From Porticoccaceae bacterium (GTDB lineage: Bacteria; Pseudomonadota; Gammaproteobacteria; Pseudomonadales; Porticoccaceae), in assembly GCA_023228865.1 (NCBI GenBank), contig JALOAH010000002.1, forward strand, positions 1-64,000: a stretch of 64,000 bases of DNA, in the 5' to 3' direction. The notes below the pieces were generated by a model, which worked only from the letters and a program-made list of their open reading frames with translations, was not told where the DNA came from and did no database searches. This document shows, piece after piece, positions 1 through 64,000 of this stretch. Numbering within the stretch: the stretch's first letter is position 1; each line of letters starts with the position of its first letter. The position numbers and the translations under genes are program-made.

Positions 1-2
1 CG

Positions 3-73
3 CTTTTATCAACCTGACGACACAGATTGTCAGGTTGATAAAAGTAGGCGCCTACACCTGAGATGTATCAGGT
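3..73. repeat. Three adjoining inverted repeats at the left edge
   Basis: A perfect 16-bp inverted repeat (3-18 with 29-44, 10-nt loop) is followed directly by a 12-bp palindrome (44-55, GTAGGCGCCTAC) and a 6-bp inverted repeat (56-61 with 68-73, ACCTGA/TCAGGT). The last one overlaps the stop codon of the minus-strand SDR gene. No T-run follows any of the stems on either strand, so a simple intrinsic terminator is not the obvious reading. The structure may continue to the left of the window. Confidence 0.6.
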
Positions 74-829
74 CGCAGTCCAGCCACCATCCACGGCAAT
101 ATCGGCACCGGTCATGTAGGAGGATGCGTCAGACGCCAAAAAAGCGACAGCCTCGGCGACTTCTTCCGGATATCCGGGTCTGTCCATAAGGGTAGTGCCG
201 AGAGCGGTTTTGACAAATTCCGGATCTTTCATTAATTCTTCATTTAATGTGGTTTTCACCAAGCCGGGATGGATGGCGTTGACGCGTATATGGTATTGAA
301 CATAATCGAGGGCACAGGTTTTTGTGAATATTTTCACTGCCGCTTTTGAAGCACTGTAAAGGGATAAATTGGGCATGACACCTTTGGCACTGCTGGACGA
401 AGAAATATTGACAATTGAGCCACCACCGGCATTTTTCATGGTGGCAAGAATATGCTTACAGCCAAGAAATGTTCCTTTTACATTGACGTCAAAGACAAAA
501 TAAAAATCTTCCACAGTGGCTTCGTTGACAGGCTTTACCGTGGCAACACCGGCATTGTTGATCAGCACATTGACATCACCAAAAGCGTTGTTTGCCGCGC
601 TGATGGTATTTTTCCAGCTGTTTTCATCGCTGACATTGTGATTGACATAAATAGCTCTTCCGCCTTTATTGGTAATTTCAGCGGCAAGTTTTTCACCACT
701 GACATCATCGATATCGGCGATAACAACAGCGCCGCCTCTTTCTGATATCAGCCTGCTGTGGGCGGCGCCCATGCCTTTGGCGCCGCCGGTGATGATGGCC
801 ACTTTTCCGTTGAGACGGGTTTTATCCAT
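68..829 (-). CDS. SDR family NAD(P)-dependent oxidoreductase
   Basis: A classical short-chain dehydrogenase of 253 residues. The Rossmann motif TGGAKGMG lies at residues 14-21, NNAG at 91-94, and the catalytic Ser of the 143-147 serine run, Tyr158 and Lys162 form the usual triad. The C-terminus ends in the family's typical TGADIAVDGG segment. The ATG is preceded by AGGAG at a 5-nt distance. The substrate cannot be read from the sequence; relatives oxidise hydroxysteroids, cyclic alcohols or sugars. It is divergent from a luciferase-like oxidoreductase across a 433-bp gap, and the two could share regulation. The family call is firm; the substrate is unknown. Confidence 0.9.
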   Translation of the reverse strand: MDKTRLNGKVAIITGGAKGMGAAHSRLISERGGAVVIADIDDVSGEKLAAEITNKGGRAIYVNHNVSDENSWKNTISAANNAFGDVNVLINNAGVATVKPVNEATVEDFYFVFDVNVKGTFLGCKHILATMKNAGGGSIVNISSSSSAKGVMPNLSLYSASKAAVKIFTKTCALDYVQYHIRVNAIHPGLVKTTLNEELMKDPEFVKTALGTTLMDRPGYPEEVAEAVAFLASDASSYMTGADIAVDGGWTAT

Positions 830-1262
830 GATTGGCTCCTATTGTCGTTAATGATTTTAGTCTTTTAAAAAATATTGGCTGCTGACACAAACTTTTATTG
901 GATATTGCAAAAATCAGGGTCTGGAATTTTTCTGATTATGGGTTTTATGCTGATTTTCGAGCCTAGCATTGAACTGCAAGATATAGGCATATCAGTTAAT
1001 TACTCGACACATAATTTTTAATGATGGCGACTTCAGTGCCGAGGGAAAACATGGTCGCATTTCCCAATGAAAAGAGGGCGGTCAGGGCAAGAGAACATCC
1101 CTGCCATGTGTCAACTCAATCGACGGCCATAAACCTGCCGCCTGGCCTGCATAAACCAAGCGCTGATTGCTTTAAACAAATAAGATGTTTATGCTGTTCG
1201 AGTCGCCCGTCACTCTACAGATAATGATTTTCAATCCTGTTTTTCAGTGAGGAATTCAGCCC
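830..1262. other. 433-bp divergent intergenic region
   Basis: This gap separates the SDR gene from the luciferase-like gene and should hold both promoters. It contains a small dyad GATAT-AGGC-ATATC at 980-993 that could be an operator. An open frame at 1021-1224 has no ribosome binding site and a composition unlike a protein. I see no RNA gene or terminator in it. Confidence 0.4.
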
Positions 1263-2360
1263 ATGAAAGTGTCAGCCCGTCTTGAAGTAGGTCTTTTCGA
1301 TGTCGCCCAGCGGGGCCAGATTCTCGGTTCTATCTACTCCCAGCCCCCGGCGGAAAACTCCCCCCTCCACAACCCCAGTGTGGCGGACGTAGGTGCGCTC
1401 GCCGCCCAGCTTGAAGCCGCAGGTTTTGACGGCGCCTATACGGTGGAAACCGCCCACGATGTCTTTTTCCCCCTGGCGTTAGCTTCTCAAACCAGCAATC
1501 TTTCACTGTCGACCAGTGCCGCCATCGCCTTTCCCCGCAGCCCTATGCATGTGGCTCACCAGGCCTATGATTTGATGCTGTTGTCGAAAGGCAAGTTTTC
1601 CCTCGGCCTTGGCTCCCAGGTCAAACAGGTTAACGAGCGCTACTACAGCGTGCCCTGGGGCAAGCCGGTGGAGAGAATGCGGGATTACGTTCTGGCACTG
1701 AAGGCCATCTGGCGCTGTTGGCAGGAGGGCGTTCCCCTGCGCCACGAGGGTGATTTTTTTCAGATCAGTTTTATGAACCCGCTGTTTAATCCCGGCCCCA
1801 ATCCCTATGGCGTACCGCCGGTACTGCTGGGCGCCCTCGGCCCCAAAATGACCCAGATGACGGCAGAAGTGGCCGACGGCATTTTGATTCACCCCCTCAG
1901 CACGGAGCGGTTTGTCCGCGAAAAAATGGTTCCCGCCATCGAGCGCGGCCTCGAGATCAGCAATCGCGCCTGGGACGATTTTGAGGTGGTACCCATGACA
2001 CTCATCGCCGCTGGCCGCAACGAAGCGGAGCAGGCGGTGGCTGATGCTGGCGTTGCCGCAATTATTGCTTTTTATGCCTCGACCCCGGCCTATCAGCCCA
2101 TTATGGAGCTGGAGGGACTTGAGGGTTTGCAGACAGAGCTCAACGCCCTGGCGAAAAAAGGCCGCTGGAGCGATATGGCCGCGCTCATCGATCTGGACAT
2201 TTTAAACCGCTTTGCCATTCGCGGCGCACCCGCTGAGATCGGCACCCTGGTGGCGCAACGTTTTGGCGATCTCGCCAATAGGGTTAACAGCTACCTTCCC
2301 TACGCCGCCAGCCTCGATTTGCTGGGTGAAGTTGCCCGCTCGTTCCACAGTGCCGATTAA
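1263..2360 (+). CDS. LLM class (luciferase-like) flavin-dependent oxidoreductase
   Basis: A 365-residue TIM-barrel protein of the bacterial luciferase superfamily, closest by eye to the group of 'F420-dependent' LLM oxidoreductases described from mycobacteria. Diagnostic segments are GFDGAYTVETAHD near residue 54, KFSLGLGSQV near 110 and the helix around PVERMRDYVLALKAIW near 140. The start is supported by GAGGAATT eight bases upstream. Members use FMNH2 or F420; the cofactor cannot be told from sequence alone, and F420 would be unusual here, so flavin is the safer guess. It may share a promoter region with the divergent SDR gene. The substrate is unknown. Confidence 0.85.
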   Translation: MKVSARLEVGLFDVAQRGQILGSIYSQPPAENSPLHNPSVADVGALAAQLEAAGFDGAYTVETAHDVFFPLALASQTSNLSLSTSAAIAFPRSPMHVAHQAYDLMLLSKGKFSLGLGSQVKQVNERYYSVPWGKPVERMRDYVLALKAIWRCWQEGVPLRHEGDFFQISFMNPLFNPGPNPYGVPPVLLGALGPKMTQMTAEVADGILIHPLSTERFVREKMVPAIERGLEISNRAWDDFEVVPMTLIAAGRNEAEQAVADAGVAAIIAFYASTPAYQPIMELEGLEGLQTELNALAKKGRWSDMAALIDLDILNRFAIRGAPAEIGTLVAQRFGDLANRVNSYLPYAASLDLLGEVARSFHSAD

Positions 2361-2470
2361 GCCTGGCGACACTAGCCCGGAAATTGCGGAATTTTGGCCA
2401 GCAACTGGCGCAATATTCGCGCTAGTGTTGCTTCAATTTGCTATTGCCTGCCATGAAGAATTTTCAGACA

Positions 2471-2533
2471 TCGCCAGCAGGGCTGGCTCCTACCGAATAA
2501 TCATTTATTTGTAGGAGCCAGCCCTGCTGGCGA
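2471..2533. repeat. REP doublet (REPIN-like) with 23-bp perfect arms
   Basis: Arms 2471-2493 and 2511-2533 are perfect reverse complements around a 17-nt AT-rich loop. Each arm reads outward as GTAGGAGC-CAGCCC-TGCTGGCGA, which follows the Pseudomonas REP pattern GTRGGAGCnnGCnnGCnnGCGA. It sits between two convergent genes, the usual REP location. It could also act as a strong bidirectional mRNA stem. A related single copy lies at 23832-23861. Confidence 0.85.
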
Positions 2534-2589
2534 TGGTGTCTCCATAAGAAAAAATCAAACTGCAAGAAATGCGCTTATCATAGCAGCCT

Positions 2590-3795
2590 TCACTGCGCTT
2601 CCCGGAGAAGGGCGTCAACCACATCCCGGTCGGGAAAGCCGTCACTGATGCGCCCGGTATCTTTCTGGTAAGCGCTCAGCGCCCTGCGGGTACCGGAACC
2701 GAAAACACCGTCCGGCTCGCCGGCATCGTAACCTTTTTCATTCAGTACCATTTGCAGGCGCAGCACGTCAGCCCGCGCCAATGGCTGCTGATCCGGAGGC
2801 GGCGGCCGCCGCAGACCGGTGCCGCCCGCAATGCGGTCTGCCAGCAAACCCACCGACAGGGCGTAGGACTCGGAGCGATTCCAGTTCATGATAATGGCGA
2901 AATTGTCATAGACAATAAACGCCGGCCCGCGATGCCCGGCGGGAACCAGAATACTGCCCTTGACATCTGTCGCAGGCAGAGGGGTGTCATCCGCCAGGCG
3001 CACGCCGAGGCCAATCCACTCTTTGAGGGTTCGCGCATTTTTTCTGCCCGCCAGAGCGTAATCAAAAGTCACCGGCAGAATCACCTCGCGCCCCCAGCGG
3101 AAACCTTCCTGCCAACCGAGGTGATTGAGAAAATTGGCGCCAGAGGCGAGGGCATCTTTTTCGCTGCGCCATAAATCGGTGCGGCCATCGCCGTCGCCGT
3201 CGACGGCAAAGCGAATATAGTTGGAAGGCATAAACTGGGTATGACCCACAGCTCCCGCCCAGGAACCGCGCATTTGCTTGGGCTCCAGAGACTCTCTGTC
3301 CATTACCCTCAAGGCTGTGAGAAATTCCGTGGTAAAAAAATCGCTACGGCGGGGATCGCAGGCGAGGGTAGCCAGCGAATCCAGGGTCGGCATATTGCCC
3401 AGATAGCCGCCATAGTTGGTTTCCAGCCCCCAAAAAGCCACCAGGTACTGGCCGGGAACACCGTACTGTGCAGTGAGTTGATCGAGAAAGGTGCGGTGAC
3501 GGGTGTACATTTCCCGACCGCGACGAATGCGATCTTCGGAAACGCGGGTTTTGAGGTAGTCGCCAAACGTCTGGGCGAATTCAGGCTGTTTGCGATCCAG
3601 TTCGAGAACCCGTTGCTGTTGCTCCATGGCGGCGACGGTGGTCACGGCCTTCGCCGACAAATTCTGCTGACGAGCCTGCTGCTGGAGTTTGGCCAGACAG
3701 GACTGGAATTCTGTGCCGGCGCTCTCGGCCTGAGCGGCCGCCAGGGATGCGGTCAGAAAAGCGGTAACGGCAAAAAAAGACATGCTGATTTTCAA
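2590..3795 (-). CDS. Membrane-associated lytic murein transglycosylase, MltB type
   Basis: A periplasmic enzyme that cleaves the MurNAc-GlcNAc bond of peptidoglycan. It has a short hydrophobic signal segment, an SLT_2 (MltB/Slt35) catalytic domain over most of its length with catalytic Glu125 in FWGLETNYGGYLG, the FMPSNYIRFAVDGDGDG segment, and a C-terminal PG_binding_1 domain (last ~60 residues). The frame stays open far upstream, but that part overlaps the LysR gene. I chose TTG at 3795, which gives a signal peptide with a lysine at position 2; ATG at 3783 is the alternative. No lipobox is seen, so it is probably soluble or loosely attached. It sits downstream of, and in the same direction as, the LysR gene. 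Confidence 0.88.
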   Translation of the reverse strand: MKISMSFFAVTAFLTASLAAAQAESAGTEFQSCLAKLQQQARQQNLSAKAVTTVAAMEQQQRVLELDRKQPEFAQTFGDYLKTRVSEDRIRRGREMYTRHRTFLDQLTAQYGVPGQYLVAFWGLETNYGGYLGNMPTLDSLATLACDPRRSDFFTTEFLTALRVMDRESLEPKQMRGSWAGAVGHTQFMPSNYIRFAVDGDGDGRTDLWRSEKDALASGANFLNHLGWQEGFRWGREVILPVTFDYALAGRKNARTLKEWIGLGVRLADDTPLPATDVKGSILVPAGHRGPAFIVYDNFAIIMNWNRSESYALSVGLLADRIAGGTGLRRPPPPDQQPLARADVLRLQMVLNEKGYDAGEPDGVFGSGTRRALSAYQKDTGRISDGFPDRDVVDALLREAQ

Positions 3796-3938
3796 AATAC
3801 GGCGCTCACAGGGGCTGACGGGTTTCGAACATTTTACCCCCACTGCACGGTATGAGCGAATCCCCCGGGGATGAAATTTATTGCCAGCCGCAAAGGGATA
3901 AAGACGGAAGCGCCAGCGCAATGATGGCAGCGGCATTT

Positions 3939-4889
3939 TCAGCCGTCCGCATTCAGCACGGTGCCGAGGCGCTGCTTGATAATTTCGCGAAAATCCGCCG
4001 CCAACTGCCGGTAAAACACGCGGTTGGGCGCCGCTGCCCGCCACACCATGCCGTGCTGGCGCAGAATGGGAATATTTTTCAGCTCGCAAACGTGGAGTGC
4101 TTCGGGATGGTGCAATTCAGAGTGAACATAGAGTGCCGGTAAAAATGCCACCCCCAGTCCCATCACCACCATCTGCCTCAACGTATCCAGGCTGGTGCCT
4201 TCAAAATCCCGCTGCACCACCGCCCCCCAGCGCTCACAGATTTCCCGAACCTGGTGGTGAAAGTGATGATGCTCTTCAAGGGTGAGGACTTTTTCGCCAC
4301 GAAGCTTTGATGCTGTCAGACTTTTTATGCCGGCAAAACGGTGTTCGGCGGGAACCACAAATTTAAGGGCTTCGGTAAACAGCGGCTCAACGGACAACTG
4401 GGCATGGGATACGGGTAGGGGGACAAGCGCCAGATCATAAAGCCCTTCCTCCAGATCTTTAAGCAAAATCCTGGGGGCGGCTTCGCGCACATAGAGTTTT
4501 AATTTGTGGTGGCGCTTGTGGAGTTCCGGCAGCACATGGGGCAGCAAATAAGGTCCCACTGTGGGTGGAATTCCCAGCCGATAGGTGGCCTGACGACCAT
4601 CGGCGAGCTTGGTGACAACCTCGTCAAACCCTTGCATGGACAGCAATACCTGACGCGCCGCCGGCAGTAATTCCCGACCTGCCGGAGACAGTCGTGTCCC
4701 GGCGCGGGAACGTTCAAACAGCGCCAGATTGATGGTATTTTCAAGGGCGACGATTTGCGCTGTAAGCGCTGGCTGGCTGATGCCCAGCTCCTCGGCGGCA
4801 CGCCGATAACTGGACAATTTTGCCACGGTAACAAAATAGTTGAGCTGGTTAATACTGGGGATTTTGGTTTTTAACTTCGCGATGGCCAT
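3939..4889 (-). CDS. LysR family transcriptional regulator
   Basis: A 316-residue LysR-type regulator with an N-terminal winged helix-turn-helix (residues about 12-70, including YRRAAEELGISQPALTAQI) and a C-terminal periplasmic-binding-like effector domain. The ATG is preceded by AGGA five bases away. It is transcribed divergently from the carbonic anhydrase/SulP pair and a T-N11-A box lies just upstream of its start (4897-4917). By LysR convention it should therefore control that pair, perhaps in response to inorganic carbon. The effector is not visible; similarity to CynR or CbbR-type regulators would fit the context but is inference. Confidence 0.9.
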   Translation of the reverse strand: MAIAKLKTKIPSINQLNYFVTVAKLSSYRRAAEELGISQPALTAQIVALENTINLALFERSRAGTRLSPAGRELLPAARQVLLSMQGFDEVVTKLADGRQATYRLGIPPTVGPYLLPHVLPELHKRHHKLKLYVREAAPRILLKDLEEGLYDLALVPLPVSHAQLSVEPLFTEALKFVVPAEHRFAGIKSLTASKLRGEKVLTLEEHHHFHHQVREICERWGAVVQRDFEGTSLDTLRQMVVMGLGVAFLPALYVHSELHHPEALHVCELKNIPILRQHGMVWRAAAPNRVFYRQLAADFREIIKQRLGTVLNADG

Positions 4890-4896
4890 GATTATC

Positions 4897-4917
4897 CTGA
4901 TAACAATAGATGATCAG
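4897..4917. promoter_or_regulatory. LysR-type T-N11-A operator
   Basis: CTGAT-N11-ATCAG forms an interrupted dyad with the T-N11-A core typical of LysR binding sites. It lies 8 bp upstream of the lysR start and about 100 bp before the carbonic anhydrase start. A second overlapping dyad, TTATC-CT-GATAA, is at 4892-4903. Confidence 0.55.
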
Positions 4918-5015
4918 CACATTGTATACACTTTTATTAGGCTATCAAAGAAAATGGATTGCCCAGTTGCCAAAGACTGGTAACACAACTTTAAACGACC
5001 TATTCAGGAGCAACC

Positions 5016-5690
5016 ATGGAACACGTCATATCCGGTGTCGCCAAATTTCAGCGCGAGGTTTTTCCAGAACGAAAGGAAGCCTTTCAAAAGCTTGCCAACG
5101 GACAAAATCCCGAAGTGCTGTTCATCACCTGTGCAGATTCCCGCATTGATCCCGGCATGGTCACCCAGACCGAGCCGGGAGATTTATTTATCTGTCGCAA
5201 TGCGGGCAATGTGGTGCCACCCCACAGCAATCAGACAGGCAGCATGTCTGCCTCCATCGAGTTTGCGGTAGCAGCCCTTGGGGTTTCCCATATTGTCGTC
5301 TGCGGACATACCGACTGCGGCGCCATTAAAGGGGCAATTTCACCGGAAAGCCTCGAAGGCCTGCCCCATGTCCAGACCTGGCTGGGACACTGCCGCGCCG
5401 CCCGCGAAGTGGTTCGCGAGCGCCATGGCGAAGTTCACAAGGGACACCTCGACGAAGTCACCAGAGAAAATGTTTTGCTGCAGCTACAACACCTCAAAAC
5501 CCACCCCGCGGTTGCCGCCAAGCTCGCCAATGGCCGCATCAGCCTGCACGGCTGGATGTACAACATCGCCAATGGCGAGGTACTTTGCTACAACGAAACA
5601 AGCGGCCGCTTTGAGGTGATGTCTCAACATTACCGCAAACTGTTCAACAGCGCGGCCATTACAGACAAACAGCTGCGAGGTGCCCTGTGA
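5016..5690 (+). CDS. Beta-class carbonic anhydrase
   Basis: A zinc enzyme interconverting CO2 and bicarbonate, 224 residues. The zinc ligands are visible: Cys39 with the catalytic Asp41/Arg43 dyad in TCADSR, and His98 and Cys101 in GHTDCGAIKG. The ATG follows AGGAGCAACC. Its TGA overlaps the GTG of the SulP transporter (GTGA), so the two are translationally coupled. This pairing suggests that bicarbonate taken up by the transporter is converted, or that the anhydrase supplies bicarbonate. It is divergent from a LysR regulator. The family is certain; the physiological role is inferred from context. Confidence 0.95.
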   Translation: MEHVISGVAKFQREVFPERKEAFQKLANGQNPEVLFITCADSRIDPGMVTQTEPGDLFICRNAGNVVPPHSNQTGSMSASIEFAVAALGVSHIVVCGHTDCGAIKGAISPESLEGLPHVQTWLGHCRAAREVVRERHGEVHKGHLDEVTRENVLLQLQHLKTHPAVAAKLANGRISLHGWMYNIANGEVLCYNETSGRFEVMSQHYRKLFNSAAITDKQLRGAL

Positions 5691-7324
5691 ATAAAGACCA
5701 GCCGTCCCTGCGCGGTGATATCACCGGGGGTATTACCGCGGGGGTGGTCGCCCTGCCTCTGGCGTTGGCATTGGGGGTGGCCTCCGGTCTCGGCCCCATG
5801 GCCGGTCTTTACGGCGCTATTTGCGTGGGCTTTTTCGCCGCCATTTTCGGCGGCACACCCTCGCAGATTTCCGGACCCACCGGCCCCATGGTGGTTGTGG
5901 TCGCCGGGCTGTTTGCCAGCCTGTCCGGCGACACCGCACTAATCTTTACAGCTATTGTCCTCGCCGGCCTGTTCCAGATTACCTTTGGCTTGATGGGGCT
6001 TGGCCACTATATTCGCCTGGTTCCCTACCCGGTCATTTCCGGGTTTATGACCGGTATCGGGGTTATTATTATCATTCTGCAGCTGGGTCCCCTGCTCGGT
6101 CACGAATCACCGGGGAGCACCCTGGGCGCCCTGGGTTATCTGCCCAATGCGGTTTCAGACATTCATATTACCAACCTGCTGCTGGGTCTGGGAGCGCTGG
6201 CGCTGGTCTATCTGTGGCCATCCAGCTGGGGGAAATACCTGCCATCGCCGCTGGCCGCATTGATTTTGGGCACTCTTTTGGCGTTTTTTCTTCTCGATGT
6301 GCCCGTGCTCGGCGATATTCCCACCGGATTACCCAGCCTGCACTGGCCTGTGTTTGCCGGTCAGGAAAAAATGCTGCTGGTGATTGAGGCGGCATTTATT
6401 CTCGCGCTGCTGGGGGCAATCGACAGCCTGCTCACTTCCCTAGTGGCCGACAATATGACCCGCAAACGCCACAACAGCAACCGGGAATTGGTTGGCCAGG
6501 GAATCGGCAATACCGTGGCGGGTCTGCTGGGCGGCGTCGCCGGCGCTGGCGCCACCATGCGCACCGTGGTCAACATTCGCTCCGGCGGCAATACCCGCAG
6601 ATCCGGCGCCATCCACGCTGTTGTGCTCCTCGCCATCGTCCTCGGTCTCGGCCCTCTGGCGGCCAATATTCCCCTCGCCGTGCTGGCGGGAATACTGGTG
6701 AAAGTGGGCATGGATATTGTCGACTGGAGCTACCTGAAGCGCGCCCACCAGGGGCCGCGCTGGGATCTCCTGCTGATGGCTCTCGTGCTCGGCCTGACGG
6801 TTTTTGTCAATCTGATTACTGCGGTCGCCGTGGGCGTGGTGCTGGCCGCCCTGGCATTTGTAAAACAGGTGGCGAAACTTCAGATCGACAACCTCAGAAA
6901 CCTGCCGGAACACCTGGATTCCCCCGAAGAGAAAACCCTGCTTAAAGAAAGTCGCGGCCGCATTATTCTGTTTGAATTTACCGGCCCTCTCAGCTTTGGC
7001 GCCGCAGCGGATCTCGGCCACAGGGTGCGCGAGCACAGCGAACCCGGCACGCGCGTACTGTTGCTGGATTTTTCCCGAGTTCCATTTCTCGATGTCTCTG
7101 CCGTCATGGCGGTGGAAAACATTGCTGTCGACGCCGCAGCCAGCGGCAAACTGCTCTATTTTGTCGGAATGAGTGACGAGGTCAAAAAAGTCCTTGAAGA
7201 CATGAACGGCAGCCTGCCCTGTGACGGCGTCTTTAGCACTCGGCTCCACGCCCTGCGCACAGCCTCGGCGCAGCTCAAAAAAACAGACGACCATCATATG
7301 GGCAACGCCCTGCCAAGCACCTGA
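5687..7324 (+). CDS. SulP family inorganic anion transporter (probable bicarbonate carrier)
   Basis: A 545-residue SLC26/SulP protein: about 10-14 membrane segments in residues 10-400, with the conserved ISGPTGPMVVVVAG stretch near residue 62, and a cytoplasmic STAS domain at about 425-525 (VLLLDFSRVPFLDVSAVMAVE). It starts at GTG within the stop of the carbonic anhydrase gene. SulP proteins carry sulfate, bicarbonate or dicarboxylates; fusions and operons with carbonic anhydrase are known and favour bicarbonate, as in cyanobacterial BicA. The substrate is inferred from the neighbour only. A strong terminator follows at 7372. Confidence 0.92.
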   Translation: MNKDQPSLRGDITGGITAGVVALPLALALGVASGLGPMAGLYGAICVGFFAAIFGGTPSQISGPTGPMVVVVAGLFASLSGDTALIFTAIVLAGLFQITFGLMGLGHYIRLVPYPVISGFMTGIGVIIIILQLGPLLGHESPGSTLGALGYLPNAVSDIHITNLLLGLGALALVYLWPSSWGKYLPSPLAALILGTLLAFFLLDVPVLGDIPTGLPSLHWPVFAGQEKMLLVIEAAFILALLGAIDSLLTSLVADNMTRKRHNSNRELVGQGIGNTVAGLLGGVAGAGATMRTVVNIRSGGNTRRSGAIHAVVLLAIVLGLGPLAANIPLAVLAGILVKVGMDIVDWSYLKRAHQGPRWDLLLMALVLGLTVFVNLITAVAVGVVLAALAFVKQVAKLQIDNLRNLPEHLDSPEEKTLLKESRGRIILFEFTGPLSFGAAADLGHRVREHSEPGTRVLLLDFSRVPFLDVSAVMAVENIAVDAAASGKLLYFVGMSDEVKKVLEDMNGSLPCDGVFSTRLHALRTASAQLKKTDDHHMGNALPST

Positions 7325-7371
7325 GGGCAACAGGCGCACTTGCCGGGCTAAAAATCCCCGCTCCACCTTTG

Positions 7372-7412
7372 ATATCCGTTTATTATTTTCAATAATAAAC
7401 GGATATTTTTTT
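7372..7412 (+). terminator. Intrinsic terminator after SulP gene
   Basis: A perfect 16-bp stem (7372-7387 with 7391-7406) with a TTC loop is followed by a run of seven T. It ends the carbonic anhydrase/SulP transcript. Confidence 0.85.
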
Positions 7413-7645
7413 GGCTGCCGTGTTGAACACGGTATTGCCGAAGGGGCAAACCTTTCCGCGTATATTGCCCTGACGACACTTTGCCACCGGTTGCGCCTGT
7501 CGGTTTTGGCCGGTTCTGAGCACGCTGGCCGCGCCCACATTGCTCGCCCAAAATTGCCGCCACCGGTGAGCGGACTGGCGCAACTGCTGTGACGCAACTG
7601 TTATCATGGCAATCCCTGCAACCTTATCAACCCGCGAAGCCGACA
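7413..7645. other. Intergenic stretch upstream of the deaminase
   Basis: No convincing gene, RNA or repeat is seen. Open frames on both strands here lack ribosome binding sites. The region should contain the promoter of the deaminase gene. Confidence 0.3.
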
Positions 7646-8185
7646 ATGACAATCACCATTTCCCTGCCACCCTGGTTGCAACAGTTGAATGCGCCGCAGC
7701 ATTTTGATTCCATGGCCGCAGCCATGAAGCTGGCGATCGCCGCCGCCCGGCGCAACAGCCTCGAGGGCGGCGGACCTTTTGGCGCCGCGGTGGTCGACGA
7801 AAACCTTGAATTAGTGTCCCTGGGCGTCAATCTGGTCATACCCGCAGGATCCTCCATCTTTCACGCCGAAATGGTGGCGCTGCTGCTCGCCGAGCAAAAA
7901 CTCGGCAGCCACAGCCTTGCCGCGCGGGGAAATTTTACCCTGCTGACCAGCTGTGAACCCTGCGCCATGTGCTTTGGCGCTCTACCTTTTGCGGGAATCG
8001 CCCATGTTGTCTGTGCAGCGACCACAGCAGATGCGCAGGCAATTGGCTTTGACGAAGGCGACAAGCCTGAATGCTGGCAGGACAGCCTGAAAAAAAGAGG
8101 GATTGCCGTTACCACCGGCCTGCTGCGCAGCGACGCCGTCGCCGTGCTTGATCAGTATCGCAGCAGCGGTGGCAGGCTTTATTAG
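7646..8185 (+). CDS. Nucleoside/nucleobase deaminase (CDA superfamily)
   Basis: A zinc-dependent deaminase of 179 residues with the two hallmark motifs: H73-A-E75 (zinc ligand and proton shuttle) and P105-C-A-M-C109 (the other two zinc ligands). The family includes guanine deaminase, cytosine deaminase and TadA. The short length, and tadA normally being a separate and differently arranged gene, favour a guanine-deaminase-like enzyme of purine salvage, but the substrate is not settled. The frame also has a start at 7589; I prefer ATG 7646 because homology-like sequence begins there. Confidence 0.85.
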   Translation: MTITISLPPWLQQLNAPQHFDSMAAAMKLAIAAARRNSLEGGGPFGAAVVDENLELVSLGVNLVIPAGSSIFHAEMVALLLAEQKLGSHSLAARGNFTLLTSCEPCAMCFGALPFAGIAHVVCAATTADAQAIGFDEGDKPECWQDSLKKRGIAVTTGLLRSDAVAVLDQYRSSGGRLY

Positions 8186-8195
8186 GCCATGGGAG

Positions 8196-9707
8196 CTAGG
8201 TTCCCTGATCGAGGTGGAGACTGATGCCTTTCTTAGCCAGCAGCCCCTGCTCCCGCTCCAGGGCAAAGCGGGTCAGCGGGTGATTCAGAAGCCAGCCGCA
8301 GGGGTAGGAAATGCGCATTTCCCGCCCCGCAACACTGAGTTGAAACGCCGGGGTATCTTCAACCGCCGCCACATATTTAAACAGCACCGACAGGCGCAGC
8401 AACAGACACAGGCGCTCCAGCTGCTGACTGCGGCCATTGGCTCTGGCCTCAATTTCATCGAGGGGAAATTTCTGGCGGTGCCCCCGCACCAATAGCCCCA
8501 ACTCGAGCTGTTCGGCCTTTGAAAACCCCGGCAGATCGCTGTTTTCCATCAAGTACTGACCGTGTTTATGGAAGCCGCTATGGGCGATGGCAAGACCAAC
8601 TTCGTGAAGCCGACAGGCCCACACCAGCAAATCGAGATCCTGCTGGCAGAGCTGCCACTGATCCTGCACCGCCGCAAACAGGTAGCGTGCAGTTTCCTCC
8701 ACCTTGCGCACCTGCTGTTCCTCGATGTTGTAGCGCTGCATCAGGGCATTGACTGAGCGCTCGCGCACATCCTCATGGCTCAACCTGCCGATGGTGTCGT
8801 AGATAATCCCCTCCCGCAATGCTCCGGAGGAGATGCGCATGTTTTTGATCTCCAGGGCATCAAAAAAAGCGCAGCTGATGGCGACGCCGGAGGCAAAGAC
8901 ATTGCGGCGGCGCTCGCTGAGTCCGGCGAGCTTGCACAGATCTTTCACCGACGGGTACTTAAACAGCAACTTGCGCAGCTTTTTCAGATTCTCGGCGCTG
9001 ATCCCGGATTCCGCCCAGCCCTGGGCAGCAATGACGCTTTCCAGGGCGCGCAGGGTACCCGACGAACCCACCACGTCGTCCCAGCCCTGACGAATAAAGG
9101 CGGAGCGAATATTGAGCACCTCACTGTAGGCGGAGACATAGGCATTTTCAAAGGCGGCGGCCGTAATGTTGCCACCGGCAAAAAACCGCTCGCCGTAGGA
9201 AACACAGCCCATATGGAGACTTTCCAGCAGTCGCGCCTCGAAGCGTTCGCCGATGATAAATTCGGTACTGCCGCCGCCGATATCCACCACCAGGCGGGCG
9301 CCATCATTGGCCAGGGTGTGGGCTACCCCCAAATACACCAGACGCGCCTCTTCGCGACCGGAAACTACTTCCAGGGGGTACCCCATAATAGCTTCGGCGG
9401 CGTGGCGGAAATCCCGGCTGTTCTTGGCGACCCGCAATGAGTTGGTGCCCACCATGCGCACAATATCCGGCTGAAGGACATTGAGCGCCTGGCGAAATCG
9501 GGCCAAACACTGAAGCCCGCGGGCAATGGCGTCGTCACTGATAATGCCCGCGACCATGCCGGAGGCTAGCTGCACCGTCTCACCGAGTCTCTCCAGGGGA
9601 CGCACTTCCCCATGTTCGACCCGGGCGATAACCATATAAAAACTGTTAGAACCGAGATCCACTGCCGCCAGCAAACGGCCTTCCGTATCGACAATCTGAT
9701 TGGTCAC
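8196..9707 (-). CDS. ppx: Exopolyphosphatase (Ppx/GppA family)
   Basis: A 503-residue enzyme that removes orthophosphate from polyphosphate chains and may also hydrolyse pppGpp. The N-terminal actin-like ASKHA fold is clear: AAVDLGSNSFYMVIARVE at residues 14-31 (phosphate-1 loop), VVDIGGGSTEFI near 140 and VGSSGTLRALE near 215. A C-terminal HD-like helical domain (about 310-500) contains HEVGLAIAHSGFHKH. It starts at GTG with GGGAG upstream. The divergent arrangement with trxA and rho is as in Pseudomonas. The choice of Ppx over GppA rests on this context and length. Confidence 0.9.
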   Translation of the reverse strand: MTNQIVDTEGRLLAAVDLGSNSFYMVIARVEHGEVRPLERLGETVQLASGMVAGIISDDAIARGLQCLARFRQALNVLQPDIVRMVGTNSLRVAKNSRDFRHAAEAIMGYPLEVVSGREEARLVYLGVAHTLANDGARLVVDIGGGSTEFIIGERFEARLLESLHMGCVSYGERFFAGGNITAAAFENAYVSAYSEVLNIRSAFIRQGWDDVVGSSGTLRALESVIAAQGWAESGISAENLKKLRKLLFKYPSVKDLCKLAGLSERRRNVFASGVAISCAFFDALEIKNMRISSGALREGIIYDTIGRLSHEDVRERSVNALMQRYNIEEQQVRKVEETARYLFAAVQDQWQLCQQDLDLLVWACRLHEVGLAIAHSGFHKHGQYLMENSDLPGFSKAEQLELGLLVRGHRQKFPLDEIEARANGRSQQLERLCLLLRLSVLFKYVAAVEDTPAFQLSVAGREMRISYPCGWLLNHPLTRFALEREQGLLAKKGISLHLDQGT

Positions 9708-9755
9708 AGCCCGCGCTCCCCCCAGGGTCTGTTAGCATGAACTACCCCGCCCGCA

Positions 9756-9785
9756 TTGTGGCCAGACAACAGTAGATGTTATGAT
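9756..9785 (+). promoter_or_regulatory. Candidate sigma-70 promoter of trxA
   Basis: TTGTGG (9756-9761), an 18-bp spacer and TATGAT (9780-9785) lie about 100 bp upstream of the trxA start in the ppx-trxA divergent gap. Confidence 0.5.
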
Positions 9786-9883
9786 CCCGCCAATTGTACC
9801 TTTCCGTGGCCTGCGAATACCAATGCCTTCAACAGACAAGCGCAGCCCTCACAGCTTAAATCACATTGAATACGGAGAATCTC

Positions 9884-10210
9884 ATGGGCGAAAAAATCGT
9901 TCACGTTACCGACGGCAGTTTTGAAAGCGACGTACTGGGTGCAGATGTTCCTGTGCTGGTGGATTTTTGGGCGGCCTGGTGCGGCCCCTGTAAAATGATC
10001 GCGCCACTGCTTGACCAGGTGTCTGAAGAATTTGATGGTAAAGTCAAAGTTTGCAAAGTGGATGTGGACGCCAATCCCCAGACCGCCGCCAAATTCAGTG
10101 TCCGCGGCATTCCCACACTGATGCTGTTCAAGGATGGCGAACTGGAGGCCACCAAGGTTGGCGCCTTGTCAAAGTCACAGCTGACCGACTTTATCAACAG
10201 CAACCTGTAA
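9884..10210 (+). CDS. trxA: Thioredoxin 1
   Basis: A 108-residue thioredoxin with the redox site W-C33-G-P-C36 and the cis-proline segment [12 protein letters not shown]. It reduces cytoplasmic disulfides with thioredoxin reductase. ATG 9884 follows GGAG at good spacing; a TTG six codons earlier is less likely. The length equals that of the E. coli protein. It lies upstream of rho, and a 9-bp inverted repeat follows the stop. Confidence 0.97.
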
Positions 10211-10215
10211 TTCTG

Positions 10216-10253
10216 TTGGCAGGCGCTGTCCCTGGCGACAAGCAGCCTGCCAA
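10216..10253 (+). repeat. Inverted repeat after trxA
   Basis: TTGGCAGGC (10216-10224) pairs with GCCTGCCAA (10245-10253). No T-run follows, so it may protect the trxA mRNA 3' end or be a weak Rho-assisted terminator. Confidence 0.4.
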
Positions 10254-10260
10254 AAATTCA

Positions 10261-10288
10261 TTGCGCTTTTTGTCACGATGGTTATAAT
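10261..10288 (+). promoter_or_regulatory. Candidate rho promoter
   Basis: A perfect TATAAT (10283-10288) is preceded by TTGCGC at a 16-bp distance. It would give a rho mRNA with a leader of about 190 nt before the ATG at 10482, compatible with the autogenous control known for rho. Confidence 0.5.
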
Positions 10289-10481
10289 TCGCGCCATCAA
10301 TTTTAATTCTCCCGTGGCTGGCCTGTTACCTGCATAACTATTGCATGCTGTTTGGTGCACTGATTGCGACAGGCGCTCAATAATAAAGCGGGCAGAGTTT
10401 ATCCCTGACTACCTTTTCGCTAAAACACCGCACAGAAGCGGCCTGCTTAGCCATTGTTCACCACTAAACCACACTCTCCTT

Positions 10482-11741
10482 ATGAATCTGACTGATCTCA
10501 AAACCAAACCTATCACCGAACTTATTCAAATTGGCGAAGAAATTGGCCTGGAAAACCAGGCGCGATCACGCAAACAGGATATTATTTTCAACATCCTCAA
10601 GCGCCACGCCAAGAGCGGTGAAGATATTTACGGCGAGGGTGTTCTTGAAATTCTCCCCGACGGCTTTGGTTTTCTTCGCTCCGCAGACGCCTCCTATCTG
10701 GCGGGACCGGACGATATTTATGTTTCACCCAGCCAGATTCGCCGCTTCAACCTGCGCACCGGCGACAGTATTTCCGGCAAGATTCGCCCCCCCAAAGAAG
10801 GCGAGCGCTACTTTGCCCTCCTCAAGGTTGACAATATCAACTTCGACAAACCGGAGAACGCCCGCAACAAGATTCTCTTTGAGAACCTCACCCCGCTGTT
10901 CCCCAACAAGCGCCTTCTTCTCGAAGCCGGCAACGGCAGCTCTGAAGACCTGACCGGCCGCATGATCGATCTGATCTCTCCCATCGGCAAAGGCCAGCGC
11001 GGACTGATTGTCGCACCGCCAAAAGCGGGCAAAACCATTATGATGCAGCACATCGCCCAGGCGATTGTGCGCAACAATCCCGAATGCATCATGATTGTGC
11101 TGCTGATCGACGAGCGCCCCGAGGAGGTGACCGACATGCAACGCACAGTGCGCGGCGAAGTGGTCGCCTCCACCTTTGACGAACCCCCCGCCCGCCACGT
11201 TCAGGTGGCGGAAATGGTCATCGAAAAAGCCAAGCGCCTGGTGGAACACAAAAAAGATGTGGTCATTCTGCTCGACTCCATTACCCGTCTCGCCCGCGCC
11301 TACAACACCGTACAGCCCTCATCCGGCAAAGTGCTTACCGGCGGTGTCGACGCCCACGCCCTGGAAAAACCCAAGCGCTTTTTTGGCGCTGCCCGCAACA
11401 TCGAAGAGGGCGGCAGCCTCACCATTATCGCCACAGCCCTGGTGGACACCGGCTCCAAAATGGACGAGGTGATCTACGAAGAGTTTAAAGGCACCGGCAA
11501 CCTGGAATTGCACCTGGATCGCAAAATCGCCGAGAAGCGCATTTTCCCCGCCATCAATCTTCGCCGTTCCGGCACCCGCCGCGAAGAACTGCTGATGGCG
11601 GAAGGCGATCTCCAGCGAGTGTGGATTCTGCGCAAGCTCCTCAACGATATGGAAGATGTGGCGGCCACGGAATTCCTCACCGACAAGCTCAAGAGCTTTA
11701 AGGTCAACGATGAATTTTTCGGCGCCATGAAGAGAAAATAA
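10482..11741 (+). CDS. rho: Transcription termination factor Rho
   Basis: A 419-residue hexameric RNA-dependent ATPase, exactly the length of the E. coli protein. The N-terminal RNA-binding OSB fold contains GFGFLRS near residue 62; the Walker A motif APPKAGKT is at 178-185 with the catalytic lysine at 184; Walker B is VVILLDS near 260 and TRLARAYN follows. The start is ATG 10482 after a pyrimidine-rich leader; the frame remains open further upstream but without similarity. It is followed by a strong intrinsic terminator. Confidence 0.97.
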
Positions 11742-11764
11742 TCTGCCTCAGCTGACATGCAACA

Positions 11765-11794
11765 AAGCCGGTTTGCTCGCAAACCGGCTTTTTT
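11765..11794 (+). terminator. Intrinsic terminator of rho
   Basis: An 11-bp perfect stem (11765-11775 with 11780-11790), CTCG loop and a T-run ending at 11794. The gene for the Rho factor thus ends at a Rho-independent site. Confidence 0.92.
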
Positions 11795-11927
11795 ATGGGC
11801 ACTGAAATATCGCGGACAGGTTCCCGCAACCACGCCGCCAACCTTTTTCGCAGCAACCGGTTTCTACCCTTGCATTCAGACGCCATTCTGGCAACACTGC
11901 CACCCAAACAGCAACACGGAATTGACA

Positions 11928-13400
11928 GTGGCGGCAAAATACTCCGATCTGCGGGATTTTATTGAGTACCTGGAAAAACAGGGGCAACTGAAACGCATTC
12001 GCGCCGAGGTTGACCCGGTGTTGGAAATCACTGAAATCAGTGACCGCACCCTGAAAATGGGCGGCCCCGCACTGCTCTTTGAGAACGTCAAGGGCGCCGC
12101 CATGCCGGTACTCACCAATCTTTTTGGCACCCCCGAGCGGGTCGCGCTGGGCATGGGGCAGGACAGTGTTGAGGCATTGCGGGAAGTGGGCAAGCTGCTG
12201 GCGTTTCTCAAGGAACCGGAGCCGCCGAAAAGCCTGCGGGATTTGTGGAGCAAGCGCGGTGACTTCAAGCAGGTGTTAAATATGCCGGCCAAAGAGGTCA
12301 AAAAAGCGCCCTGCCAGGAAATTGTCCACGAGGGCGACGCTGTCGATCTCGCCAGTATTCCGGTGCAGACCTGCTGGCCCGGCGATGCCGGCCCGCTGAT
12401 TACCTGGCCTCTTGTGGTCACCCGGGGGCCGGAAAAAGTCCGCCAGAACCTGGGCATCTACCGCATGCAGGTGATCGGCAAAAATCGCGTCATTATGCGC
12501 TGGCTCGCCCATCGCGGCGGCGCCCTGGATTTCCGCGACTGGCAACTCAAACACCCCGGCGAACCTTTTCCGGTGGCGGTTGCCCTGGGGGCTGATCCGG
12601 CCACCATTCTCGGCGCAGTGACCCCGGTGCCGGACAGTCTTTCCGAATATGCCTTTGCCGGTCTGTTGCGGGGGGACAAAACCGAAGTGGTGAAGTGCCT
12701 GGGTTCGAATTTGCAGGTGCCCGCATCGGCGGAAATTATTCTTGAAGGTCATATTTATGGCAACGATATGGCGGCAGAGGGCCCCTTTGGCGACCACACC
12801 GGTTATTACAATGAGGTGGAGACATTTCCGGTGTTTACCGTCGAGCGCATCAGCCATCGCAAAAACCCCATTTACCACAGCACCTACACCGGGCGGCCAC
12901 CGGATGAACCGGCGATTCTCGGCGTTGCCCTCAATGAAGTGTTTGTGCCTCTACTGCAAAAGCAGTTCCCGGAAATTGTCGACTTCTATTTGCCGCCGGA
13001 GGGCTGCTCCTACCGCTTTGCGGTGGTCACCATCAAGAAGCAGTACCCTGGGCACGCCAAGCGGGTGATGCTGGGGGTGTGGTCATTTTTGCGCCAGTTT
13101 ATGTACACCAAGTTTGTGGTGGTTACCGACGACGACGTCAATGCCCGCGACTGGAAGGATGTGATCTGGGCAATGACCACGCGCATGGATCCGGGGCGGG
13201 ACTCGGTGATTATCGACAACACCCCCATCGATTACCTGGATTTTGCCTCGCCAGTATCCGGCCTTGGCTCGAAAATCGGTTTTGACGCCACCAACAAATG
13301 GCCGGGGGAAACCAGCCGCGAATGGGGGCAACCCATCGCCATGGATGAAGCCGTCAAACGCCGGGTGGACGAACTCTGGGAATCCCTGGGTATTTCATGA
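11928..13400 (+). CDS. ubiD: 4-hydroxy-3-polyprenylbenzoate decarboxylase UbiD
   Basis: A 490-residue prenylated-FMN-dependent decarboxylase of ubiquinone synthesis. Recognisable segments are [19 protein letters not shown], the prFMN/metal region [21 protein letters not shown] and the C-terminal [22 protein letters not shown] chose GTG 11928, which has CACGGA seven bases upstream and gives a length close to E. coli UbiD (497); the open frame upstream runs through the rho terminator and is not credible. Its stop overlaps the start of the cupin gene by four bases (ATGA), giving translational coupling. The UbiX partner that makes prFMN is not in the window. Confidence 0.95.
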
Positions 13401-13711
13401 CCATTGCGGGCAATCTTTTTGGCAATATTCCCGCCGAGCTGCCCAGTGAGCTGGAAGAATTACTGGCACAAGGCCGCCGCTTTCGCCTTAAGCGCCTTGT
13501 CTCCAGAGGCCACCAAACAGACTGGTATGATCAGGACGAAAACGAATGGGTAACTCTGCTCAGCGGCGCCGCCCAGCTGGAATTTGAGCAGCAAAACTTC
13601 ATTGATCTGGCTGCCGGGGATTTTTTATTGATTCCCGCCCGGCGCAAACACCGATTGAGCTGGACAGACCCGCACACCGAATCTGTGTGGCTGGCGCTGT
13701 ATTTTGATTGA
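13397..13711 (+). CDS. Small cupin-domain protein coupled to UbiD
   Basis: A 104-residue single-domain cupin. Visible are [22 protein letters not shown] (first cupin motif region) and [22 protein letters not shown] (second motif), which would hold a metal site. It starts within the ubiD stop codon. Similar small cupins are annotated only by fold; a function in quinone synthesis is suggested by the coupling but not shown. The second motif keeps the terminal His but the first is divergent, so metal binding is uncertain. Confidence 0.75.
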
Positions 13712-13754
13712 GCGATTCAACCTGGAAGAGCGGCATTGCCACGTCACCTTGCGG

Positions 13755-14948
13755 TCAAGATAACCTTTCCTTGAAGTCCCGATAGCCAAACTGGCGAATC
13801 ACATCGAGCTCATCGGTGCGGGAATCCCAAAGCGCAATGGCGGGCAGGTTGATACCGTTGAACGTGGTGGTTTTGACCATGGTGTAGTGCGCCATATCGT
13901 CAAACATCAACCGCTGACCTATCTCCAGGGGCGCGTCAAAGCTGTAATCGCCAATCACATCCCCGGCCAGACAGGTCATGCCGCCGAGGCGGTAAAGGTG
14001 CTCAAACTCTTCCGGGGCGCCAGCGCCAAACACGTCCGCCCGATAGGGCATTTCCAACGTGTCGGGCATATGGCAGGTGGCCGAAGTATCGAGAATGGCC
14101 TGCTGCATACCGCTGAAAGGCAGATCCAGGACTTCACTGACTAAAACACCGGTATGAATTGCCACCGCCTCGCCGGGTTCGAGATAGACCTGGACATCGT
14201 ATCTGGACGCAAACGCCTTGATGGCATCAATAAGCTGATCCACCTGGTAATCGGCGCGGGTAATATGATGGCCGCCGCCAAAATTGACCCATTCCATTTG
14301 CGCCAGCAGATGACCAAATTTTTCCTCCACCGCCTTGAGAGTGCGCTCCAGCGGGGGAAAATCCTGCTCGCAGAGGGTGTGAAAATGGAGACCGCTGATG
14401 CCTTCGAGCAGTTCCTCTTTGCCGTCAAACTCCGACAGCGGAATCCCAAGACGGGAGCAGGGCGCACAGGGATCGTAGATGGGCACATCGCCTTCTGAGT
14501 GTTCGGGATTGATGCGCAGGCCATAACTCAGTTGCGGGCGTTGGCGCTTCGCTTCCAGCAACAGTGGCTGAAAGCGCTGCCACTGGCCAAAGGAGTTAAA
14601 GACCACATGGTGGGCAAAGGTGAGAATTTCCCGCAAATCTTCTTCGCAAAAGGCAGCGGAAAACACATGCACCTCGCCGCCGTACTCATCCCGCGCCAAA
14701 AGCGCTTCGTGGAGACCACTGGCGCAGGTGCCGGACAGGTAGCGCCCCGTCAACTCCCCCAATCGCCACAGGGAAAACGCCTTCAGCGCCGCCAGCACCT
14801 TGGCGCCGCTTTCCTGTTGAACCCTGTGGAGGATGCGGAGATTGGTTTCAACCGCCGCCACATCAACGACGTAACAGGGGGACGGCACTCTACGGGGGTC
14901 AAATTTATGGAAGCTGGACGATTTCAAACGGTTATCCTCTGGCGCCAT
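13755..14948 (-). CDS. nspC: Carboxynorspermidine/carboxyspermidine decarboxylase
   Basis: A PLP enzyme of the alanine-racemase-fold decarboxylases, 397 residues from ATG 14948. The PLP lysine is K56 in VLAALKAFSLW, and the glycine-rich NFGGGHHITR segment and EPGEAVA motif are typical of NspC. It removes CO2 from carboxynorspermidine or carboxyspermidine to give norspermidine or spermidine. The partner dehydrogenase is encoded about 14 kb away at 29158-30357, and speA, which supplies agmatine for putrescine, at 30458. An in-frame extension to 15062 lacks a clear ribosome site. Confidence 0.92.
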   Translation of the reverse strand: MAPEDNRLKSSSFHKFDPRRVPSPCYVVDVAAVETNLRILHRVQQESGAKVLAALKAFSLWRLGELTGRYLSGTCASGLHEALLARDEYGGEVHVFSAAFCEEDLREILTFAHHVVFNSFGQWQRFQPLLLEAKRQRPQLSYGLRINPEHSEGDVPIYDPCAPCSRLGIPLSEFDGKEELLEGISGLHFHTLCEQDFPPLERTLKAVEEKFGHLLAQMEWVNFGGGHHITRADYQVDQLIDAIKAFASRYDVQVYLEPGEAVAIHTGVLVSEVLDLPFSGMQQAILDTSATCHMPDTLEMPYRADVFGAGAPEEFEHLYRLGGMTCLAGDVIGDYSFDAPLEIGQRLMFDDMAHYTMVKTTTFNGINLPAIALWDSRTDELDVIRQFGYRDFKERLS

Positions 14949-15203
14949 CGGAACGAGGCTGCCATTGACGATGGAGTTTAGGGCGGAATGACAAGGGGGT
15001 ATTATATAGGCTCTCGAATGGGAATAAATGCCTTCTTTTTCTGCAGCCTTGTTGCCCCGCACTGCCCAGTGGGGTCGCTCTCACACTTATCGCGGCTCTC
15101 TGGTAGAATAGCCGCCTTATCGCCTGGCGTTGTCACCGGCAGCATGTGGGCAAACTGCGCCAGGGAAGGTAAAACCCCATGTCCCCAGAGTATGGAACTG
15201 ACA

Positions 15204-15641
15204 ATGTTTAGAATGTTTGTGATGGCAGCGGCTCTGTTGACCGCAAGCATCAGCGTTACCTGCAGCGCCGCCGGCTTGGCGACGCCGGAGCAGGCGCGGG
15301 ATTTCGGCAATGAAGTGGTCATGGCCATCGGCAAGGGCAACCTTACTGAAGCCTGGATGAAAATGAAGACCAATACCACCATTCCACCGGGTCGCATTGA
15401 TACCTTTGCTGCGGGCTACAACAGCCAGGTCAACCAGACCATCAAATACTATGGCCCCTCCATCGGCATGGAGTTAATCAGTGCCGAGCTCACCGGTGAA
15501 TCCCTGCTGCGTCTCACTTATCTGATCAAGTACGAAGTTACCGGCGTCAGCTGGTTTCTCACTTTTTACAAGGGCAGAGACAACTGGGTTCTCACCGATT
15601 TTAATTACGACATTAACATTAACTCCATCTTTTACGATTAA
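15204..15641 (+). CDS. Exported protein of unknown function
   Basis: A 145-residue protein with a typical Sec signal peptide (MFRMFVMAAALLTASISVTC then SAA, cleavage near residue 22). The mature part is small, with repeated beta-strand-like segments (TYLIKYEVTGVSWFLTFYKG, NWVLTDFNYDININ) reminiscent of DUF4019-like or NTF2-like periplasmic domains. I do not recognise the family with confidence. ATG 15204 is chosen because GGAA lies six bases upstream; the frame is open to 14988. It precedes a YbjN-family gene by 27 bp and may be cotranscribed with it. Confidence 0.7.
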   Translation: MFRMFVMAAALLTASISVTCSAAGLATPEQARDFGNEVVMAIGKGNLTEAWMKMKTNTTIPPGRIDTFAAGYNSQVNQTIKYYGPSIGMELISAELTGESLLRLTYLIKYEVTGVSWFLTFYKGRDNWVLTDFNYDININSIFYD

Positions 15642-15668
15642 CGTCCACGACAGAGTAATACACCCATA

Positions 15669-16139
15669 GTGAATACCTTACACACCGCCAGCATCCCTCT
15701 GGCGAAGCAGTGGCTGGCCAATCTCGGCATCAGTCATTACACCTGTGACCACTGTAGCGCCCTGCACCTCAGCGGCCTGCCGGGCATGGAAGAAGCCCTC
15801 GAAAGCCGCCTCTTTGTCGAGGAGTGGGGGCTGCTGCTGAGCACCGAGTTCCAGATCAGACCCACCGCCCTGCTGTCTCTGGTTGCAGAAATGAGCCAGC
15901 TCAACGGCAATTACCCAACCATGAAGCTGTTTGTGGATATTGTCGACGACGCCGTGCCCCAACTGGTGGCAGGCTCAACCCTGCTCACTGGCGCCGGCAT
16001 CAGCGAAGGTCAGTTTGCCCTCTTTACTTCCACCGCGGTGGAAATGCTCGCCGAACTCCACGGTGAACTCCAGCAGATGGAGTGCCTGATCACACCGGAA
16101 AGCCCCACCGGTGAAAACGGCGGCCACAGCCTGCATTAA
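15669..16139 (+). CDS. YbjN-domain protein
   Basis: A 156-residue cytoplasmic protein of the YbjN type, which adopts a type III secretion chaperone-like fold. Features are a GLPGMEEALESRLFVEEWGL stretch near residue 36, hydrophobic LLSLVAEMSQLNGNYPTMKLFVDIVD, and a two-strand/helix end. It starts at GTG. YbjN in E. coli affects motility and stress responses, but its molecular role is unsettled. It is convergent with srkA, ten bases away. Confidence 0.7.
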   Translation: MNTLHTASIPLAKQWLANLGISHYTCDHCSALHLSGLPGMEEALESRLFVEEWGLLLSTEFQIRPTALLSLVAEMSQLNGNYPTMKLFVDIVDDAVPQLVAGSTLLTGAGISEGQFALFTSTAVEMLAELHGELQQMECLITPESPTGENGGHSLH

Positions 16140-16149
16140 CTCCGGAAGC

Positions 16150-17151
16150 CTATAGCCATACCAGCGGTTCTTCCGCCAGCGCCGCCAGCTGTTCCCGCAA
16201 TTCGAGAATATGATCGCCCCAATACCTGGGCGTGTTGAACCAGGTAAAGACACGGGGAAACGCGGGATCCTGCCAGCGCCGCGCCAGCCAGGCGGCAAAA
16301 TACATCAGCCGCAGGGCGCGAAAGGCCTCGATCCAGCGCAGTTGGCGGCGGTCAAAATCGCAGAATTCTGTGTAGCCTTCCAGAACTTCGGCGAGCTGGG
16401 CGTTCTGGCGATGACGCTCACCGCAGAGCAGCATCCAGATATCCTGAATCGCCGGCGCCATGCGCGCGTCGTCAAAGTCGACAAAGTTGGGCAGGTCGTT
16501 GCGCCAGAGAATATTGCCAGGGTGGCAGTCGCCGTGGACGCGAATATAGTCGCCGTCCTCTAATGTGGACAACGCGTCATTAACCGCTTGAAGCAGATCT
16601 CGAGCGACCCCGCGATAGACTTCGCGAAGATCCGACGGGATCATGTGCTCAAGGATAAAATCCACCGACTCCAGACCAAAACTCTGGACATCGATTCGCG
16701 GGCGATGGGCAAAGGCGCGCACCTGACCCACCTGATGAATGCGGCCAATAAATTTGCCCAGGGTGTACAGATTGTCGAGATTGTCCAGTTCCGGGGCGTG
16801 GCCACCGCGACGAGTATAGAGTGCAAAGCGAAAGCCCTGATAGTGGCCGAGGCTGGACTGGCCACCGTCGCCAGGCATCACCAGCGGAGGCACCACCGGC
16901 AACTCCTGGTCAACCAGTTCAAAACAGAAACTGTGTTCTTCAAGGATCTGGGCATCAGTCCAGCGCTGTGGCCGATAAAATTTGGCAATGATCGGCTGAC
17001 TGTCTTCGATGCCCACCTGATAGACACGGTTTTCATAGCTGTTAAGGGGGAAAAGGCGACCATCGCACCACAGGCCGGTGCTTTGAATGGCGTCCATAAT
17101 GAGGTCGGGAGAAAGTCTGTCGAAAGGGTGTACGGACGGCGATTCAGTCAT
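16150..17151 (-). CDS. srkA: Stress response kinase A (SrkA/YihE/RdoA)
   Basis: A 333-residue Ser/Thr kinase with an aminoglycoside-phosphotransferase-like fold. The catalytic loop HGDCHPGNILWRND (around residue 205) and the metal-binding segment FVDFDDARMAP (around 222) are intact. In E. coli it protects against oxidative and toxin-driven killing and sits beside dsbA; here dsbA is elsewhere. The start overlaps the end of the FAH-family gene by eight bases (ATGACTGA), so it is the last gene of a three-gene overlapping unit. Confidence 0.92.
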   Translation of the reverse strand: MTESPSVHPFDRLSPDLIMDAIQSTGLWCDGRLFPLNSYENRVYQVGIEDSQPIIAKFYRPQRWTDAQILEEHSFCFELVDQELPVVPPLVMPGDGGQSSLGHYQGFRFALYTRRGGHAPELDNLDNLYTLGKFIGRIHQVGQVRAFAHRPRIDVQSFGLESVDFILEHMIPSDLREVYRGVARDLLQAVNDALSTLEDGDYIRVHGDCHPGNILWRNDLPNFVDFDDARMAPAIQDIWMLLCGERHRQNAQLAEVLEGYTEFCDFDRRQLRWIEAFRALRLMYFAAWLARRWQDPAFPRVFTWFNTPRYWGDHILELREQLAALAEEPLVWL

Positions 17152-17845
17152 TTTCCAGAATTACGGTGGCTTCGGCGGCCACCAGTGTACCCAGTTCTGC
17201 CACCAGTTTGTCACCTTCTTTGAGTTCGCCCACTCCCTGGGGAGTTCCCGTCATCACCACATCACCGGGCATAAGGGTAAAGCTGCGGCTGATTTCGCAC
17301 AGCAGCGGCAATACCGCAAACAGCATCTGGCCGGTATTGCCATCCTGCACCAGTTCGCCATTGCGCCACAGGCACACCGCCAAATTCTGCAAGTTGATGG
17401 TGGTATCCACGGCGGCAAAAATGGACAGCACACAGCTGCCATCAAAGGCTTTGGCGCGCTCCCAGGGATAGCCCTTCGCTTTAAGGCTGTTTTGCAGCGT
17501 TCTCAATGTCAGATCCAGACCCACTCCAACACCGGCAATGGCGTTTCGAGCTTCAGTCGCTGTACAGCAGCACAGTTTTTTGCCAATCAGCAGGGTCATT
17601 TCGGTTTCGTAATGGGGATTGGCAAAACGGCGGGGAAGTTTCAGGTTTCCCGAAAACGCCACCATGGCGGTTGCCGGCTTGATAAACAGCAACGGTTCTT
17701 CGGGAACGGGGTTATTGAGCTCGGCGGCGTGATCGGCATAATTTCGCCCCACACAAACCGCCTTGCCCACGGGAAAACTGGGGGCAAAATCCTTCGACGA
17801 TGAATACTCAAAACGGTGGCGGTAGTCGCAACTAAAAGAAGCCAT
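17144..17845 (-). CDS. Fumarylacetoacetate hydrolase family protein
   Basis: A 233-residue FAH-fold enzyme. The segment VGRNYADHAAELNNPVPEEP (residues about 31-50), FIKPATAM, and the Glu-containing HYETEMTLLIGK match the YcgM/acylpyruvase branch, which has acylpyruvate hydrolase and oxaloacetate tautomerase activities. The family's Mg2+-binding acidic residues appear present. It overlaps DUF4870 by 14 bases upstream and srkA by eight bases downstream, so all three are likely cotranscribed and coupled. The substrate is uncertain. Confidence 0.87.
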   Translation of the reverse strand: MASFSCDYRHRFEYSSSKDFAPSFPVGKAVCVGRNYADHAAELNNPVPEEPLLFIKPATAMVAFSGNLKLPRRFANPHYETEMTLLIGKKLCCCTATEARNAIAGVGVGLDLTLRTLQNSLKAKGYPWERAKAFDGSCVLSIFAAVDTTINLQNLAVCLWRNGELVQDGNTGQMLFAVLPLLCEISRSFTLMPGDVVMTGTPQGVGELKEGDKLVAELGTLVAAEATVILEND

Positions 17846-18209
17846 CGGCGATTTCCCTGCCCTCGTTAAACGCCAGCCAGCCTTTCACTATGCGGTAAAT
17901 AACCCAGATCATGGTGGCAAAAAGCACCAGACCGCCGATAACTACCACCAGTAAAACAAGGCCGATAATGGTGCCGACGAGGGCATACCAGAAGGTTTTA
18001 ATCTGCCATTGAAAGTGGGATTCGAGCCAGGTGTCTCTGACATCCGCTCGTTTCAAATAATTGACGATGACACCGGCAATCGCCGAAATACCGACGAAAA
18101 AGCTGGCGGCCTGAAGAATATAAACCAGCAGAACGAGGTTTTTCTGCTGCGGGGTAACGGTGTTCTGCGGGAAGTGGCGGTGAGTATTCATTAAAGCGGC
18201 GTTATCCAT
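17832..18209 (-). CDS. DUF4870-like membrane protein
   Basis: A 125-residue protein with three predicted membrane segments (LVLLVYILQAASFFVGISAIAG near residue 26, FWYALVGTIIGLVLLVVVIG near 74 and VLFATMIWVIYRIV near 95) and a conserved Y/W-rich loop DTWLESHFQWQIKTFWY. This pattern matches the DUF4870/Tic20-like group. It is the first gene of the unit with the FAH-family protein and srkA. Function unknown. Confidence 0.8.
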   Translation of the reverse strand: MDNAALMNTHRHFPQNTVTPQQKNLVLLVYILQAASFFVGISAIAGVIVNYLKRADVRDTWLESHFQWQIKTFWYALVGTIIGLVLLVVVIGGLVLFATMIWVIYRIVKGWLAFNEGREIADGFF

Positions 18210-18275
18210 GGGCGTTCACTATAGGGATACTAATGACTTGTGTCGACAAATCCTAGCCTGTGGAGTTGAGTGTCG

Positions 18276-18740
18276 TCAGGGAATGGCCACCGCCGTTCTC
18301 GCCACCACGGCGCGCATCACAAAGCTGGAATGGACACCGCTGACACCATCGATGCGGGTGATATTGTTCAGCAACAACTGCTGGTAGGCATCCATGTCTT
18401 TGACAATCACCTTGAGCTGGTAATCCGCAGCCTGGCCAGTAATAAGCAGGCATTCCAGCACTTCCGGCAGGGCGGCGACCTTTTCTTCAAAGTTGGCGAA
18501 GCGCTCCGGGGTATGTCTGTCCATGGAAATATGGATCAGCGCCATCAGGGTAAGACCCAGTTTGCGCGCATCCACCAGGGCGTGATAGCCGTTGATGATG
18601 CCGGACTCCTCCAGCGCCCGCACTCGCCGCAGACAGGGCGAGGCCGACAAACCGATGCGATCGGCCAGCTCCTGATTGCTTAGGCGACCCTCCTGTTGAA
18701 GCAGTTCGAGAATGCGGCGATCATAACGATCAAAATTCAT
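18276..18740 (-). CDS. Lrp/AsnC family transcriptional regulator
   Basis: A 154-residue regulator with an N-terminal HTH (DRYDRRILELLQQEGRLSN, then QELADRIGLSASPCLRRVRAL) and a C-terminal RAM/AsnC ligand-binding domain. ATG 18740 follows GGAGG at five bases; an earlier ATG at 18752 would swallow that site. It is divergent from leuA, which suggests control of leucine synthesis in response to an amino acid, an inference from position. AT-rich direct repeats upstream are candidate sites. Confidence 0.92.
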   Translation of the reverse strand: MNFDRYDRRILELLQQEGRLSNQELADRIGLSASPCLRRVRALEESGIINGYHALVDARKLGLTLMALIHISMDRHTPERFANFEEKVAALPEVLECLLITGQAADYQLKVIVKDMDAYQQLLLNNITRIDGVSGVHSSFVMRAVVARTAVAIP

Positions 18741-18770
18741 TATTGCCTCCAAAATTCCAATATGAGCAAC

Positions 18771-18794
18771 TATAGTTTAAATTTTTATAGTTTA
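18771..18794. promoter_or_regulatory. Direct repeats in the lrp-leuA divergent region
   Basis: TATAGTTTA occurs at 18771-18779 and 18786-18794, 15 bp apart, in a very AT-rich tract directly upstream of the Lrp-type gene. Lrp family proteins bind such AT-rich repeats, so autoregulation is plausible. The rest of the gap to leuA shows no leader peptide with Leu codons that I could identify. Confidence 0.35.
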
Positions 18795-19036
18795 TTGAAT
18801 TTTTCTGTTAAAAATAATCCTATAAACATAAAAAACGCAATCATCTGCCAGGGCTAAAATTCTATACTTTCCCCTGTCTGAAAACAGCGGACACCTCCTC
18901 CCGAAGCGACAACCCCCACAAGGGGCGCTGTTCTACCGGCATCCCACAAGGATAAAAGGCAACGGGAAAACCCCAACCCCATCAGGGATGGTGAACACCA
19001 GACGACGCTATCGACACTATTCACCAGGAGCAAGCC

Positions 19037-20710
19037 ATGACCACCTTTGACCACCGCAAATATCGCCCCACCCAGACTGTGCCCATGCACAATCGTCAGT
19101 GGCCGAACCATCAGATTACCCAGGCGCCCATCTGGGCGAGCGTAGATCTGCGCGATGGCAATCAGGCGCTCCTGGAACCCATGAACGTGTCCCAGAAGCA
19201 AAAACTCTGGGCACTGCTGGTGGACATCGGCATCAAGGAAATTGAAGTGGGCTTCCCTTCCGCCAGCCAGCCCGACTACGACTTTGTCCGCTGGCTCATC
19301 GACAACGACCGCATTCCCGACGGCGTCACTGTTCAGGTGCTGGTTCAAGCCAGGCAGGAACTCATTACTCGCACATTTGAGGCATTAAAGGGCGTCAAAC
19401 GCGCGGTGGTGCATGTGTACAACTCCACCTCTACCGTTCAGCGGGAGCGGGTTTTTCAGGATGACCGCGACGGGATTAAAGCCATTGCCGCCAAGGGTGC
19501 GCGCATGCTCAAGGCGGAAACGGCGAAATATCCCGACACTGAATGGGTATTTCAGTACTCGCCGGAAAGTTTTTCCAACACCGAGTGGGATTATGCGGTC
19601 GATGTTTGCGATGCCGTGATTGACGTCTGGCAGCCCACGCCGGAAAAACCCTGCATCATCAATCTCCCCGCCACCGTGGAGAGCAGCACCCCCAATGTGT
19701 TTGCCGATCAGGTGGAATATTTCTGCACCCGCGTGTCACGTCGCGACAGTATTATTGTCTCACTGCACACCCACAACGACCGCGGCTGCGCCGTGGCGGC
19801 TGCGGAATTGGGCATGCTCGCCGGCGCTGATCGCATTGAGGGCACCTTGCTTGGCAATGGTGAGCGCACCGGCAATATGGATATTATCACTCTGGCCATG
19901 AACCTCTACAGCCAGGGTGTCGACCCCAAGCTGGATCTCTCGCGCCCCGACCAAATTATCGCTGTGTATGGCGAATGCACTGGCATGCCGGTTCATCCCC
20001 GCCATCCCTGGGTGGGAGAACTGGTCTACACCGCGTTTTCCGGCAGCCATCAGGATGCCATTCGCAAATGCCTGCACATACAGCAGGACGACGAGCACTG
20101 GCAGGTGGCCTATCTGCCCATTGACCCCAGGGACATTGGCCGCGACTACCAGGCGGTGATTCGCGTCAACAGCCAATCGGGAAAGGGAGGCGTCGCCTTT
20201 GTCCTTGAGCGGGATTATGGCCTCAGCATACCCCGCTGGATGCAGGTGGAGTTGTCTCAGGCGGTGCAGAAAATCAGCGAAACCCAGGGCGGTGAAATTG
20301 ACAGCGTCACCATCCACCGCATTTTTATGGAGCGCTTTGTCGACAATGGCAGCGCCAGTCGCCTCAATGGCTATCGCCTCGACCGCAACAACAACAGGGA
20401 CAGCATTGAAGCCCGCATTGTTATTGACGGTGTCGAGCAGATTATTCGCGGCGAAGGCGAGGGCGCCATGGCGGCGTTCGTCAACGGCTGGATGAAACAC
20501 AGCGGCAGCCAGATCAACGTGCTGGACTACAGCGAACACGCTGTCGACGAAGGTACGGATTCGGTGGCCGCAGCCTATGTGCAGCTGAATATTGACGGCC
20601 ACCGCATTGGCGGTGCTGCGCTGGACAAAGATACGGTTTCTGCGTCACTGGCGGCCGTGCTGTCAGCCATTAATCAGGCGGCGACGCGGAGAGCGGAGCA
20701 GGCGGCCTGA
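19037..20710 (+). CDS. leuA: 2-isopropylmalate synthase
   Basis: A 557-residue enzyme joining acetyl-CoA and 2-oxoisovalerate, first step of leucine synthesis. The DRE-TIM barrel begins with SVDLRDGNQALLEPMN (metal Asp and catalytic Arg) and contains HTHNDRGCAVA (zinc His ligands). The C-terminal LeuA dimerisation/allosteric domain spans about 430-550. The length and the N-terminal HRQWPNHQ-type region indicate the long type-2 LeuA. AGGAG precedes the ATG. It is divergent from an Lrp-type regulator. Confidence 0.96.
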   Translation: MTTFDHRKYRPTQTVPMHNRQWPNHQITQAPIWASVDLRDGNQALLEPMNVSQKQKLWALLVDIGIKEIEVGFPSASQPDYDFVRWLIDNDRIPDGVTVQVLVQARQELITRTFEALKGVKRAVVHVYNSTSTVQRERVFQDDRDGIKAIAAKGARMLKAETAKYPDTEWVFQYSPESFSNTEWDYAVDVCDAVIDVWQPTPEKPCIINLPATVESSTPNVFADQVEYFCTRVSRRDSIIVSLHTHNDRGCAVAAAELGMLAGADRIEGTLLGNGERTGNMDIITLAMNLYSQGVDPKLDLSRPDQIIAVYGECTGMPVHPRHPWVGELVYTAFSGSHQDAIRKCLHIQQDDEHWQVAYLPIDPRDIGRDYQAVIRVNSQSGKGGVAFVLERDYGLSIPRWMQVELSQAVQKISETQGGEIDSVTIHRIFMERFVDNGSASRLNGYRLDRNNNRDSIEARIVIDGVEQIIRGEGEGAMAAFVNGWMKHSGSQINVLDYSEHAVDEGTDSVAAAYVQLNIDGHRIGGAALDKDTVSASLAAVLSAINQAATRRAEQAA

Positions 20711-20802
20711 GCCCGGTATCCTTCCACTACCCTGCGCAGGGCAGCTTAAAAACTGTCCTGCGTTTCTGTGCAGGCTCTGGATACTGGCACAAGCAACCGG
20801 AT

Positions 20803-21480
20803 TTAGTCGCCCACCGACATAGCCAAAATGCGGCTGATTTTTGCATTGCCAAAACCGGTTTCGCCACGCCAGTGGTTGTAGGCATCTTGAATTTGCGCCA
20901 GGGCTTTTTTGCTTTTCGGTTCGGCGTCAATAACACCGGCGCCAATAAGCGCGGCGACCCCATCCCGGCTTAAAATAAAACCGTCTTTGCCCATTTCGCG
21001 GAGAAAGTATTGCGCCGAATTGCCGCCGAGCCTTGAACCCTGTTTACTCAGATAGGCCAGCAAACCGATAAAATCATCATCGGGCCAGCGGGCAACCATG
21101 TTGGCAAAGGAGCCGAACTGGCGGGCGGTGTCGAGAATCATGGCGGCATTGGCGGGCACGGTGTTTATTTTTTGCGGATTTCTGACGATGCTGCTGTCGC
21201 GACAGAGCGCTGCCACATCATCCGGGCTCATCATCGCGCAGCGCATAACATTAAATTTCCAGAATGCCTTTTCAAAATTCGGCCATTTATTGTCGATCAC
21301 TTTCCAGACAAAGCCCGCCCTGAAAATTGCTTTGGTCATGGCCGACAAATAGCGACTGTCGTCAATTTTCGCCAGTTGCGCCGGGGATTTCAGGCTGACA
21401 GCAGAAAGGGCGGCAAGCTCCCGCTCACCGCCCTTACGGGCAAGGGCACGCTCATAAATTGGTGCGAACGATGCCGGCAT
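20803..21480 (-). CDS. DNA-3-methyladenine glycosylase I-like protein
   Basis: A 225-residue protein of the Tag (adenine glycosylase) family: the N-terminal YERALARKGGE, WKVIDNKWPNFEKAFWKFN, and RDSSIVRNPQKINTVPANA segments match the family order. It would excise alkylated adenine from DNA in base excision repair. The classical Tag zinc-binding C-terminal His/Cys pair is not obvious, so it may belong to a divergent branch. It is followed after 32 bp upstream by the ydbL gene on the same strand and could be read from that operon. Confidence 0.8.
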   Translation of the reverse strand: MPASFAPIYERALARKGGERELAALSAVSLKSPAQLAKIDDSRYLSAMTKAIFRAGFVWKVIDNKWPNFEKAFWKFNVMRCAMMSPDDVAALCRDSSIVRNPQKINTVPANAAMILDTARQFGSFANMVARWPDDDFIGLLAYLSKQGSRLGGNSAQYFLREMGKDGFILSRDGVAALIGAGVIDAEPKSKKALAQIQDAYNHWRGETGFGNAKISRILAMSVGD

Positions 21481-21512
21481 TCAGCGCCCCGTTTGTGGCG
21501 AGCCACCCTGAA

Positions 21513-21860
21513 TTATTTTTTCTGCCACTGGCCGCCCACTTTGACATACTGGCCAGCGGGGGTTTTTTCAATGGCTTTTTTGCCCGCCAGTGCTTCGACG
21601 TCGGAAATGGCGATGTTGTTTTTTGCCGCTATGCGCTGGTATTCGGCTTTGCGTTGCGCATTGATTTCCTTTGCCAGGGCAGCGGCTTCGGCGTTGGCTG
21701 TCACAGGTTCGAGATAACCGCTGGCGGTTTCACCCAGCAACCCCTGGGCTTTGGCTTCGTGGAGATCCAGGGCAAAGGCCGAGGATGCGCAAATTAGCAG
21801 GGCGGCCGCGCCCAGCTTTAAACCGGCGAACACAGAATGTTTAGCAAACTTCATCATCAT
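21513..21860 (-). CDS. ydbL: YdbL family (DUF1318) periplasmic protein
   Basis: A 115-residue exported protein with a signal peptide ending near AFA (residue 30) and the DUF1318 core LDLHEAKAQGLLGETASGYL, followed by a coiled lysine/alanine-rich helix and a C-terminal GQYVKVGGQWQKK. In E. coli YdbL works with YnbE and YdbH and is thought to regulate their multimerisation. It is the third gene of that operon here. Confidence 0.9.
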   Translation of the reverse strand: MMMKFAKHSVFAGLKLGAAALLICASSAFALDLHEAKAQGLLGETASGYLEPVTANAEAAALAKEINAQRKAEYQRIAAKNNIAISDVEALAGKKAIEKTPAGQYVKVGGQWQKK

Positions 21861-21875
21861 TTCTCCACAGGCTGA

Positions 21876-22070
21876 TTAGAACAGGTCGCTGTCTTCAGAA
21901 AACAGGCTGTCCAGTTCCTTGTCCACTTTAATGCGTATTTCGTGATCAATTTTGACATTGAGATTGATCGTAATAGGCTCGCTGGGGGGCTCCACCTTCA
22001 CGGTTGGTGTGCAGGCAACCACCCATAAAGCAGTTGCGCTGAGGAGTAAAACCTTTGCTATTGCCTTCAT
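21876..22070 (-). CDS. ynbE: YnbE family outer-membrane lipoprotein
   Basis: A 64-residue lipoprotein from ATG 22070, with signal segment and lipobox VVAC (Cys20), then TPTVKVEPPSEPITINLNVK and a short acidic tail. In E. coli YnbE stacks onto the C-terminus of YdbH to complete a bridge to the outer membrane. GGAA lies upstream of this start; an in-frame codon seven residues earlier is less likely. It is located between ydbH and ydbL, as in enterics. Confidence 0.88.
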   Translation of the reverse strand: MKAIAKVLLLSATALWVVACTPTVKVEPPSEPITINLNVKIDHEIRIKVDKELDSLFSEDSDLF

Positions 22071-22097
22071 CGCTTTTTCCTTTTTTGGCATGTACCT

Positions 22098-24572
22098 TTA
22101 TTTGCCGAGACGTTTTTCCAATTTTTTAGTCATGTCATCGGTAAGACGCAGCACCTTAAACAGTTCGTAAATGTTTTCTTCCAGATTAATATTGAAATTG
22201 ATCTGGCGGCCATCAAACTCCGCTGGGTTTCTTCCCGACAACTGTACACCGAGAAGCATCTTTCCAGAAGGTTGAAAATCCGTTGTCACCCGCAACCGGT
22301 CGTAGGAAAAATTTTCCAGCAGCCTCATGGTCATGGCCACCTGCTCGTTGCCACTGGCGATTGCCGCAGCTTTGGAATTGGTAAAGCGGATGGTGCCGGC
22401 TTCAATACTTTCGAGACTGCCGTCGCTAATACTAAGCCCTTCGCTGTCGAGAACAAGGGGAATTTCACCACCGATCGTTCCCGTGCCCTGTACCCCCTGC
22501 TTGGCATAAAGGGCGAGAATTTCATCCAACTTCAGGTTGGACACTCGAACCAGCAAAGTGTTTCCGGCAAAGGGCCAATCCATTGTCGCAGGTTCGGCAA
22601 GGCTCAGTGTTCCGGAAAACATGCGGGCGCTAAAATTGTCCACAGACCAATGACTGGAACTTAGCCCCTGGCTTGGTTTGAGGCGGACTTGGCTGGCAAT
22701 GTCGGTGACAGCGACGCCGGCACTGATTTGGCCGGCGCGGATCTGAAACGGCGCCGTGGAGCGCCACTGGCTGGCTTTGGCGACATTTCCTTTTGCGACG
22801 CCGCCGCGAACCTCCACGTTTTCAAAGGCGATACCTTCGGCAAGGCCTGTGATATTGGTGGCGTCAATATCAGCTTTGAAGCCGAACGCCAGTGAAGTGT
22901 CCTGGTTGTCGCTTTTTTTCGGTGTCCCCGTCACCGAAAATGTCAGCTTCGCCTTGCCGGAAACCAGCCCGATCTCACCCTCATAAAGACCGAGTCGATC
23001 AATTTCGGCGGCGATAACAGCGAGGCGGTCAAAGTGTGCGTTGCCCTCTGCCGCCATCGTCTCGCCCGTCGCCGCTATCTTGACAGTGCCCGCCAGCTGC
23101 CAGTCATCAACGCCAAAATCACCGCTGGCAGCCAGGCTGTCCCCCTGCCGGGATAAAGCCATCATCAATCTCAGCGGCGGCAGTCGCTTGTCGGCGTAGG
23201 GCGCCTGAACAACGCCGCTGAGCTGAGCCTGAGTTTTTTGGGCGATACGGAGATTGTTGACTGCCAGGACTGCGATCAGCGCCTGGCTCGATTCACCAAC
23301 GGTGGCGTTAACGGCGATGGCCGGACTCTCAAAACTCTCAAATCGCCAGGGCTCTGTGTCGAAAAAGCGGATTTGCCCGGGCGCCGTCATGTCGATACTG
23401 GCGTGAAAAGGCACACTGCCGCGCCAGCCCAACCCCGTGGCAAATTCGCCAAAAACCGCTGTATTGAGCTGGCTCTCGATCACCACCGGAGCGTCCATGG
23501 TCAAGGACTGCTCTCCAGAGGCGGAAAGCAGCCGCAACGCAAAGCTGGCATCTGCCGATTCGCTGCCCAAGGCGTCCAGTTGCGGCAGATTTTGGCCAAG
23601 GACACGGCCAGCAACTTCAATTTCACCGTTTACCTGGCGCCACCAGGATTTATGGGACAGAGCCACTTCCAGGGGAATATCGACAGAACCCTGGACGTCC
23701 GCTGTGACGGTGATAAGTGGTTGCTTGTCGCCGTCGGCATCACCATTGCCGGCCAGCACAGGAAGTATGTCGAGTTTTGTCGACAGCAATGGCGCCATAT
23801 TGGCATGGTCAATGTCTGCCTGAAATAACAGTTTGTAGGAGTCAGCCCCTGCTGATAATGGTTTTTCCAGGCTCAAATTTCCCTGCAAAAATTGTCCGCC
23901 TTCATCGGCGATAAAAATTGCCAGGGCTGGCAACCAGGCAATGGCGGGGCTATGTGCCGCGCCAACCGCCGCCCCCGGCACTGCAATGCGCACATCGGGA
24001 AGCAGGCCGCCCTCGTCGCGAACATGGAAATAGCCGCGAAAGTCTCTGGCAGCATTGGCAAAACTGAGCTCCTCTGCGTTGACAATGGCGCCGCCGTCCT
24101 GCCATTTTATCGCCAGGCTAATATGGTCAATGGCCACATCCTCAACGGGAACCTTGAGTTCATTGAGAGTCTGGAACAGGGCATGGAGATTGAGCGGCTC
24201 TGTGGCGGCTTTGTTGGTGTCTCCCCTGCTGGTCACCGTGGCGTTCACTCCGTCAACCGTCAACAGGCGAATCTCACCATCGAGCAGGGTTCGCCAGTGA
24301 TAGCCCGCCTGAAGTGCTTCGATGTGCACTTCATACTGCCAATTATCGTAGTGGCCAGAAACTGTTAGCGCCGTAGTGCCGGCGCCAGTCAATCCCCAAT
24401 AGGGCTGACCGAGACTGAAGGTGTCGACGCCGTATGCCGCCAGCTCCGCTCTGATGCGATTTTCAAGCAGTGAGGGAATTTTGCGGGACAGTGCGGCAAT
24501 ACCGGCGACCACCAGGAGACCGATTAGCAGAACAACAAGCCAGCTCTTTTTTGTGATCAACGCCCTTTTCAT
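22098..24572 (-). CDS. ydbH: YdbH family intermembrane AsmA-like protein
   Basis: An 824-residue protein with one N-terminal membrane anchor (SWLVVLLIGLLVVAGIAAL) and a long beta-rich periplasmic region ending in an AsmA/TamB-like domain with FDGRQINFNINLEENIYELF. The family forms hydrophobic grooves that move phospholipid between inner and outer membranes, redundant with TamB and YhdP in E. coli. The anchor suggests ATG 24572; TTG 24620 is an alternative. A REP-like sequence lies inside the gene at 23832-23861, encoding PLSAGADSYK in frame. Confidence 0.9.
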   Translation of the reverse strand: MKRALITKKSWLVVLLIGLLVVAGIAALSRKIPSLLENRIRAELAAYGVDTFSLGQPYWGLTGAGTTALTVSGHYDNWQYEVHIEALQAGYHWRTLLDGEIRLLTVDGVNATVTSRGDTNKAATEPLNLHALFQTLNELKVPVEDVAIDHISLAIKWQDGGAIVNAEELSFANAARDFRGYFHVRDEGGLLPDVRIAVPGAAVGAAHSPAIAWLPALAIFIADEGGQFLQGNLSLEKPLSAGADSYKLLFQADIDHANMAPLLSTKLDILPVLAGNGDADGDKQPLITVTADVQGSVDIPLEVALSHKSWWRQVNGEIEVAGRVLGQNLPQLDALGSESADASFALRLLSASGEQSLTMDAPVVIESQLNTAVFGEFATGLGWRGSVPFHASIDMTAPGQIRFFDTEPWRFESFESPAIAVNATVGESSQALIAVLAVNNLRIAQKTQAQLSGVVQAPYADKRLPPLRLMMALSRQGDSLAASGDFGVDDWQLAGTVKIAATGETMAAEGNAHFDRLAVIAAEIDRLGLYEGEIGLVSGKAKLTFSVTGTPKKSDNQDTSLAFGFKADIDATNITGLAEGIAFENVEVRGGVAKGNVAKASQWRSTAPFQIRAGQISAGVAVTDIASQVRLKPSQGLSSSHWSVDNFSARMFSGTLSLAEPATMDWPFAGNTLLVRVSNLKLDEILALYAKQGVQGTGTIGGEIPLVLDSEGLSISDGSLESIEAGTIRFTNSKAAAIASGNEQVAMTMRLLENFSYDRLRVTTDFQPSGKMLLGVQLSGRNPAEFDGRQINFNINLEENIYELFKVLRLTDDMTKKLEKRLGK
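23832..23861. repeat. REP-like sequence inside ydbH
   Basis: TTTGTAGGAGTCAGCCCC followed by TGCTGATAATGG matches the REP arm at 2508-2536 at 25 of about 29 aligned positions (one substitution, one inserted C and three further changes). It lies within the ydbH coding region without breaking the frame. The other arm is not found nearby. Confidence 0.65.
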
Positions 24573-24666
24573 CGCGACTATTTTCAGAGGATGGTTGGCG
24601 ATGATTGCCTTTGACCGCAATCACAATATCGCCCTGTCAGCCTAGCACCTATAGCCCTTCGAGACA

Positions 24667-25935
24667 TTAGTTATTGTGACTTCGCACCGCATTATCGATA
24701 TTGCGAAACGCCGGGGAATAAAGCCAGACAAGCAGCACTGCCGCCACCAGAATGAAACCCGCAACGGTGGTGGCCGGGGCTGCGCCTATATGCTTGGTCG
24801 CGTAAGCCAGGGGCAGAGTACCCAGGGGCGCCAAACCATAAATCATCATAGTCATGGTGGTGATGCGTCCGCGAACCCTGTCTTCCGCCATCAGCTGTAC
24901 TCCGGTCTGCATATGGGTGTAGGCGAAGACAGACATGCTGTAAATACCCAGAACGATCAGCACCGCGACAGGAAATGCGGTGATATTGCAAAGAATGACC
25001 AGCAAAATACCCATGATCAGCGCCGAAATCACCATGGGTTTTACCAGGCTGTCGTCATTCTGGAATGCCATCAACAGGGAGCCGATAACGCCGCCGACAC
25101 CGGTGGCGGCCATCATAATACCCAGACCGGCGCCACCCGCATGCCAGACTTGTTCGGTAAATACCACCATCATGTTTTGCAGCGGTATGGTCACCAAAAC
25201 AGGTATCAAGCCAAAAACAATGCACATTCCCAGTGACGGATGGCGAAAAATATAGGCGAACCCCTCCTTGACTTCGGCGAGAAACGCACCCCTATTCGAA
25301 ACCTCCGCAGGGATACTGTGCTGGAGTTTATAATTGCAGGCGAGGGAGCAGAGGTGCAACACCACGAGGAAAAGATAACCCCAGGCGATGCCGATAAATT
25401 CCACCATAATTCCCACTACCGCCGGGCTCACCATGCGCGCGACATTCATGCCGCCAGCCATCAGGGTATTGGCCTTGCCGATGGATGGTCGCCCCACAGT
25501 TTCCACCATCATTGCGGTTCGCGCCGGCATAATAAAGGGAAACATGGCGCTGGCGGCAATTGCACTCAGCACAAGAAAGTTAAAACTGAGGTGGTCGACA
25601 GCGAGCAATATCAACACCGCCGCCTCGGTGACCACAATCACCCACTGGGAATAAATCATCAGCTTGCGGCGCTCGAAACGGTCGACTATGGCTCCGGAAA
25701 AAATCGAGGCGCCAAACATACAGACAGCGGCAATGACATTGATATAGGCCAGCGACATTTCATCACCGGTCAGCTGCCAGGCCAGCAGCGAGCGCAGCAG
25801 CAGCGTTGCGGAAAAACCGAAAAACAACGTGACATTTCCCGCCAGCAACCAGCGGAACTGGCCATTGCGAAACAACGGTTTCCAGGGGTTGTAGCCCGCG
25901 CCAGCGGCGGGCTTTGGCGGTGAAAGTCTGGACAT
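24667..25935 (-). CDS. MFS transporter
   Basis: A 422-residue permease with about 12 membrane segments, of the MFS_3/EntS-like group of exporters: the loop GAIVDRFERRKLMIYSQW between segments 2 and 3 is the MFS motif A position. It could export a metabolite or drug; the substrate is unknown. It lies upstream of ydbH on the same strand with a 94-bp gap and probably has its own promoter in the gap before the DODA-like gene. Confidence 0.9.
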   Translation of the reverse strand: MSRLSPPKPAAGAGYNPWKPLFRNGQFRWLLAGNVTLFFGFSATLLLRSLLAWQLTGDEMSLAYINVIAAVCMFGASIFSGAIVDRFERRKLMIYSQWVIVVTEAAVLILLAVDHLSFNFLVLSAIAASAMFPFIMPARTAMMVETVGRPSIGKANTLMAGGMNVARMVSPAVVGIMVEFIGIAWGYLFLVVLHLCSLACNYKLQHSIPAEVSNRGAFLAEVKEGFAYIFRHPSLGMCIVFGLIPVLVTIPLQNMMVVFTEQVWHAGGAGLGIMMAATGVGGVIGSLLMAFQNDDSLVKPMVISALIMGILLVILCNITAFPVAVLIVLGIYSMSVFAYTHMQTGVQLMAEDRVRGRITTMTMMIYGLAPLGTLPLAYATKHIGAAPATTVAGFILVAAVLLVWLYSPAFRNIDNAVRSHNN

Positions 25936-26175
25936 AATGTCAATAATCGCGGGGGTGGGCTGTTTTCCCCAGTTACCTAAAAGGTTGCTGAATGCAGTTA
26001 CCGATGCACATTACAGAGGCAGCAGCGGCAACTCTCGCCCGCTGTCTTGGTATTATGCCGTATTGAGGGTCATAACACCGCCAAAGATGGGAAAAATAGT
26101 CTACTAATTACTTATAGCTTGGGCTTCGCCAGGCGACAAAACCCAACACCACCCACTACTTTGCTGGACATCACC

Positions 26176-26982
26176 ATGAACAACAGGCAACAAAAAGGAA
26201 CCATAGCCTTTCTCTCCCACGGCGGCGGCCCCCTGCCACTGCTTGGCGATCCCGGCCACCGGGAAATGGTCGAACTGATGGCGGCACTGCCGGAATTGCT
26301 GATCACGCCCCGAACCATTGTGGTGGTCAGCGCCCATTGGGAGGAAGCGATGTTCACCCTGACAGGCGCCGTGGAGCCAGAGCTCATTTATGATTATTAC
26401 GGTTTTCCCGCGGAGTCCTACGCAATCACTTACCCGGCGCCGGGACATCCCGCCCTGGCGCAACAGCTTTCCTCACTGCTCAATAACCAGGGGCTGGACA
26501 CCAGGATAGATACACAACGGGGTTTTGACCACGGCCTTTTTGTGCCTCTGAAGATGCTCTTTCCGAAGGCCGATATTCCCTGCCTGCAACTGTCCCTGAA
26601 AAACACTCTCAACCCGGAAGAACATATTCGCCTTGGCAATGCCCTGGCGACCCTCAAGGACGAAAATATTCTGGTGATTGGCTCGGGTTTTTCATTTCAC
26701 AATCTCAAGGCATTTTTCAGCCCACCCACGCCCCAGGGACTTGGCGACAACCAGGCTTTTGACCACTGGCTGACAACGCTGCTGGCAAATACCCATATCA
26801 GTGAAGCCCAGCGCAGCCGCGAGCTTGCCAATTGGCATCAGGCGCCCGGAGCGCGTTTTTGCCACCCCAGGGAAGAACATCTGATTCCGCTGCACACCTG
26901 TTATGGCGCCGCCAAAACGGCCATTAGCTGGCACAAAACCATCAATATTCTGGGCATGAAGGCGAGTTTTTTTATCTGGTAA
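26176..26982 (+). CDS. DODA-type (LigB-like) extradiol dioxygenase family protein
   Basis: A 268-residue class III extradiol dioxygenase of the YgiD/4,5-DOPA dioxygenase family. Metal-site histidines are in LSHGGGP (residue about 16), SAHWEE (about 53) and FDHGLFVPL (about 117). YgiD opens L-DOPA in vitro; the physiological substrate in most bacteria is unknown. ATG 26176 is chosen from the start of family similarity with a GGA seven bases before; the frame is open to 26047. It may be read with the AI-2E-family gene downstream. Confidence 0.87.
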   Translation: MNNRQQKGTIAFLSHGGGPLPLLGDPGHREMVELMAALPELLITPRTIVVVSAHWEEAMFTLTGAVEPELIYDYYGFPAESYAITYPAPGHPALAQQLSSLLNNQGLDTRIDTQRGFDHGLFVPLKMLFPKADIPCLQLSLKNTLNPEEHIRLGNALATLKDENILVIGSGFSFHNLKAFFSPPTPQGLGDNQAFDHWLTTLLANTHISEAQRSRELANWHQAPGARFCHPREEHLIPLHTCYGAAKTAISWHKTINILGMKASFFIW

Positions 26983-27090
26983 AGCCGCGCCATAGGCGTC
27001 AACGGATGAATACAGTATATTGGCGGCGATGCGCCGAACAAACGAGGGCACACATCCATTGGGCAACGGAATCCCATCTGCGAGGCAACT

Positions 27091-28233
27091 GTGAACGAAA
27101 AAATTGAACAACGCACCTTTCTGCTCCTCCTGGTCGTTATCAGCGGCCTCTTTCTCTACCTGCTGAAACCTTTTTTCGCTCCCGTCTTCTGGGCCTGCGC
27201 CATCAGCCTGGTGTTTTTTCCCGTTTATCAACGCCTGGAACTCTGGTGGGGGCACCGCCCCAACAGCTCTGCCCTTGTCACCCTGCTGGCCTGTATTTGC
27301 GTGGTGGTCATTCCGGTGATGCTGGTGCTGACTTCCTTTCTTCAGGAAGCGGCTGACCTCTACCGGCGTATCGACTCCGGGGAAATCAAACCGGGCGCCA
27401 TTATCGAACGGATTCACAGCGCACTGCCTGCGGCGCAAGCCCTGATGGATCGCCTGGGCATGGATATGGATACCCTCAAAGGCTATGCCGCCGATGGCGC
27501 CCTCAAAACCAGCCGCTTTCTCGCCCAGCACGCGCTGTCACTGGGGCAGAGCACCTTCAGCTTCTTTCTCAGCATGGGGTTGATGCTCTACCTGGCCTTT
27601 TTTCTCCTCAGGGATGGCCGCAAACTCATCGACCTGCTGGTGCACGCCCTTCCCCTGGGGGATGAACGGGAACGCCTGCTCTTTGCCAAATTCGCCGAAG
27701 TGACCAGAGCCACCATCAAGGGCAACCTGGTTGTCGCCGTGGTGCAGGGCGCCCTGGGTGGCATTATTTTCTGGCTCTTGGGACTGCCCGCCGCCGTACT
27801 CTGGGGGGTTGCCATGGCGGTGCTCTCGCTGATTCCCGCCGTCGGCGCCGGCCTGATATGGGCACCCGCAGCCATTTACCTGTTTGCCACCGGCAACTGG
27901 GTCTCCGCCATTGTCCTCACCGCCTATGGCATTTTGGTGATTGGCCTTGCCGACAACGTGCTGCGCCCCATCCTCGTGGGGCGCGACACCAAACTGCCGG
28001 ACTGGCTGGTTCTTCTGTCCACCCTCGGCGGCCTCGTCATGGTCGGTATCAACGGCTTTGTGATCGGTCCCCTGATCGCCGCCCTCTTTGTGGTTTTCTG
28101 GCAAATTTTCAGCCGGGATTTTCATGGACCAGATGACTCGCCAGCCGCCGAAGCTGCGGCAATCACCTCCACAGACAACAGCGGCGCAGGGCTCGCCAAA
28201 GACGCAGCGCCCGTCAAAGAAGGGTGCGGCTGA
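27091..28233 (+). CDS. AI-2E family transporter (YdiK-like permease)
   Basis: A 380-residue protein with about eight membrane segments in the N-terminal 350 residues and a short polar tail. LFLLRDGRKLIDLLVHALPLG, followed by IPAVGAGLIWAPAAIYLFATG and ADNVLRPILVGRDTKLP, are hallmark segments of the AI-2E/PerM family. Members include exporters of autoinducer-2 and Na+/H+ antiporters, but most are uncharacterised. The start codon is GTG after GCGAGG. Confidence 0.88.
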   Translation: MNEKIEQRTFLLLLVVISGLFLYLLKPFFAPVFWACAISLVFFPVYQRLELWWGHRPNSSALVTLLACICVVVIPVMLVLTSFLQEAADLYRRIDSGEIKPGAIIERIHSALPAAQALMDRLGMDMDTLKGYAADGALKTSRFLAQHALSLGQSTFSFFLSMGLMLYLAFFLLRDGRKLIDLLVHALPLGDERERLLFAKFAEVTRATIKGNLVVAVVQGALGGIIFWLLGLPAAVLWGVAMAVLSLIPAVGAGLIWAPAAIYLFATGNWVSAIVLTAYGILVIGLADNVLRPILVGRDTKLPDWLVLLSTLGGLVMVGINGFVIGPLIAALFVVFWQIFSRDFHGPDDSPAAEAAAITSTDNSGAGLAKDAAPVKEGCG

Positions 28234-28309
28234 ATCAAACCCTTGACGGCAATACTGCTGTTGGGCGAGATTAGCCCGCCACAATCATTAATCTCAAGTC
28301 ACGGACGTT

Positions 28310-29023
28310 ATGATGAAGCTGCCCGCCTTTTTCTCCTCGCCACTCATTGCCCTGGCCATGGCAATTGCGGTGCCACCGCCTTTTGCCCTGGCGGATGCGC
28401 CCAACGACATGGCGCGCACCGATATTTTTGTCGATGTCGCCGAATTTATTCCCGGCGTGTTACTGGATATCCGCTATTTCACCAGCAACAATTTTGTCGG
28501 TGAAACCATCGCCGGTTACAGGCAACCCAAATGCCTACTGACTCGACGGGCGGCAAAGGCGCTACGCACCGTGCAGGAGTCTGTCGCGGAAGAGGGACTG
28601 ACCCTGAAAATTTTCGACTGCTACCGGCCACAGCAGGCGGTGGATCATTTTGTGCGCTGGGCGCAGGATCTCGACGATAACCGAATGAAGGATACGTTCT
28701 ATCCCAATATCAACAAGGACGAGCTTTTTGCCAAGGGCTATATCGCCGCCCAATCCGGCCACAGCCGGGGCAGCACGGTAGATCTCACCCTGGTTGATGC
28801 CGTCACCGGGCAGGCAGTGGATATGGGCACCGATTACGACTTTTTTGACCCCCTGTCCCATACGGACAGCCCCACAGTCAACGAACAAGTTCGCAGCAAC
28901 CGCCAGCGCCTAAAGGTGGTGATGGAAGAACACGGCTTCGCCAACCTTCCGGAAGAGTGGTGGCACTACACCCTGGTGGATGAGCCCCATCCCTACAGAT
29001 ACTTCAATTTTGAGGTGGAGTAA
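28310..29023 (+). CDS. D-alanyl-D-alanine dipeptidase (M15D, VanX/DdpX-like)
   Basis: A 237-residue zinc peptidase with an N-terminal signal sequence (cleavage near residue 27), so it acts in the periplasm. The zinc and catalytic motifs are SGHSRGSTVDLT (His and Asp ligands) and EEWWHYTL (catalytic Glu, His ligand). It hydrolyses D-Ala-D-Ala released from peptidoglycan. In Gram-negatives this is DdpX-like salvage rather than vancomycin resistance, since no vanH/vanA partner is present. No ddp transporter genes follow. Confidence 0.9.
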   Translation: MMKLPAFFSSPLIALAMAIAVPPPFALADAPNDMARTDIFVDVAEFIPGVLLDIRYFTSNNFVGETIAGYRQPKCLLTRRAAKALRTVQESVAEEGLTLKIFDCYRPQQAVDHFVRWAQDLDDNRMKDTFYPNINKDELFAKGYIAAQSGHSRGSTVDLTLVDAVTGQAVDMGTDYDFFDPLSHTDSPTVNEQVRSNRQRLKVVMEEHGFANLPEEWWHYTLVDEPHPYRYFNFEVE

Positions 29024-29100
29024 ATAAAGGGATTTCCAGGGACAGGCGCCAAGCTTGCCAGTAATCCCTTTTTAACTGCGGCAATAAAAGGACTGCATGT

Positions 29101-29135
29101 AAAAATGACAACGCCGGGCAGTGCCCGGCGTTGTC
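29101..29135 (-). terminator. Intrinsic terminator of the carboxynorspermidine synthase gene
   Basis: A 13-bp perfect stem (29107-29119 with 29123-29135, AGT loop) is followed on the minus strand by ATTTTT. It lies 23 bp after the stop codon. Confidence 0.85.
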
Positions 29136-29157
29136 GCAGCAAGACTGGCGCTTAGTC

Positions 29158-30357
29158 TTAGAGTTTGTAGTCCTCAATCACCGCCCAGGGCAGGCCGTAC
29201 TGGTTGAGGTCTTCCATAAAGGGATCGGGATTCATCTGCTCCATATTCCAGACGCCGGCTTTGTGCCACTTTTTCTCCACCATCATTTTGGCGCCGATCA
29301 TGGCGGGGACGCCAGTGGTGTAGGAAATCGCCTGGGAGGCGACCTCTTTGTAGCAGTCCTGGTGATCCTTGATCTGGTAGACGTAGACGGTTTTTTCTTT
29401 GCCGTCCTTGATGCCGGTGACCACGCAGCCGATACAGGTTTTGCCCACAGTGCGCGGACCGAGGCTGGCGGGGTCGGGGAGCAGGGCACGGAGGAACTGG
29501 ATGGGCACGATTTTGTGACCCTGAAATTCCACCGGCTCGATACCGGTCATGCCCACATTGCCCAGCACTTCCAGATGTTTCAGATAGCTGTCGCCAAAGC
29601 TCATCCAGAACTGCGCCTTTTTCAGGGTGGGAAAATTCACCACCAGGGATTCGAGCTCCTCGTGGTAGAGGCGGTACATATTGTAGGTGCCGACACCCTC
29701 GGGGCAGGTGAACTCCATTTTGGTGGACATGGGCGGGGTGGTGACAAATTCGCCGTTTTCCCAGTGGCGGCAGTTGGCAGTCACTTCGCGGATATTGATT
29801 TCCGGGTTGAAATTGGTGGCGAAGGGGTAGCCGTGGTTGCCGCCGTTGACGTCGATAATGTCGAGGGTGTGGATTTCGTCGAAGTAGTGCTTGGCGATCC
29901 AGGCGGTGAAAACGTTGGTGGCGCCGGGATCGAAACCGGAACCGAGCAGCGCCATCAGACCGGCACGCTCAAATTTTTCCCGGTAAGCCCACTGCCAGCT
30001 GTATTCAAATTTGGCGGTATCCAGCGGCTCGTAGTTGGCGGTATCCAGGTAATCGACACCGGCTTCCAGGCAGGCGTCCATAATGTGAAGATCCTGATAG
30101 GGCAGGGCGACATTGATCACCAGGGCGGGCTTTTCCGCTTTTAACAGCGCGGCAAGCTCCGGCACATTGTCGGCATCCACCTGGGCGGTGCGAATGGTGC
30201 GACCCTGCATACGCTCGACATCCGCGGCGATGGCCTTGCACTTTGACTCGGTGCGGCTGGCCAACAAAATATCGCTGAATACTTGCGGTAATTGCGCGCA
30301 TTTGTGGGCGACAACACCGCCAACCCCACCGGCGCCGATAATCATGACTTTTGACAC
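29158..30357 (-). CDS. Carboxynorspermidine synthase (saccharopine dehydrogenase family)
   Basis: A 399-residue NAD(P)H enzyme with an N-terminal Rossmann fold (VMIIGAGGVGGVVAHKCAQ) and a Sacchrp_dh_C-like domain with the GSGFDPGATNVF segment near residue 138. It is typical of carboxynorspermidine synthase (CANSDH), which condenses aspartate semialdehyde with diaminopropane or putrescine. Together with nspC in this window it forms the alternative route to norspermidine or spermidine. speA upstream on the same strand, 100 bp away, supplies the putrescine precursor. Confidence 0.92.
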   Translation of the reverse strand: MSKVMIIGAGGVGGVVAHKCAQLPQVFSDILLASRTESKCKAIAADVERMQGRTIRTAQVDADNVPELAALLKAEKPALVINVALPYQDLHIMDACLEAGVDYLDTANYEPLDTAKFEYSWQWAYREKFERAGLMALLGSGFDPGATNVFTAWIAKHYFDEIHTLDIIDVNGGNHGYPFATNFNPEINIREVTANCRHWENGEFVTTPPMSTKMEFTCPEGVGTYNMYRLYHEELESLVVNFPTLKKAQFWMSFGDSYLKHLEVLGNVGMTGIEPVEFQGHKIVPIQFLRALLPDPASLGPRTVGKTCIGCVVTGIKDGKEKTVYVYQIKDHQDCYKEVASQAISYTTGVPAMIGAKMMVEKKWHKAGVWNMEQMNPDPFMEDLNQYGLPWAVIEDYKL

Positions 30358-30388
30358 TGTTCCACTCCTTTAGTGAATTCTATCTGAA

Positions 30389-30407
30389 ACCGCCAGGATC
30401 TGGCGGT
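30389..30407 (-). repeat. Small hairpin between speA and the synthase gene
   Basis: ACCGCCAG (30389-30396) pairs with CTGGCGGT (30400-30407) around a GAT loop, with only TTTC after it on the minus strand. It is a weak terminator or attenuator candidate between the two polyamine genes. Confidence 0.4.
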
Positions 30408-30457
30408 CTTGACAATCTTTTCTCTTGCAGCTAGGCGCCAGGCGCTTGCCACTTCTT

Positions 30458-32374
30458 TCACCTCTCAAAATAGGTATAGCCGCGCAGACTCTCTGAAAAC
30501 GCACCGAGCATTTTCTGGCGGTCGGCCACGGAGATTCTGCCTTCGCGCACCGCCTTTTCCGCCGTATTGCGGAAACGGCGGAACAGATTTCCCGGTTCGT
30601 ATTCCACATAACTGAGAACATCGGAAATGGTGTCGCCGTGCAGTTCGTGGACAAAATCAAAACTGCCGTCGCTATTGATGCGCACACTGGCAACGTTGGT
30701 ATCGCCGAACAGATTGTGCAAATCTCCCAGTGTCTCCTGATAGGCGCCCACCAGAAATACCGCCAGGTAGTATTCCTTGTCGTGCTCAAGGGGATGCAAG
30801 GGCAGCGTGGTGCGCTCACCTTCCGGGCAGGCGAAACGGTCAATTTTGCCATCGCAGTCACAGGTGAGGTCGGCAATGATCGCTTCACGGGTGGGTTTTT
30901 CGTTGAGCCTGTGAATCGGCATCAAGGGGAAGGTCTGACCAATGGCCCAAAAATCCGGCAGCGACTGAAAGACACTGAAATTGCCGTAGTAAATATCCGC
31001 CAACTGCTCGGTGAGGTTTTCCAGGACAATGGGCACCCGGTCGAGCTGGGGTATGAGTTTGGCGATTTTCTGCAATACCGCCAGGTAGTAGTTCTCGCCA
31101 ATGGAGCGCATGCGCAGTTTGACTTCACCACGCTTGAATTGCATGCGCAGGGACTCCAGATAGTAAATGGCGTCGTTGTAGCATTCCTGCACATTTTTCA
31201 GATTGGTAATGTCGAGCAGGTGCGCCAAATTCCGCACCTCATCGGGAGCATCTTCCGGCAATGACTCCGGCAAAGGCCCTGGCTCAAAATGGCTCACCGT
31301 GAGGATGTTAAAGAGCAGTACGGAAGTATAGGCAACTGTGGCGCGGCCGGATTCGCTGACAATGGTGGGATGGGGGATGCCCTCTGGATCAAGGGCTTCC
31401 TGAATGGCTTCAACCACATCGACACAGTATTCCTGGAGTGAATAGTTGCGGCTTTGCAAGCTGCCGCCGCGGGAGCCGTCGTAATCCACCGCCAAACCAC
31501 CGCCGATATCCAGGTAGCCCAGTGGCGCGCCTTCTTCCATGAGGTCGATGTAGTAGCGGCAGGCCTCGCGAATACCGGCGCGAATATTCTGAATATTGGG
31601 AATCTGGGAGCCGAGATGAAAGTGCACCAGGCGCAGACAGTGGAGCATATTGGCGGCCTTGAGCAGATCCACCGCCTCGATCAGCTGCTGGGTATTGAGG
31701 CCAAAGAGGCTGCGATCGCCGCTGTCCTCGCTCCAGTGGCCGTCCACCTTGGTACCCAGTTTGAGACGGGCGCCCACCATGGGTTCGACGCCGAGAATGC
31801 GGCTGCGCTCAATGATGAGGGACATTTCTTCTGGCGTTTCAACGACAAAAAAACAGGGAATCCCCAACTGGCGCGCCCGCAGCCCCAGGTCGATGAATTC
31901 TTCATCTTTGTAACCGTTACAGACAATCAGGCTCTCCCGATCCCGCAACATGGCGATGGCCACCAGCAGTTCCGCCTTGCTGCCCGCTTCCAGGCCGTGG
32001 TGATAGCGCTCGCCAAAACGGGCGATCTCTTCGATGATGTGGCTCTGCTGGTTGACCTTGATGGGAAATACACCCCGGTAAACACCCTGGTAATTGGCGC
32101 TTTTAATGGCTCTGGCAAAAGCCTCGTTGATCTGGGTAATGGCGGTGTCCAGGTGATTTTCAATGCGCAGCAACACCGGCATGGCCAGATCGCGCTGTTG
32201 TAAACCCTCGACAATATCGAGAAGGGACACCCGCTGTTTGCTGCCGTTGTTGCCGACCAGCACCTCCAATTCACCGTTGTCGGCGACATCAAAGAGTCCT
32301 GCGCCCCATTCGCGCACGGCGTAACAGTTTGCTGCGTCGTCCGCTGTCCAGGCTGTATTTTCATTTTCTTTCAA
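30458..32374 (-). CDS. speA: Biosynthetic arginine decarboxylase
   Basis: A PLP enzyme converting arginine to agmatine, 638 residues from TTG 32374, which has GAGGAG eight bases upstream; an in-frame start at 32410 would place that site inside the gene. The PLP lysine is K106 in GVFPIKVNQQSH, and DIGGGLAVDYDGS and the C-terminal region (ALIVADLTCDCDGKID-like) are typical of SpeA. No speB is in the window. It is the first gene of a likely speA/carboxynorspermidine synthase unit. Confidence 0.95.
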   Translation of the reverse strand: MKENENTAWTADDAANCYAVREWGAGLFDVADNGELEVLVGNNGSKQRVSLLDIVEGLQQRDLAMPVLLRIENHLDTAITQINEAFARAIKSANYQGVYRGVFPIKVNQQSHIIEEIARFGERYHHGLEAGSKAELLVAIAMLRDRESLIVCNGYKDEEFIDLGLRARQLGIPCFFVVETPEEMSLIIERSRILGVEPMVGARLKLGTKVDGHWSEDSGDRSLFGLNTQQLIEAVDLLKAANMLHCLRLVHFHLGSQIPNIQNIRAGIREACRYYIDLMEEGAPLGYLDIGGGLAVDYDGSRGGSLQSRNYSLQEYCVDVVEAIQEALDPEGIPHPTIVSESGRATVAYTSVLLFNILTVSHFEPGPLPESLPEDAPDEVRNLAHLLDITNLKNVQECYNDAIYYLESLRMQFKRGEVKLRMRSIGENYYLAVLQKIAKLIPQLDRVPIVLENLTEQLADIYYGNFSVFQSLPDFWAIGQTFPLMPIHRLNEKPTREAIIADLTCDCDGKIDRFACPEGERTTLPLHPLEHDKEYYLAVFLVGAYQETLGDLHNLFGDTNVASVRINSDGSFDFVHELHGDTISDVLSYVEYEPGNLFRRFRNTAEKAVREGRISVADRQKMLGAFSESLRGYTYFER

Positions 32375-32549
32375 TGTGTTAGCTCCTCGCCACAGGGGGC
32401 AAAGCGACATCGACGGCGCCCCAGCAGGAAATTAATAGCGCTTATCTGTACCCTAGACCACCCCAAAGGGCAATAAAAGTAAGAAAGTCGGCCATTCTCC
32501 TGCTTATCGCCATCATAGGGAAGGGTTTTGACAGTTTTTTGGCAGAATT

Positions 32550-32581
32550 GGCGCTGGCGCCAACAACGGGACGCCAGCGCC
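32550..32581 (-). repeat. Hairpin downstream of fabY
   Basis: GGCGCTGGCG (32550-32559) pairs with CGCCAGCGCC (32572-32581). It follows the fabY stop by 12 bp on the minus strand but has no clear T-run, so it is at most a weak terminator. Confidence 0.4.
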
Positions 32582-32593
32582 GCAGTTTCGCTG

Positions 32594-34444
32594 TTACTGC
32601 ATATCGGGAAAGGGGTTTTCTATTTGCAGGTCAATGGCTTTTCCGTATCCGGGCACCGCCACTTGGGATGCGGAAATCAGCAACTCGTCATCATCCACCA
32701 TGCCATCGCCAAAGCGGTAGATGACCCGCAAATCCGCTTTGTCGGCCAGGGCTTCATAGGCGCGCGCCTGTTCGCGCACAGTCTCCCTGCGCTCGCAATA
32801 ATCTGCCCAGAGATGATTGTGGCGTTTGGCCAGCATCGCTTCGGTGCGCAGCGGCGACAGCAGCACGCCAGTGGCATTGTTGCCGCCAAAACCTTTGGCA
32901 TTGATAAAAGCCGCCTGCAGACTGTTGGCGCCAACGTTGAGGTCGGCGAGGGGAATATTGAGGCGCTCCTGGTAGACGTCATCGGCGATGGCCTTGCCGG
33001 TTTTAACGCCAGGAATGATGCCGTGACGCATGGCGGCAATGGCGTTGACCACCTGATCGCCACTGGCCGTCGCCATGGAGTGCCCCACATAGGCTTTAAC
33101 CGCACACACCGGCCAGTTATAAATATCAAAAGCTTTGGCGACGCGATCAAAAATCAGCGATTCTGTGACCCGATTCTGGGGTGTGCTGGAGCCGTGGGCG
33201 TAAACCATGGTGTGGCGCTGCAGATCAGCGTCGCCAAGGATTGCCCGCCCCAGACCCAAGGCTTTGGCCATGGTCAGATAATTGCCGGGGCCGGGGCTGG
33301 AAATGGATTTCTTGTAACCATCGGCGTCCATATAAACACCGGGAACCGCGCCGTGGATCTCGGCGCCCAAGGCAACCGCAAGGCTGTCGTCCATCAGGAC
33401 AACGTACTGACACGACTCACCCATGACAAAGCCGCCATTGTCGCAGAAGGGGCGGCTGTAGAGGCGAGGGTCGGGGTTCGCCGTGCGGTCGACCCGACCC
33501 ATACTGTCGATGGTCGCCAGGGCGCTCATGGCCATAAAGCCTTCGAGGTTTTCGAGGGTCACCGGCGCTTCGCTGCCGCCGACAATGGCAACCCGGCGGC
33601 GCCCGGATTGAATATCCCGCACCGCCGCCTGGAGATTGTAGAGAAAACTGGCGCAGGCGCCGGCAATGGCTTCGGTGTGGCCGATATTGCCGAGCACATA
33701 GGCATTGATAAAATCGCCGGGCATGCTGTTGAGCGCCAAGGGAATCATCTTCGATGTCGCCCTGCCCCCCAACCAGCGGGATTTGAGAACGCCGCCAACG
33801 CCATCGTCCGTTAGCTGCCCCAGCAAACTGCTGGCGTACATGCCAATTTCATCGGGTCTGACCCGCCGACAAACCTCGGCCCAGTCGATTCCCAGGGCGT
33901 TGATGGCGTCTGATGCGCCGACGATGGCCATTTGCAGGCCGCGGGGATGGGATTTTGACGGGCTGTAAAATGCTCCCGGATCAAATCCGGAAGGCAGTTG
34001 ACCGGCGGCTTTCACCGGAAAGGATTTGCGATCGGGAACAAACCAGGTCTGGCTGCCCCGCAGGTAAACTTCCACCAGACCAGCACCCAGCTCGGTTATC
34101 TGCCAGCCAGAGGGCAAATCTTCGGGGAGCTGGCGCTTTGACACTTGAAAACGGATTTCACCCCCATCCTGCTGGGAAATTTCCATTTTGGTATTGAGAG
34201 GGGCGTTGTCCGGGTTAAAAACCGCGTCTTCAATACGGCGAATCAGGGTGCCATCAATCACCGCCCTGTCAACGGCGCCGCTGTCACCACTGAGCCCCAT
34301 CAATGCCGCGAGGCCGGACAGGGTTTTGCGACGCTCCGCCTCTCCCAGGCTGTCGAGAATCATTCTGCGGTAGGCCTGATCGAAAGAGCTTCGGCCAGCA
34401 GCATTGTAACCGCCATAACTGACTACTACGGGTAAGGCTGTCAT
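32594..34444 (-). CDS. fabY: Beta-ketoacyl-ACP synthase initiating fatty acid synthesis (FabY type)
   Basis: A 616-residue thiolase-fold condensing enzyme much longer than FabB/FabF. The active-site cysteine lies in AIAGACASFLYNL, with His in AHGSSTPQN and in YVGHSMATASGDQV. The N-terminus VSYGGYNAAGRSSFDQAYRRM matches the FabY of Pseudomonas aeruginosa (PA5174), which uses acetyl-CoA and malonyl-ACP to start the pathway in place of FabH. ATG 34444 has AGGA six bases upstream; ATG 34465 lacks one. It is divergent from a GlxA-type regulator. Confidence 0.88.
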   Translation of the reverse strand: MTALPVVVSYGGYNAAGRSSFDQAYRRMILDSLGEAERRKTLSGLAALMGLSGDSGAVDRAVIDGTLIRRIEDAVFNPDNAPLNTKMEISQQDGGEIRFQVSKRQLPEDLPSGWQITELGAGLVEVYLRGSQTWFVPDRKSFPVKAAGQLPSGFDPGAFYSPSKSHPRGLQMAIVGASDAINALGIDWAEVCRRVRPDEIGMYASSLLGQLTDDGVGGVLKSRWLGGRATSKMIPLALNSMPGDFINAYVLGNIGHTEAIAGACASFLYNLQAAVRDIQSGRRRVAIVGGSEAPVTLENLEGFMAMSALATIDSMGRVDRTANPDPRLYSRPFCDNGGFVMGESCQYVVLMDDSLAVALGAEIHGAVPGVYMDADGYKKSISSPGPGNYLTMAKALGLGRAILGDADLQRHTMVYAHGSSTPQNRVTESLIFDRVAKAFDIYNWPVCAVKAYVGHSMATASGDQVVNAIAAMRHGIIPGVKTGKAIADDVYQERLNIPLADLNVGANSLQAAFINAKGFGGNNATGVLLSPLRTEAMLAKRHNHLWADYCERRETVREQARAYEALADKADLRVIYRFGDGMVDDDELLISASQVAVPGYGKAIDLQIENPFPDMQ

Positions 34445-34521
34445 GGGTTTTCCTGATGTGTCCATTTGATGACGGCCAGTGTATTGGTACCCCGAGATTG
34501 ATTAATGGTTTTTCCAGCCAT

Positions 34522-34534
34522 ATAGTTGAACTAT
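34522..34534. promoter_or_regulatory. Palindrome between fabY and the GlxA-type regulator
   Basis: ATAGTT-G-AACTAT is a perfect 13-bp dyad in the 140-bp divergent gap. It is a candidate operator for either gene. Confidence 0.4.
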
Positions 34535-34584
34535 TTAGCCAGGCGCACTCAAACCCGACGCTAGCAAGCAACCGGAAATAACCC

Positions 34585-35583
34585 ATGGAAACCCTATCCC
34601 GAAAAGTGGGCATCGTGCTGTGCAACAACGTACTGGCCACCAGCGCCACCTTGCCCTATGAAATGCTGATGACCGCCCAGGCGTCCGCTGCCGGTCTTGG
34701 CATCAAGGGTGTGGATCTGAGTATTTTGACCCTGAGCAGTGACGGCAAGCCCATTACTTCCGCTTCCGGCTTTGATCTTGTCCCCACCTGCGCCCTCACT
34801 GACGCCCCCCAGCTGGATCTGGTGCATTTTCCCGGCCAATGGCGCAATCCGCGCCGGGCACTTCGTGAAAACCCGCTTATTTCACCCTGGCTGCGGGAAC
34901 AACACCGCTTTGGCGCCGCCATTACCGCAGTTGGCACGGGTGTCTGTTTTCCCGCCGCAGCTGGACTGCTGGACGGCAAACCGGCCACCACCCACTGGCA
35001 TTATTTTGACCAGTTCCAGAAGGACTATCCCCATGTGCTTTTGAAACGCCAGTATTTCATCACCCAGGCCGGCAATATTTATTGCGCCGCCAGCGTCAAC
35101 ACCCTGGCGGAACTGATGGTGCACATCATTTATCTCTGGTTTGGCAGGCCTGTGGCCAACAACGTGGAAAGAAATTTTTTCCATGAAATTCGCGGCACCT
35201 TTGAGCCCAGCCGCTATTTTGCCGACCACGTGGAACACCATTCCGATGAAAGTATTCTCCAGGTGCAAATCTGGCTCGACGATAATTTTTCGCGCAAGAT
35301 CTCTCTGCCCCTGCTCGCCGGGCAGTTCGGCATGAGTATTCGCACCTTTAACCGCCGCTTCAAACAGGCGCTGGGACAGACGCCAGGGGAGTATATTCGC
35401 GCCCTGCGCCTCGATCACGCCCGGGATCTGCTGCAAAAAACCAATCTCAGTATTCTCGAAGTGGCCGGATTGAGCGGCTATCAAGACATCTCCCACTTCA
35501 GCCGTCAGTTTCACAAAAATTTTCAGATCACCCCCGGTGAATACCGAGCGACGGTGAGGGCAAAGCTGTTTTCTGTACATTAA
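34585..35583 (+). CDS. GlxA family transcriptional regulator (DJ-1/PfpI + AraC HTH)
   Basis: A 332-residue regulator with an N-terminal class I amidotransferase-like (DJ-1/PfpI) domain (about 8-180) and a C-terminal AraC-type double HTH (about 225-325: MSIRTFNRRFKQALGQTPGEYI, then DISHFSRQFHKNFQITPGEY). The DJ-1 nucleophile elbow is around AVGTGVCFPAAAG, with Cys present. Relatives govern catabolism of arginine, carnitine or glycine betaine. Its target is not evident; fabY is the adjacent divergent gene. Confidence 0.9.
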   Translation: METLSRKVGIVLCNNVLATSATLPYEMLMTAQASAAGLGIKGVDLSILTLSSDGKPITSASGFDLVPTCALTDAPQLDLVHFPGQWRNPRRALRENPLISPWLREQHRFGAAITAVGTGVCFPAAAGLLDGKPATTHWHYFDQFQKDYPHVLLKRQYFITQAGNIYCAASVNTLAELMVHIIYLWFGRPVANNVERNFFHEIRGTFEPSRYFADHVEHHSDESILQVQIWLDDNFSRKISLPLLAGQFGMSIRTFNRRFKQALGQTPGEYIRALRLDHARDLLQKTNLSILEVAGLSGYQDISHFSRQFHKNFQITPGEYRATVRAKLFSVH

Positions 35584-35590
35584 GCGGCAA

Positions 35591-35652
35591 ATTGCGCCAG
35601 CCCGTGAATCTTTGCGCCAAAAGCGCTCAACGGCAGGGGAGGCTGGCGCAAT
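35591..35652. repeat. 12-bp inverted repeat between convergent genes
   Basis: ATTGCGCCAGCC (35591-35602) is the exact complement of GGCTGGCGCAAT (35641-35652), separated by 38 nt. It begins 8 bp after the GlxA-type gene and ends 8 bp before the small membrane gene, so each transcript could fold into the same stem. Confidence 0.5.
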
Positions 35653-35659
35653 GTGGCGG

Positions 35660-36052
35660 TTACCTCACTTTAATGGCAATGGCGGTGGCCAGCCCCCAAA
35701 TTCCGTTAAAGAACAGCACCAGCAGCGGGGTCAGCGCACCCAGTTTGTAACCCGCCATGCCCTGGTAGGCTTCGTAGGGGAAAATATAGAAGAGCTGCAC
35801 TGCCGTGGGAAAAAGGCTGAAAACCAGGCCGCGCAGCAATGTTCGGCTGCCAAACCAGGAAAGCAGGAATAAAAATCCCCAAAGACCGCCCCAGACAAGG
35901 CGCGGGTAGAGCCAGTAGGTGGTCAGGGACGGCGCCATGGCCACCCCCAGGGACTGGCTGATGCCGTATTGGCCAAAGAGCCAGACCACCAGGCTGTTAA
36001 TCATTGCCCCCAGAGTGCCGGCGGCAAAGCAGATCAGGCTATTGCGAAACAT
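35660..36052 (-). CDS. Small integral membrane protein, unknown function
   Basis: A 130-residue protein with four predicted membrane segments (SLICFAAGTLGAMINSLVVW, a Trp-rich LVWGGLWGFLFLLSW, LVFSLFPTAVQLFYIF and a C-terminal LTPLLVLFFNGIWGLATAIA). It has no signal peptide and no motif I recognise beyond hydrophobicity. It lies 91 bp downstream of pdxH on the same strand and may be cotranscribed. Confidence 0.75.
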   Translation of the reverse strand: MFRNSLICFAAGTLGAMINSLVVWLFGQYGISQSLGVAMAPSLTTYWLYPRLVWGGLWGFLFLLSWFGSRTLLRGLVFSLFPTAVQLFYIFPYEAYQGMAGYKLGALTPLLVLFFNGIWGLATAIAIKVR

Positions 36053-36143
36053 GCTGATTCTCTTTTTTTGTTGCTGCGAACAGGAGCCCTGTCAACGCCT
36101 GACAGCCTGTCTTCACTCAAGCTGGTGAGATCGGCGATCCCCA

Positions 36144-36782
36144 TCAGGGCGCCAGCCGGGAAATACTCCACTGGCCGCCTTCCCCCAAAAGATACTGAAA
36201 GCGGTCATGGAGACGATTCTCTCCCCCCTGCCAGAATTCAAATTCTCTAGGCGCCACCCTGAAACCGCCCCAGAAATCCGGCAGCGGCACCGCACCCTGG
36301 CGGAATTTTTCGCGCATCTGCATAAACTGGGCTTCCAGAGCCTGCCGTGAGGAAATTCGCGAACTCTGTTTTGAAGCCCAGGCCGCCAGCTGGCTGTCCC
36401 TGGGGCGGGAAACAAAATAGTTGAGCACTTCCGCCGTCGAAATGCGTTCGGCGGTTCCGGCGACGATCACCTGCCTGTCCATGGGCAACCACGGAAAATG
36501 GAGGCAGACATTGGGGTTTTGCTTGATATGGGCAACCTTTCTGCTGCCCAAATTGGTGTAAAAAACAAAGCCGCGCTCATCAACCCCCTTGAGCAGAACA
36601 ATACGTTGCCAGGGTCTGCCCTTGTCGTCGACAGTGGCAACGCTCATGGCGGTGGGATCGGTCATATCGGAGTTTAGCGCCTGATCCAGCCACCGCTGAA
36701 ACTGTGCAAAGGGTGAATCGTTGAGGGACGCTCTGGTCAGGCGACCATAGCGGTACTCGCGGCGGTGTTGTTCCAGGCTCAT
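36144..36782 (-). CDS. pdxH: Pyridoxamine 5'-phosphate oxidase
   Basis: A 212-residue FMN enzyme that makes pyridoxal phosphate from PNP or PMP. The FMN-binding [18 protein letters not shown] and [11 protein letters not shown] segments and the C-terminal [27 protein letters not shown] region, ended by ISRLAP, are all present. The length is that of a complete PdxH. Confidence 0.95.
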
Positions 36783-36859
36783 GGGGCAGTCCTCTTCAAG
36801 ATGATCGCTATGATAGCCTTTTTTCTCACGGCCGGGCGGTGCGGCTGCAACCAGGGGTA

Positions 36860-36887
36860 TTCATTCTAAACGCCCCGTTAGTACAAT
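36860..36887 (+). promoter_or_regulatory. Candidate promoter of the TonB receptor cassette
   Basis: TTCATT (36860-36865), a 16-bp spacer and TACAAT (36882-36887) lie 37 bp before the receptor start. Confidence 0.35.
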
Positions 36888-36923
36888 GACCAAACATCAA
36901 AGCAACACCTCCATGGATAGAAA

Positions 36924-39050
36924 ATGGCCAAATTGACCGGGTATGGTTTTTATTGCCGCAGCCTGTTATTGACTCTGCCCGCCAGTGTTGCCCTCGGCGA
37001 CCCCAGCTTTACCGAGCGCGACTTGCTGGCTGATATTCCTGTGGTGAGTGCGGCATCACGGTTTGAGCAGCGCCTCGACCGGTCTCCCGCCAGCGTCACC
37101 ATTATTGACCGGGAATTGATCGAACTCTCCGGCGCCCAAACCTTTGTCGACCTGTTCAGGCTGGTGCCCGGTTTTCAGTCCTACCAGGTTTCCGGCAACC
37201 GTTACGGCATCAGTTATCACGGCATCGGCAGGGAATTTCCCAACCAGATTGAGGTTATGGTGGACGGCCGCTCTGTTTATGAAGCCATTTTTTCCTCAGT
37301 CAGCTGGGGCACTCTGGGAGTAGAGCTCAACGATATCGATCATATCGAGGTGGTTCGCGGTTCCAATGCGGCGGCTCAGGGTTCCAATGCCTTTCTAGGT
37401 TCGATCAATATCGTCACCCGCAAGCCCGTCCAGGACAGCGGTTTGGCACTAGGCACCACCCTCGGGGACTGGCAAACCCGCAAGGGATGGCTGAGGTACA
37501 ACGATTCACTGGGAGCGCTGGACTACAGAATCAGTCTCGGCTACGACACCAATGAAGGTTTTCCCGCCGTAGCCGACGGCGAACTCAAAGACGGTCGCGA
37601 GCTGTCCCACGGCGATTTCAGCGCCACCTATACGCCATCCCTGATCGATACCCTGGAATTTTCCGCCGGCTACGCCCACGATCAGACGGGCTGGGGCGAC
37701 GCCGATCACCCCGGCGAATTTCTCGACGCCCACGCCTTCAGTCACTTTCAGTCCCTGATGTGGAAACGTAGCGCCGACAGCGCCAATGATTACGAGCTGC
37801 ACCTATACCACAACCGTTTCAAAATCGTCAATCAGGAGCTTTTTGGCTATTTTTCCGACTTTCTCGGTATAGACCGGGCAACTGCGGATTTTCTCACCGC
37901 CCTCAAGCCAACCCCGGCGCCGCTTGTCGATCAGGTGGCCGCCGAAATCGGCGTAGATGGCACCACAGCGCAACTGCTGATCAATGAACTCAACACCCAG
38001 GTGTACAGGGGCTTTGGCCGCATGTTCTCGGAGCGTTACGACGCCCAGTTTCAGCATACTTTCAGAGTGTCGAAAACTCTGCGGGGAACCTGGGGAATCG
38101 GTTTTCGCAACGAAAGCCTGGACGCCTTTCATCCCCAGTCCGTGGATATCGACGAGGATACCCTGATTTCGCGCTTTTTTGCCCACGGCGAATGGCAGGC
38201 ATCGCAACAGTTAACCCTTAATGCCGGCACCATGGTTGAAGACACGCGCCAGGAGGTTCTGGTGTCGCCGCGCCTGTCTGCCAATTATCAGTTTCTGCCA
38301 AATCAAACCCTGAGGTTGGCCTATGTGCGCGGCAATCGCGCGCCTTCCCTGCTGGAGGCCAATGAGCGCCTCGACAACCATGTCGGCAACCTGGTTGTTG
38401 ACGTTATCCGCCAATCCGACCCCTATATTCAGGAAGAAAAGCTCGACACCTTTGAACTGGGCTACCTGGTGCAGCTCAATGACCCGGCGGTGACTATGGA
38501 TGTGCGCATTTTCCGGGAAAATCTCTCAGACACCATTGACGATGAATACGCCTACAACAGTCCGCAAGACGCCAGATTTGGCGATTTGCTTTACAAAAAA
38601 ATGACCAATCGAGGCTCTTGGAATATGGTCGGCGCCGAATTTCAACTCAACTATCGCCCCACGGCAAACTCTCTGATTCGCATCCACTACGCCAATCTTG
38701 ACCTCGACACCACCGCCAGTATTAATCTCGACACAGGCCTTGTGGAGGGCACCAAAGGCAATCGCATGGCAACCCATTCCGGCGGTTTACTGATGGCTCA
38801 CCGCTTCAAAAATGCCTGGACACTCTCGACAACGGCCTATCACCAGACGGAGGTGAAATGGGAAGACGGCGATACCATCGACAACTTTACCCGCGTGGAT
38901 GCCCAGCTTATGTATGATTTTCAGTGGGGTAAAAACCGTGGAAATATTCGCTTTATCGTCCAGAATGTAGGTAGCACCTACGCTGAGTTCAACGACAACA
39001 ACCATTTTGAAACCCGGTATTTTGTCAGTGCGCAACTGGAGTTTCCATAG
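36924..39050 (+). CDS. TonB-dependent outer-membrane receptor
   Basis: A 708-residue receptor: signal peptide (to about residue 25), a TonB-box-like IPVVSAAS near 37, a plug domain to about 170 (PASVTIIDRELIELSGAQTF, then IEVVRGSNAAAQGSNAFLGS) and a 22-strand barrel ending in FVSAQLEFP with the terminal aromatic/hydrophobic signature. The ligand is not deducible. It is followed by a binding protein and a hybrid kinase in the same direction, with no ABC permease or ATPase, a layout that suggests a signalling rather than an uptake role. Confidence 0.92.
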   Translation: MAKLTGYGFYCRSLLLTLPASVALGDPSFTERDLLADIPVVSAASRFEQRLDRSPASVTIIDRELIELSGAQTFVDLFRLVPGFQSYQVSGNRYGISYHGIGREFPNQIEVMVDGRSVYEAIFSSVSWGTLGVELNDIDHIEVVRGSNAAAQGSNAFLGSINIVTRKPVQDSGLALGTTLGDWQTRKGWLRYNDSLGALDYRISLGYDTNEGFPAVADGELKDGRELSHGDFSATYTPSLIDTLEFSAGYAHDQTGWGDADHPGEFLDAHAFSHFQSLMWKRSADSANDYELHLYHNRFKIVNQELFGYFSDFLGIDRATADFLTALKPTPAPLVDQVAAEIGVDGTTAQLLINELNTQVYRGFGRMFSERYDAQFQHTFRVSKTLRGTWGIGFRNESLDAFHPQSVDIDEDTLISRFFAHGEWQASQQLTLNAGTMVEDTRQEVLVSPRLSANYQFLPNQTLRLAYVRGNRAPSLLEANERLDNHVGNLVVDVIRQSDPYIQEEKLDTFELGYLVQLNDPAVTMDVRIFRENLSDTIDDEYAYNSPQDARFGDLLYKKMTNRGSWNMVGAEFQLNYRPTANSLIRIHYANLDLDTTASINLDTGLVEGTKGNRMATHSGGLLMAHRFKNAWTLSTTAYHQTEVKWEDGDTIDNFTRVDAQLMYDFQWGKNRGNIRFIVQNVGSTYAEFNDNNHFETRYFVSAQLEFP

Positions 39051-39082
39051 GGTTCGTCAGGGAAAGCGAACTGGACATAAGG

Positions 39083-40084
39083 ATGTCAATACAGCGGTCC
39101 GGCAATCGCCGCAATGGCCTCAGCAACCCCACCAGGACTGAGGCGATCGGCTCTATCCAGCGCGGGCTAAGCTTTGCGCTGCTTTTTGTCGCGCTTGTTT
39201 TCAGTCCCCACAGCAGCGCCGAGACGGTGCATCTGGTGGTCTCTGACCCCAGCCATTATTACAGGGAAGTGGCGGAGGCCATCGCCCACCACCTTCGCAA
39301 CCAGCACCCCCATGTCAATCTGACCCGCCTTGCCGCTGATAACCCGCCAGCCCTCGACATAGGGCGCGAGGATTTGCTTGTCAGTATTGGCACTCGCGCA
39401 GCCGAGGCTGTCATCGCTGACTATGGCGACAATCCACACCTCAGCCTTTTTATCACCCGCAGCGCCTGGAACAGAATCCGCGACGGGGCAAACAGCACCG
39501 CCTCGAGAGCGGTGATTTTTATCGATCAGCCCCTCAACAGAAGCCTGGCTCTCGCCGAGATTTTCACGGGAAAACAGCGCTTTTCCGCTGTGCTCGGGCC
39601 TGTATCCGCCGCCAGAAAAGCGGAATTACTGAGCGCCGCCGACGCTGCGGGCATTGCCCTGCGCTATGACCTGATCGCCACAACCAGCAACCCGCTGAAA
39701 GTACTTTCGCCCCTCTTTGATGACAGTGACGCCTTTATTGCCATACCCGATCAGGGCGCCATAAATCGCAATACCGCGCGCTGGGCTCTTCACCTCGGTT
39801 TCAAGAAAAAAATTCCGGTTATCGGTTTTTCCCGCGCCTATACCGAAGCCGGTGCTGCCGCCTCCATTTATACTGCTCCCGGCGATATTGCCCGGCAGGG
39901 CATTGATTGGCTAGAGACGTATCTGGCAAATTCGAACGCGGCTATCTGGCAGCCTTATTCCCCCAGGTATTTTAGCGTGGCGGTAAACACCTCCGTCGCC
40001 AGTGTGCTGGGGCTTTTTGTCGACGATGAAGCGGAAATCCGCGAGCGCGTGCAACAACGTCTTGAAGGTGGGACGCTACCATGA
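39083..40084 (+). CDS. ABC-type substrate-binding protein (TrpX-like family)
   Basis: A 333-residue periplasmic protein with a signal region ending near residue 45 (SFALLFVALVFSPHSSAET). The rest is the two-lobe fold of the ABC_sub_bind/TrpX group (LLVSIGTRAAEAVIADYGDNP, then AVLGPVSAARKAELLSAADAAG). No transporter gene is nearby. Its stop overlaps the kinase start by four bases (ATGA), so the protein may present a ligand to the sensor domain of that kinase. Confidence 0.82.
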   Translation: MSIQRSGNRRNGLSNPTRTEAIGSIQRGLSFALLFVALVFSPHSSAETVHLVVSDPSHYYREVAEAIAHHLRNQHPHVNLTRLAADNPPALDIGREDLLVSIGTRAAEAVIADYGDNPHLSLFITRSAWNRIRDGANSTASRAVIFIDQPLNRSLALAEIFTGKQRFSAVLGPVSAARKAELLSAADAAGIALRYDLIATTSNPLKVLSPLFDDSDAFIAIPDQGAINRNTARWALHLGFKKKIPVIGFSRAYTEAGAAASIYTAPGDIARQGIDWLETYLANSNAAIWQPYSPRYFSVAVNTSVASVLGLFVDDEAEIRERVQQRLEGGTLP

Positions 40085-42759
40085 AAAAACTGATGCAACG
40101 GTTTTCCTCTCGAATCAACAATAAGCTGATTTTGCTCAGTGTGATTCCCGTTGCCGTTGTTACCGCCATCATTACCTGGCACACCATTGACACCAGGCGC
40201 ACAGAAATTCGTCAGTACCAGCTCGCCAGCGCCGACCAGCTGGCAAAAAATCTTGCCAACATCTCCGACTTTGCCCTTTACTCAGGTCGTGAGGAACTTC
40301 TGGAACCCCTCGCCAACTCCGCCAGCAAACACTCCTCGATTGCCGGTATTTTTTTCCTCGACGCGGCCAGAAATCCCCTGCTGCCAAGCCAGCTGCCAAA
40401 CAACCTGAGTCTGGCAATGCTGAAAACGGGAGACTACAGCCATCTCGACGACAGTTTCTTTGTGGTCGAATACCCCGTCTATATGGCCGAGGTGACCATC
40501 AATGACTATGAGGATTTCAGTGAAAAAAACCATAACAATGCCCTGCTGGGCTGGGTAGTCGTTGCCGCAGACAACAGGGACGCCCTGGCAAAATCCCGGG
40601 AAATCCTGATTACCCACCTACTGATCAGTTTTTCGGTTTTGTTGGGCGCCATACTGCTTACCTACATGCTCAGTAATAAAGTGGTTTCTCCCATCAGGGC
40701 GATGACCGCTGTGGTCAGGGAGCTGGAGCGGGGCAATCTGGAAGCGCGCATTTTACCCACCACGGGGGATGAGCTGGCGATTCTTGCCAACGGCATCAAC
40801 CATCTCGCCAAGACCGTTGCCGACGGTCGCGGCAGCCTGGAAAACAAGGTGACCCTGGCAACCCAAAAACTGACGGCGACCCTGGAAGATCTCAAGCGCA
40901 AAAACCATGAACTCGAAACCGCCCGCAAGGAAGCGGAAGCTGCCAGCATCGCCAAAGGGGATTTCCTTGCCCAAATGAGCCACGAGCTGCGCACGCCGAT
41001 CACAGCGATTCAGGGTTTTGTAAAGCTGTTGGGGGCTTCTGATTTGAAAGCCTCGGAAGTGCGCTATTGCCATATTATTCAGCAGGCATCGGCGCAGCTG
41101 CTGCAGCTGATCGACGACATTCTCGATATTACCCGCCTGCAATCCAACGCCATTACCATCGACAAAACCCCCTTTAATCTCGCCGACTGTATCGAGGCTC
41201 CGGTTTCTCTGATGGCGCCCACCGCCCACGGCAAAGGCCTCGAGCTCATTCTCGACATTGCCCCCAATGTTCCCTATCACCTTGTTGGCGACAGCCTGCG
41301 CATTCGCCAGATCGTTTACAACCTGGTCTCCAACGCCATCAAATTTACCCCTTCCGGCCACGTCATCCTCAAGGTGAGAGCCCGCCGTGGAGAAGCCAAC
41401 AATCTCAATCTGTTTATTCAAGTCATAGATACAGGGATCGGCATCCCGGATCAGCAACACTCAAAACTGTTCGCTTCCTTTAGCCAGGCAGACACCTCGA
41501 TTTCGCGCCGCTTTGGCGGCTCCGGCCTCGGCCTGTCCATCGTCAAACGCCTGGTGGAATTGATGGATGGCCATATTGGCCTTGAAAGCACGGCGGGCAA
41601 GGGAACCCTATTTACCCTGGCTCTGCCCTTGAGCATCTACGGCAATATGGATACTGAATCGCCGCCAATGCACAAATGCGCCCTGCTGTTTGATACCCAC
41701 CCCCAAAGTCGCCAGGCCCTGGAAAATCGCCTGGGCCGCTATGTGGAGGTGATCAATTCCTGCGAAAACTTTGCCGACCTCGAAATCAATGGCATCCACC
41801 CACCGCCGGACATCATCATTTACTGCCCCCAGGTTGGCCTTGATGCCGAGCAAATGTCTGATGCCGTCGCCAGATTGCGGCCGCTGAGCAAGAACTGCCA
41901 TATCGCGGTTTTTACTCCCACCACGGACGCCTACAAAAGCCTTCCCGGTTATCTCCTCGACACCTTCCAGCCCATCAGTTTTGTGGATAAGCCACCGATG
42001 TCCACAGAGTTGGCCAAGCTCTTCAACCGCCACAAACCTGTTGCCGAGGAAATGGAGCAAACCGACAAGAACTGGCTCGATGCGCGAATTCTCGCCGCCG
42101 AGGACAACGAATTCACCCGCATCTTATTGACCACGTTTTTCGAAGGCAGCGGCTGCGACCTGCGCCTGGTCAGCAACGGCAAAGAAGCCCTGGATGCCTG
42201 CAAGACTGAGAAATTCGACCTCATTCTTCTCGATGTGCATATGCCGGAGATCAACGGCATCATGGCGCTAAAAGCCATTCGCGCCGCGGGCGCCAATTGT
42301 GACACGCCCGTTGTTATGCTCACCGCCGACATTCTTCAACAGGAAGAGAAAACCCTGTTTGAAGCTGGGGCTTCCGATCTGGTGTTTAAACCCTTCGATG
42401 AAGAAAAACTGTTGGCGACTATCGACAAACATCTCAAAACCGGGCTTTCCTCGGCAATGAATCGCAGTACGCGACCAGAGGATGACAATAAACATAAACA
42501 GCTTTTTGTTCAGGAAATTGTGCGGCTGGCGGAACTGGCGCGCAGCGCTCTGGCGAGCCGCGATGGCGATTCACTTAAAGACACTATTCACCAGCTCCTG
42601 GGAATTGCGGGGGTCTATAGAATGACGTACCTGGAAAGGGCGGTTCAGGCTCTACACCAGGCCGTCAAAGCCGGCAATGGCAATAAGACGGTGGCCGCCA
42701 TGGAAACCCTGCTGCTTGAAGTGGACGCCCTGGTCAAGGAGCCAAAGGCGCCGAGTTAA
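40081..42759 (+). CDS. Hybrid sensor histidine kinase, BarA-like architecture
   Basis: An 892-residue membrane kinase. In order: membrane segment about 18-38, periplasmic sensor about 40-175, second segment about 183-203, HAMP about 205-255, coiled coil, HisKA with phospho-His301 in SHELRTP, HATPase about 410-525 (DTGIGIPDQQ, GGSGLGLSIVKRL), a receiver-like domain about 540-660 lacking a clear acceptor Asp, a true receiver with Asp718 in LILLDVHMPE, and an HPt domain with His837 in IHQLLG. The layout resembles BarA/GacS. No response regulator gene is adjacent. It is coupled to the binding-protein gene by an ATGA overlap. Confidence 0.93.
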   Translation: MKKLMQRFSSRINNKLILLSVIPVAVVTAIITWHTIDTRRTEIRQYQLASADQLAKNLANISDFALYSGREELLEPLANSASKHSSIAGIFFLDAARNPLLPSQLPNNLSLAMLKTGDYSHLDDSFFVVEYPVYMAEVTINDYEDFSEKNHNNALLGWVVVAADNRDALAKSREILITHLLISFSVLLGAILLTYMLSNKVVSPIRAMTAVVRELERGNLEARILPTTGDELAILANGINHLAKTVADGRGSLENKVTLATQKLTATLEDLKRKNHELETARKEAEAASIAKGDFLAQMSHELRTPITAIQGFVKLLGASDLKASEVRYCHIIQQASAQLLQLIDDILDITRLQSNAITIDKTPFNLADCIEAPVSLMAPTAHGKGLELILDIAPNVPYHLVGDSLRIRQIVYNLVSNAIKFTPSGHVILKVRARRGEANNLNLFIQVIDTGIGIPDQQHSKLFASFSQADTSISRRFGGSGLGLSIVKRLVELMDGHIGLESTAGKGTLFTLALPLSIYGNMDTESPPMHKCALLFDTHPQSRQALENRLGRYVEVINSCENFADLEINGIHPPPDIIIYCPQVGLDAEQMSDAVARLRPLSKNCHIAVFTPTTDAYKSLPGYLLDTFQPISFVDKPPMSTELAKLFNRHKPVAEEMEQTDKNWLDARILAAEDNEFTRILLTTFFEGSGCDLRLVSNGKEALDACKTEKFDLILLDVHMPEINGIMALKAIRAAGANCDTPVVMLTADILQQEEKTLFEAGASDLVFKPFDEEKLLATIDKHLKTGLSSAMNRSTRPEDDNKHKQLFVQEIVRLAELARSALASRDGDSLKDTIHQLLGIAGVYRMTYLERAVQALHQAVKAGNGNKTVAAMETLLLEVDALVKEPKAPS

Positions 42760-42830
42760 AAGTAAGAGGCAAGTTGCAAGCGCCTAGCGCCAAGTTAAAA
42801 GAGTGATACTTTCAAGCCTTTGATGCCATA

Positions 42831-42862
42831 AAAAACCCCCGGGTTTAAAGGCGGGGGTTTTT
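42831..42862. terminator. Bidirectional intrinsic terminator
   Basis: AAAAACCCCC (42831-42840) pairs with GGGGGTTTTT (42853-42862) around a 12-nt loop. The T-run on each strand serves both the kinase gene and serA, which converge here. Confidence 0.88.
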
Positions 42863-42881
42863 GTGTCGCCGTTAGATTCCG

Positions 42882-44051
42882 TTAGAGCACTCTGACATGA
42901 ATAACACCTTCCGTGGCTCTGATTTTGGCAATCGTCTCCGCAGAGGGTTTTTGCTCGACATCAATAATGTTGTAGGCAACATTCTCGCGGCTCTTGTTCA
43001 CCAGGTCGATCACGTTGTTATTGCTCTCGGAAAGAATCGCGAGCACATTACTGAGAACCTTGGGCACATTGTTGTTGCTGAAGGTCAGGCGATGACCACC
43101 ACTGCGCGCCATGGCGGTGGGGGGGAAGTTGACCGAGTTTTTGATATTGCCGTTTTGGAGAAAATCGATCAGTTGGTCGGCAGCGATAATGGCGCAGTTT
43201 TCCTCCGCCTCGCGGGTGCTGGCGCCTATGTGGGGCGTCAGCAGCACATTGGGCTTGCCAATCAATCCCGGCGCGGGAAAATCTGCGGTATAGCCGCCGA
43301 GATGACCGCTATCCAGAGCCGCAAGCAAAGCGGACGTTTCGACAATTTCCTCGCGGGCGAAGTTGAGCAGCTTGGCACCCTTCTTAAAGGTCGCCAGGGT
43401 CTCCCGGTTTATGAGGTGGCGGGTGGCTTCGATAGCGGGCACATGCAGGGTGATGTAATCGGAGCGCGACAGAAGGGCAGAGAGGCTGTCCATTTTTTCA
43501 ACGCTGCTGTGCAACCGCCACGCGGCTTCCACGGAAATGGCGGGATCGTAACCCATAACGTGCATACCCAGCTCCAGCGCCATGTTGGCAACCATGGAGC
43601 CAATGGCGCCCAGGCCGACAACCCCCAGGGTCTTACCCAGCAATTCAGACCCGGCAAAACGCTTTTTCTCTTTTTCCAGAAGCTTGGACATTTCCGCGCC
43701 GTCGCTCATATGGCCGAGGGTTTCCACGTAGGAAATACCGCCGTAAATATCCCTGGAGCTGAGAAAAAGTGCGGCGGCAATCAGTTCTTTGACCGCATTG
43801 GCGTTGGCGCCCGGCGTATTGAAAACCACGATACCTTTTTTGGTGTAGTCGGCGACGGGAATATTGTTGACACCGGCGCCCGCCCGGCCAATGGCGAGAA
43901 CCGATGAAGGGATGACTTCATCGTGCAATTTCTGGCTGCGCAGAATGATGGCGTCAGGCTGTTCCAGCCCGGGACCGACTTCATAGCTGTCGCGGGGGAA
44001 ACGATTCAGTCCCAGTGGAGAAATGGTATTGTAAGTGCGCACTTTAAACAT
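42882..44051 (-). CDS. serA: D-3-phosphoglycerate dehydrogenase
   Basis: A 389-residue NAD-dependent enzyme, first step of serine synthesis. It contains the Rossmann GKTLGVVGLGAIGSMVANMA, the catalytic-region LLNFAREEIVE (Arg) and PHIGASTREAEENCA (catalytic His), and a C-terminal ACT domain about 315-389, the likely serine site. ATG 44051 has GAAGG upstream. It follows serC on the same strand by 69 bp, so the pathway's first two genes form an operon. Confidence 0.96.
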   Translation of the reverse strand: MFKVRTYNTISPLGLNRFPRDSYEVGPGLEQPDAIILRSQKLHDEVIPSSVLAIGRAGAGVNNIPVADYTKKGIVVFNTPGANANAVKELIAAALFLSSRDIYGGISYVETLGHMSDGAEMSKLLEKEKKRFAGSELLGKTLGVVGLGAIGSMVANMALELGMHVMGYDPAISVEAAWRLHSSVEKMDSLSALLSRSDYITLHVPAIEATRHLINRETLATFKKGAKLLNFAREEIVETSALLAALDSGHLGGYTADFPAPGLIGKPNVLLTPHIGASTREAEENCAIIAADQLIDFLQNGNIKNSVNFPPTAMARSGGHRLTFSNNNVPKVLSNVLAILSESNNNVIDLVNKSRENVAYNIIDVEQKPSAETIAKIRATEGVIHVRVL

Positions 44052-44120
44052 GCTAATTACCTTCAAGTATTGGAATCTGTAAGTGCTATTGGCGATGCAG
44101 GGGCATCGGCTTAAACGCTG

Positions 44121-45233
44121 TTAGCGAACTTCGTTGAACGCCCATTCAATCCAGGGCATCAGCTTTTCAAGGTCGGCGACGTCGATGGTAGCGCCACACC
44201 AGATTCGCAGCCCTGCAGGCGCATCTCTGTAGGCACCGATGTCATAGGCCACCCCCTCCTGATCGAGCAGTTTTACGACCTTTTTAACCTGATCATCCGT
44301 CAGCGCCAGCTTTAGACAGACACTGGTGTTGGAACGAATGGCTTTATCAACGGCAAGAAATTCTATCCAGTCTCGTTGTGCGACAAATGTTTCAATAACC
44401 GCCAGGTTGGCTTCCGAACGGGCAATCGTACCCTTGAGACCACCGATGCTCTTCACCCAGTCGAGGGCGTCCAGGTAGTCGGCAACGCAGAGCATGGAAG
44501 GGGTGTTGATGGTTTCTCCCTTGAAAATGCCCTCAATGAGCTTGCCACCTTTGGTCATGCGAAAGATTTTCGGCATCGGCCAGGGCGGTGTATAGGTCTC
44601 CAAACGCTCGACAGCGCGGGGGCTGAGAATCAGCATGCCGTGGGCGCCTTCACCGCCCAGCACTTTCTGCCAGCTGAAGGTGATAACGTCGAGTTTCTCC
44701 CAGGGCATGGCCATGGCGAACACGGCGGAGGTGGCGTCACAGATGGTCAAACCTTCGCGGTCATCGGCGATCCAGTCTGCGCTTGGCACTTTGACACCGG
44801 AGGTGGTGCCGTTCCAGGTAAAGACCACGTCCGCTGCGGGGTCGGCCACGGACAAATCGGGCAACAAGCCATAATCTGCGCTAAATGATTCGACATTGGC
44901 GAGTTTTAATTGTTTGACAACATCCGACACCCAGCCTTCGCCAAAGGATTCCCAGGCAAACATCTGCACCTTGCGCGGCCCCAGCAGTGACCACAACGCC
45001 ATTTCGACAGCGCCGGTATCCGATGCGGGCACAACACCGACTCGATATCCCTGCGGCAGACCGAGAATCTCCGCAGTTTCACTGCACGCCCGCCCCAAAA
45101 GGGTCTTGCCAATGGCAGAACGGTGGGAGCGCCCCAGACTTTGGGTGTCCAGATCACTGACATCATAACCGGGTCGCTTGCTGCAGGGACCAGAAGAAAA
45201 ATTGGGATTGGCCGGTTTCTGAGTCGGTTTCAT
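44121..45233 (-). CDS. serC: Phosphoserine aminotransferase (type 2)
   Basis: A 370-residue PLP aminotransferase converting 3-phosphohydroxypyruvate to phosphoserine. The N-terminus [18 protein letters not shown] and the PLP lysine in [15 protein letters not shown] are typical of the longer SerC type found in alphaproteobacteria and archaea, not the E. coli type. It is the first gene of a serC-serA unit. The next gene upstream, dsbA, is 117 bp away with a hairpin between. Confidence 0.93.
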
Positions 45234-45324
45234 AATTTACCTTTGTTGGGGATCAACGGAAAAGGGTCGCAATTTTACTGTGCCACAGGGGGCAAATAAA
45301 GCATGAATTAGTGAAGGAAATGCC

Positions 45325-45357
45325 CCCCTGAGCCAGCCCAGGGGACTGGCTCAGGGG
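45325..45357 (-). repeat. Hairpin overlapping the dsbA stop codon
   Basis: CCCCTGAGCCAG (45325-45336) pairs with CTGGCTCAGGGG (45346-45357). The TGA of dsbA is inside the stem. No T-run follows, so if it is a terminator it is atypical. Confidence 0.5.
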
Positions 45358-46085
45358 CCAAATTTATCCTTGCGCACCTTGGCGACAAGAAAGTTCACCA
45401 CCTTGAGCATTCCTTCATGGCCACCGGCCATACCGGCGGTAACCCTGTAGGTGCCATCAACAATCATTTCCGGTGTTCCCTGTACTCGATAGCTGCGCTG
45501 GCGGGCTTCCGCCTGGCGAACAGAGCTGGTAACCCCGAAGGAATTAAACGTGCGCTCAAAATCTTCCTTGGCGACGCCGTTATCCGTAAACAATTTGGCA
45601 ATCTCCTTGTCGTCACGGAGGGGGTTGCGATCCACGTTGAGGGCGCGGAAAGCAGCGGAACCAACCTTGTCGAGCACGCCGAGAATCTTGGCGGTGTAAT
45701 AGATGCGCGCATGTTTTTCCATGATGCCCTGTCTGTCCCACATGGCGGGATTTTTGACAAAGACAACATCGTCGGCCAGATCAGCCGTCCAGACACTGAG
45801 ATGCGCCTCAAAGTCATAGCAGTGGCTACAGCCATACCAAAATACTTCCGTGACTTCGATTTTGGCCTTGTCTACCGTCGGCACCGGCTTGGCGATGCGC
45901 TCGTAATGAACACCTTCCTCGTATTGGCTGGAGGCCAGCGCCGTCAACCCGGACGGTTTGGCGCCCTGGGACACCGCGGGCGCTGCAGCACCCTGAACAG
46001 CCTCAGCCTGAGTCTCCGCCTGTTCACCACAGCCAACCACAACAATGAAAAAGAGAGAAAATAAAAGTTTGTTAATCCTGCTCAT
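45351..46085 (-). CDS. dsbA: Thiol:disulfide interchange protein DsbA, predicted lipoprotein
   Basis: A 244-residue periplasmic oxidase of the thioredoxin fold with an inserted helical domain. The redox site is C86-S-H-C89 (FWYGCSHCYDFE) rather than the usual CPHC. The N-terminal signal ends in a lipobox-like VVGC (Cys19), so membrane anchoring by lipid is predicted. The cis-Pro segment VQGTPEMIVDG is intact. It is followed downstream by serC and lies next to the cytochrome c4 gene, as in Pseudomonas. Confidence 0.93.
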   Translation of the reverse strand: MSRINKLLFSLFFIVVVGCGEQAETQAEAVQGAAAPAVSQGAKPSGLTALASSQYEEGVHYERIAKPVPTVDKAKIEVTEVFWYGCSHCYDFEAHLSVWTADLADDVVFVKNPAMWDRQGIMEKHARIYYTAKILGVLDKVGSAAFRALNVDRNPLRDDKEIAKLFTDNGVAKEDFERTFNSFGVTSSVRQAEARQRSYRVQGTPEMIVDGTYRVTAGMAGGHEGMLKVVNFLVAKVRKDKFGP

Positions 46086-46142
46086 GGTTTCAACATCCTT
46101 CCTCGCTTAAAAATTTGTCTGACATCAGATCCGCCAACGACG

Positions 46143-46166
46143 AAAAAGGCGGCCTGAGCCGCCTTT
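46143..46166 (-). terminator. Intrinsic terminator of the cytochrome c4 gene
   Basis: AAAGGCGGC (46145-46153) pairs with GCCGCCTTT (46158-46166) around a four-base loop, with five T following on the minus strand, 17 bp after the stop. Confidence 0.85.
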
Positions 46167-46183
46167 AGGTTTTTCTCCAGCGC

Positions 46184-46822
46184 TTATTGTTGCAATCCGG
46201 CAATAAAGTTGGCAACGGCGTCAATTTCCTGATCTGTCATGCGCGCCGCAACACCGCGCATTACAGCAATATCACCGTCATTGGCTCGACCTGTGGGATC
46301 TCCAGGGTCGTGGGCAGCGGTTCTAAATGCCCGCAATTGCTTGGCAATGTAAGCGCTGAACTGACCGCCAATGGCGGGATATCCTGCGGGGGCATTGCCA
46401 TTGCCACTGGGAGCATGGCAGCCGGTACAGGCGGGAACACCGGTTTCGAGATTGCCAGCCCGGTAAATTTTTTCGCCCAAATCAAGTTTTACGTCTTTTG
46501 CGCCAGACAGTTGGCGCTGCTGGGCACTGTAATAAGCGGCGATATCGGCGAGATCCTGGTCACTGAGGTTGTCCAGCATACCGGTCATTTCCGGAATTTT
46601 GCGGGCGCCCGCTTTGACGTCCTGCATTTGCTTGAACAGGTACTTTTCACCAAGACCGGCGAGTTTGGGAAAGGTGGGTGCCGGGCTGTTGCCGTCAGCG
46701 CCATGGCAAGCGGCACAGGTAGTGCTTTTTGACTTGCCAGCATCGGCGTCACCAGCGGCGAAAGAAAAAGGGGCGAGCGCCAGGCTGAGAGCAAAGATAA
46801 AGCTGTTAACAATTTTCATCAT
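46184..46822 (-). CDS. Cytochrome c4 (dihaem)
   Basis: A 212-residue periplasmic electron carrier with a signal peptide ending at AFA (residue 22) and two haem c domains with sites C36-A-A-C39-H40 and C132-T-G-C135-H136. Each half has the downstream Met axial ligand (MTGML near 80 and AVMRG near 190). It shuttles electrons to terminal oxidases, fitting the aa3 oxidase genes at the other end of the window. The position next to dsbA and engB matches Pseudomonas. Confidence 0.95.
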   Translation of the reverse strand: MMKIVNSFIFALSLALAPFSFAAGDADAGKSKSTTCAACHGADGNSPAPTFPKLAGLGEKYLFKQMQDVKAGARKIPEMTGMLDNLSDQDLADIAAYYSAQQRQLSGAKDVKLDLGEKIYRAGNLETGVPACTGCHAPSGNGNAPAGYPAIGGQFSAYIAKQLRAFRTAAHDPGDPTGRANDGDIAVMRGVAARMTDQEIDAVANFIAGLQQ

Positions 46823-46939
46823 CGATATTCCGTGGTCAATATTCGCTACAATTCCTACAAGTTAGGGTATGCTGCGGGTCTGAAAGCGGTGGCATTATAT
46901 ACCAATCCACCGCCAAGCTTAAACGCAATAGTGTAGCTA

Positions 46940-47554
46940 ATGACTGAACCTGTTAATTTTGCCCTTGCCGAATTCCTTAAAAGTGCCCCGACCCTGCAGC
47001 ATTGTCCGGCAGACGAAGGCGCCGAAATCGCCTTTGCCGGTCGCTCCAATGCCGGAAAATCCAGCGCCATCAACTGCCTCACCGGGCAGAGTAAACTGGC
47101 CAGAACCAGCAAAACGCCGGGGCGAACCCAGCTGCTTAATTTTTTTACTTTGAGCGCCAGTCAACGGATCGTGGATCTGCCCGGCTACGGCTTTGCCAAA
47201 GTGCCCATTGCCATGAAAAAAGAGTGGGATCGCAACCTGGCCAACTATTTGCAGAACCGCAAGTCATTGAAAGCTCTGGTTTTACTGATGGATATCCGCC
47301 ACCCTTTGCAGGACTACGACTGGCAAATGATCCAGTGGGCGCACCAGTGCAGCCTACCCATGCACCTGTTGCTGACCAAGGCAGATAAACTCAAAAACGG
47401 CCCGGCGAAAGCCACCCAACTCAACGTGGCGCAACAGGTTCGCCTCAAAGGTATTACCAATATTTCAGTGCAGACGTTTTCATCCCTCAAAAAAGCCGGC
47501 CTCGACGAACTCAAACAATTCCTCAATCAACACCTGGCTACCGCAGAGCAGTAA
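46940..47554 (+). CDS. engB: Ribosome biogenesis GTPase EngB (YsxC/YihA)
   Basis: A 204-residue GTPase of 50S assembly with motifs GRSNAGKS (34-41), the switch TPGRTQ, DLPGYG and TKADK. It is convergent with polA across a 464-bp gap that holds two small-RNA candidates. A hairpin at its 3' end (CCGCAGAGCA with TGCTCTGCGG) overlaps the stop. Confidence 0.96.
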   Translation: MTEPVNFALAEFLKSAPTLQHCPADEGAEIAFAGRSNAGKSSAINCLTGQSKLARTSKTPGRTQLLNFFTLSASQRIVDLPGYGFAKVPIAMKKEWDRNLANYLQNRKSLKALVLLMDIRHPLQDYDWQMIQWAHQCSLPMHLLLTKADKLKNGPAKATQLNVAQQVRLKGITNISVQTFSSLKKAGLDELKQFLNQHLATAEQ

Positions 47555-47585
47555 CTTTTGCTCTGCGGAGTGGCAAAATGCGGGC

Positions 47586-47612
47586 AAAAAAAACCGGCGC
47601 ATAGGCGCCGGT
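47586..47612 (-). terminator. Intrinsic terminator in the engB-polA gap (distal)
   Basis: ACCGGCGC (47593-47600) pairs with GCGCCGGT (47605-47612) around ATAG, followed on the minus strand by eight T. Confidence 0.9.
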
Positions 47613-47690
47613 ATAAAATTAACCGGGTTAAACCAAAGGGGAAGAGAGGTTCCCGGTTATTGCTCACAACAAGGAGGGAGATATAAGCAC
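47586..47690 (-). ncRNA. Candidate small RNA downstream of the Spot 42-like RNA
   Basis: A unit of about 105 nt on the minus strand. An ECF-type promoter lies at 47694-47721. The 5' part is single-stranded and carries TATCTCCCTCCTTG (complement of 47673-47680 and flanks), a mimic of the anti-Shine-Dalgarno. A hairpin TAACCGGG/CCCGGTTA (47652-47659 with 47620-47627) has an inner AACC/GGTT stem and a 13-nt pyrimidine loop TCTCTTCCCCTTT. The RNA ends in the terminator at 47586-47612. I know of no described family that it matches. An open frame here lacks an RBS. Confidence 0.6.
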
Positions 47691-47693
47691 TTA

Positions 47694-47721
47694 CTGAGAC
47701 TGGCTCGAAAAGAGAAAGTTC
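47694..47721 (-). promoter_or_regulatory. ECF (RpoE/AlgU)-type promoter of the second RNA
   Basis: On the minus strand GAACTT (47721-47716), a 16-nt spacer and TCTCAG (47699-47694). The known AlgU/RpoE consensus is GAACTT-N16/17-TCTGA; one -10 base differs. Confidence 0.55.
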
Positions 47722-47825
47722 ATCCAAATATGAAAAAAGTTGATTTTTTTATATTTTTTGCCAGCAATCGCCGCTATGGGTGCAGGTTTGGCGACAACGC
47801 CGACAGCATCAGAGACATAACTGCC

Positions 47826-47855
47826 AAAAAAAACCCCAGTCTTTGCAGACTGGGG
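47826..47855 (-). terminator. Intrinsic terminator of the Spot 42-like RNA
   Basis: CCCCAGTCT (47834-47842) pairs with AGACTGGGG (47847-47855) around TTGC, followed on the minus strand by eight T. Confidence 0.92.
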
Positions 47856-47924
47856 AATAATCACTTTTAACTAAGGGGAACAAACATACAGAAACACATT
47901 GGGAGAACATCAACAGCTTCTGTA
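47826..47924 (-). ncRNA. Spot 42/ErsA-like small RNA
   Basis: A unit of about 100 nt on the minus strand, immediately after polA and convergent to engB, the exact place of spf in enterics and ersA in Pseudomonas. It has TACAGA at the 5' end and GATGTTCT shortly after, as in Spot 42, then TCTCCC, and ends in a terminator with the CCCCAGTC...GACTGGGG stem found in Spot 42 (from memory). An ECF-type promoter lies at 47929-47955. P. aeruginosa ErsA is reported to depend on sigma-22, which fits. The 5' end is approximate. Confidence 0.72.
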
Positions 47925-47928
47925 TAGG

Positions 47929-47955
47929 TATAGACAGGCGCAACCATAAAAGTTC
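47929..47955 (-). promoter_or_regulatory. ECF-type promoter of the Spot 42-like RNA
   Basis: GAACTT (47955-47950), a 15-nt spacer and TCTATA (47934-47929) on the minus strand. A sigma-70 reading, TTGAAC-19-TATACC, is possible but has a long spacer. Confidence 0.5.
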
Positions 47956-48018
47956 AAAAAAAATTCAAATATTATTCATAAATTTCTTATCTATATGAAA
48001 AATAGAGATTTTTATTTT

Positions 48019-50742
48019 TCAATGCGCCTCATCCCAATTATTGCCAACCCCCACATCCACCACCAGGGGCACTTCCAGAGTGACGGCGTTCTCCATGATT
48101 TGTCTCACCAATGCCGAAACTCGATCAACGGCGGCCTCTGCAACCTCAAAGACCAGCTCGTCGTGCACCTGCATAATCATGCGGGCATTCACTGCTTCGG
48201 CGGCAAAGCGGGCATTGACGGCCACCATCGCCTTTTTGATGATATCCGCAGCTGTGCCCTGCATGGGCGCATTAATGGCGGTGCGCTCTGCAGCCTGGCG
48301 CATCTGACCATTGCCGGCGCGAATATCCGGCAGGTACAGCCTGCGGCCAAACAGGGTTTCAACAAAACCCTGCTCCCGCGCCCGCTCGCGAATACTGTCC
48401 ATATACCTGGCAACACCGGGATAGCGCTCAAAGTACATGTCGATATAGTCCTGGGCTTCTTTGCGGCCGACGTTGAGCTGGCGAGCAAGACCAAAGGCCG
48501 ACATACCGTAGATAAGGCCAAAATTGATGGCTTTGGCGCTGCGGCGCTGCTCATGGCTGACCCTGTCCAGTGGCGTGGAAAACACCTCTGCCGCCGTCGC
48601 CCGGTGAATATCGAGGCCATCGCGAAAGGCGCTGACAAAGCCCTGATCAGCGGATAGATGCGCCATGATGCGCAGCTCGATCTGGGAGTAATCGGCGGCA
48701 ACGATTTTGTACCCCGAGGGGGCAATAAAGGCCTGGCGAATGCGCCGTCCTTCCCTAGTGCGCACGGGTATGTTCTGCAGATTGGGGTCTGAAGACGACA
48801 GACGGCCGGTTGCCGTGCCCGCCTGATGATAGGAGGTATGGATACGACCGGTGCCCGGATTGACCATCTTCGGCAGCTTGTCGGTGTAGGCGGATTTCAG
48901 CTTGGCCAGGCTGCGGTGTTCCAGAATCACTCGCGGCAGGGGGTAGTCCAACGCCAATTCCTGCAGAACTTCCTCTTTGGTGGACGCCGCACCCTTGGCA
49001 GTTTTTTTGGTGACCGGTATCTTGAGCTTGTCAAAAAGAATCTGCCCCAGTTGCTTGGGAGAGGCCAGGTTAAACTCTTCCCCCGCCAGATTGTAGGCTT
49101 CTGCTTCCAGAACTTTGAGGCGCTCCGCCAGTTCGCGGCTCTGGCTATTGAGCAGGTTTGCATCCACCAGGGCGCCGTTGCGCTCGATTTGCGACAACAC
49201 CGGCACCAGGGGAATTTCAATCTCCTCAAAGACAGATTTCAGTGATCCCGTGGCCTCCAGTCTTGGCCACAGGGTGTGGTGAAGGCGCAGGGTAATATCT
49301 GCATCTTCAGCGGCGTAGGGTGCGGCCTCTTCCAGGGCAATCTGATTAAAGGTGAGCTGACCGGCGCCTTTGCCGGCGATATCTTCAAAGTGAATGGTGC
49401 TGACACCTAAGTACTTTAACGCCAGACTGTCCATATCGTGGCGGGTGGCCACGGAGTCGAGCACATAGGATTCGAGCATGGTGTCAAAAGCGACGCCTGC
49501 CATGGCAATGCCGTAGCGGGCGAGAACGCTCATATCGTATTTGAGATTTTGACCCAGCTTTTTTTTGTCGGGATTTTCCAGCAAGGGTTTGAGCCTGTCG
49601 ATGACAAAGGCGCGCTGCAGTTGCGCTGGAGCCCCCAGATAATCGTGACCAACAGGCACATAGGCGGCTTTTCCGGGTTCCACCGCGAAGGAAACACCCA
49701 CCAGTTCCGCCTCCATGTAGTTAAGGCTGGTGGTTTCCGTATCAAAGGCAAACACCTCTGTCCCTGCAAGTAATTCGAGCCAACGTTCAAATACGGCTTC
49801 GCTGACCACAGTTTCGTAGTCAACCTTGGCCTCCTCAGCAACGGGGGCGGCGTCAACCTCCTGGATTTGCTCTTTAACAAGCTCTTCTGGCCAGGCTTTG
49901 AATTCATACTCTTTGTACAAATCCAGCAATGCCTGGTGATCTTTTGCCCCCGGTGTCAGTAATTGTTCCGCATCAGCCAGGGGCACATCGAGCTTAATGG
50001 TGGCAAGCTGATAAGATAGGTAGGCCTGTTCTTTATATTCCGCGAGTTTTTCCGGCATTTTTTTGGCGCCGCGAAAATCGAGACCGCGCACAGCGTCAAG
50101 ATCAGCGTAAATGGCATCCAGTCCTCCCAGCTCCTGAAGAATAGCCAGGGCGGTTTTTTCACCCACACCGGGAACACCGGGAATATTGTCAGACTTGTCG
50201 CCCACCAGGGCGAGATAATCGATAATCAGCTCCGGCGGTACGCCAAATTTATTAATCACACCCTGGCGGTCGAGGCGGGTGTCCGTCATGGTGTTGACCA
50301 GGGTAACCCGGTCATTGACCAGCTGTGCCATATCCTTGTCGCCGGTGGATATGACGATGTCGCAACCTCTACGGCTGTATTCCTGCGCCAGAGTGCCAAT
50401 CACATCATCAGCTTCGACACCATCGATAATGAGCAAAGGCAGCCCCATGGCGCGCACCAGGTCGTGAATCGGCTGAATTTGCAGACGCAAATCGTCGGGC
50501 ATCGGCGGTCTGTGGGACTTGTAGGACTCAAAGAGCTCATCCCGAAACGTTTTTCCCTTGGCGTCGAAAACCACCACCTGAAGGCTATTGGGAAAATCTT
50601 TGGCCATGCGGCGCAGCATGGAAATTACGCCTTTAATGGCGCCTGTTGGCTGGCCTTTGGAGGTCGTCAGTGGCGGAAGGGCGTGAAAGGCGCGGTAGAG
50701 ATAGGAAGAACCATCCACCAGCACCAGAGATTGTTGTTGCAC
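48019..50742 (-). CDS. polA: DNA polymerase I
   Basis: A 907-residue repair and Okazaki-processing polymerase. The 5'-3' exonuclease spans about 1-290, the 3'-5' exonuclease about 310-500 with an intact site (FDTETTSL, NLKYDMSVL, YAAEDADITL), and the polymerase domain 510-907 has motif A DYSQIELRIMAHLS, motif B RRSAKAINFGLIYGMSAFG and motif C QVHDELVFEV. Proofreading therefore looks functional. It is divergent from thrB and followed by the small-RNA region. Confidence 0.97.
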   Translation of the reverse strand: MQQQSLVLVDGSSYLYRAFHALPPLTTSKGQPTGAIKGVISMLRRMAKDFPNSLQVVVFDAKGKTFRDELFESYKSHRPPMPDDLRLQIQPIHDLVRAMGLPLLIIDGVEADDVIGTLAQEYSRRGCDIVISTGDKDMAQLVNDRVTLVNTMTDTRLDRQGVINKFGVPPELIIDYLALVGDKSDNIPGVPGVGEKTALAILQELGGLDAIYADLDAVRGLDFRGAKKMPEKLAEYKEQAYLSYQLATIKLDVPLADAEQLLTPGAKDHQALLDLYKEYEFKAWPEELVKEQIQEVDAAPVAEEAKVDYETVVSEAVFERWLELLAGTEVFAFDTETTSLNYMEAELVGVSFAVEPGKAAYVPVGHDYLGAPAQLQRAFVIDRLKPLLENPDKKKLGQNLKYDMSVLARYGIAMAGVAFDTMLESYVLDSVATRHDMDSLALKYLGVSTIHFEDIAGKGAGQLTFNQIALEEAAPYAAEDADITLRLHHTLWPRLEATGSLKSVFEEIEIPLVPVLSQIERNGALVDANLLNSQSRELAERLKVLEAEAYNLAGEEFNLASPKQLGQILFDKLKIPVTKKTAKGAASTKEEVLQELALDYPLPRVILEHRSLAKLKSAYTDKLPKMVNPGTGRIHTSYHQAGTATGRLSSSDPNLQNIPVRTREGRRIRQAFIAPSGYKIVAADYSQIELRIMAHLSADQGFVSAFRDGLDIHRATAAEVFSTPLDRVSHEQRRSAKAINFGLIYGMSAFGLARQLNVGRKEAQDYIDMYFERYPGVARYMDSIRERAREQGFVETLFGRRLYLPDIRAGNGQMRQAAERTAINAPMQGTAADIIKKAMVAVNARFAAEAVNARMIMQVHDELVFEVAEAAVDRVSALVRQIMENAVTLEVPLVVDVGVGNNWDEAH

Positions 50743-50880
50743 CGTTATAAGCTCCCTGTTTTTTTACCTGCACAAGGATACACTATAGGCGTTCAAAAAT
50801 AGGCGTAAACAGCACTCTGCTGGAGAGTTTGCGCCGCCGCTTCGCCACGGGGGCAGCACAAGGACAGAGGAACAGCAAAG

Positions 50881-51852
50881 ATGGCCGTCTATACACAGAT
50901 TTCTGTTGCCGAACTGGAGCGCGCCCTTGGCGATTTTGGTTTGCAGTTGGCAGGTGCGCCTGAGGCTGTGGCGGATGGCATTGAAAACACCACGTATTTT
51001 TTCAACGCCACGGCTGAAAGTGGCGAACCGTGCACCTATGTGCTCACCATTTTCGAAAATTGTCCACAACCACAGTGGCGCTATGCCTCCGGACTCACCT
51101 CCCATCTTCACAGGGCGGGACTGCCGGTTCCCTGCCCCCTGCACAAGCGGGGCGGAGAATGCGAGTTCTGGCTTGCCGGTAAAACTGCGCTGATTTTTCC
51201 GAAAATTCGCGGGGCCCACCTTCAGCAACCGGGACGGCATGGCTGCGAGATTATCGGCAACTACCTCGCCCGCAGCCACCTTGCCGGGCAATCCTTTACA
51301 CAAACCCTGGCAAATAGCCGCGGCTTGTCCTGGCTGAGCAATGCCTGCAAAAATCTGTCCGGCTTTGTCACTGCTGACGATAACCGGCTGCTTGATGCGC
51401 AGCTGGAGCGCTACCAAAAGCTCTGCAACAGCAATCCCAACCTGCCCTTCGGCGCCATTCACGGCGACCTGTTTCGCGACAACGCCCTCTTTAGTCGCCA
51501 CCAGTTAGTCGCTGTTATTGATTTTTACAACGCCTGTAACGATTGGTGGCTGCTGGATGTCGCCATCGCTATCAACGACTGGTGCAGTACCGACAACGAC
51601 CGTCGTGTCGATAACCGCCTCGCCCAAGTGCTGCTCAACGCCTATCACCGGGTTCGCCCTTTCACCCGTTGCGAACAGCAATGCTGGCAGGACATTCTTT
51701 GCATTGCCGCCACCCGCTTCTGGGTGTCCCGTCTGCTGGGCGTTTTTGCCCCGCAGTTACTGGGCAGCGAGCTGAAAACCAAGGATCCGAACGAGTACAA
51801 ACTGCGCCTGCAGCAACACATGGCGTCATTTCCGCCGCTGCCAAAATCCTGA
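50881..51852 (+). CDS. thrB: Homoserine kinase (ThrB type 2)
   Basis: A 323-residue kinase of the aminoglycoside-phosphotransferase fold, unlike the GHMP-type ThrB of E. coli. The catalytic loop is IHGDLFRDNALF and the metal site VIDFYNACNDWWLLD. It phosphorylates homoserine on the way to threonine. Divergent from polA, as in Pseudomonas. Confidence 0.94.
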   Translation: MAVYTQISVAELERALGDFGLQLAGAPEAVADGIENTTYFFNATAESGEPCTYVLTIFENCPQPQWRYASGLTSHLHRAGLPVPCPLHKRGGECEFWLAGKTALIFPKIRGAHLQQPGRHGCEIIGNYLARSHLAGQSFTQTLANSRGLSWLSNACKNLSGFVTADDNRLLDAQLERYQKLCNSNPNLPFGAIHGDLFRDNALFSRHQLVAVIDFYNACNDWWLLDVAIAINDWCSTDNDRRVDNRLAQVLLNAYHRVRPFTRCEQQCWQDILCIAATRFWVSRLLGVFAPQLLGSELKTKDPNEYKLRLQQHMASFPPLPKS

Positions 51853-51915
51853 GTGAAAGGCAGCTTGGCCGCTTGCCCCTTACTGCCTGTAGATGTCTTT
51901 GCCAAACTGTAGCCG

Positions 51916-52317
51916 CTATTTTTTCAGCTGCTCCATAAGTGTTGCCAGGTTCCAATAATCCGAGTTGCGCAGGATTTTGCCATCTCGCAGCACCATGAAA
52001 GAAATACCGTTGATCGCCACGGGAACCCCCTGATAGTGGTTGCCCTCAAGCTCACCCTGGAACGACCCGGTATAACGCCACTCCACGGCGGCATAGTCTG
52101 AGCCAACCACAAAGTCGCCGTAGGTCACACTGAAGTCCGGCATGATGGAAAAGGTGAAGGCGAAAACATCTCTGATACCCTGGTGGCCGTGGTGAGCCAG
52201 TCCCAGCGCTTTGTCTTCAAATACACAATCTTCTGCGTAAAGTGACACAAGCAGATCAACATCTCCTGCCCATGCCTGATGCAGGTGTTCAATTAATGGT
52301 GGCCTGGAATTTTTCAA
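51916..52317 (-). CDS. NTF2-like/SnoaL-like protein
   Basis: A 133-residue single-domain protein with a cone-shaped NTF2 fold: the helix HLHQAWAGDVDLLVSLYAEDCVF, then the AVEWRYTGSFQGELEGN sheet segment and FMVLRDGKILRNSDYWN. SnoaL-type members are polyketide cyclases or ester isomerases, but most single genes have no known role. Its end is 63 bp from the thrB stop, convergent. Confidence 0.85.
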   Translation of the reverse strand: MKNSRPPLIEHLHQAWAGDVDLLVSLYAEDCVFEDKALGLAHHGHQGIRDVFAFTFSIMPDFSVTYGDFVVGSDYAAVEWRYTGSFQGELEGNHYQGVPVAINGISFMVLRDGKILRNSDYWNLATLMEQLKK

Positions 52318-52469
52318 TGGTATTTCTCCTCTTGGTTATTTTGCGTTTTGACGACGCCCGTTAGCGAGAGCTCCCGTTTGCTGTCGTCGACCGGAAATTG
52401 CACTCGCTCCCTGAATTTTCCCATACTGTGAAATTTTCGGGTCAATCCCGCCGCTCACCTATGCCTGTC

Positions 52470-53309
52470 TTAATAACAGCGTGCGTGCTCGCTGATAAAG
52501 GCGATAATGGCTTCGTTAAAGGCGTCATTATTGTCACCGGCTACCATATGCCCGGCGCTGCCAATTTCCCGGTATTGGGCATGGGGTATCAAGTCTGTCA
52601 GGGCGCGCACACCAGACTCGGTAACCAGCTCGCTCTTTTCACCCCTTAAAAGCAGTGTGGGCAAACTGAAATTCTTTGCTGCCGCCTCCATACGCAGGGT
52701 GGTATTGCGTTCGTCGTGCTGTTCGAGAAATACCGGATCCCAATGCCAGTAAAGGCGGCCATCGCTGGAATAACGCAGGTTTTTGCCCAAACCCGCATGA
52801 GTTGCCGGTTTTTGGCGATGGGGCAAGTATCTTGCCACCGTCTCAGCGGCCTCTTCGATACTGTTGAAGCCGCTGCGGTTATCCATCATAAAAGAGCGAA
52901 TCGCATCTATGCCGGACTGTTCCATCCTCGGCACGACGTCGACCAGTACCACAGAGGAGACCTCTGTTGATTTCAGCTCTGCCGCCGTCAGCAAGGAAAT
53001 AATCCCCCCCAGGGAAGCGCCCACCAGTGCGGGAGCGGTTTCCAGGGCGGCAATAATGATTTTGAGATCATTGACATAGGCGTCAAAGGAGTAGTCGCCA
53101 TTCTCGGCCCAGCTACTTTCGCCATGCCCGCGCAAATCCAGGGAAATCACATGGTAGTCTGCGGCCACCAGCTCTCGCGCAGCACGGCGCCAGGAGTGCC
53201 GCGTCTGGCCGCCGCCATGGAGCAGAACTACCGCTGGATTGACAGGATTGCCCCCCACATCGGCGGCAAGTCTTACGCCCTGATAACCTTCAAAATACTT
53301 TATTTTCAT
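52470..53309 (-). CDS. Alpha/beta hydrolase
   Basis: A 279-residue hydrolase with oxyanion segment VVLLHGGGQTRHSWRR near residue 26, SLDLRGHGESSW, the nucleophile elbow LVGASLGGIIS (Ser near 102), and a C-terminal SAGHMVAGDNND with the catalytic His. ATG 53309 is chosen from the family start; the frame is open to 53492 but without similarity. The substrate is unknown; close relatives are lipases, esterases or epoxide hydrolases. Confidence 0.88.
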   Translation of the reverse strand: MKIKYFEGYQGVRLAADVGGNPVNPAVVLLHGGGQTRHSWRRAARELVAADYHVISLDLRGHGESSWAENGDYSFDAYVNDLKIIIAALETAPALVGASLGGIISLLTAAELKSTEVSSVVLVDVVPRMEQSGIDAIRSFMMDNRSGFNSIEEAAETVARYLPHRQKPATHAGLGKNLRYSSDGRLYWHWDPVFLEQHDERNTTLRMEAAAKNFSLPTLLLRGEKSELVTESGVRALTDLIPHAQYREIGSAGHMVAGDNNDAFNEAIIAFISEHARCY

Positions 53310-53642
53310 AGCGTTATAGTTTTTCAACAACAGAAAGGCCAGTTGAATGGCTGCTGACGCAGGTGCATTCAGGGACAGCGACAAACTGCTGGCAGTAGCG
53401 CCGACAGAAAAATGTTCGCATCCTCTATTTTCGCTTGCTATCTTAATACAAGTAAAACATTTTATCCCGTCTTTAACCCCCAATTGCACCAAACACGGCT
53501 AAAGTCCGGGTTTGGCACTGGTGCGATATGCCAGCCCGGCAACCACTTGCTACTGGCCACACTTGGCTGTTTTTCCCTTAATTGAGATCCTGGCGGCAAT
53601 TTTCGGGTTAAGTCTACCTTTTTCTCTGCCATCAAGAAGCGC
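53310..53642. other. 333-bp gap between the hydrolase and znuA
   Basis: It should contain the hydrolase promoter and the 3' end of the znuA transcript. I see no RNA, repeat or clear terminator. A minus-strand open frame at 53462-53713 overlapping the znuA end is not supported. Confidence 0.35.
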
Positions 53643-54509
53643 TCAACCCCGGTTTTGAGGGCTGCCCAGGCACTGCTCAAAGCCAGCAGCCATACTTTCC
53701 AGCAAGGCAACAAGCCCTTCCTGTGGCTCTATGGTCATGCCGAGGGGGTCTATGGCGACAATGGCCACGCCGAGCATATCGGCCATTTTTTGTGCACGCT
53801 GGGGTGCGGGTAGCTGCTCGACAACAACACAGGCAACATTTTTTGTGCTGGCCAGGGTGGCAATACCCTTGGCGCCAGCGGCGACGCCACTTTCATCCAC
53901 AAGAGCACCTGCCAGCGGAATAGCGAAATAGCGGGCAAAATGGCTATAGGCCTGGTGATCGACAATCACGGGTTTCCTGTCGAGGCGATTCAGACGGGTC
54001 GCGATTTCCGCCAGCTTGGCCTCCACAGCGGCAAGACGATCGGCCAGGCGTTCAGCGATGAGCTGGCGCTTTTCAGGGAATTTTTCCGCCAAAACCCTGG
54101 CAAACTCCCGGTAATAATGGCCAATCGCCTCCGGCCGCAACCATAAATGGGGGTCGGGATTGCCAGCGGCCTCAAAGGGCAGCGACTCGCTGACAGCCGC
54201 CAAACTGAATTGTCGCTGCTGTGGCCGGGACTGCAGCGGTTGAACCAGAAAGGTTTCCAGAGAAGGGCTTACCCAGAGAATAAGATCGGCATCCTCAAGC
54301 AAACGGCGCTGGGAAAAACTTAAAGCCACATGGTGAGGCTCCTGGTTATCCTTCAGGAGCTGGCGCACGTTTAGCCAATTGCCGCCAATATCCGCAGCCA
54401 GCAGCGCCAGCGGATGGACACTGGTTACCACCAGGGGCTCGGCTTTTGACGTTTCTGCGCTGAACGCGCCGCTGCAAAACAATAACAGCAGAATAAGGTA
54501 TCGCCGCAA
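53643..54509 (-). CDS. znuA: Zinc ABC transporter substrate-binding protein ZnuA
   Basis: A 288-residue periplasmic zinc receptor (cluster A-I fold). Signal peptide MRRYLILLLLFCSGAFSAE from TTG 54509, which has GAGAG upstream; a TTG at 54539 would put the Zur box inside the gene. Zinc ligands are His in SVHPLALL, DPHLWLRPE and VDHQAYSHF. The His-rich loop seen in E. coli ZnuA is absent. Divergent from zur-znuC-znuB. Confidence 0.93.
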   Translation of the reverse strand: MRRYLILLLLFCSGAFSAETSKAEPLVVTSVHPLALLAADIGGNWLNVRQLLKDNQEPHHVALSFSQRRLLEDADLILWVSPSLETFLVQPLQSRPQQRQFSLAAVSESLPFEAAGNPDPHLWLRPEAIGHYYREFARVLAEKFPEKRQLIAERLADRLAAVEAKLAEIATRLNRLDRKPVIVDHQAYSHFARYFAIPLAGALVDESGVAAGAKGIATLASTKNVACVVVEQLPAPQRAQKMADMLGVAIVAIDPLGMTIEPQEGLVALLESMAAGFEQCLGSPQNRG

Positions 54510-54534
54510 GGGAAAACTCTCTATCCAATCATTT

Positions 54535-54549
54535 TGCAATAATATAACA
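54535..54549. promoter_or_regulatory. Zur box
   Basis: TGCAATAATATAACA differs at two positions from the Zur consensus TGTTATAnTATAACA. It sits in the divergent znuA/zur gap and should repress both znuA and zur-znuCB when zinc is ample. Confidence 0.75.
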
Positions 54550-54613
54550 TACTGTTTTGTCCATTGACGCCACTCACCCCTATTTAACCGAACACGGACG
54601 CAGCGATCAGACC

Positions 54614-55108
54614 ATGCTCAGTAATTCGCGGTCAGCCTATCATCTTCACAATCACCAAAAGTGTGTTAATGCCGCCCTTCAGCAGGCGCGAGAGCGCTGT
54701 GCCCGCACCCATGCCCGCCTCACGCCCATTCGCGAAGCTGTGCTCGCCCTGATTTGGGACAATCACAAGCCCATGGGGGCATACCACATTGTTGAACAAC
54801 TGCCGCTGATTATAGGGAAAAATATCCAGGCACCCAGTGTTTACCGCGCTATCGACTTCCTTCTTGAGCTCGGCCTGATTCATCGCATCACCTCGCTCAA
54901 TGCCTATATTGGCTGCCCTTTTCCCGGCAGAGAGCACAGCAATCTGTTTATGATCTGCCGCGATTGCGGAGTCGCCGCCGAGGTCAGCGACGAAGGCATC
55001 AATGGCATTATTACGGAAACCATTCAAAAAACCGGCTTTCGTGTCGAGACCCAGGCCATTGAGCTCTCTGGACTGTGTCCCGCTTGCCGGGAAGAGGATA
55101 ACGGCTGA
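54614..55108 (+). CDS. zur: Zinc uptake regulator Zur (Fur family)
   Basis: A 164-residue Fur-family repressor with a winged-helix N-terminus (ARLTPIREAVLALIWDNHKP, then YHIVEQL) and two CxxC zinc sites (CRDC and CPAC) at the C-terminus. ATG 54614 is the best start; TTG 54557 has no ribosome site. Its stop overlaps the znuC start (TGATG), so they are coupled. Confidence 0.93.
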   Translation: MLSNSRSAYHLHNHQKCVNAALQQARERCARTHARLTPIREAVLALIWDNHKPMGAYHIVEQLPLIIGKNIQAPSVYRAIDFLLELGLIHRITSLNAYIGCPFPGREHSNLFMICRDCGVAAEVSDEGINGIITETIQKTGFRVETQAIELSGLCPACREEDNG

Positions 55109-55863
55109 TGCAAACTCTTCTTCAGGCGAATAATATCTGCCTGCGCATTGGCGACCATGAAATTCTTGATAAAGTCTCCTTTCAACTGCAGGCCAATCAA
55201 ATCATCACGCTGATCGGCCCCAACGGTGCCGGCAAAACCAGTCTTATCCGCATTTTGCTGGGCTTACAAAAAGCCACTTCCGGCAGCGTGACCCTGGCCA
55301 CCAACATCCGTATCGGCTACATGCCCCAGAAGCTCGCCATAGACCTGTCGCTGCCTCTCAGCGTCCACGGCTTTCTCAGGCTGGCGGATACCAATAGCCG
55401 CCATGCTGTCGCCGCCCTCGAGCAGGTTGGTGTGCCCCACTTGCTCAACAGCCCCATGGCGCATTTGTCCGGCGGGGAAACCCAGCGCGTCCTCCTGGCT
55501 CGAGCCCTGCTGCGCAAACCCCAGCTGCTGGTTCTCGACGAACCCGTGCAAGGTGTCGACGTCAATGGCCAGGAGGCTCTTTATAAGCTCATCAGCCAGA
55601 TTCGCGACACCAGCGGCTGCGGCATCTTAATGATCTCCCACGATCTTCATCTGGTGATGGCGTCCACAGACGAAGTGCTTTGCCTCAATCGCCACCTGTG
55701 CTGCCAGGGCACCCCCGAAGTTGTTTCAGCGAATCCCATCTACACCGAACTTTTTGGCGTGCGCACCGCTTTTTATACCCATCATCACGACCACGAACAC
55801 GACCTCCACGGCGCGGTAGACAACCGCGAGGAAGATCGACACCAGGACTGTCATCATGGCTGA
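55108..55863 (+). CDS. znuC: Zinc ABC transporter ATP-binding protein ZnuC
   Basis: A 251-residue ATPase with Walker A GPNGAGKTSL, signature LSGGETQR, Walker B LLVLDEP and the switch His in ISHDLH. The tail after residue 225 is rich in His and Asp (THHHDHEHDLHG, then DRHQDCHHG), a probable zinc-binding extension. It overlaps zur upstream by one base and znuB by eight. Confidence 0.95.
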   Translation: MQTLLQANNICLRIGDHEILDKVSFQLQANQIITLIGPNGAGKTSLIRILLGLQKATSGSVTLATNIRIGYMPQKLAIDLSLPLSVHGFLRLADTNSRHAVAALEQVGVPHLLNSPMAHLSGGETQRVLLARALLRKPQLLVLDEPVQGVDVNGQEALYKLISQIRDTSGCGILMISHDLHLVMASTDEVLCLNRHLCCQGTPEVVSANPIYTELFGVRTAFYTHHHDHEHDLHGAVDNREEDRHQDCHHG

Positions 55864-56644
55864 ATTTCTCCTTTATGCTCTCCTCGCAGGCTTGGGGGTT
55901 GCCCTCATTACGGGTCCCCTGGGCGCTTTTGTGGTGTGGCGAAGGATGGCTTATTTTGGCGATACCCTGGCTCACTCGGCACTCCTTGGCGTCGCCCTGT
56001 CCCTGTGGCTGGCCATCACTCCCGGCGTTGCCATTACCATTGTCTGCCTGCTGATTGCCATTGGCCTGTTCGCCCTGCAACATCAGCATACGTTGGCCGC
56101 AGACACGCTACTGGGGATTCTTTCCCACAGCTCCCTGGCGCTCGGACTTATTGCCATCTACCTGATACCCGGCGCCAGGCTTAACCTGGAGGGCATTCTA
56201 TTTGGCGATTTGCTGACAGTTTCAGCGGAAGACACAATGGCCATATGGCTAGTGGCAATTGCTGTGCTGGTGCTGCTGATCTGGCTGTGGCGACCGCTGC
56301 TGGCAATTACGGTACACCAGGATCTCGCTCAGGTTGAAGGCACCCCGGTTGCCGCTGTCAAAGCGGCACTGATGCTGGCGCTGGCGCTAGTGATTGCCAT
56401 TGCCATGAAGGTGGTGGGCGTGTTGCTGATTACCGCCTTGCTGGTTATCCCCGCGGCCACGGCAAGACGTTTTGCCAAAAGCCCCGAAGCCATGGCCATA
56501 TTCGGTAGTATCCTGGGCTGCCTGGCGGTAATTTGTGGCTTGGCGGCATCCTGGTTTGCCGACACGCCGGTGGGGCCGTCCATCGTCCTCTGCGCCGGCC
56601 TGTTTTTTGTTCTGGTGCAAATGCTGGGCATCAACCGCATTTAG
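55856..56644 (+). CDS. znuB: Zinc ABC transporter permease ZnuB
   Basis: A 262-residue ABC-3 family inner-membrane permease with about eight membrane segments; FVVWRRMAYFGDTLAHSALLG near residue 25 and a conserved LLVIPAATAR near 193 are typical. It completes the zur-znuC-znuB operon; the znuA receptor is divergent. Confidence 0.95.
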   Translation: MAEFLLYALLAGLGVALITGPLGAFVVWRRMAYFGDTLAHSALLGVALSLWLAITPGVAITIVCLLIAIGLFALQHQHTLAADTLLGILSHSSLALGLIAIYLIPGARLNLEGILFGDLLTVSAEDTMAIWLVAIAVLVLLIWLWRPLLAITVHQDLAQVEGTPVAAVKAALMLALALVIAIAMKVVGVLLITALLVIPAATARRFAKSPEAMAIFGSILGCLAVICGLAASWFADTPVGPSIVLCAGLFFVLVQMLGINRI

Positions 56645-56671
56645 GCCACTCACAATGAATAGAGATGCCCT

Positions 56672-57313
56672 TTAATCAAAGCTGTGCATCAAGGATCGCA
56701 GTGAAACGCGAAGGCTGCCTTCCTCAAAGGGCGGGCGGAAAAACCCATGGTAGTGACCGCGGGGGTTAATGATGACAATATTGCCGCTGTGGTCAACCGT
56801 GTAATCGCCATCCGCCAAAGGCACCCTGGTATAGACCACTCCCAACTGAGTTGCAACGCTGAGGAGCTGAAAGGGGTCACCGGTCAAGCCAATAAAGTCT
56901 TCATTGAAATACGGCATATATTGGCCAAGCTTTTCAACCGTATCCCGTTCCGGGTCGACGCTGAGCATGACCACCTGGATGTTTTCCTTCTCTTTGTCCT
57001 TGAGCGGGGCGATAACCTTGTTGAGCTCCGCGAGGGTCGTCGGGCAAATATCGGGGCAGTGGCTGAAACCAAAGAAAATCAGCGTCCATTTGCCCAGCAA
57101 GTTTTGTTGGGTAAAGCGGTTACCGCGATGGTCAGAAAACTCAAAGTCGCTGAATTTACGGGGTGTGCTCAACATCATGGCGCCATATTGACGCAATTCA
57201 TGATCGGTGAGGATTCTCGGCTTGGTCAGTCTGTGTGCAAAGCCCACCAAAACCAGGGCGGCAAAACTGGCGCAGAGCACCACCGTAATCAGGATTTTTT
57301 TATTGACCGTCAT
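56672..57313 (-). CDS. SCO1/SenC family copper chaperone
   Basis: A 213-residue protein with an N-terminal membrane anchor and a thioredoxin-like domain. The copper-binding C-P-D-I-C (GFSHCPDICPTTL) and a downstream His in DYTVDHSGN are intact. It delivers copper to CuA of cytochrome oxidase or acts as its thiol reductase. It is the last gene in the oxidase assembly block, three bases after ctaB. Confidence 0.93.
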   Translation of the reverse strand: MTVNKKILITVVLCASFAALVLVGFAHRLTKPRILTDHELRQYGAMMLSTPRKFSDFEFSDHRGNRFTQQNLLGKWTLIFFGFSHCPDICPTTLAELNKVIAPLKDKEKENIQVVMLSVDPERDTVEKLGQYMPYFNEDFIGLTGDPFQLLSVATQLGVVYTRVPLADGDYTVDHSGNIVIINPRGHYHGFFRPPFEEGSLRVSLRSLMHSFD

Positions 57314-57316
57314 AAA

Positions 57317-58225
57317 CTATCCACCAATCCCGAATTTGGGAACCGTGATCATATAGTGATCCACCAGCATCACCATAAACAGCGCCATCAGATAGACAAT
57401 GGAGTATTTAAAAGTATCCATACCCGCGCTCGCCTTTTTGCCCCTGTAGAGCACCACCGCCCAATAGAGAAAACCTGCACCCAGCACCAGGGCGCCCAGC
57501 AGATAAAGCCAGCCGCTCATTCGTGTGATAAAGGGCATCAGCGTCACAATCACCAGCAGAATGGTATAGAGGAGAATATGGAGCCTGGTGTATTGGTCAC
57601 CGTGGGTGACAGGGAGCATTGGAATTTTCGCCTTGGCGTATTCAGCTTTGCGGTGTACCGCCAGCGCCCAAAAATGCGGGGGCGTCCAGGCAAAGATAAT
57701 CAACACCAAAAGCAGGCCATGGCCGTGAATCTCGTTGGTAACGGCCGTCCAGCCCAACAGTGGCGGCGCCGCGCCGGCGAGACCGCCAATAACAATGTTC
57801 TGGGGCGTGGCTCTTTTCAGAAACAGGGTATAAATAACCGCATAACCCAGTAGGGACGCCAGGGTCAGCCAGGCGGTGAGGGCATTGATGTAGAGCAACA
57901 AAATCGCCATGCCCAGCAGCCCCAAAACAGCGGCAAAAATCACCGCATTGACCGGCGCCACACGGCCGGTGGCGACAGGGCGATTGTGGGTGCGCGCCAT
58001 TTTGGTATCGATCTGGCGATCCACCAGGTGATTGACCGTCGCCGCAGAACCGGCACAGAGGGCAATGCCCAGATTACCCCGAATGAGTACGTCCAGGGGC
58101 ACCATTCCAGGCACGGAGAGCAGCATGCCGATCACGGAAGTAAGAATCATCAAGGCCACGACGTTGGGCTTGGTGAGTTCTAAATAGTCCCGCCAACTGC
58201 TTTTTTCCACCGCGCTATCTATCAT
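57317..58225 (-). CDS. ctaB: Protohaem IX farnesyltransferase (haem O synthase)
   Basis: A 302-residue UbiA-family prenyltransferase with nine predicted membrane segments. The acidic motif [20 protein letters not shown] (near residue 68) and a second DEY/DQYTR-type region (HGDQYTRL) are present. It makes haem O for the aa3 oxidase; the next enzyme, CtaA, is encoded just upstream with a 4-base overlap. Confidence 0.95.
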
Positions 58226-59268
58226 TCTTGCTCCTTGTTTTCAGGAAGAGCCATCCACACCCTGGCCGCAAAGGTCACCAGGGTTAACATCAAAATTCCC
58301 GCCCCCGCATTATGGGCAACCGCCACGGCAAGGGGAATTTTCATCAGGACATTGGTAATACCCAAAAGGATTTGCAACCCCAGCGCCGCCATGACAATCC
58401 ACACCATGGCTGCCACTCTTCGGTCGGCGATGAACAGGGCTCGCAGCGCCAACAGGAGCAAATAGAGGGTCACCACCAGGGCGCCCATCCGATGGACATA
58501 ATGAATGGCGACCCTGGCATCATTTTCCAGCTGCCCCCCGAGATAATTGGGGCCAATGGTTTGAAAAATATCAAAACCCCGCGCCAGATCCATAGGTGGA
58601 ATCCAGCTGTTATGGCAGGTGGGCAGATCCGGGCAGGCAAAGGCGGCATAATTGGATGTGGTCCAGCCGCCGAGGATAATTTGCATCGCAACGAGAACAA
58701 TGCCTGTGACCAGCCAGGGTTTCAGCTTCATCACCTGTTGATAACTGGCGCTGGCAAAGCGCCAGTGGGTATCTGACAGCCTTATGATTAGCAGCCACAA
58801 CAGGGACAGCACGGTCATGCCTCCGAGCAGGTGCATGGTGACAACCTGGGGCCATAATTTCAGGGTTACTGTCCACATGCCAAAAAGCCCCTGCCAAACC
58901 ACGACAAAGAGCAGAAAAATGGGCAGCCGAAAGGGATAATCGCGCTGCTCGCGAAGCGGCCAGGCTTTGACAGCAATGAGCACGATCAGCAGGCCGAGAC
59001 CGCTGGCAAAATAGCGGTGCACCATTTCCGGCCAGGTTTTGTCGGTTTCCACGGGTGCGTCGGGGAAGCGGGCTTCTGCCCTGGCAATATCGTGATCTTC
59101 CTTGGGCCAGGTCAGATGGCCGTAGCAGCCGGGCCAGTCCGGGCAACCCAAACCGGCATCCACCAGGCGGGTAAAGGCGCCCAGCATAACCACCACCAGG
59201 GCACAGCAGAATGCAAGCAGGGCAAGCCTGTAACCGGGTTTTCGTGTATAGGGGATTTTCTTAGTCAT
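58222..59268 (-). CDS. ctaA: Haem A synthase (CtaA/COX15)
   Basis: A 348-residue membrane protein with eight segments and conserved haem ligand histidines. The N-terminal [33 protein letters not shown], and the [20 protein letters not shown] [10 protein letters not shown] are typical of proteobacterial CtaA. It oxidises haem O to haem A. It overlaps ctaB. Confidence 0.95.
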
Positions 59269-59285
59269 GATGTTATGAGGCGCCT

Positions 59286-59909
59286 TTACTCTGGGGAGTA
59301 TTTAAGCAGGTGGTTGATATCTTCCAGCATGTCGTTACCGGAGTGACCGGCATCATACACCATCATGGCCAATCCGGCGGGATCCACCAGGATGGCCTCT
59401 GCCTTGCCATGGCGCCAGTGGCTGTTGGTGCCGCCAAGCCAGGACTCGAAAGCTCCCCTGGAGGTGTTCACCACATCCACATAGCTGTGATCCTTGAGCA
59501 GGTGCTCACTGAGGGATGACCCGATGCGGCCATCAACTGCCACATAGAGGCGCTCGATGCGATGGGCGTATTTACCCAGGCGCACATGCACCTGGCGGGT
59601 GGTGTAAAGCAATTTTTCGCAATCGCCCTCACAGTTGACGCCACCGGGGATCAGCAAACGCCATTTGGGTTTGCGATCCGCCAGTCGCCATGGATTGCCG
59701 TTGTTATCCGCAAGTTCGAGTTTTTCCAGGGAAACGGCGGGCTCCAGCAGGGTTCCATGATTGGTGGTGCCAAGCGCACCGAGCAACTGATCTCGCTCCT
59801 CCTGGCTGTCGGGCATCATCAAAAAGCCCAGCAGAATAGTCGCCAAAATAATGGCGAACATCAAAATCACCTGCAGAGGCGCTGTCAATCGCGACGGTGT
59901 TTCACTCAT
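59286..59909 (-). CDS. Oxidase-cluster membrane protein with SCO-like CxxxC
   Basis: A 207-residue protein with one N-terminal membrane anchor (LQVILMFAIILATILLGFLM) and a thioredoxin-like periplasmic part. The segment IPGGVNCEGDCEKLL has C93-x3-C97, the spacing of SCO copper sites, and the order of elements around it resembles SCO. The downstream SCO histidine position is not clearly conserved. A homologue appears in the same position in Pseudomonas cox clusters without assigned function. A copper or thiol role in CuA assembly is inference. Confidence 0.75.
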   Translation of the reverse strand: MSETPSRLTAPLQVILMFAIILATILLGFLMMPDSQEERDQLLGALGTTNHGTLLEPAVSLEKLELADNNGNPWRLADRKPKWRLLIPGGVNCEGDCEKLLYTTRQVHVRLGKYAHRIERLYVAVDGRIGSSLSEHLLKDHSYVDVVNTSRGAFESWLGGTNSHWRHGKAEAILVDPAGLAMMVYDAGHSGNDMLEDINHLLKYSPE

Positions 59910-59948
59910 TCAATTAACTCCAGGAATGGCTGTCAAGCTACAAATGTT

Positions 59949-60716
59949 TCAGTCTAACGTCTTTTTCGATCCGGCATTTTTTATTACAGCGCCAAGGTTG
60001 GAATTGGCAAAAAGCGACAGAATCACCAGCGCCACGGCCATGGCAAACCACTGTACGGCATAACCTTTGTGCTTTTCCGGTATCAGGTTGACGATGTCCC
60101 AACCCGTCGCCAGCGCTGCGGGAGAATCCTGATCCAGCCTGAGGGTGTAGGGGAAAAATGTCTTGCCGAGACGCTCGGCCAGCAGTGCATCGTCAAAATT
60201 TTGTAGCACCTGGGGCCAGCGCTCGCGCCACACTTCCTCTCCCACCGTAAACGGCTTGTCGAGTGCTCGATACAGATGTCCGTGCAACACCAGCCCGCCT
60301 TTGACGGGGGGAATTTGCGGCAGCTCGGCGCGATGCAATGACCCGGCAATCCAGCCCCTGTTCACCCAGATCCAGGGCTGCTGCGGGTCTATTTCAACGG
60401 GGGTGATCACTTCAAAACCCGGCTGGCCATTGCGTACCCGGTTCTCCAGCAACAGCGTGCGGTCATTGATCAGATGCCCGCGCACCTTGACGCGGCGATA
60501 CTGGTGATCCTCCGATGGGTCGAGACTGGCGACCGCGGCGGGCGCAGCGGTTTTCCTGGCACCATACTCCGCCAGCAAGGCCTGCTTTTCTTCAGCCCGC
60601 TGCAATTGCCAAAATCCCAGACTGATGGTCAGGGGTAAAAAAATCGCAGCAAAGATGAGCATAGCGATATTAATCTGCCACTGAAAGGAAACCCGGTGCT
60701 GCATCACTGCAGCCAT
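59949..60716 (-). CDS. SURF1 family oxidase assembly protein
   Basis: A 255-residue protein with two membrane segments, one near the N-terminus and one at the C-terminus, and the family motifs LGFWQLQRAEEKQALL, NRVRNGQPGFEVITP, WVNRGWI and the terminal YAVQWFAMA. SURF1 aids haem a insertion into subunit I. It lies in the cox block, divergent from the DUF2909 gene. Confidence 0.93.
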   Translation of the reverse strand: MAAVMQHRVSFQWQINIAMLIFAAIFLPLTISLGFWQLQRAEEKQALLAEYGARKTAAPAAVASLDPSEDHQYRRVKVRGHLINDRTLLLENRVRNGQPGFEVITPVEIDPQQPWIWVNRGWIAGSLHRAELPQIPPVKGGLVLHGHLYRALDKPFTVGEEVWRERWPQVLQNFDDALLAERLGKTFFPYTLRLDQDSPAALATGWDIVNLIPEKHKGYAVQWFAMAVALVILSLFANSNLGAVIKNAGSKKTLD

Positions 60717-60755
60717 CTATGGTTAAATCGCATTTTTGCGCAGGGATTAACTGCC

Positions 60756-61001
60756 ATGCTTATCAAATTCATCATCGTTGTGCTGTTTATCGCCGTGGTT
60801 GTCAGCCTGAGTAGCGGACTTTATTTCCTGATGAAAGACGTCGGCAATCCACGCAAACGAACTCTCTACGCCCTCGGCATTCGCGTTTCTCTCGCTGCCT
60901 TACTGGTGGCAACCATTACCTATGGCTTTGTCAGTGGCAAATTGAAAAGTACCGCCCCCTGGGACAAACAGCTGCATCCGCAAAATACTCGCCAGGAGTA
61001 A
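60756..61001 (+). CDS. Twin transmembrane protein (DUF2909)
   Basis: An 81-residue protein with two membrane segments (IVVLFIAVVVSLSSGLYFLM and VSLAALLVATITYGFVSG) around the polar DVGNPRKRT loop. ATG 60756 has CAGGGA upstream. It lies on the opposite strand within the cox block, an arrangement also found in Pseudomonas. Function unknown but conserved position suggests oxidase assembly. Confidence 0.85.
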   Translation: MLIKFIIVVLFIAVVVSLSSGLYFLMKDVGNPRKRTLYALGIRVSLAALLVATITYGFVSGKLKSTAPWDKQLHPQNTRQE

Positions 61002-61052
61002 TCTGCCGAACCCCCTATGGGGAGTCTTGCAATATCCATAGCACGAATATGA

Positions 61053-61078
61053 AATGGCCAGGAATCTTCCTGGCCATT
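61053..61078 (-). terminator. Weak terminator after coxC
   Basis: AATGGCCAGG (61053-61062) pairs with CCTGGCCATT (61069-61078); only TTTC follows on the minus strand. It could serve the convergent DUF2909 and coxC transcripts. Confidence 0.5.
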
Positions 61079-61107
61079 CACTGCTGGCTGTAACTGGTCA
61101 GATCAAA

Positions 61108-61980
61108 TCATGAACCCAGCACATAGACAAAAATAAACAGGCCGACCCAAACCACGTCGACAAAGTGCCAATACCAGGATGAGGCCTCAAAACCAAAACA
61201 GTCATCGTGGCTGAAATGGCCTTTCAAACCTCTGATCAATTGCATCAGCAGCATAAAGGTACCCAGGGTGACGTGGGCGCCGTGGAAGCCGGTGAGCAGG
61301 AAAAACGTGGTTCCGTAGATACCGGATTTCAGGGTCAAACCGAGCTCCTGATAGGCTTCAATATACTCCTCCACCTGGAAGAAGAGAAACGCCACACCGA
61401 GGATGACCGTTGCCGCAAGCCACAGGTTAAAGCCTTTGCGGTTATCTTTTTTCAGCGCCGTGTGTGCGAAGTGAACAGTGACGCTGGAGGTCAGCAGCAG
61501 TATGGTGTTCACCAACGGCAGATGCCAGGGGTCGATAATGTCATTGGGGCCCTGGAATTCGGCAGCAGAGCCATTGGCAGCCATATCCGGTGTCGCATAC
61601 AAGGGCCAGGAGAACTCAAAACCATTCCACAGCAAATCGGAACTGGCTTCCAGATGGGAGGAAGACACCATGCGCACATAGAAGAGGGCGCCAAAAAATG
61701 CCGCAAAGAACATCACTTCTGAAAAAATAAACCAGCCCATGCCCCAAACGTAGGATCTTTTCAGTTGCGCGCTGTTCATGCCCGCCATGTTCTCTTTGAT
61801 CACCAGATTGAACCAGGTGTAGAGAACAAAGGCCAGAACCAGGCTGCCAAGCAGGAAGACCATCGCCGTACCGCCCTGTACCCAGGTGGCGGCGCCGTAG
61901 GCGGTTAGCCCCATTCCCAGGGCAGTGAAGAGTGGCAGCTTGCTGCTCTCGGGAACGTAATAGTTGCTATCAGTTGCCAT
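61108..61980 (-). CDS. coxC: Cytochrome c oxidase subunit III
   Basis: A 290-residue membrane protein with seven segments. The start MATDSNYYVPESSKLPLFTALG and the conserved FFLLTGFHGAHVTLGTFML, WYWHFVDVVWVGLFIFVYVLG and an E-rich loop QVEEYIEAYQELG are typical. It stabilises the aa3 core. Third gene of coxA-ctaG-coxC on this strand. Confidence 0.95.
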   Translation of the reverse strand: MATDSNYYVPESSKLPLFTALGMGLTAYGAATWVQGGTAMVFLLGSLVLAFVLYTWFNLVIKENMAGMNSAQLKRSYVWGMGWFIFSEVMFFAAFFGALFYVRMVSSSHLEASSDLLWNGFEFSWPLYATPDMAANGSAAEFQGPNDIIDPWHLPLVNTILLLTSSVTVHFAHTALKKDNRKGFNLWLAATVILGVAFLFFQVEEYIEAYQELGLTLKSGIYGTTFFLLTGFHGAHVTLGTFMLLMQLIRGLKGHFSHDDCFGFEASSWYWHFVDVVWVGLFIFVYVLGS

Positions 61981-62019
61981 TATTTTTCTCCGAATTTGTA
62001 CCGCTTTTCCGAAACATTA

Positions 62020-62574
62020 TTAGTTGGTAGAGGCTGTCAAAGGCGCGTCACTGCGTCCGGTGATATCAAACAATGTGTAAGACAGAGTGATAGTGTGGAC
62101 TGCACTGGGCAGATCCCTGTCGACAATAAACACTAGCGGCAATTCCGCCTCTGCGCCCGCAGCCAGGGGCTGCTGATTAAAACAAAAGCATTCGGTCTTA
62201 AGGAAATACCGCGCCGCATTGATGGGCGATACACTGGGTATGGCCTGAGCCACCATGTCCTTGCTGGTGGTATTTTTCGCCATAAACTTGACGGGTACAG
62301 CCGCGCCAGGATGAACCCGTACTTCGTGCACCATGGGTTTAAAGTCCCACGGCATGGCGCCATTGTTAGTGGCAACAAACTGCACTCGAACCGTTCTGCT
62401 CTCATCAATCACTGATTCTTCGGGGACATATTTGCCCCCGGTTTTACCCCCCAGGCCGGTGATGTCACAAAAGACATCATAGATGGGCGGCAAAACAAAA
62501 ATGGCGAAAAAAAACATGGCAACAGCACCGCCGAGGAGCTTAACAACCAACCGCTGAGTTGGGCTTGTCACCAT
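62020..62574 (-). CDS. ctaG: Cytochrome c oxidase assembly protein CtaG/Cox11
   Basis: A 184-residue protein with one N-terminal membrane segment and a periplasmic immunoglobulin-like domain with the copper site in LKTECFCFNQQPL (CFCF motif). It inserts CuB into subunit I. It lies between coxA and coxC. Confidence 0.95.
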   Translation of the reverse strand: MVTSPTQRLVVKLLGGAVAMFFFAIFVLPPIYDVFCDITGLGGKTGGKYVPEESVIDESRTVRVQFVATNNGAMPWDFKPMVHEVRVHPGAAVPVKFMAKNTTSKDMVAQAIPSVSPINAARYFLKTECFCFNQQPLAAGAEAELPLVFIVDRDLPSAVHTITLSYTLFDITGRSDAPLTASTN

Positions 62575-62587
62575 GTGTTATCTCTCC

Positions 62588-64000
62588 CTATTTCACTTCT
62601 GGGGGCGTTGAAAAGGTGTGATAGGGAGCCGGGGTGGGCACAGTCCACTCCAGGCCTTCAGCGCCTTCCCAGGTTTTGGGTTCAGTGACTGGCTTGCCCG
62701 CCACGATGGTGGCGATAACATTGTAGAGGAACAGCAGCTGGGCGGCGCCGTACATGAACGCCCCTATACTGGAGACCATATTCCAATCCGCGAATTGCAG
62801 CGCGTAATCCGCGTAGCGACGGGGCATGCCCGCCAAGCCAAGGAAATGCTGGGGGAAGAAGGTGATATTGAAACCGATAAAGGCAATCCAGAATTGCAGC
62901 TTGCCCATGGTTTCGTTGTACATTTTTCCGCACCACTTCGGAAGCCAGTAGTACACTGCACCTGTACCAGAGAATACGGCGCCGGCCACCATGACATAGT
63001 GAAAGTGAGCCACCACAAAATAGGTGTCGTGGTACTGGATATCCGAGGGCGCAATGGCCAGCATCAATCCGGTAAAGCCACCGATGGTAAACAGAATCAC
63101 AAAGGCGATGGCAAAGAGCATGGGCGTTTCAAACGACATCGCACCTTTGAACATGGTGGCGACCCAGTTGAACACTTTCACCCCGGTGGGCACCGCAATC
63201 AGCATGGTGGCGTACATGAAGTAGAGCTCACCGGTCAGCGGCATACCCACGGTGAACATGTGGTGCGCCCAGACGATAAACGACAGGAACGCAATCGCCG
63301 CAGTGGCATAGACCATAGAGGAGTAGCCAAACAGCGGCTTGCGGCTGAAGGTGGGGATAATCGCTGAGATCACACCAAAGGCGGGCAGGATGATGATATA
63401 CACCTCGGGATGGCCGAAGAACCAGAACACGTGCTGGAACAATACAGGGTCGCCACCACCTGCGGCATTAAAGAAACTGGTGCCGAAGTTGATATCCATC
63501 AGCATCATGGTCACTGCGCCCGCCAGAACTGGCATAACGGCAATCAGCAGGAAAGCGGTAATCAACCAGGTCCATACGAAAAGGGGCATTTTCATCATGG
63601 TCATGCCAGGGGCGCGCAGATTGAGCACGGTGGCAATGATATTGATGGAACCCATAATCGAGGATGCGCCCATGATATGAATGGCGAAGATGAAATAATT
63701 GACCGATGGCGGCGCGTATGTTGTCGACAGGGGTGCATAGAAAGTCCAACCGAAGTTGGGGGCGCCGCCCTCCATAAACAGGGTGGAGGACAGAATCGCA
63801 AACGCAAAGGGCAGTATCCAGAAGCTGAGGTTGTTCATCCTCGGCAGTGCCATATCCGGGGCACCGATCTGGAGGGGAATCATCCAGTTGGCGAGCCCGA
63901 CAAACGCGGGCATGATGGCGCCAAACACCATTACCAGGCCGTGCATTGTCGTCATCTGATTAAAGAATTCCGGACGAATAATTTGCATGCCGGGCTGAAA
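62588..64000 (-). CDS. coxA: Cytochrome c oxidase subunit I (partial, N-terminus outside window)
   Basis: The C-terminal 470 residues of the aa3 oxidase catalytic subunit. The frame continues past base 64000 on the minus strand (…FQPG before MQIIRPEF), so the true start is outside. Present are the WFFGHPEVYIIILPAFG loop with the CuB His and cross-linked Tyr, AHHMFTVG with two CuB His, and VVAHFHYVMVAGA with the haem a3 and a ligands. All are intact. It is followed by ctaG after 13 bp. No small assembly gene fits in that gap. Confidence 0.95.
   Translation of the reverse strand, partial: FQPGMQIIRPEFFNQMTTMHGLVMVFGAIMPAFVGLANWMIPLQIGAPDMALPRMNNLSFWILPFAFAILSSTLFMEGGAPNFGWTFYAPLSTTYAPPSVNYFIFAIHIMGASSIMGSINIIATVLNLRAPGMTMMKMPLFVWTWLITAFLLIAVMPVLAGAVTMMLMDINFGTSFFNAAGGGDPVLFQHVFWFFGHPEVYIIILPAFGVISAIIPTFSRKPLFGYSSMVYATAAIAFLSFIVWAHHMFTVGMPLTGELYFMYATMLIAVPTGVKVFNWVATMFKGAMSFETPMLFAIAFVILFTIGGFTGLMLAIAPSDIQYHDTYFVVAHFHYVMVAGAVFSGTGAVYYWLPKWCGKMYNETMGKLQFWIAFIGFNITFFPQHFLGLAGMPRRYADYALQFADWNMVSSIGAFMYGAAQLLFLYNVIATIVAGKPVTEPKTWEGAEGLEWTVPTPAPYHTFSTPPEVK

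Follow-up and report, generated by a model that had tools for sequence, protein, structure and literature searches.

What is encoded on the minus strand between polA and engB in this member of the Porticoccaceae, and does the second of the two units found there make a regulatory RNA of its own? The DNA analyzed (the window, 64,000 nucleotides) carries polA (DNA polymerase I; 48019..50742, minus strand), which served as a tblastn query, and its convergent neighbor engB (the yihA/ysxC GTPase gene; 46940..47554, plus strand). Two units, A then B, lie in tandem order on the minus strand of the interval. Unit A (47826..47955, minus strand), an sRNA-like unit in the ErsA/Spot 42 position, follows polA on the same strand and has its own GAACTT-N15-TCTATA box and a terminator (47855-47834) that separates polA from unit B (47586..47721, minus strand, from the -35 box to the end of the U tail). 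Unit A reached 19.1 bits with the Pseudomon-1/ErsA model (gathering cutoff 50) and 18.2 bits with the Spot 42 model (gathering cutoff 80), and is perhaps the counterpart of ErsA. Its stretches GTTCTCCC and TGTTCCCC are common to loci L069 and L071 and less so in other relatives.

Unit B reads, on the minus strand, as a -35 box GAACTT (47716..47721), a 16-nt spacer, a -10 box TCTCAG (47694..47699) and an expected transcript of ~100-105 nt (47586..47689), whose start was inferred from the promoter at 5-7 nt past the -10 box rather than mapped. The transcript would carry the conserved 5' element TCTCCCTCCTTGTTGTGAGCAA (47660..47681), a proposed first seed that is common to unlinked siblings of the unit and includes the C/U-rich CTCCCTCCTTG (47680-47670). 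Hairpin 2 follows (47620..47659), with a 13-nt pyrimidine loop TCTCTTCCCCTTT (47647-47635) as a proposed second seed, and then an intrinsic terminator (47586..47612; stem 47612-47593, eight T ending at 47586). This layout of boxes, C/U-rich segment, pyrimidine-loop hairpin and eight-T terminator had been described in an initial annotation of the window, and we found it on the minus strand exact to the base. The predicted fold has an energy of -38.1 kcal/mol (shuffled mean -20.2, z -6.2, with 0 of 200 shuffles as low) and is beyond chance. The long U tail is the sole sequence feature bearing on Hfq binding. The initial annotation had also seen a near copy of the 16S anti-Shine-Dalgarno in the 5' segment. 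That copy is present in the window (CTCCCTCCTT), but it is the window's own version: five relatives have TCTCYCTCTTC instead, or TCTCCCTCTAC in L100, and the conserved feature is the longer 5' element TCTCYCTCYWYGTTGTGAGCAA, not the anti-Shine-Dalgarno copy itself.

To compare the unit across relatives, we used the 112 genomes of the family of a Porticoccus MAG; this MAG and two Cellvibrionales MAGs have the closest EngB proteins (69-72%). BLAST found close orthologues of unit B in five relatives (G098, G072, G008, G007 and G073; 105-120 bits); in the loci inspected, each directly follows polA, with an A-type unit ahead of it. G072 has two tandem copies, the second of which (L069:1366-1473) is without hairpin 2; this second copy retains the box, the 5' element and the terminator. 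In G007, engB is found elsewhere (C7:111 kb) and the sRNA (C7:56 kb) remains beside polA. Across seven aligned units, identity was 95% at the -35 box (AACTT invariant), 87% at the -10 box (GTCnnA invariant), 89% over the 22-nt 5' element, 85% over the terminator, 80% over hairpin and loop, and 63% over the 5' leader, falling to 40% in the spacer, 36% in the linker and 32% in the 40 nt upstream. Read from the alignment, this pattern is the footprint of a promoter and a functional RNA, and unit B appears to be real because the boxes, element and terminator are conserved while the spacer and the upstream sequence are not. The initial annotation had staked its proposal on a conserved structure and promoter in near relatives, and both were found, in the five orthologues, in the seven-unit identities and in the covariation given below.

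Since unit B follows polA on the same strand, it could also be a processed or read-through fragment of the polA mRNA 3' UTR with no promoter of its own, an outcome on which the initial annotation would have been given up. The terminator of unit A at 47855-47834 intervenes, however, and the unit has its own box, conserved as above where the spacer is not, so that it is not simply polA 3' UTR; siblings with the same element and box also lie far from polA. We therefore regard a polA fragment as very unlikely.

The polA-engB intervals of other relatives hold units of several kinds. Eleven loci (L002, L070, L072, L073, L075, L076, L078-L081 and L085) carry two to three tandem A-like units of the GCAAGCAACATTGCTGCTTTCTCCCCAAACTAGATGCAA type, each behind its own GAACT box. 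Haliea and its relatives (L023, L026, L028, L029, L031, L032, L035 and L048) have a different unit in this place, marked by a GAACTT box and by a GTCTCTTCCCCAGAGAC hairpin that is conserved. The interval of L083 contains two long inverted-repeat pairs, with arms TATCTAGGAATGACTTTTGAGAC and CTGGGGACAGTGTTTGAGAC, that look like a small inserted palindromic element.

We then asked whether the boxes upstream of unit B are of the sigma-E/AlgU type, as had been proposed. A passage of PMC1804206 gives the published sigma-E boxes as GGAACTTTT and GTCAAA. By itself, GAACTT-N16-TCT is not significant in the window, where it occurs once (expected 0.24), as against at least once in 20 of 100 shuffled windows; it is its conservation that serves as evidence. 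The same shuffles would allow promoter-like and hairpin sequences to have come together in unit B by chance, a reading contradicted by conservation, covariation and siblings, and one to which we give almost no credence. On the polA-sense strand, GAACTT was present in 25 of 27 family polA-engB intervals (the window and 26 family loci; shuffled mean 3.2, maximum 7) and on the other strand in 1 of 27. Among 21 intervals from other bacteria it was present in 12 in the polA sense (shuffled mean 2.0, maximum 5) versus 3 on the opposite strand. Genome-wide, GAACTT-N16-TCTNA showed no excess in the five relatives (11 matches versus 20 for the reversed control); seven of the 11 matches were five sRNA units and two sites upstream of rpoH (G008 and G073). 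RpoH, like FtsX, was recognized from its sequence; rpoH is a classic sigma-E/AlgU target. A box was also seen upstream of rpoE, as GAACTT-N16-TCTAGT in G072 and GAACTA-N16-TCTAGC in G073, with no clear box in G008 and G007 (four genomes looked at); the RpoE model was over its cutoff in four of the five genomes, G098 being the exception. Because the same box stands upstream of rpoH in two relatives and of rpoE in two, control of unit B by sigma-E/AlgU is supported, and its promoter is likely of this type. With its conserved boxes and own terminator, the unit fits the separate sRNA gene with an RpoE/AlgU-type promoter that was first proposed.

To determine how far the structure extends, as the initial annotation had suggested, we built a covariance model, R1, from six units including that of the window. 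R1 matched 30 of the 112 family genomes (E ≤ 0.01). In 20 of these, coordinates place the match next to engB or immediately behind polA; G065 and G068 carry unlinked siblings; and the remaining eight are weak matches by model score (27-33 bits). An order-wide search yielded six of 390 sampled genomes at the same threshold, of which G072 (a strong match) and G096 (linked to polA and engB), both family members, are the sole ones that hold up. The other four, G329, G438, G462 and G380 (L108, L110-L112), have no polA or engB nearby, resemble the terminators of other genes and were set aside. The plasmid collection searched gave no match.

Seven copies were found at other loci: one each in G098, G072 and G068, two in G073 and a pair in G065, with no polA or engB within ~2 kb on each side by tblastn. 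The 5' element is closely kept in the siblings of G098, G072 and G073 and has a diverged form in G065 and G068, and the sibling terminators differ from one another. Six siblings have GAACTT; that of G098 has GAACTA with a poor -10 box. The sequence TCYYTYTTCGTTGTGAGC has eight zero-mismatch matches in the 112 genomes, each within an sRNA unit that R1 detects. Over 29 members, in an alignment that was fitted to the covariance model, all 19 of 19 pairs showed double-sided changes. None of 500 shuffles reached the 87 cells counted, and slid controls gave 4-19. An unfitted six-row alignment gave four pairs and six cells (22 and 1 of 500 shuffles). Further pair types in this second alignment were not above shuffles (340 of 500). 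Unit B is a member of a new RNA family that belongs, as far as searched, to one family of Cellvibrionales-type bacteria, and it is very likely a real gene.

A 66-codon TTG-start frame (47527-47727) overlaps unit B, which raises the possibility of a small protein gene or, alternatively, of a cis-acting leader. The orthologues vary by 1-nt indels, at lengths of 109-114 nt, and start-to-stop frames that end inside the RNA have at most eight codons, occur in two of six units and are not shared; these points count against a protein. A leader would have no gene to act on in cis, because engB, behind the terminator, is on the opposite strand. Either form of this explanation seems to us extremely improbable.

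The initial annotation knew of no family with this structure downstream of the Spot 42/ErsA gene, and Rfam bore this out: nothing reached gathering cutoffs in the whole window or in 14 loci of relatives. At 47300-48300, 23 Rfam matches were found up to E 10, all under gathering, and MicA, RybB and VrrA are absent from them; unit B itself had no Pseudomon-1 (RF01719) or Spot 42 (RF00021) match up to E 10. In the open-licence literature we found no description of an sRNA from this bacterial family, though one may be in print elsewhere.

Which mRNAs might such an RNA act on? The initial annotation proposed that it represses outer-membrane protein (OMP) mRNAs and suggested a target prediction, which we performed in G007 and G072 using home-made gene calls that hold spurious ORFs; the G007 background was 1818 genes from 2.2 of ~2.65 Mb. 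With both segments joined, pairing energies in G007 placed OMP genes at ranks 10, 179, 372 and 415 of 1586. Because OMP genes did not stand out by these energies, the two segments (5' element and loop) were scored separately against start regions, a choice made after seeing the data. Four G007 genes match Pfam OMP_b-brl: ompW ranked 12th of 1818 with the element, L323 9th and the OmpA-like L338 13th with the loop, and L327 82nd and 150th. Pfam confirmed OmpW for one G007 gene and OmpA_membrane for L323. As a class, the four gave a min-z p of 1.9e-5 (5e-5 versus 1011 genes bearing a Shine-Dalgarno sequence, 7e-4 by energy alone), values that are optimistic because three of these genes had already drawn attention in an energy ranking when the class was defined. 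At 12 nt, the exact complement in L338 is the longest among 1585 genes, and ompW carries GCTCACAAC beside its Shine-Dalgarno sequence, a word that occurs three times in 2.2 Mb.

The signal outside G007 was weaker. The six OMPs of G072 were not significant (min-z p 0.078; single measures 0.036-0.13; Shine-Dalgarno-matched 0.15 and 0.29). For ompW in three other genomes, the combined p was a weak 0.035 (element) or 0.09 (core), and ompW of G073 had no core match. Tested against shuffled seeds, 20 OMP leaders from five genomes gave Fisher p values of 4.5e-6 (element) and 0.0045 (loop), which are overstated because ~10% of ordinary genes also have z below -1.65 for the element; start codons of these 20 genes were set by eye, and L339 (internal stop, under cutoff) and L341 (under cutoff) were left out of the counts. 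The 55 ORFs in the window's 64 kb included no convincing target. Repression of OMP mRNAs is thus backed by predicted pairing that is significant for the class in G007 and by a weak ompW signal elsewhere, and is left without significant class support in G072. Given that unit B is a gene, its RNA is plausibly an OMP repressor.

The result in G072 also fits a genuine sigma-E-type sRNA that acts mainly on mRNAs other than those of OMPs. Its C-rich loop would then repress G-rich leaders in general, in the manner of sX13, on metabolic or regulatory genes and perhaps on rpoE itself as feedback. No other sequence is shared as widely among the 29 members as this loop, and in listings of 150 genes the rpoE leader of G072 comes 6th with the element and 2nd with the loop. 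In G007, on the other hand, the rpoE leader ranks just 144th (element) and 47th (loop) of 1818, and the OMP signal is present. We consider this alternative possible but rather unlikely as an account of the main targets; feedback on rpoE as such is possible. As a separate observation, the Shine-Dalgarno region of rpoE reads GGGGAGA in G072, G073 and G007 (L190, L192 and L193) and is complementary to the C-rich segments.

On balance, we lean towards unit B being a self-standing sigma-E-type sRNA gene of a new family whose two seeds would block OMP mRNAs at times of stress. The promoter would produce an RNA of ~100-105 nt that ends at its own terminator and exposes C/U-rich sequence in two segments: one is the 5' element UCUCCCUCCUUGUUGUGAGCAA, the other the hairpin 2 loop. 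Under envelope stress, these segments may pair with the Shine-Dalgarno regions of outer-membrane beta-barrel mRNAs and block translation, with ompW predicted to be reached through the 5' element and OmpA-like genes through the loop. The gene would sit after polA, sometimes in tandem, and have unlinked siblings. More tentatively, the polA-engB interval may be a nursery of sigma-E-driven sRNAs that duplicate and escape, giving a two-seed, multi-copy OMP brake with possible feedback on rpoE. If so, this would be an undescribed layout of a multi-copy envelope-stress brake in which stems and terminators change freely and the two seeds are kept, each for different outer-membrane mRNAs. The locus supplies sigma-E-type sRNA units in most of the family intervals examined, tandem copies, unlinked siblings and a testable division of labor between two seeds. 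It could serve as a natural series for how envelope-stress sRNAs arise, duplicate and choose OMP targets beyond enterobacteria.

By comparison with known sRNAs, unit B may work like MicA, RybB or sX13, and none of the Rfam families tested claims it. ErsA of Pseudomonas aeruginosa is described in a passage of PMC8575079 as an sRNA of the polA-engB interval, and in excerpts of PMC7565897 as dependent on the envelope-stress sigma factor sigma-22; a portion of PMC5819304 likewise presents it as a sigma-22-dependent polA-engB sRNA. Unit B also lies between polA and engB, with a sigma-E-type box where ErsA has sigma-22, but it is a second gene downstream, and the sole weak Pseudomon-1 match is unit A. 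Spot 42 (RF00021) is also found downstream of polA; here again the weak match is to unit A only. sX13 of Xanthomonas is polA-adjacent, and its C-rich loops are proposed to meet G-rich leaders (excerpt of PMC3771888). Unit B shares the polA-adjacent position and a C-rich hairpin loop, but has one such loop together with a 5' element; sX13, for its part, acts without Hfq. sX13 does not appear among the locus's matches to Rfam up to E 10, though Rfam may hold no sX13 model. MicA and RybB of enterobacteria appear in a passage of PMC1804206 as sigma-E sRNAs acting on omp mRNAs, with RybB-ompW pairing predicted earlier, and VrrA of Vibrio cholerae, likewise a sigma-E sRNA, represses ompA via 5' pairing, according to part of PMC2628432. 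Unit B resembles these in its sigma-E-type boxes, conserved among the relatives, and in its proposed pairing with omp leaders, its effects on mRNAs being predicted only. It differs from them in its genomic place, its two C/U-rich segments and its multi-copy siblings.
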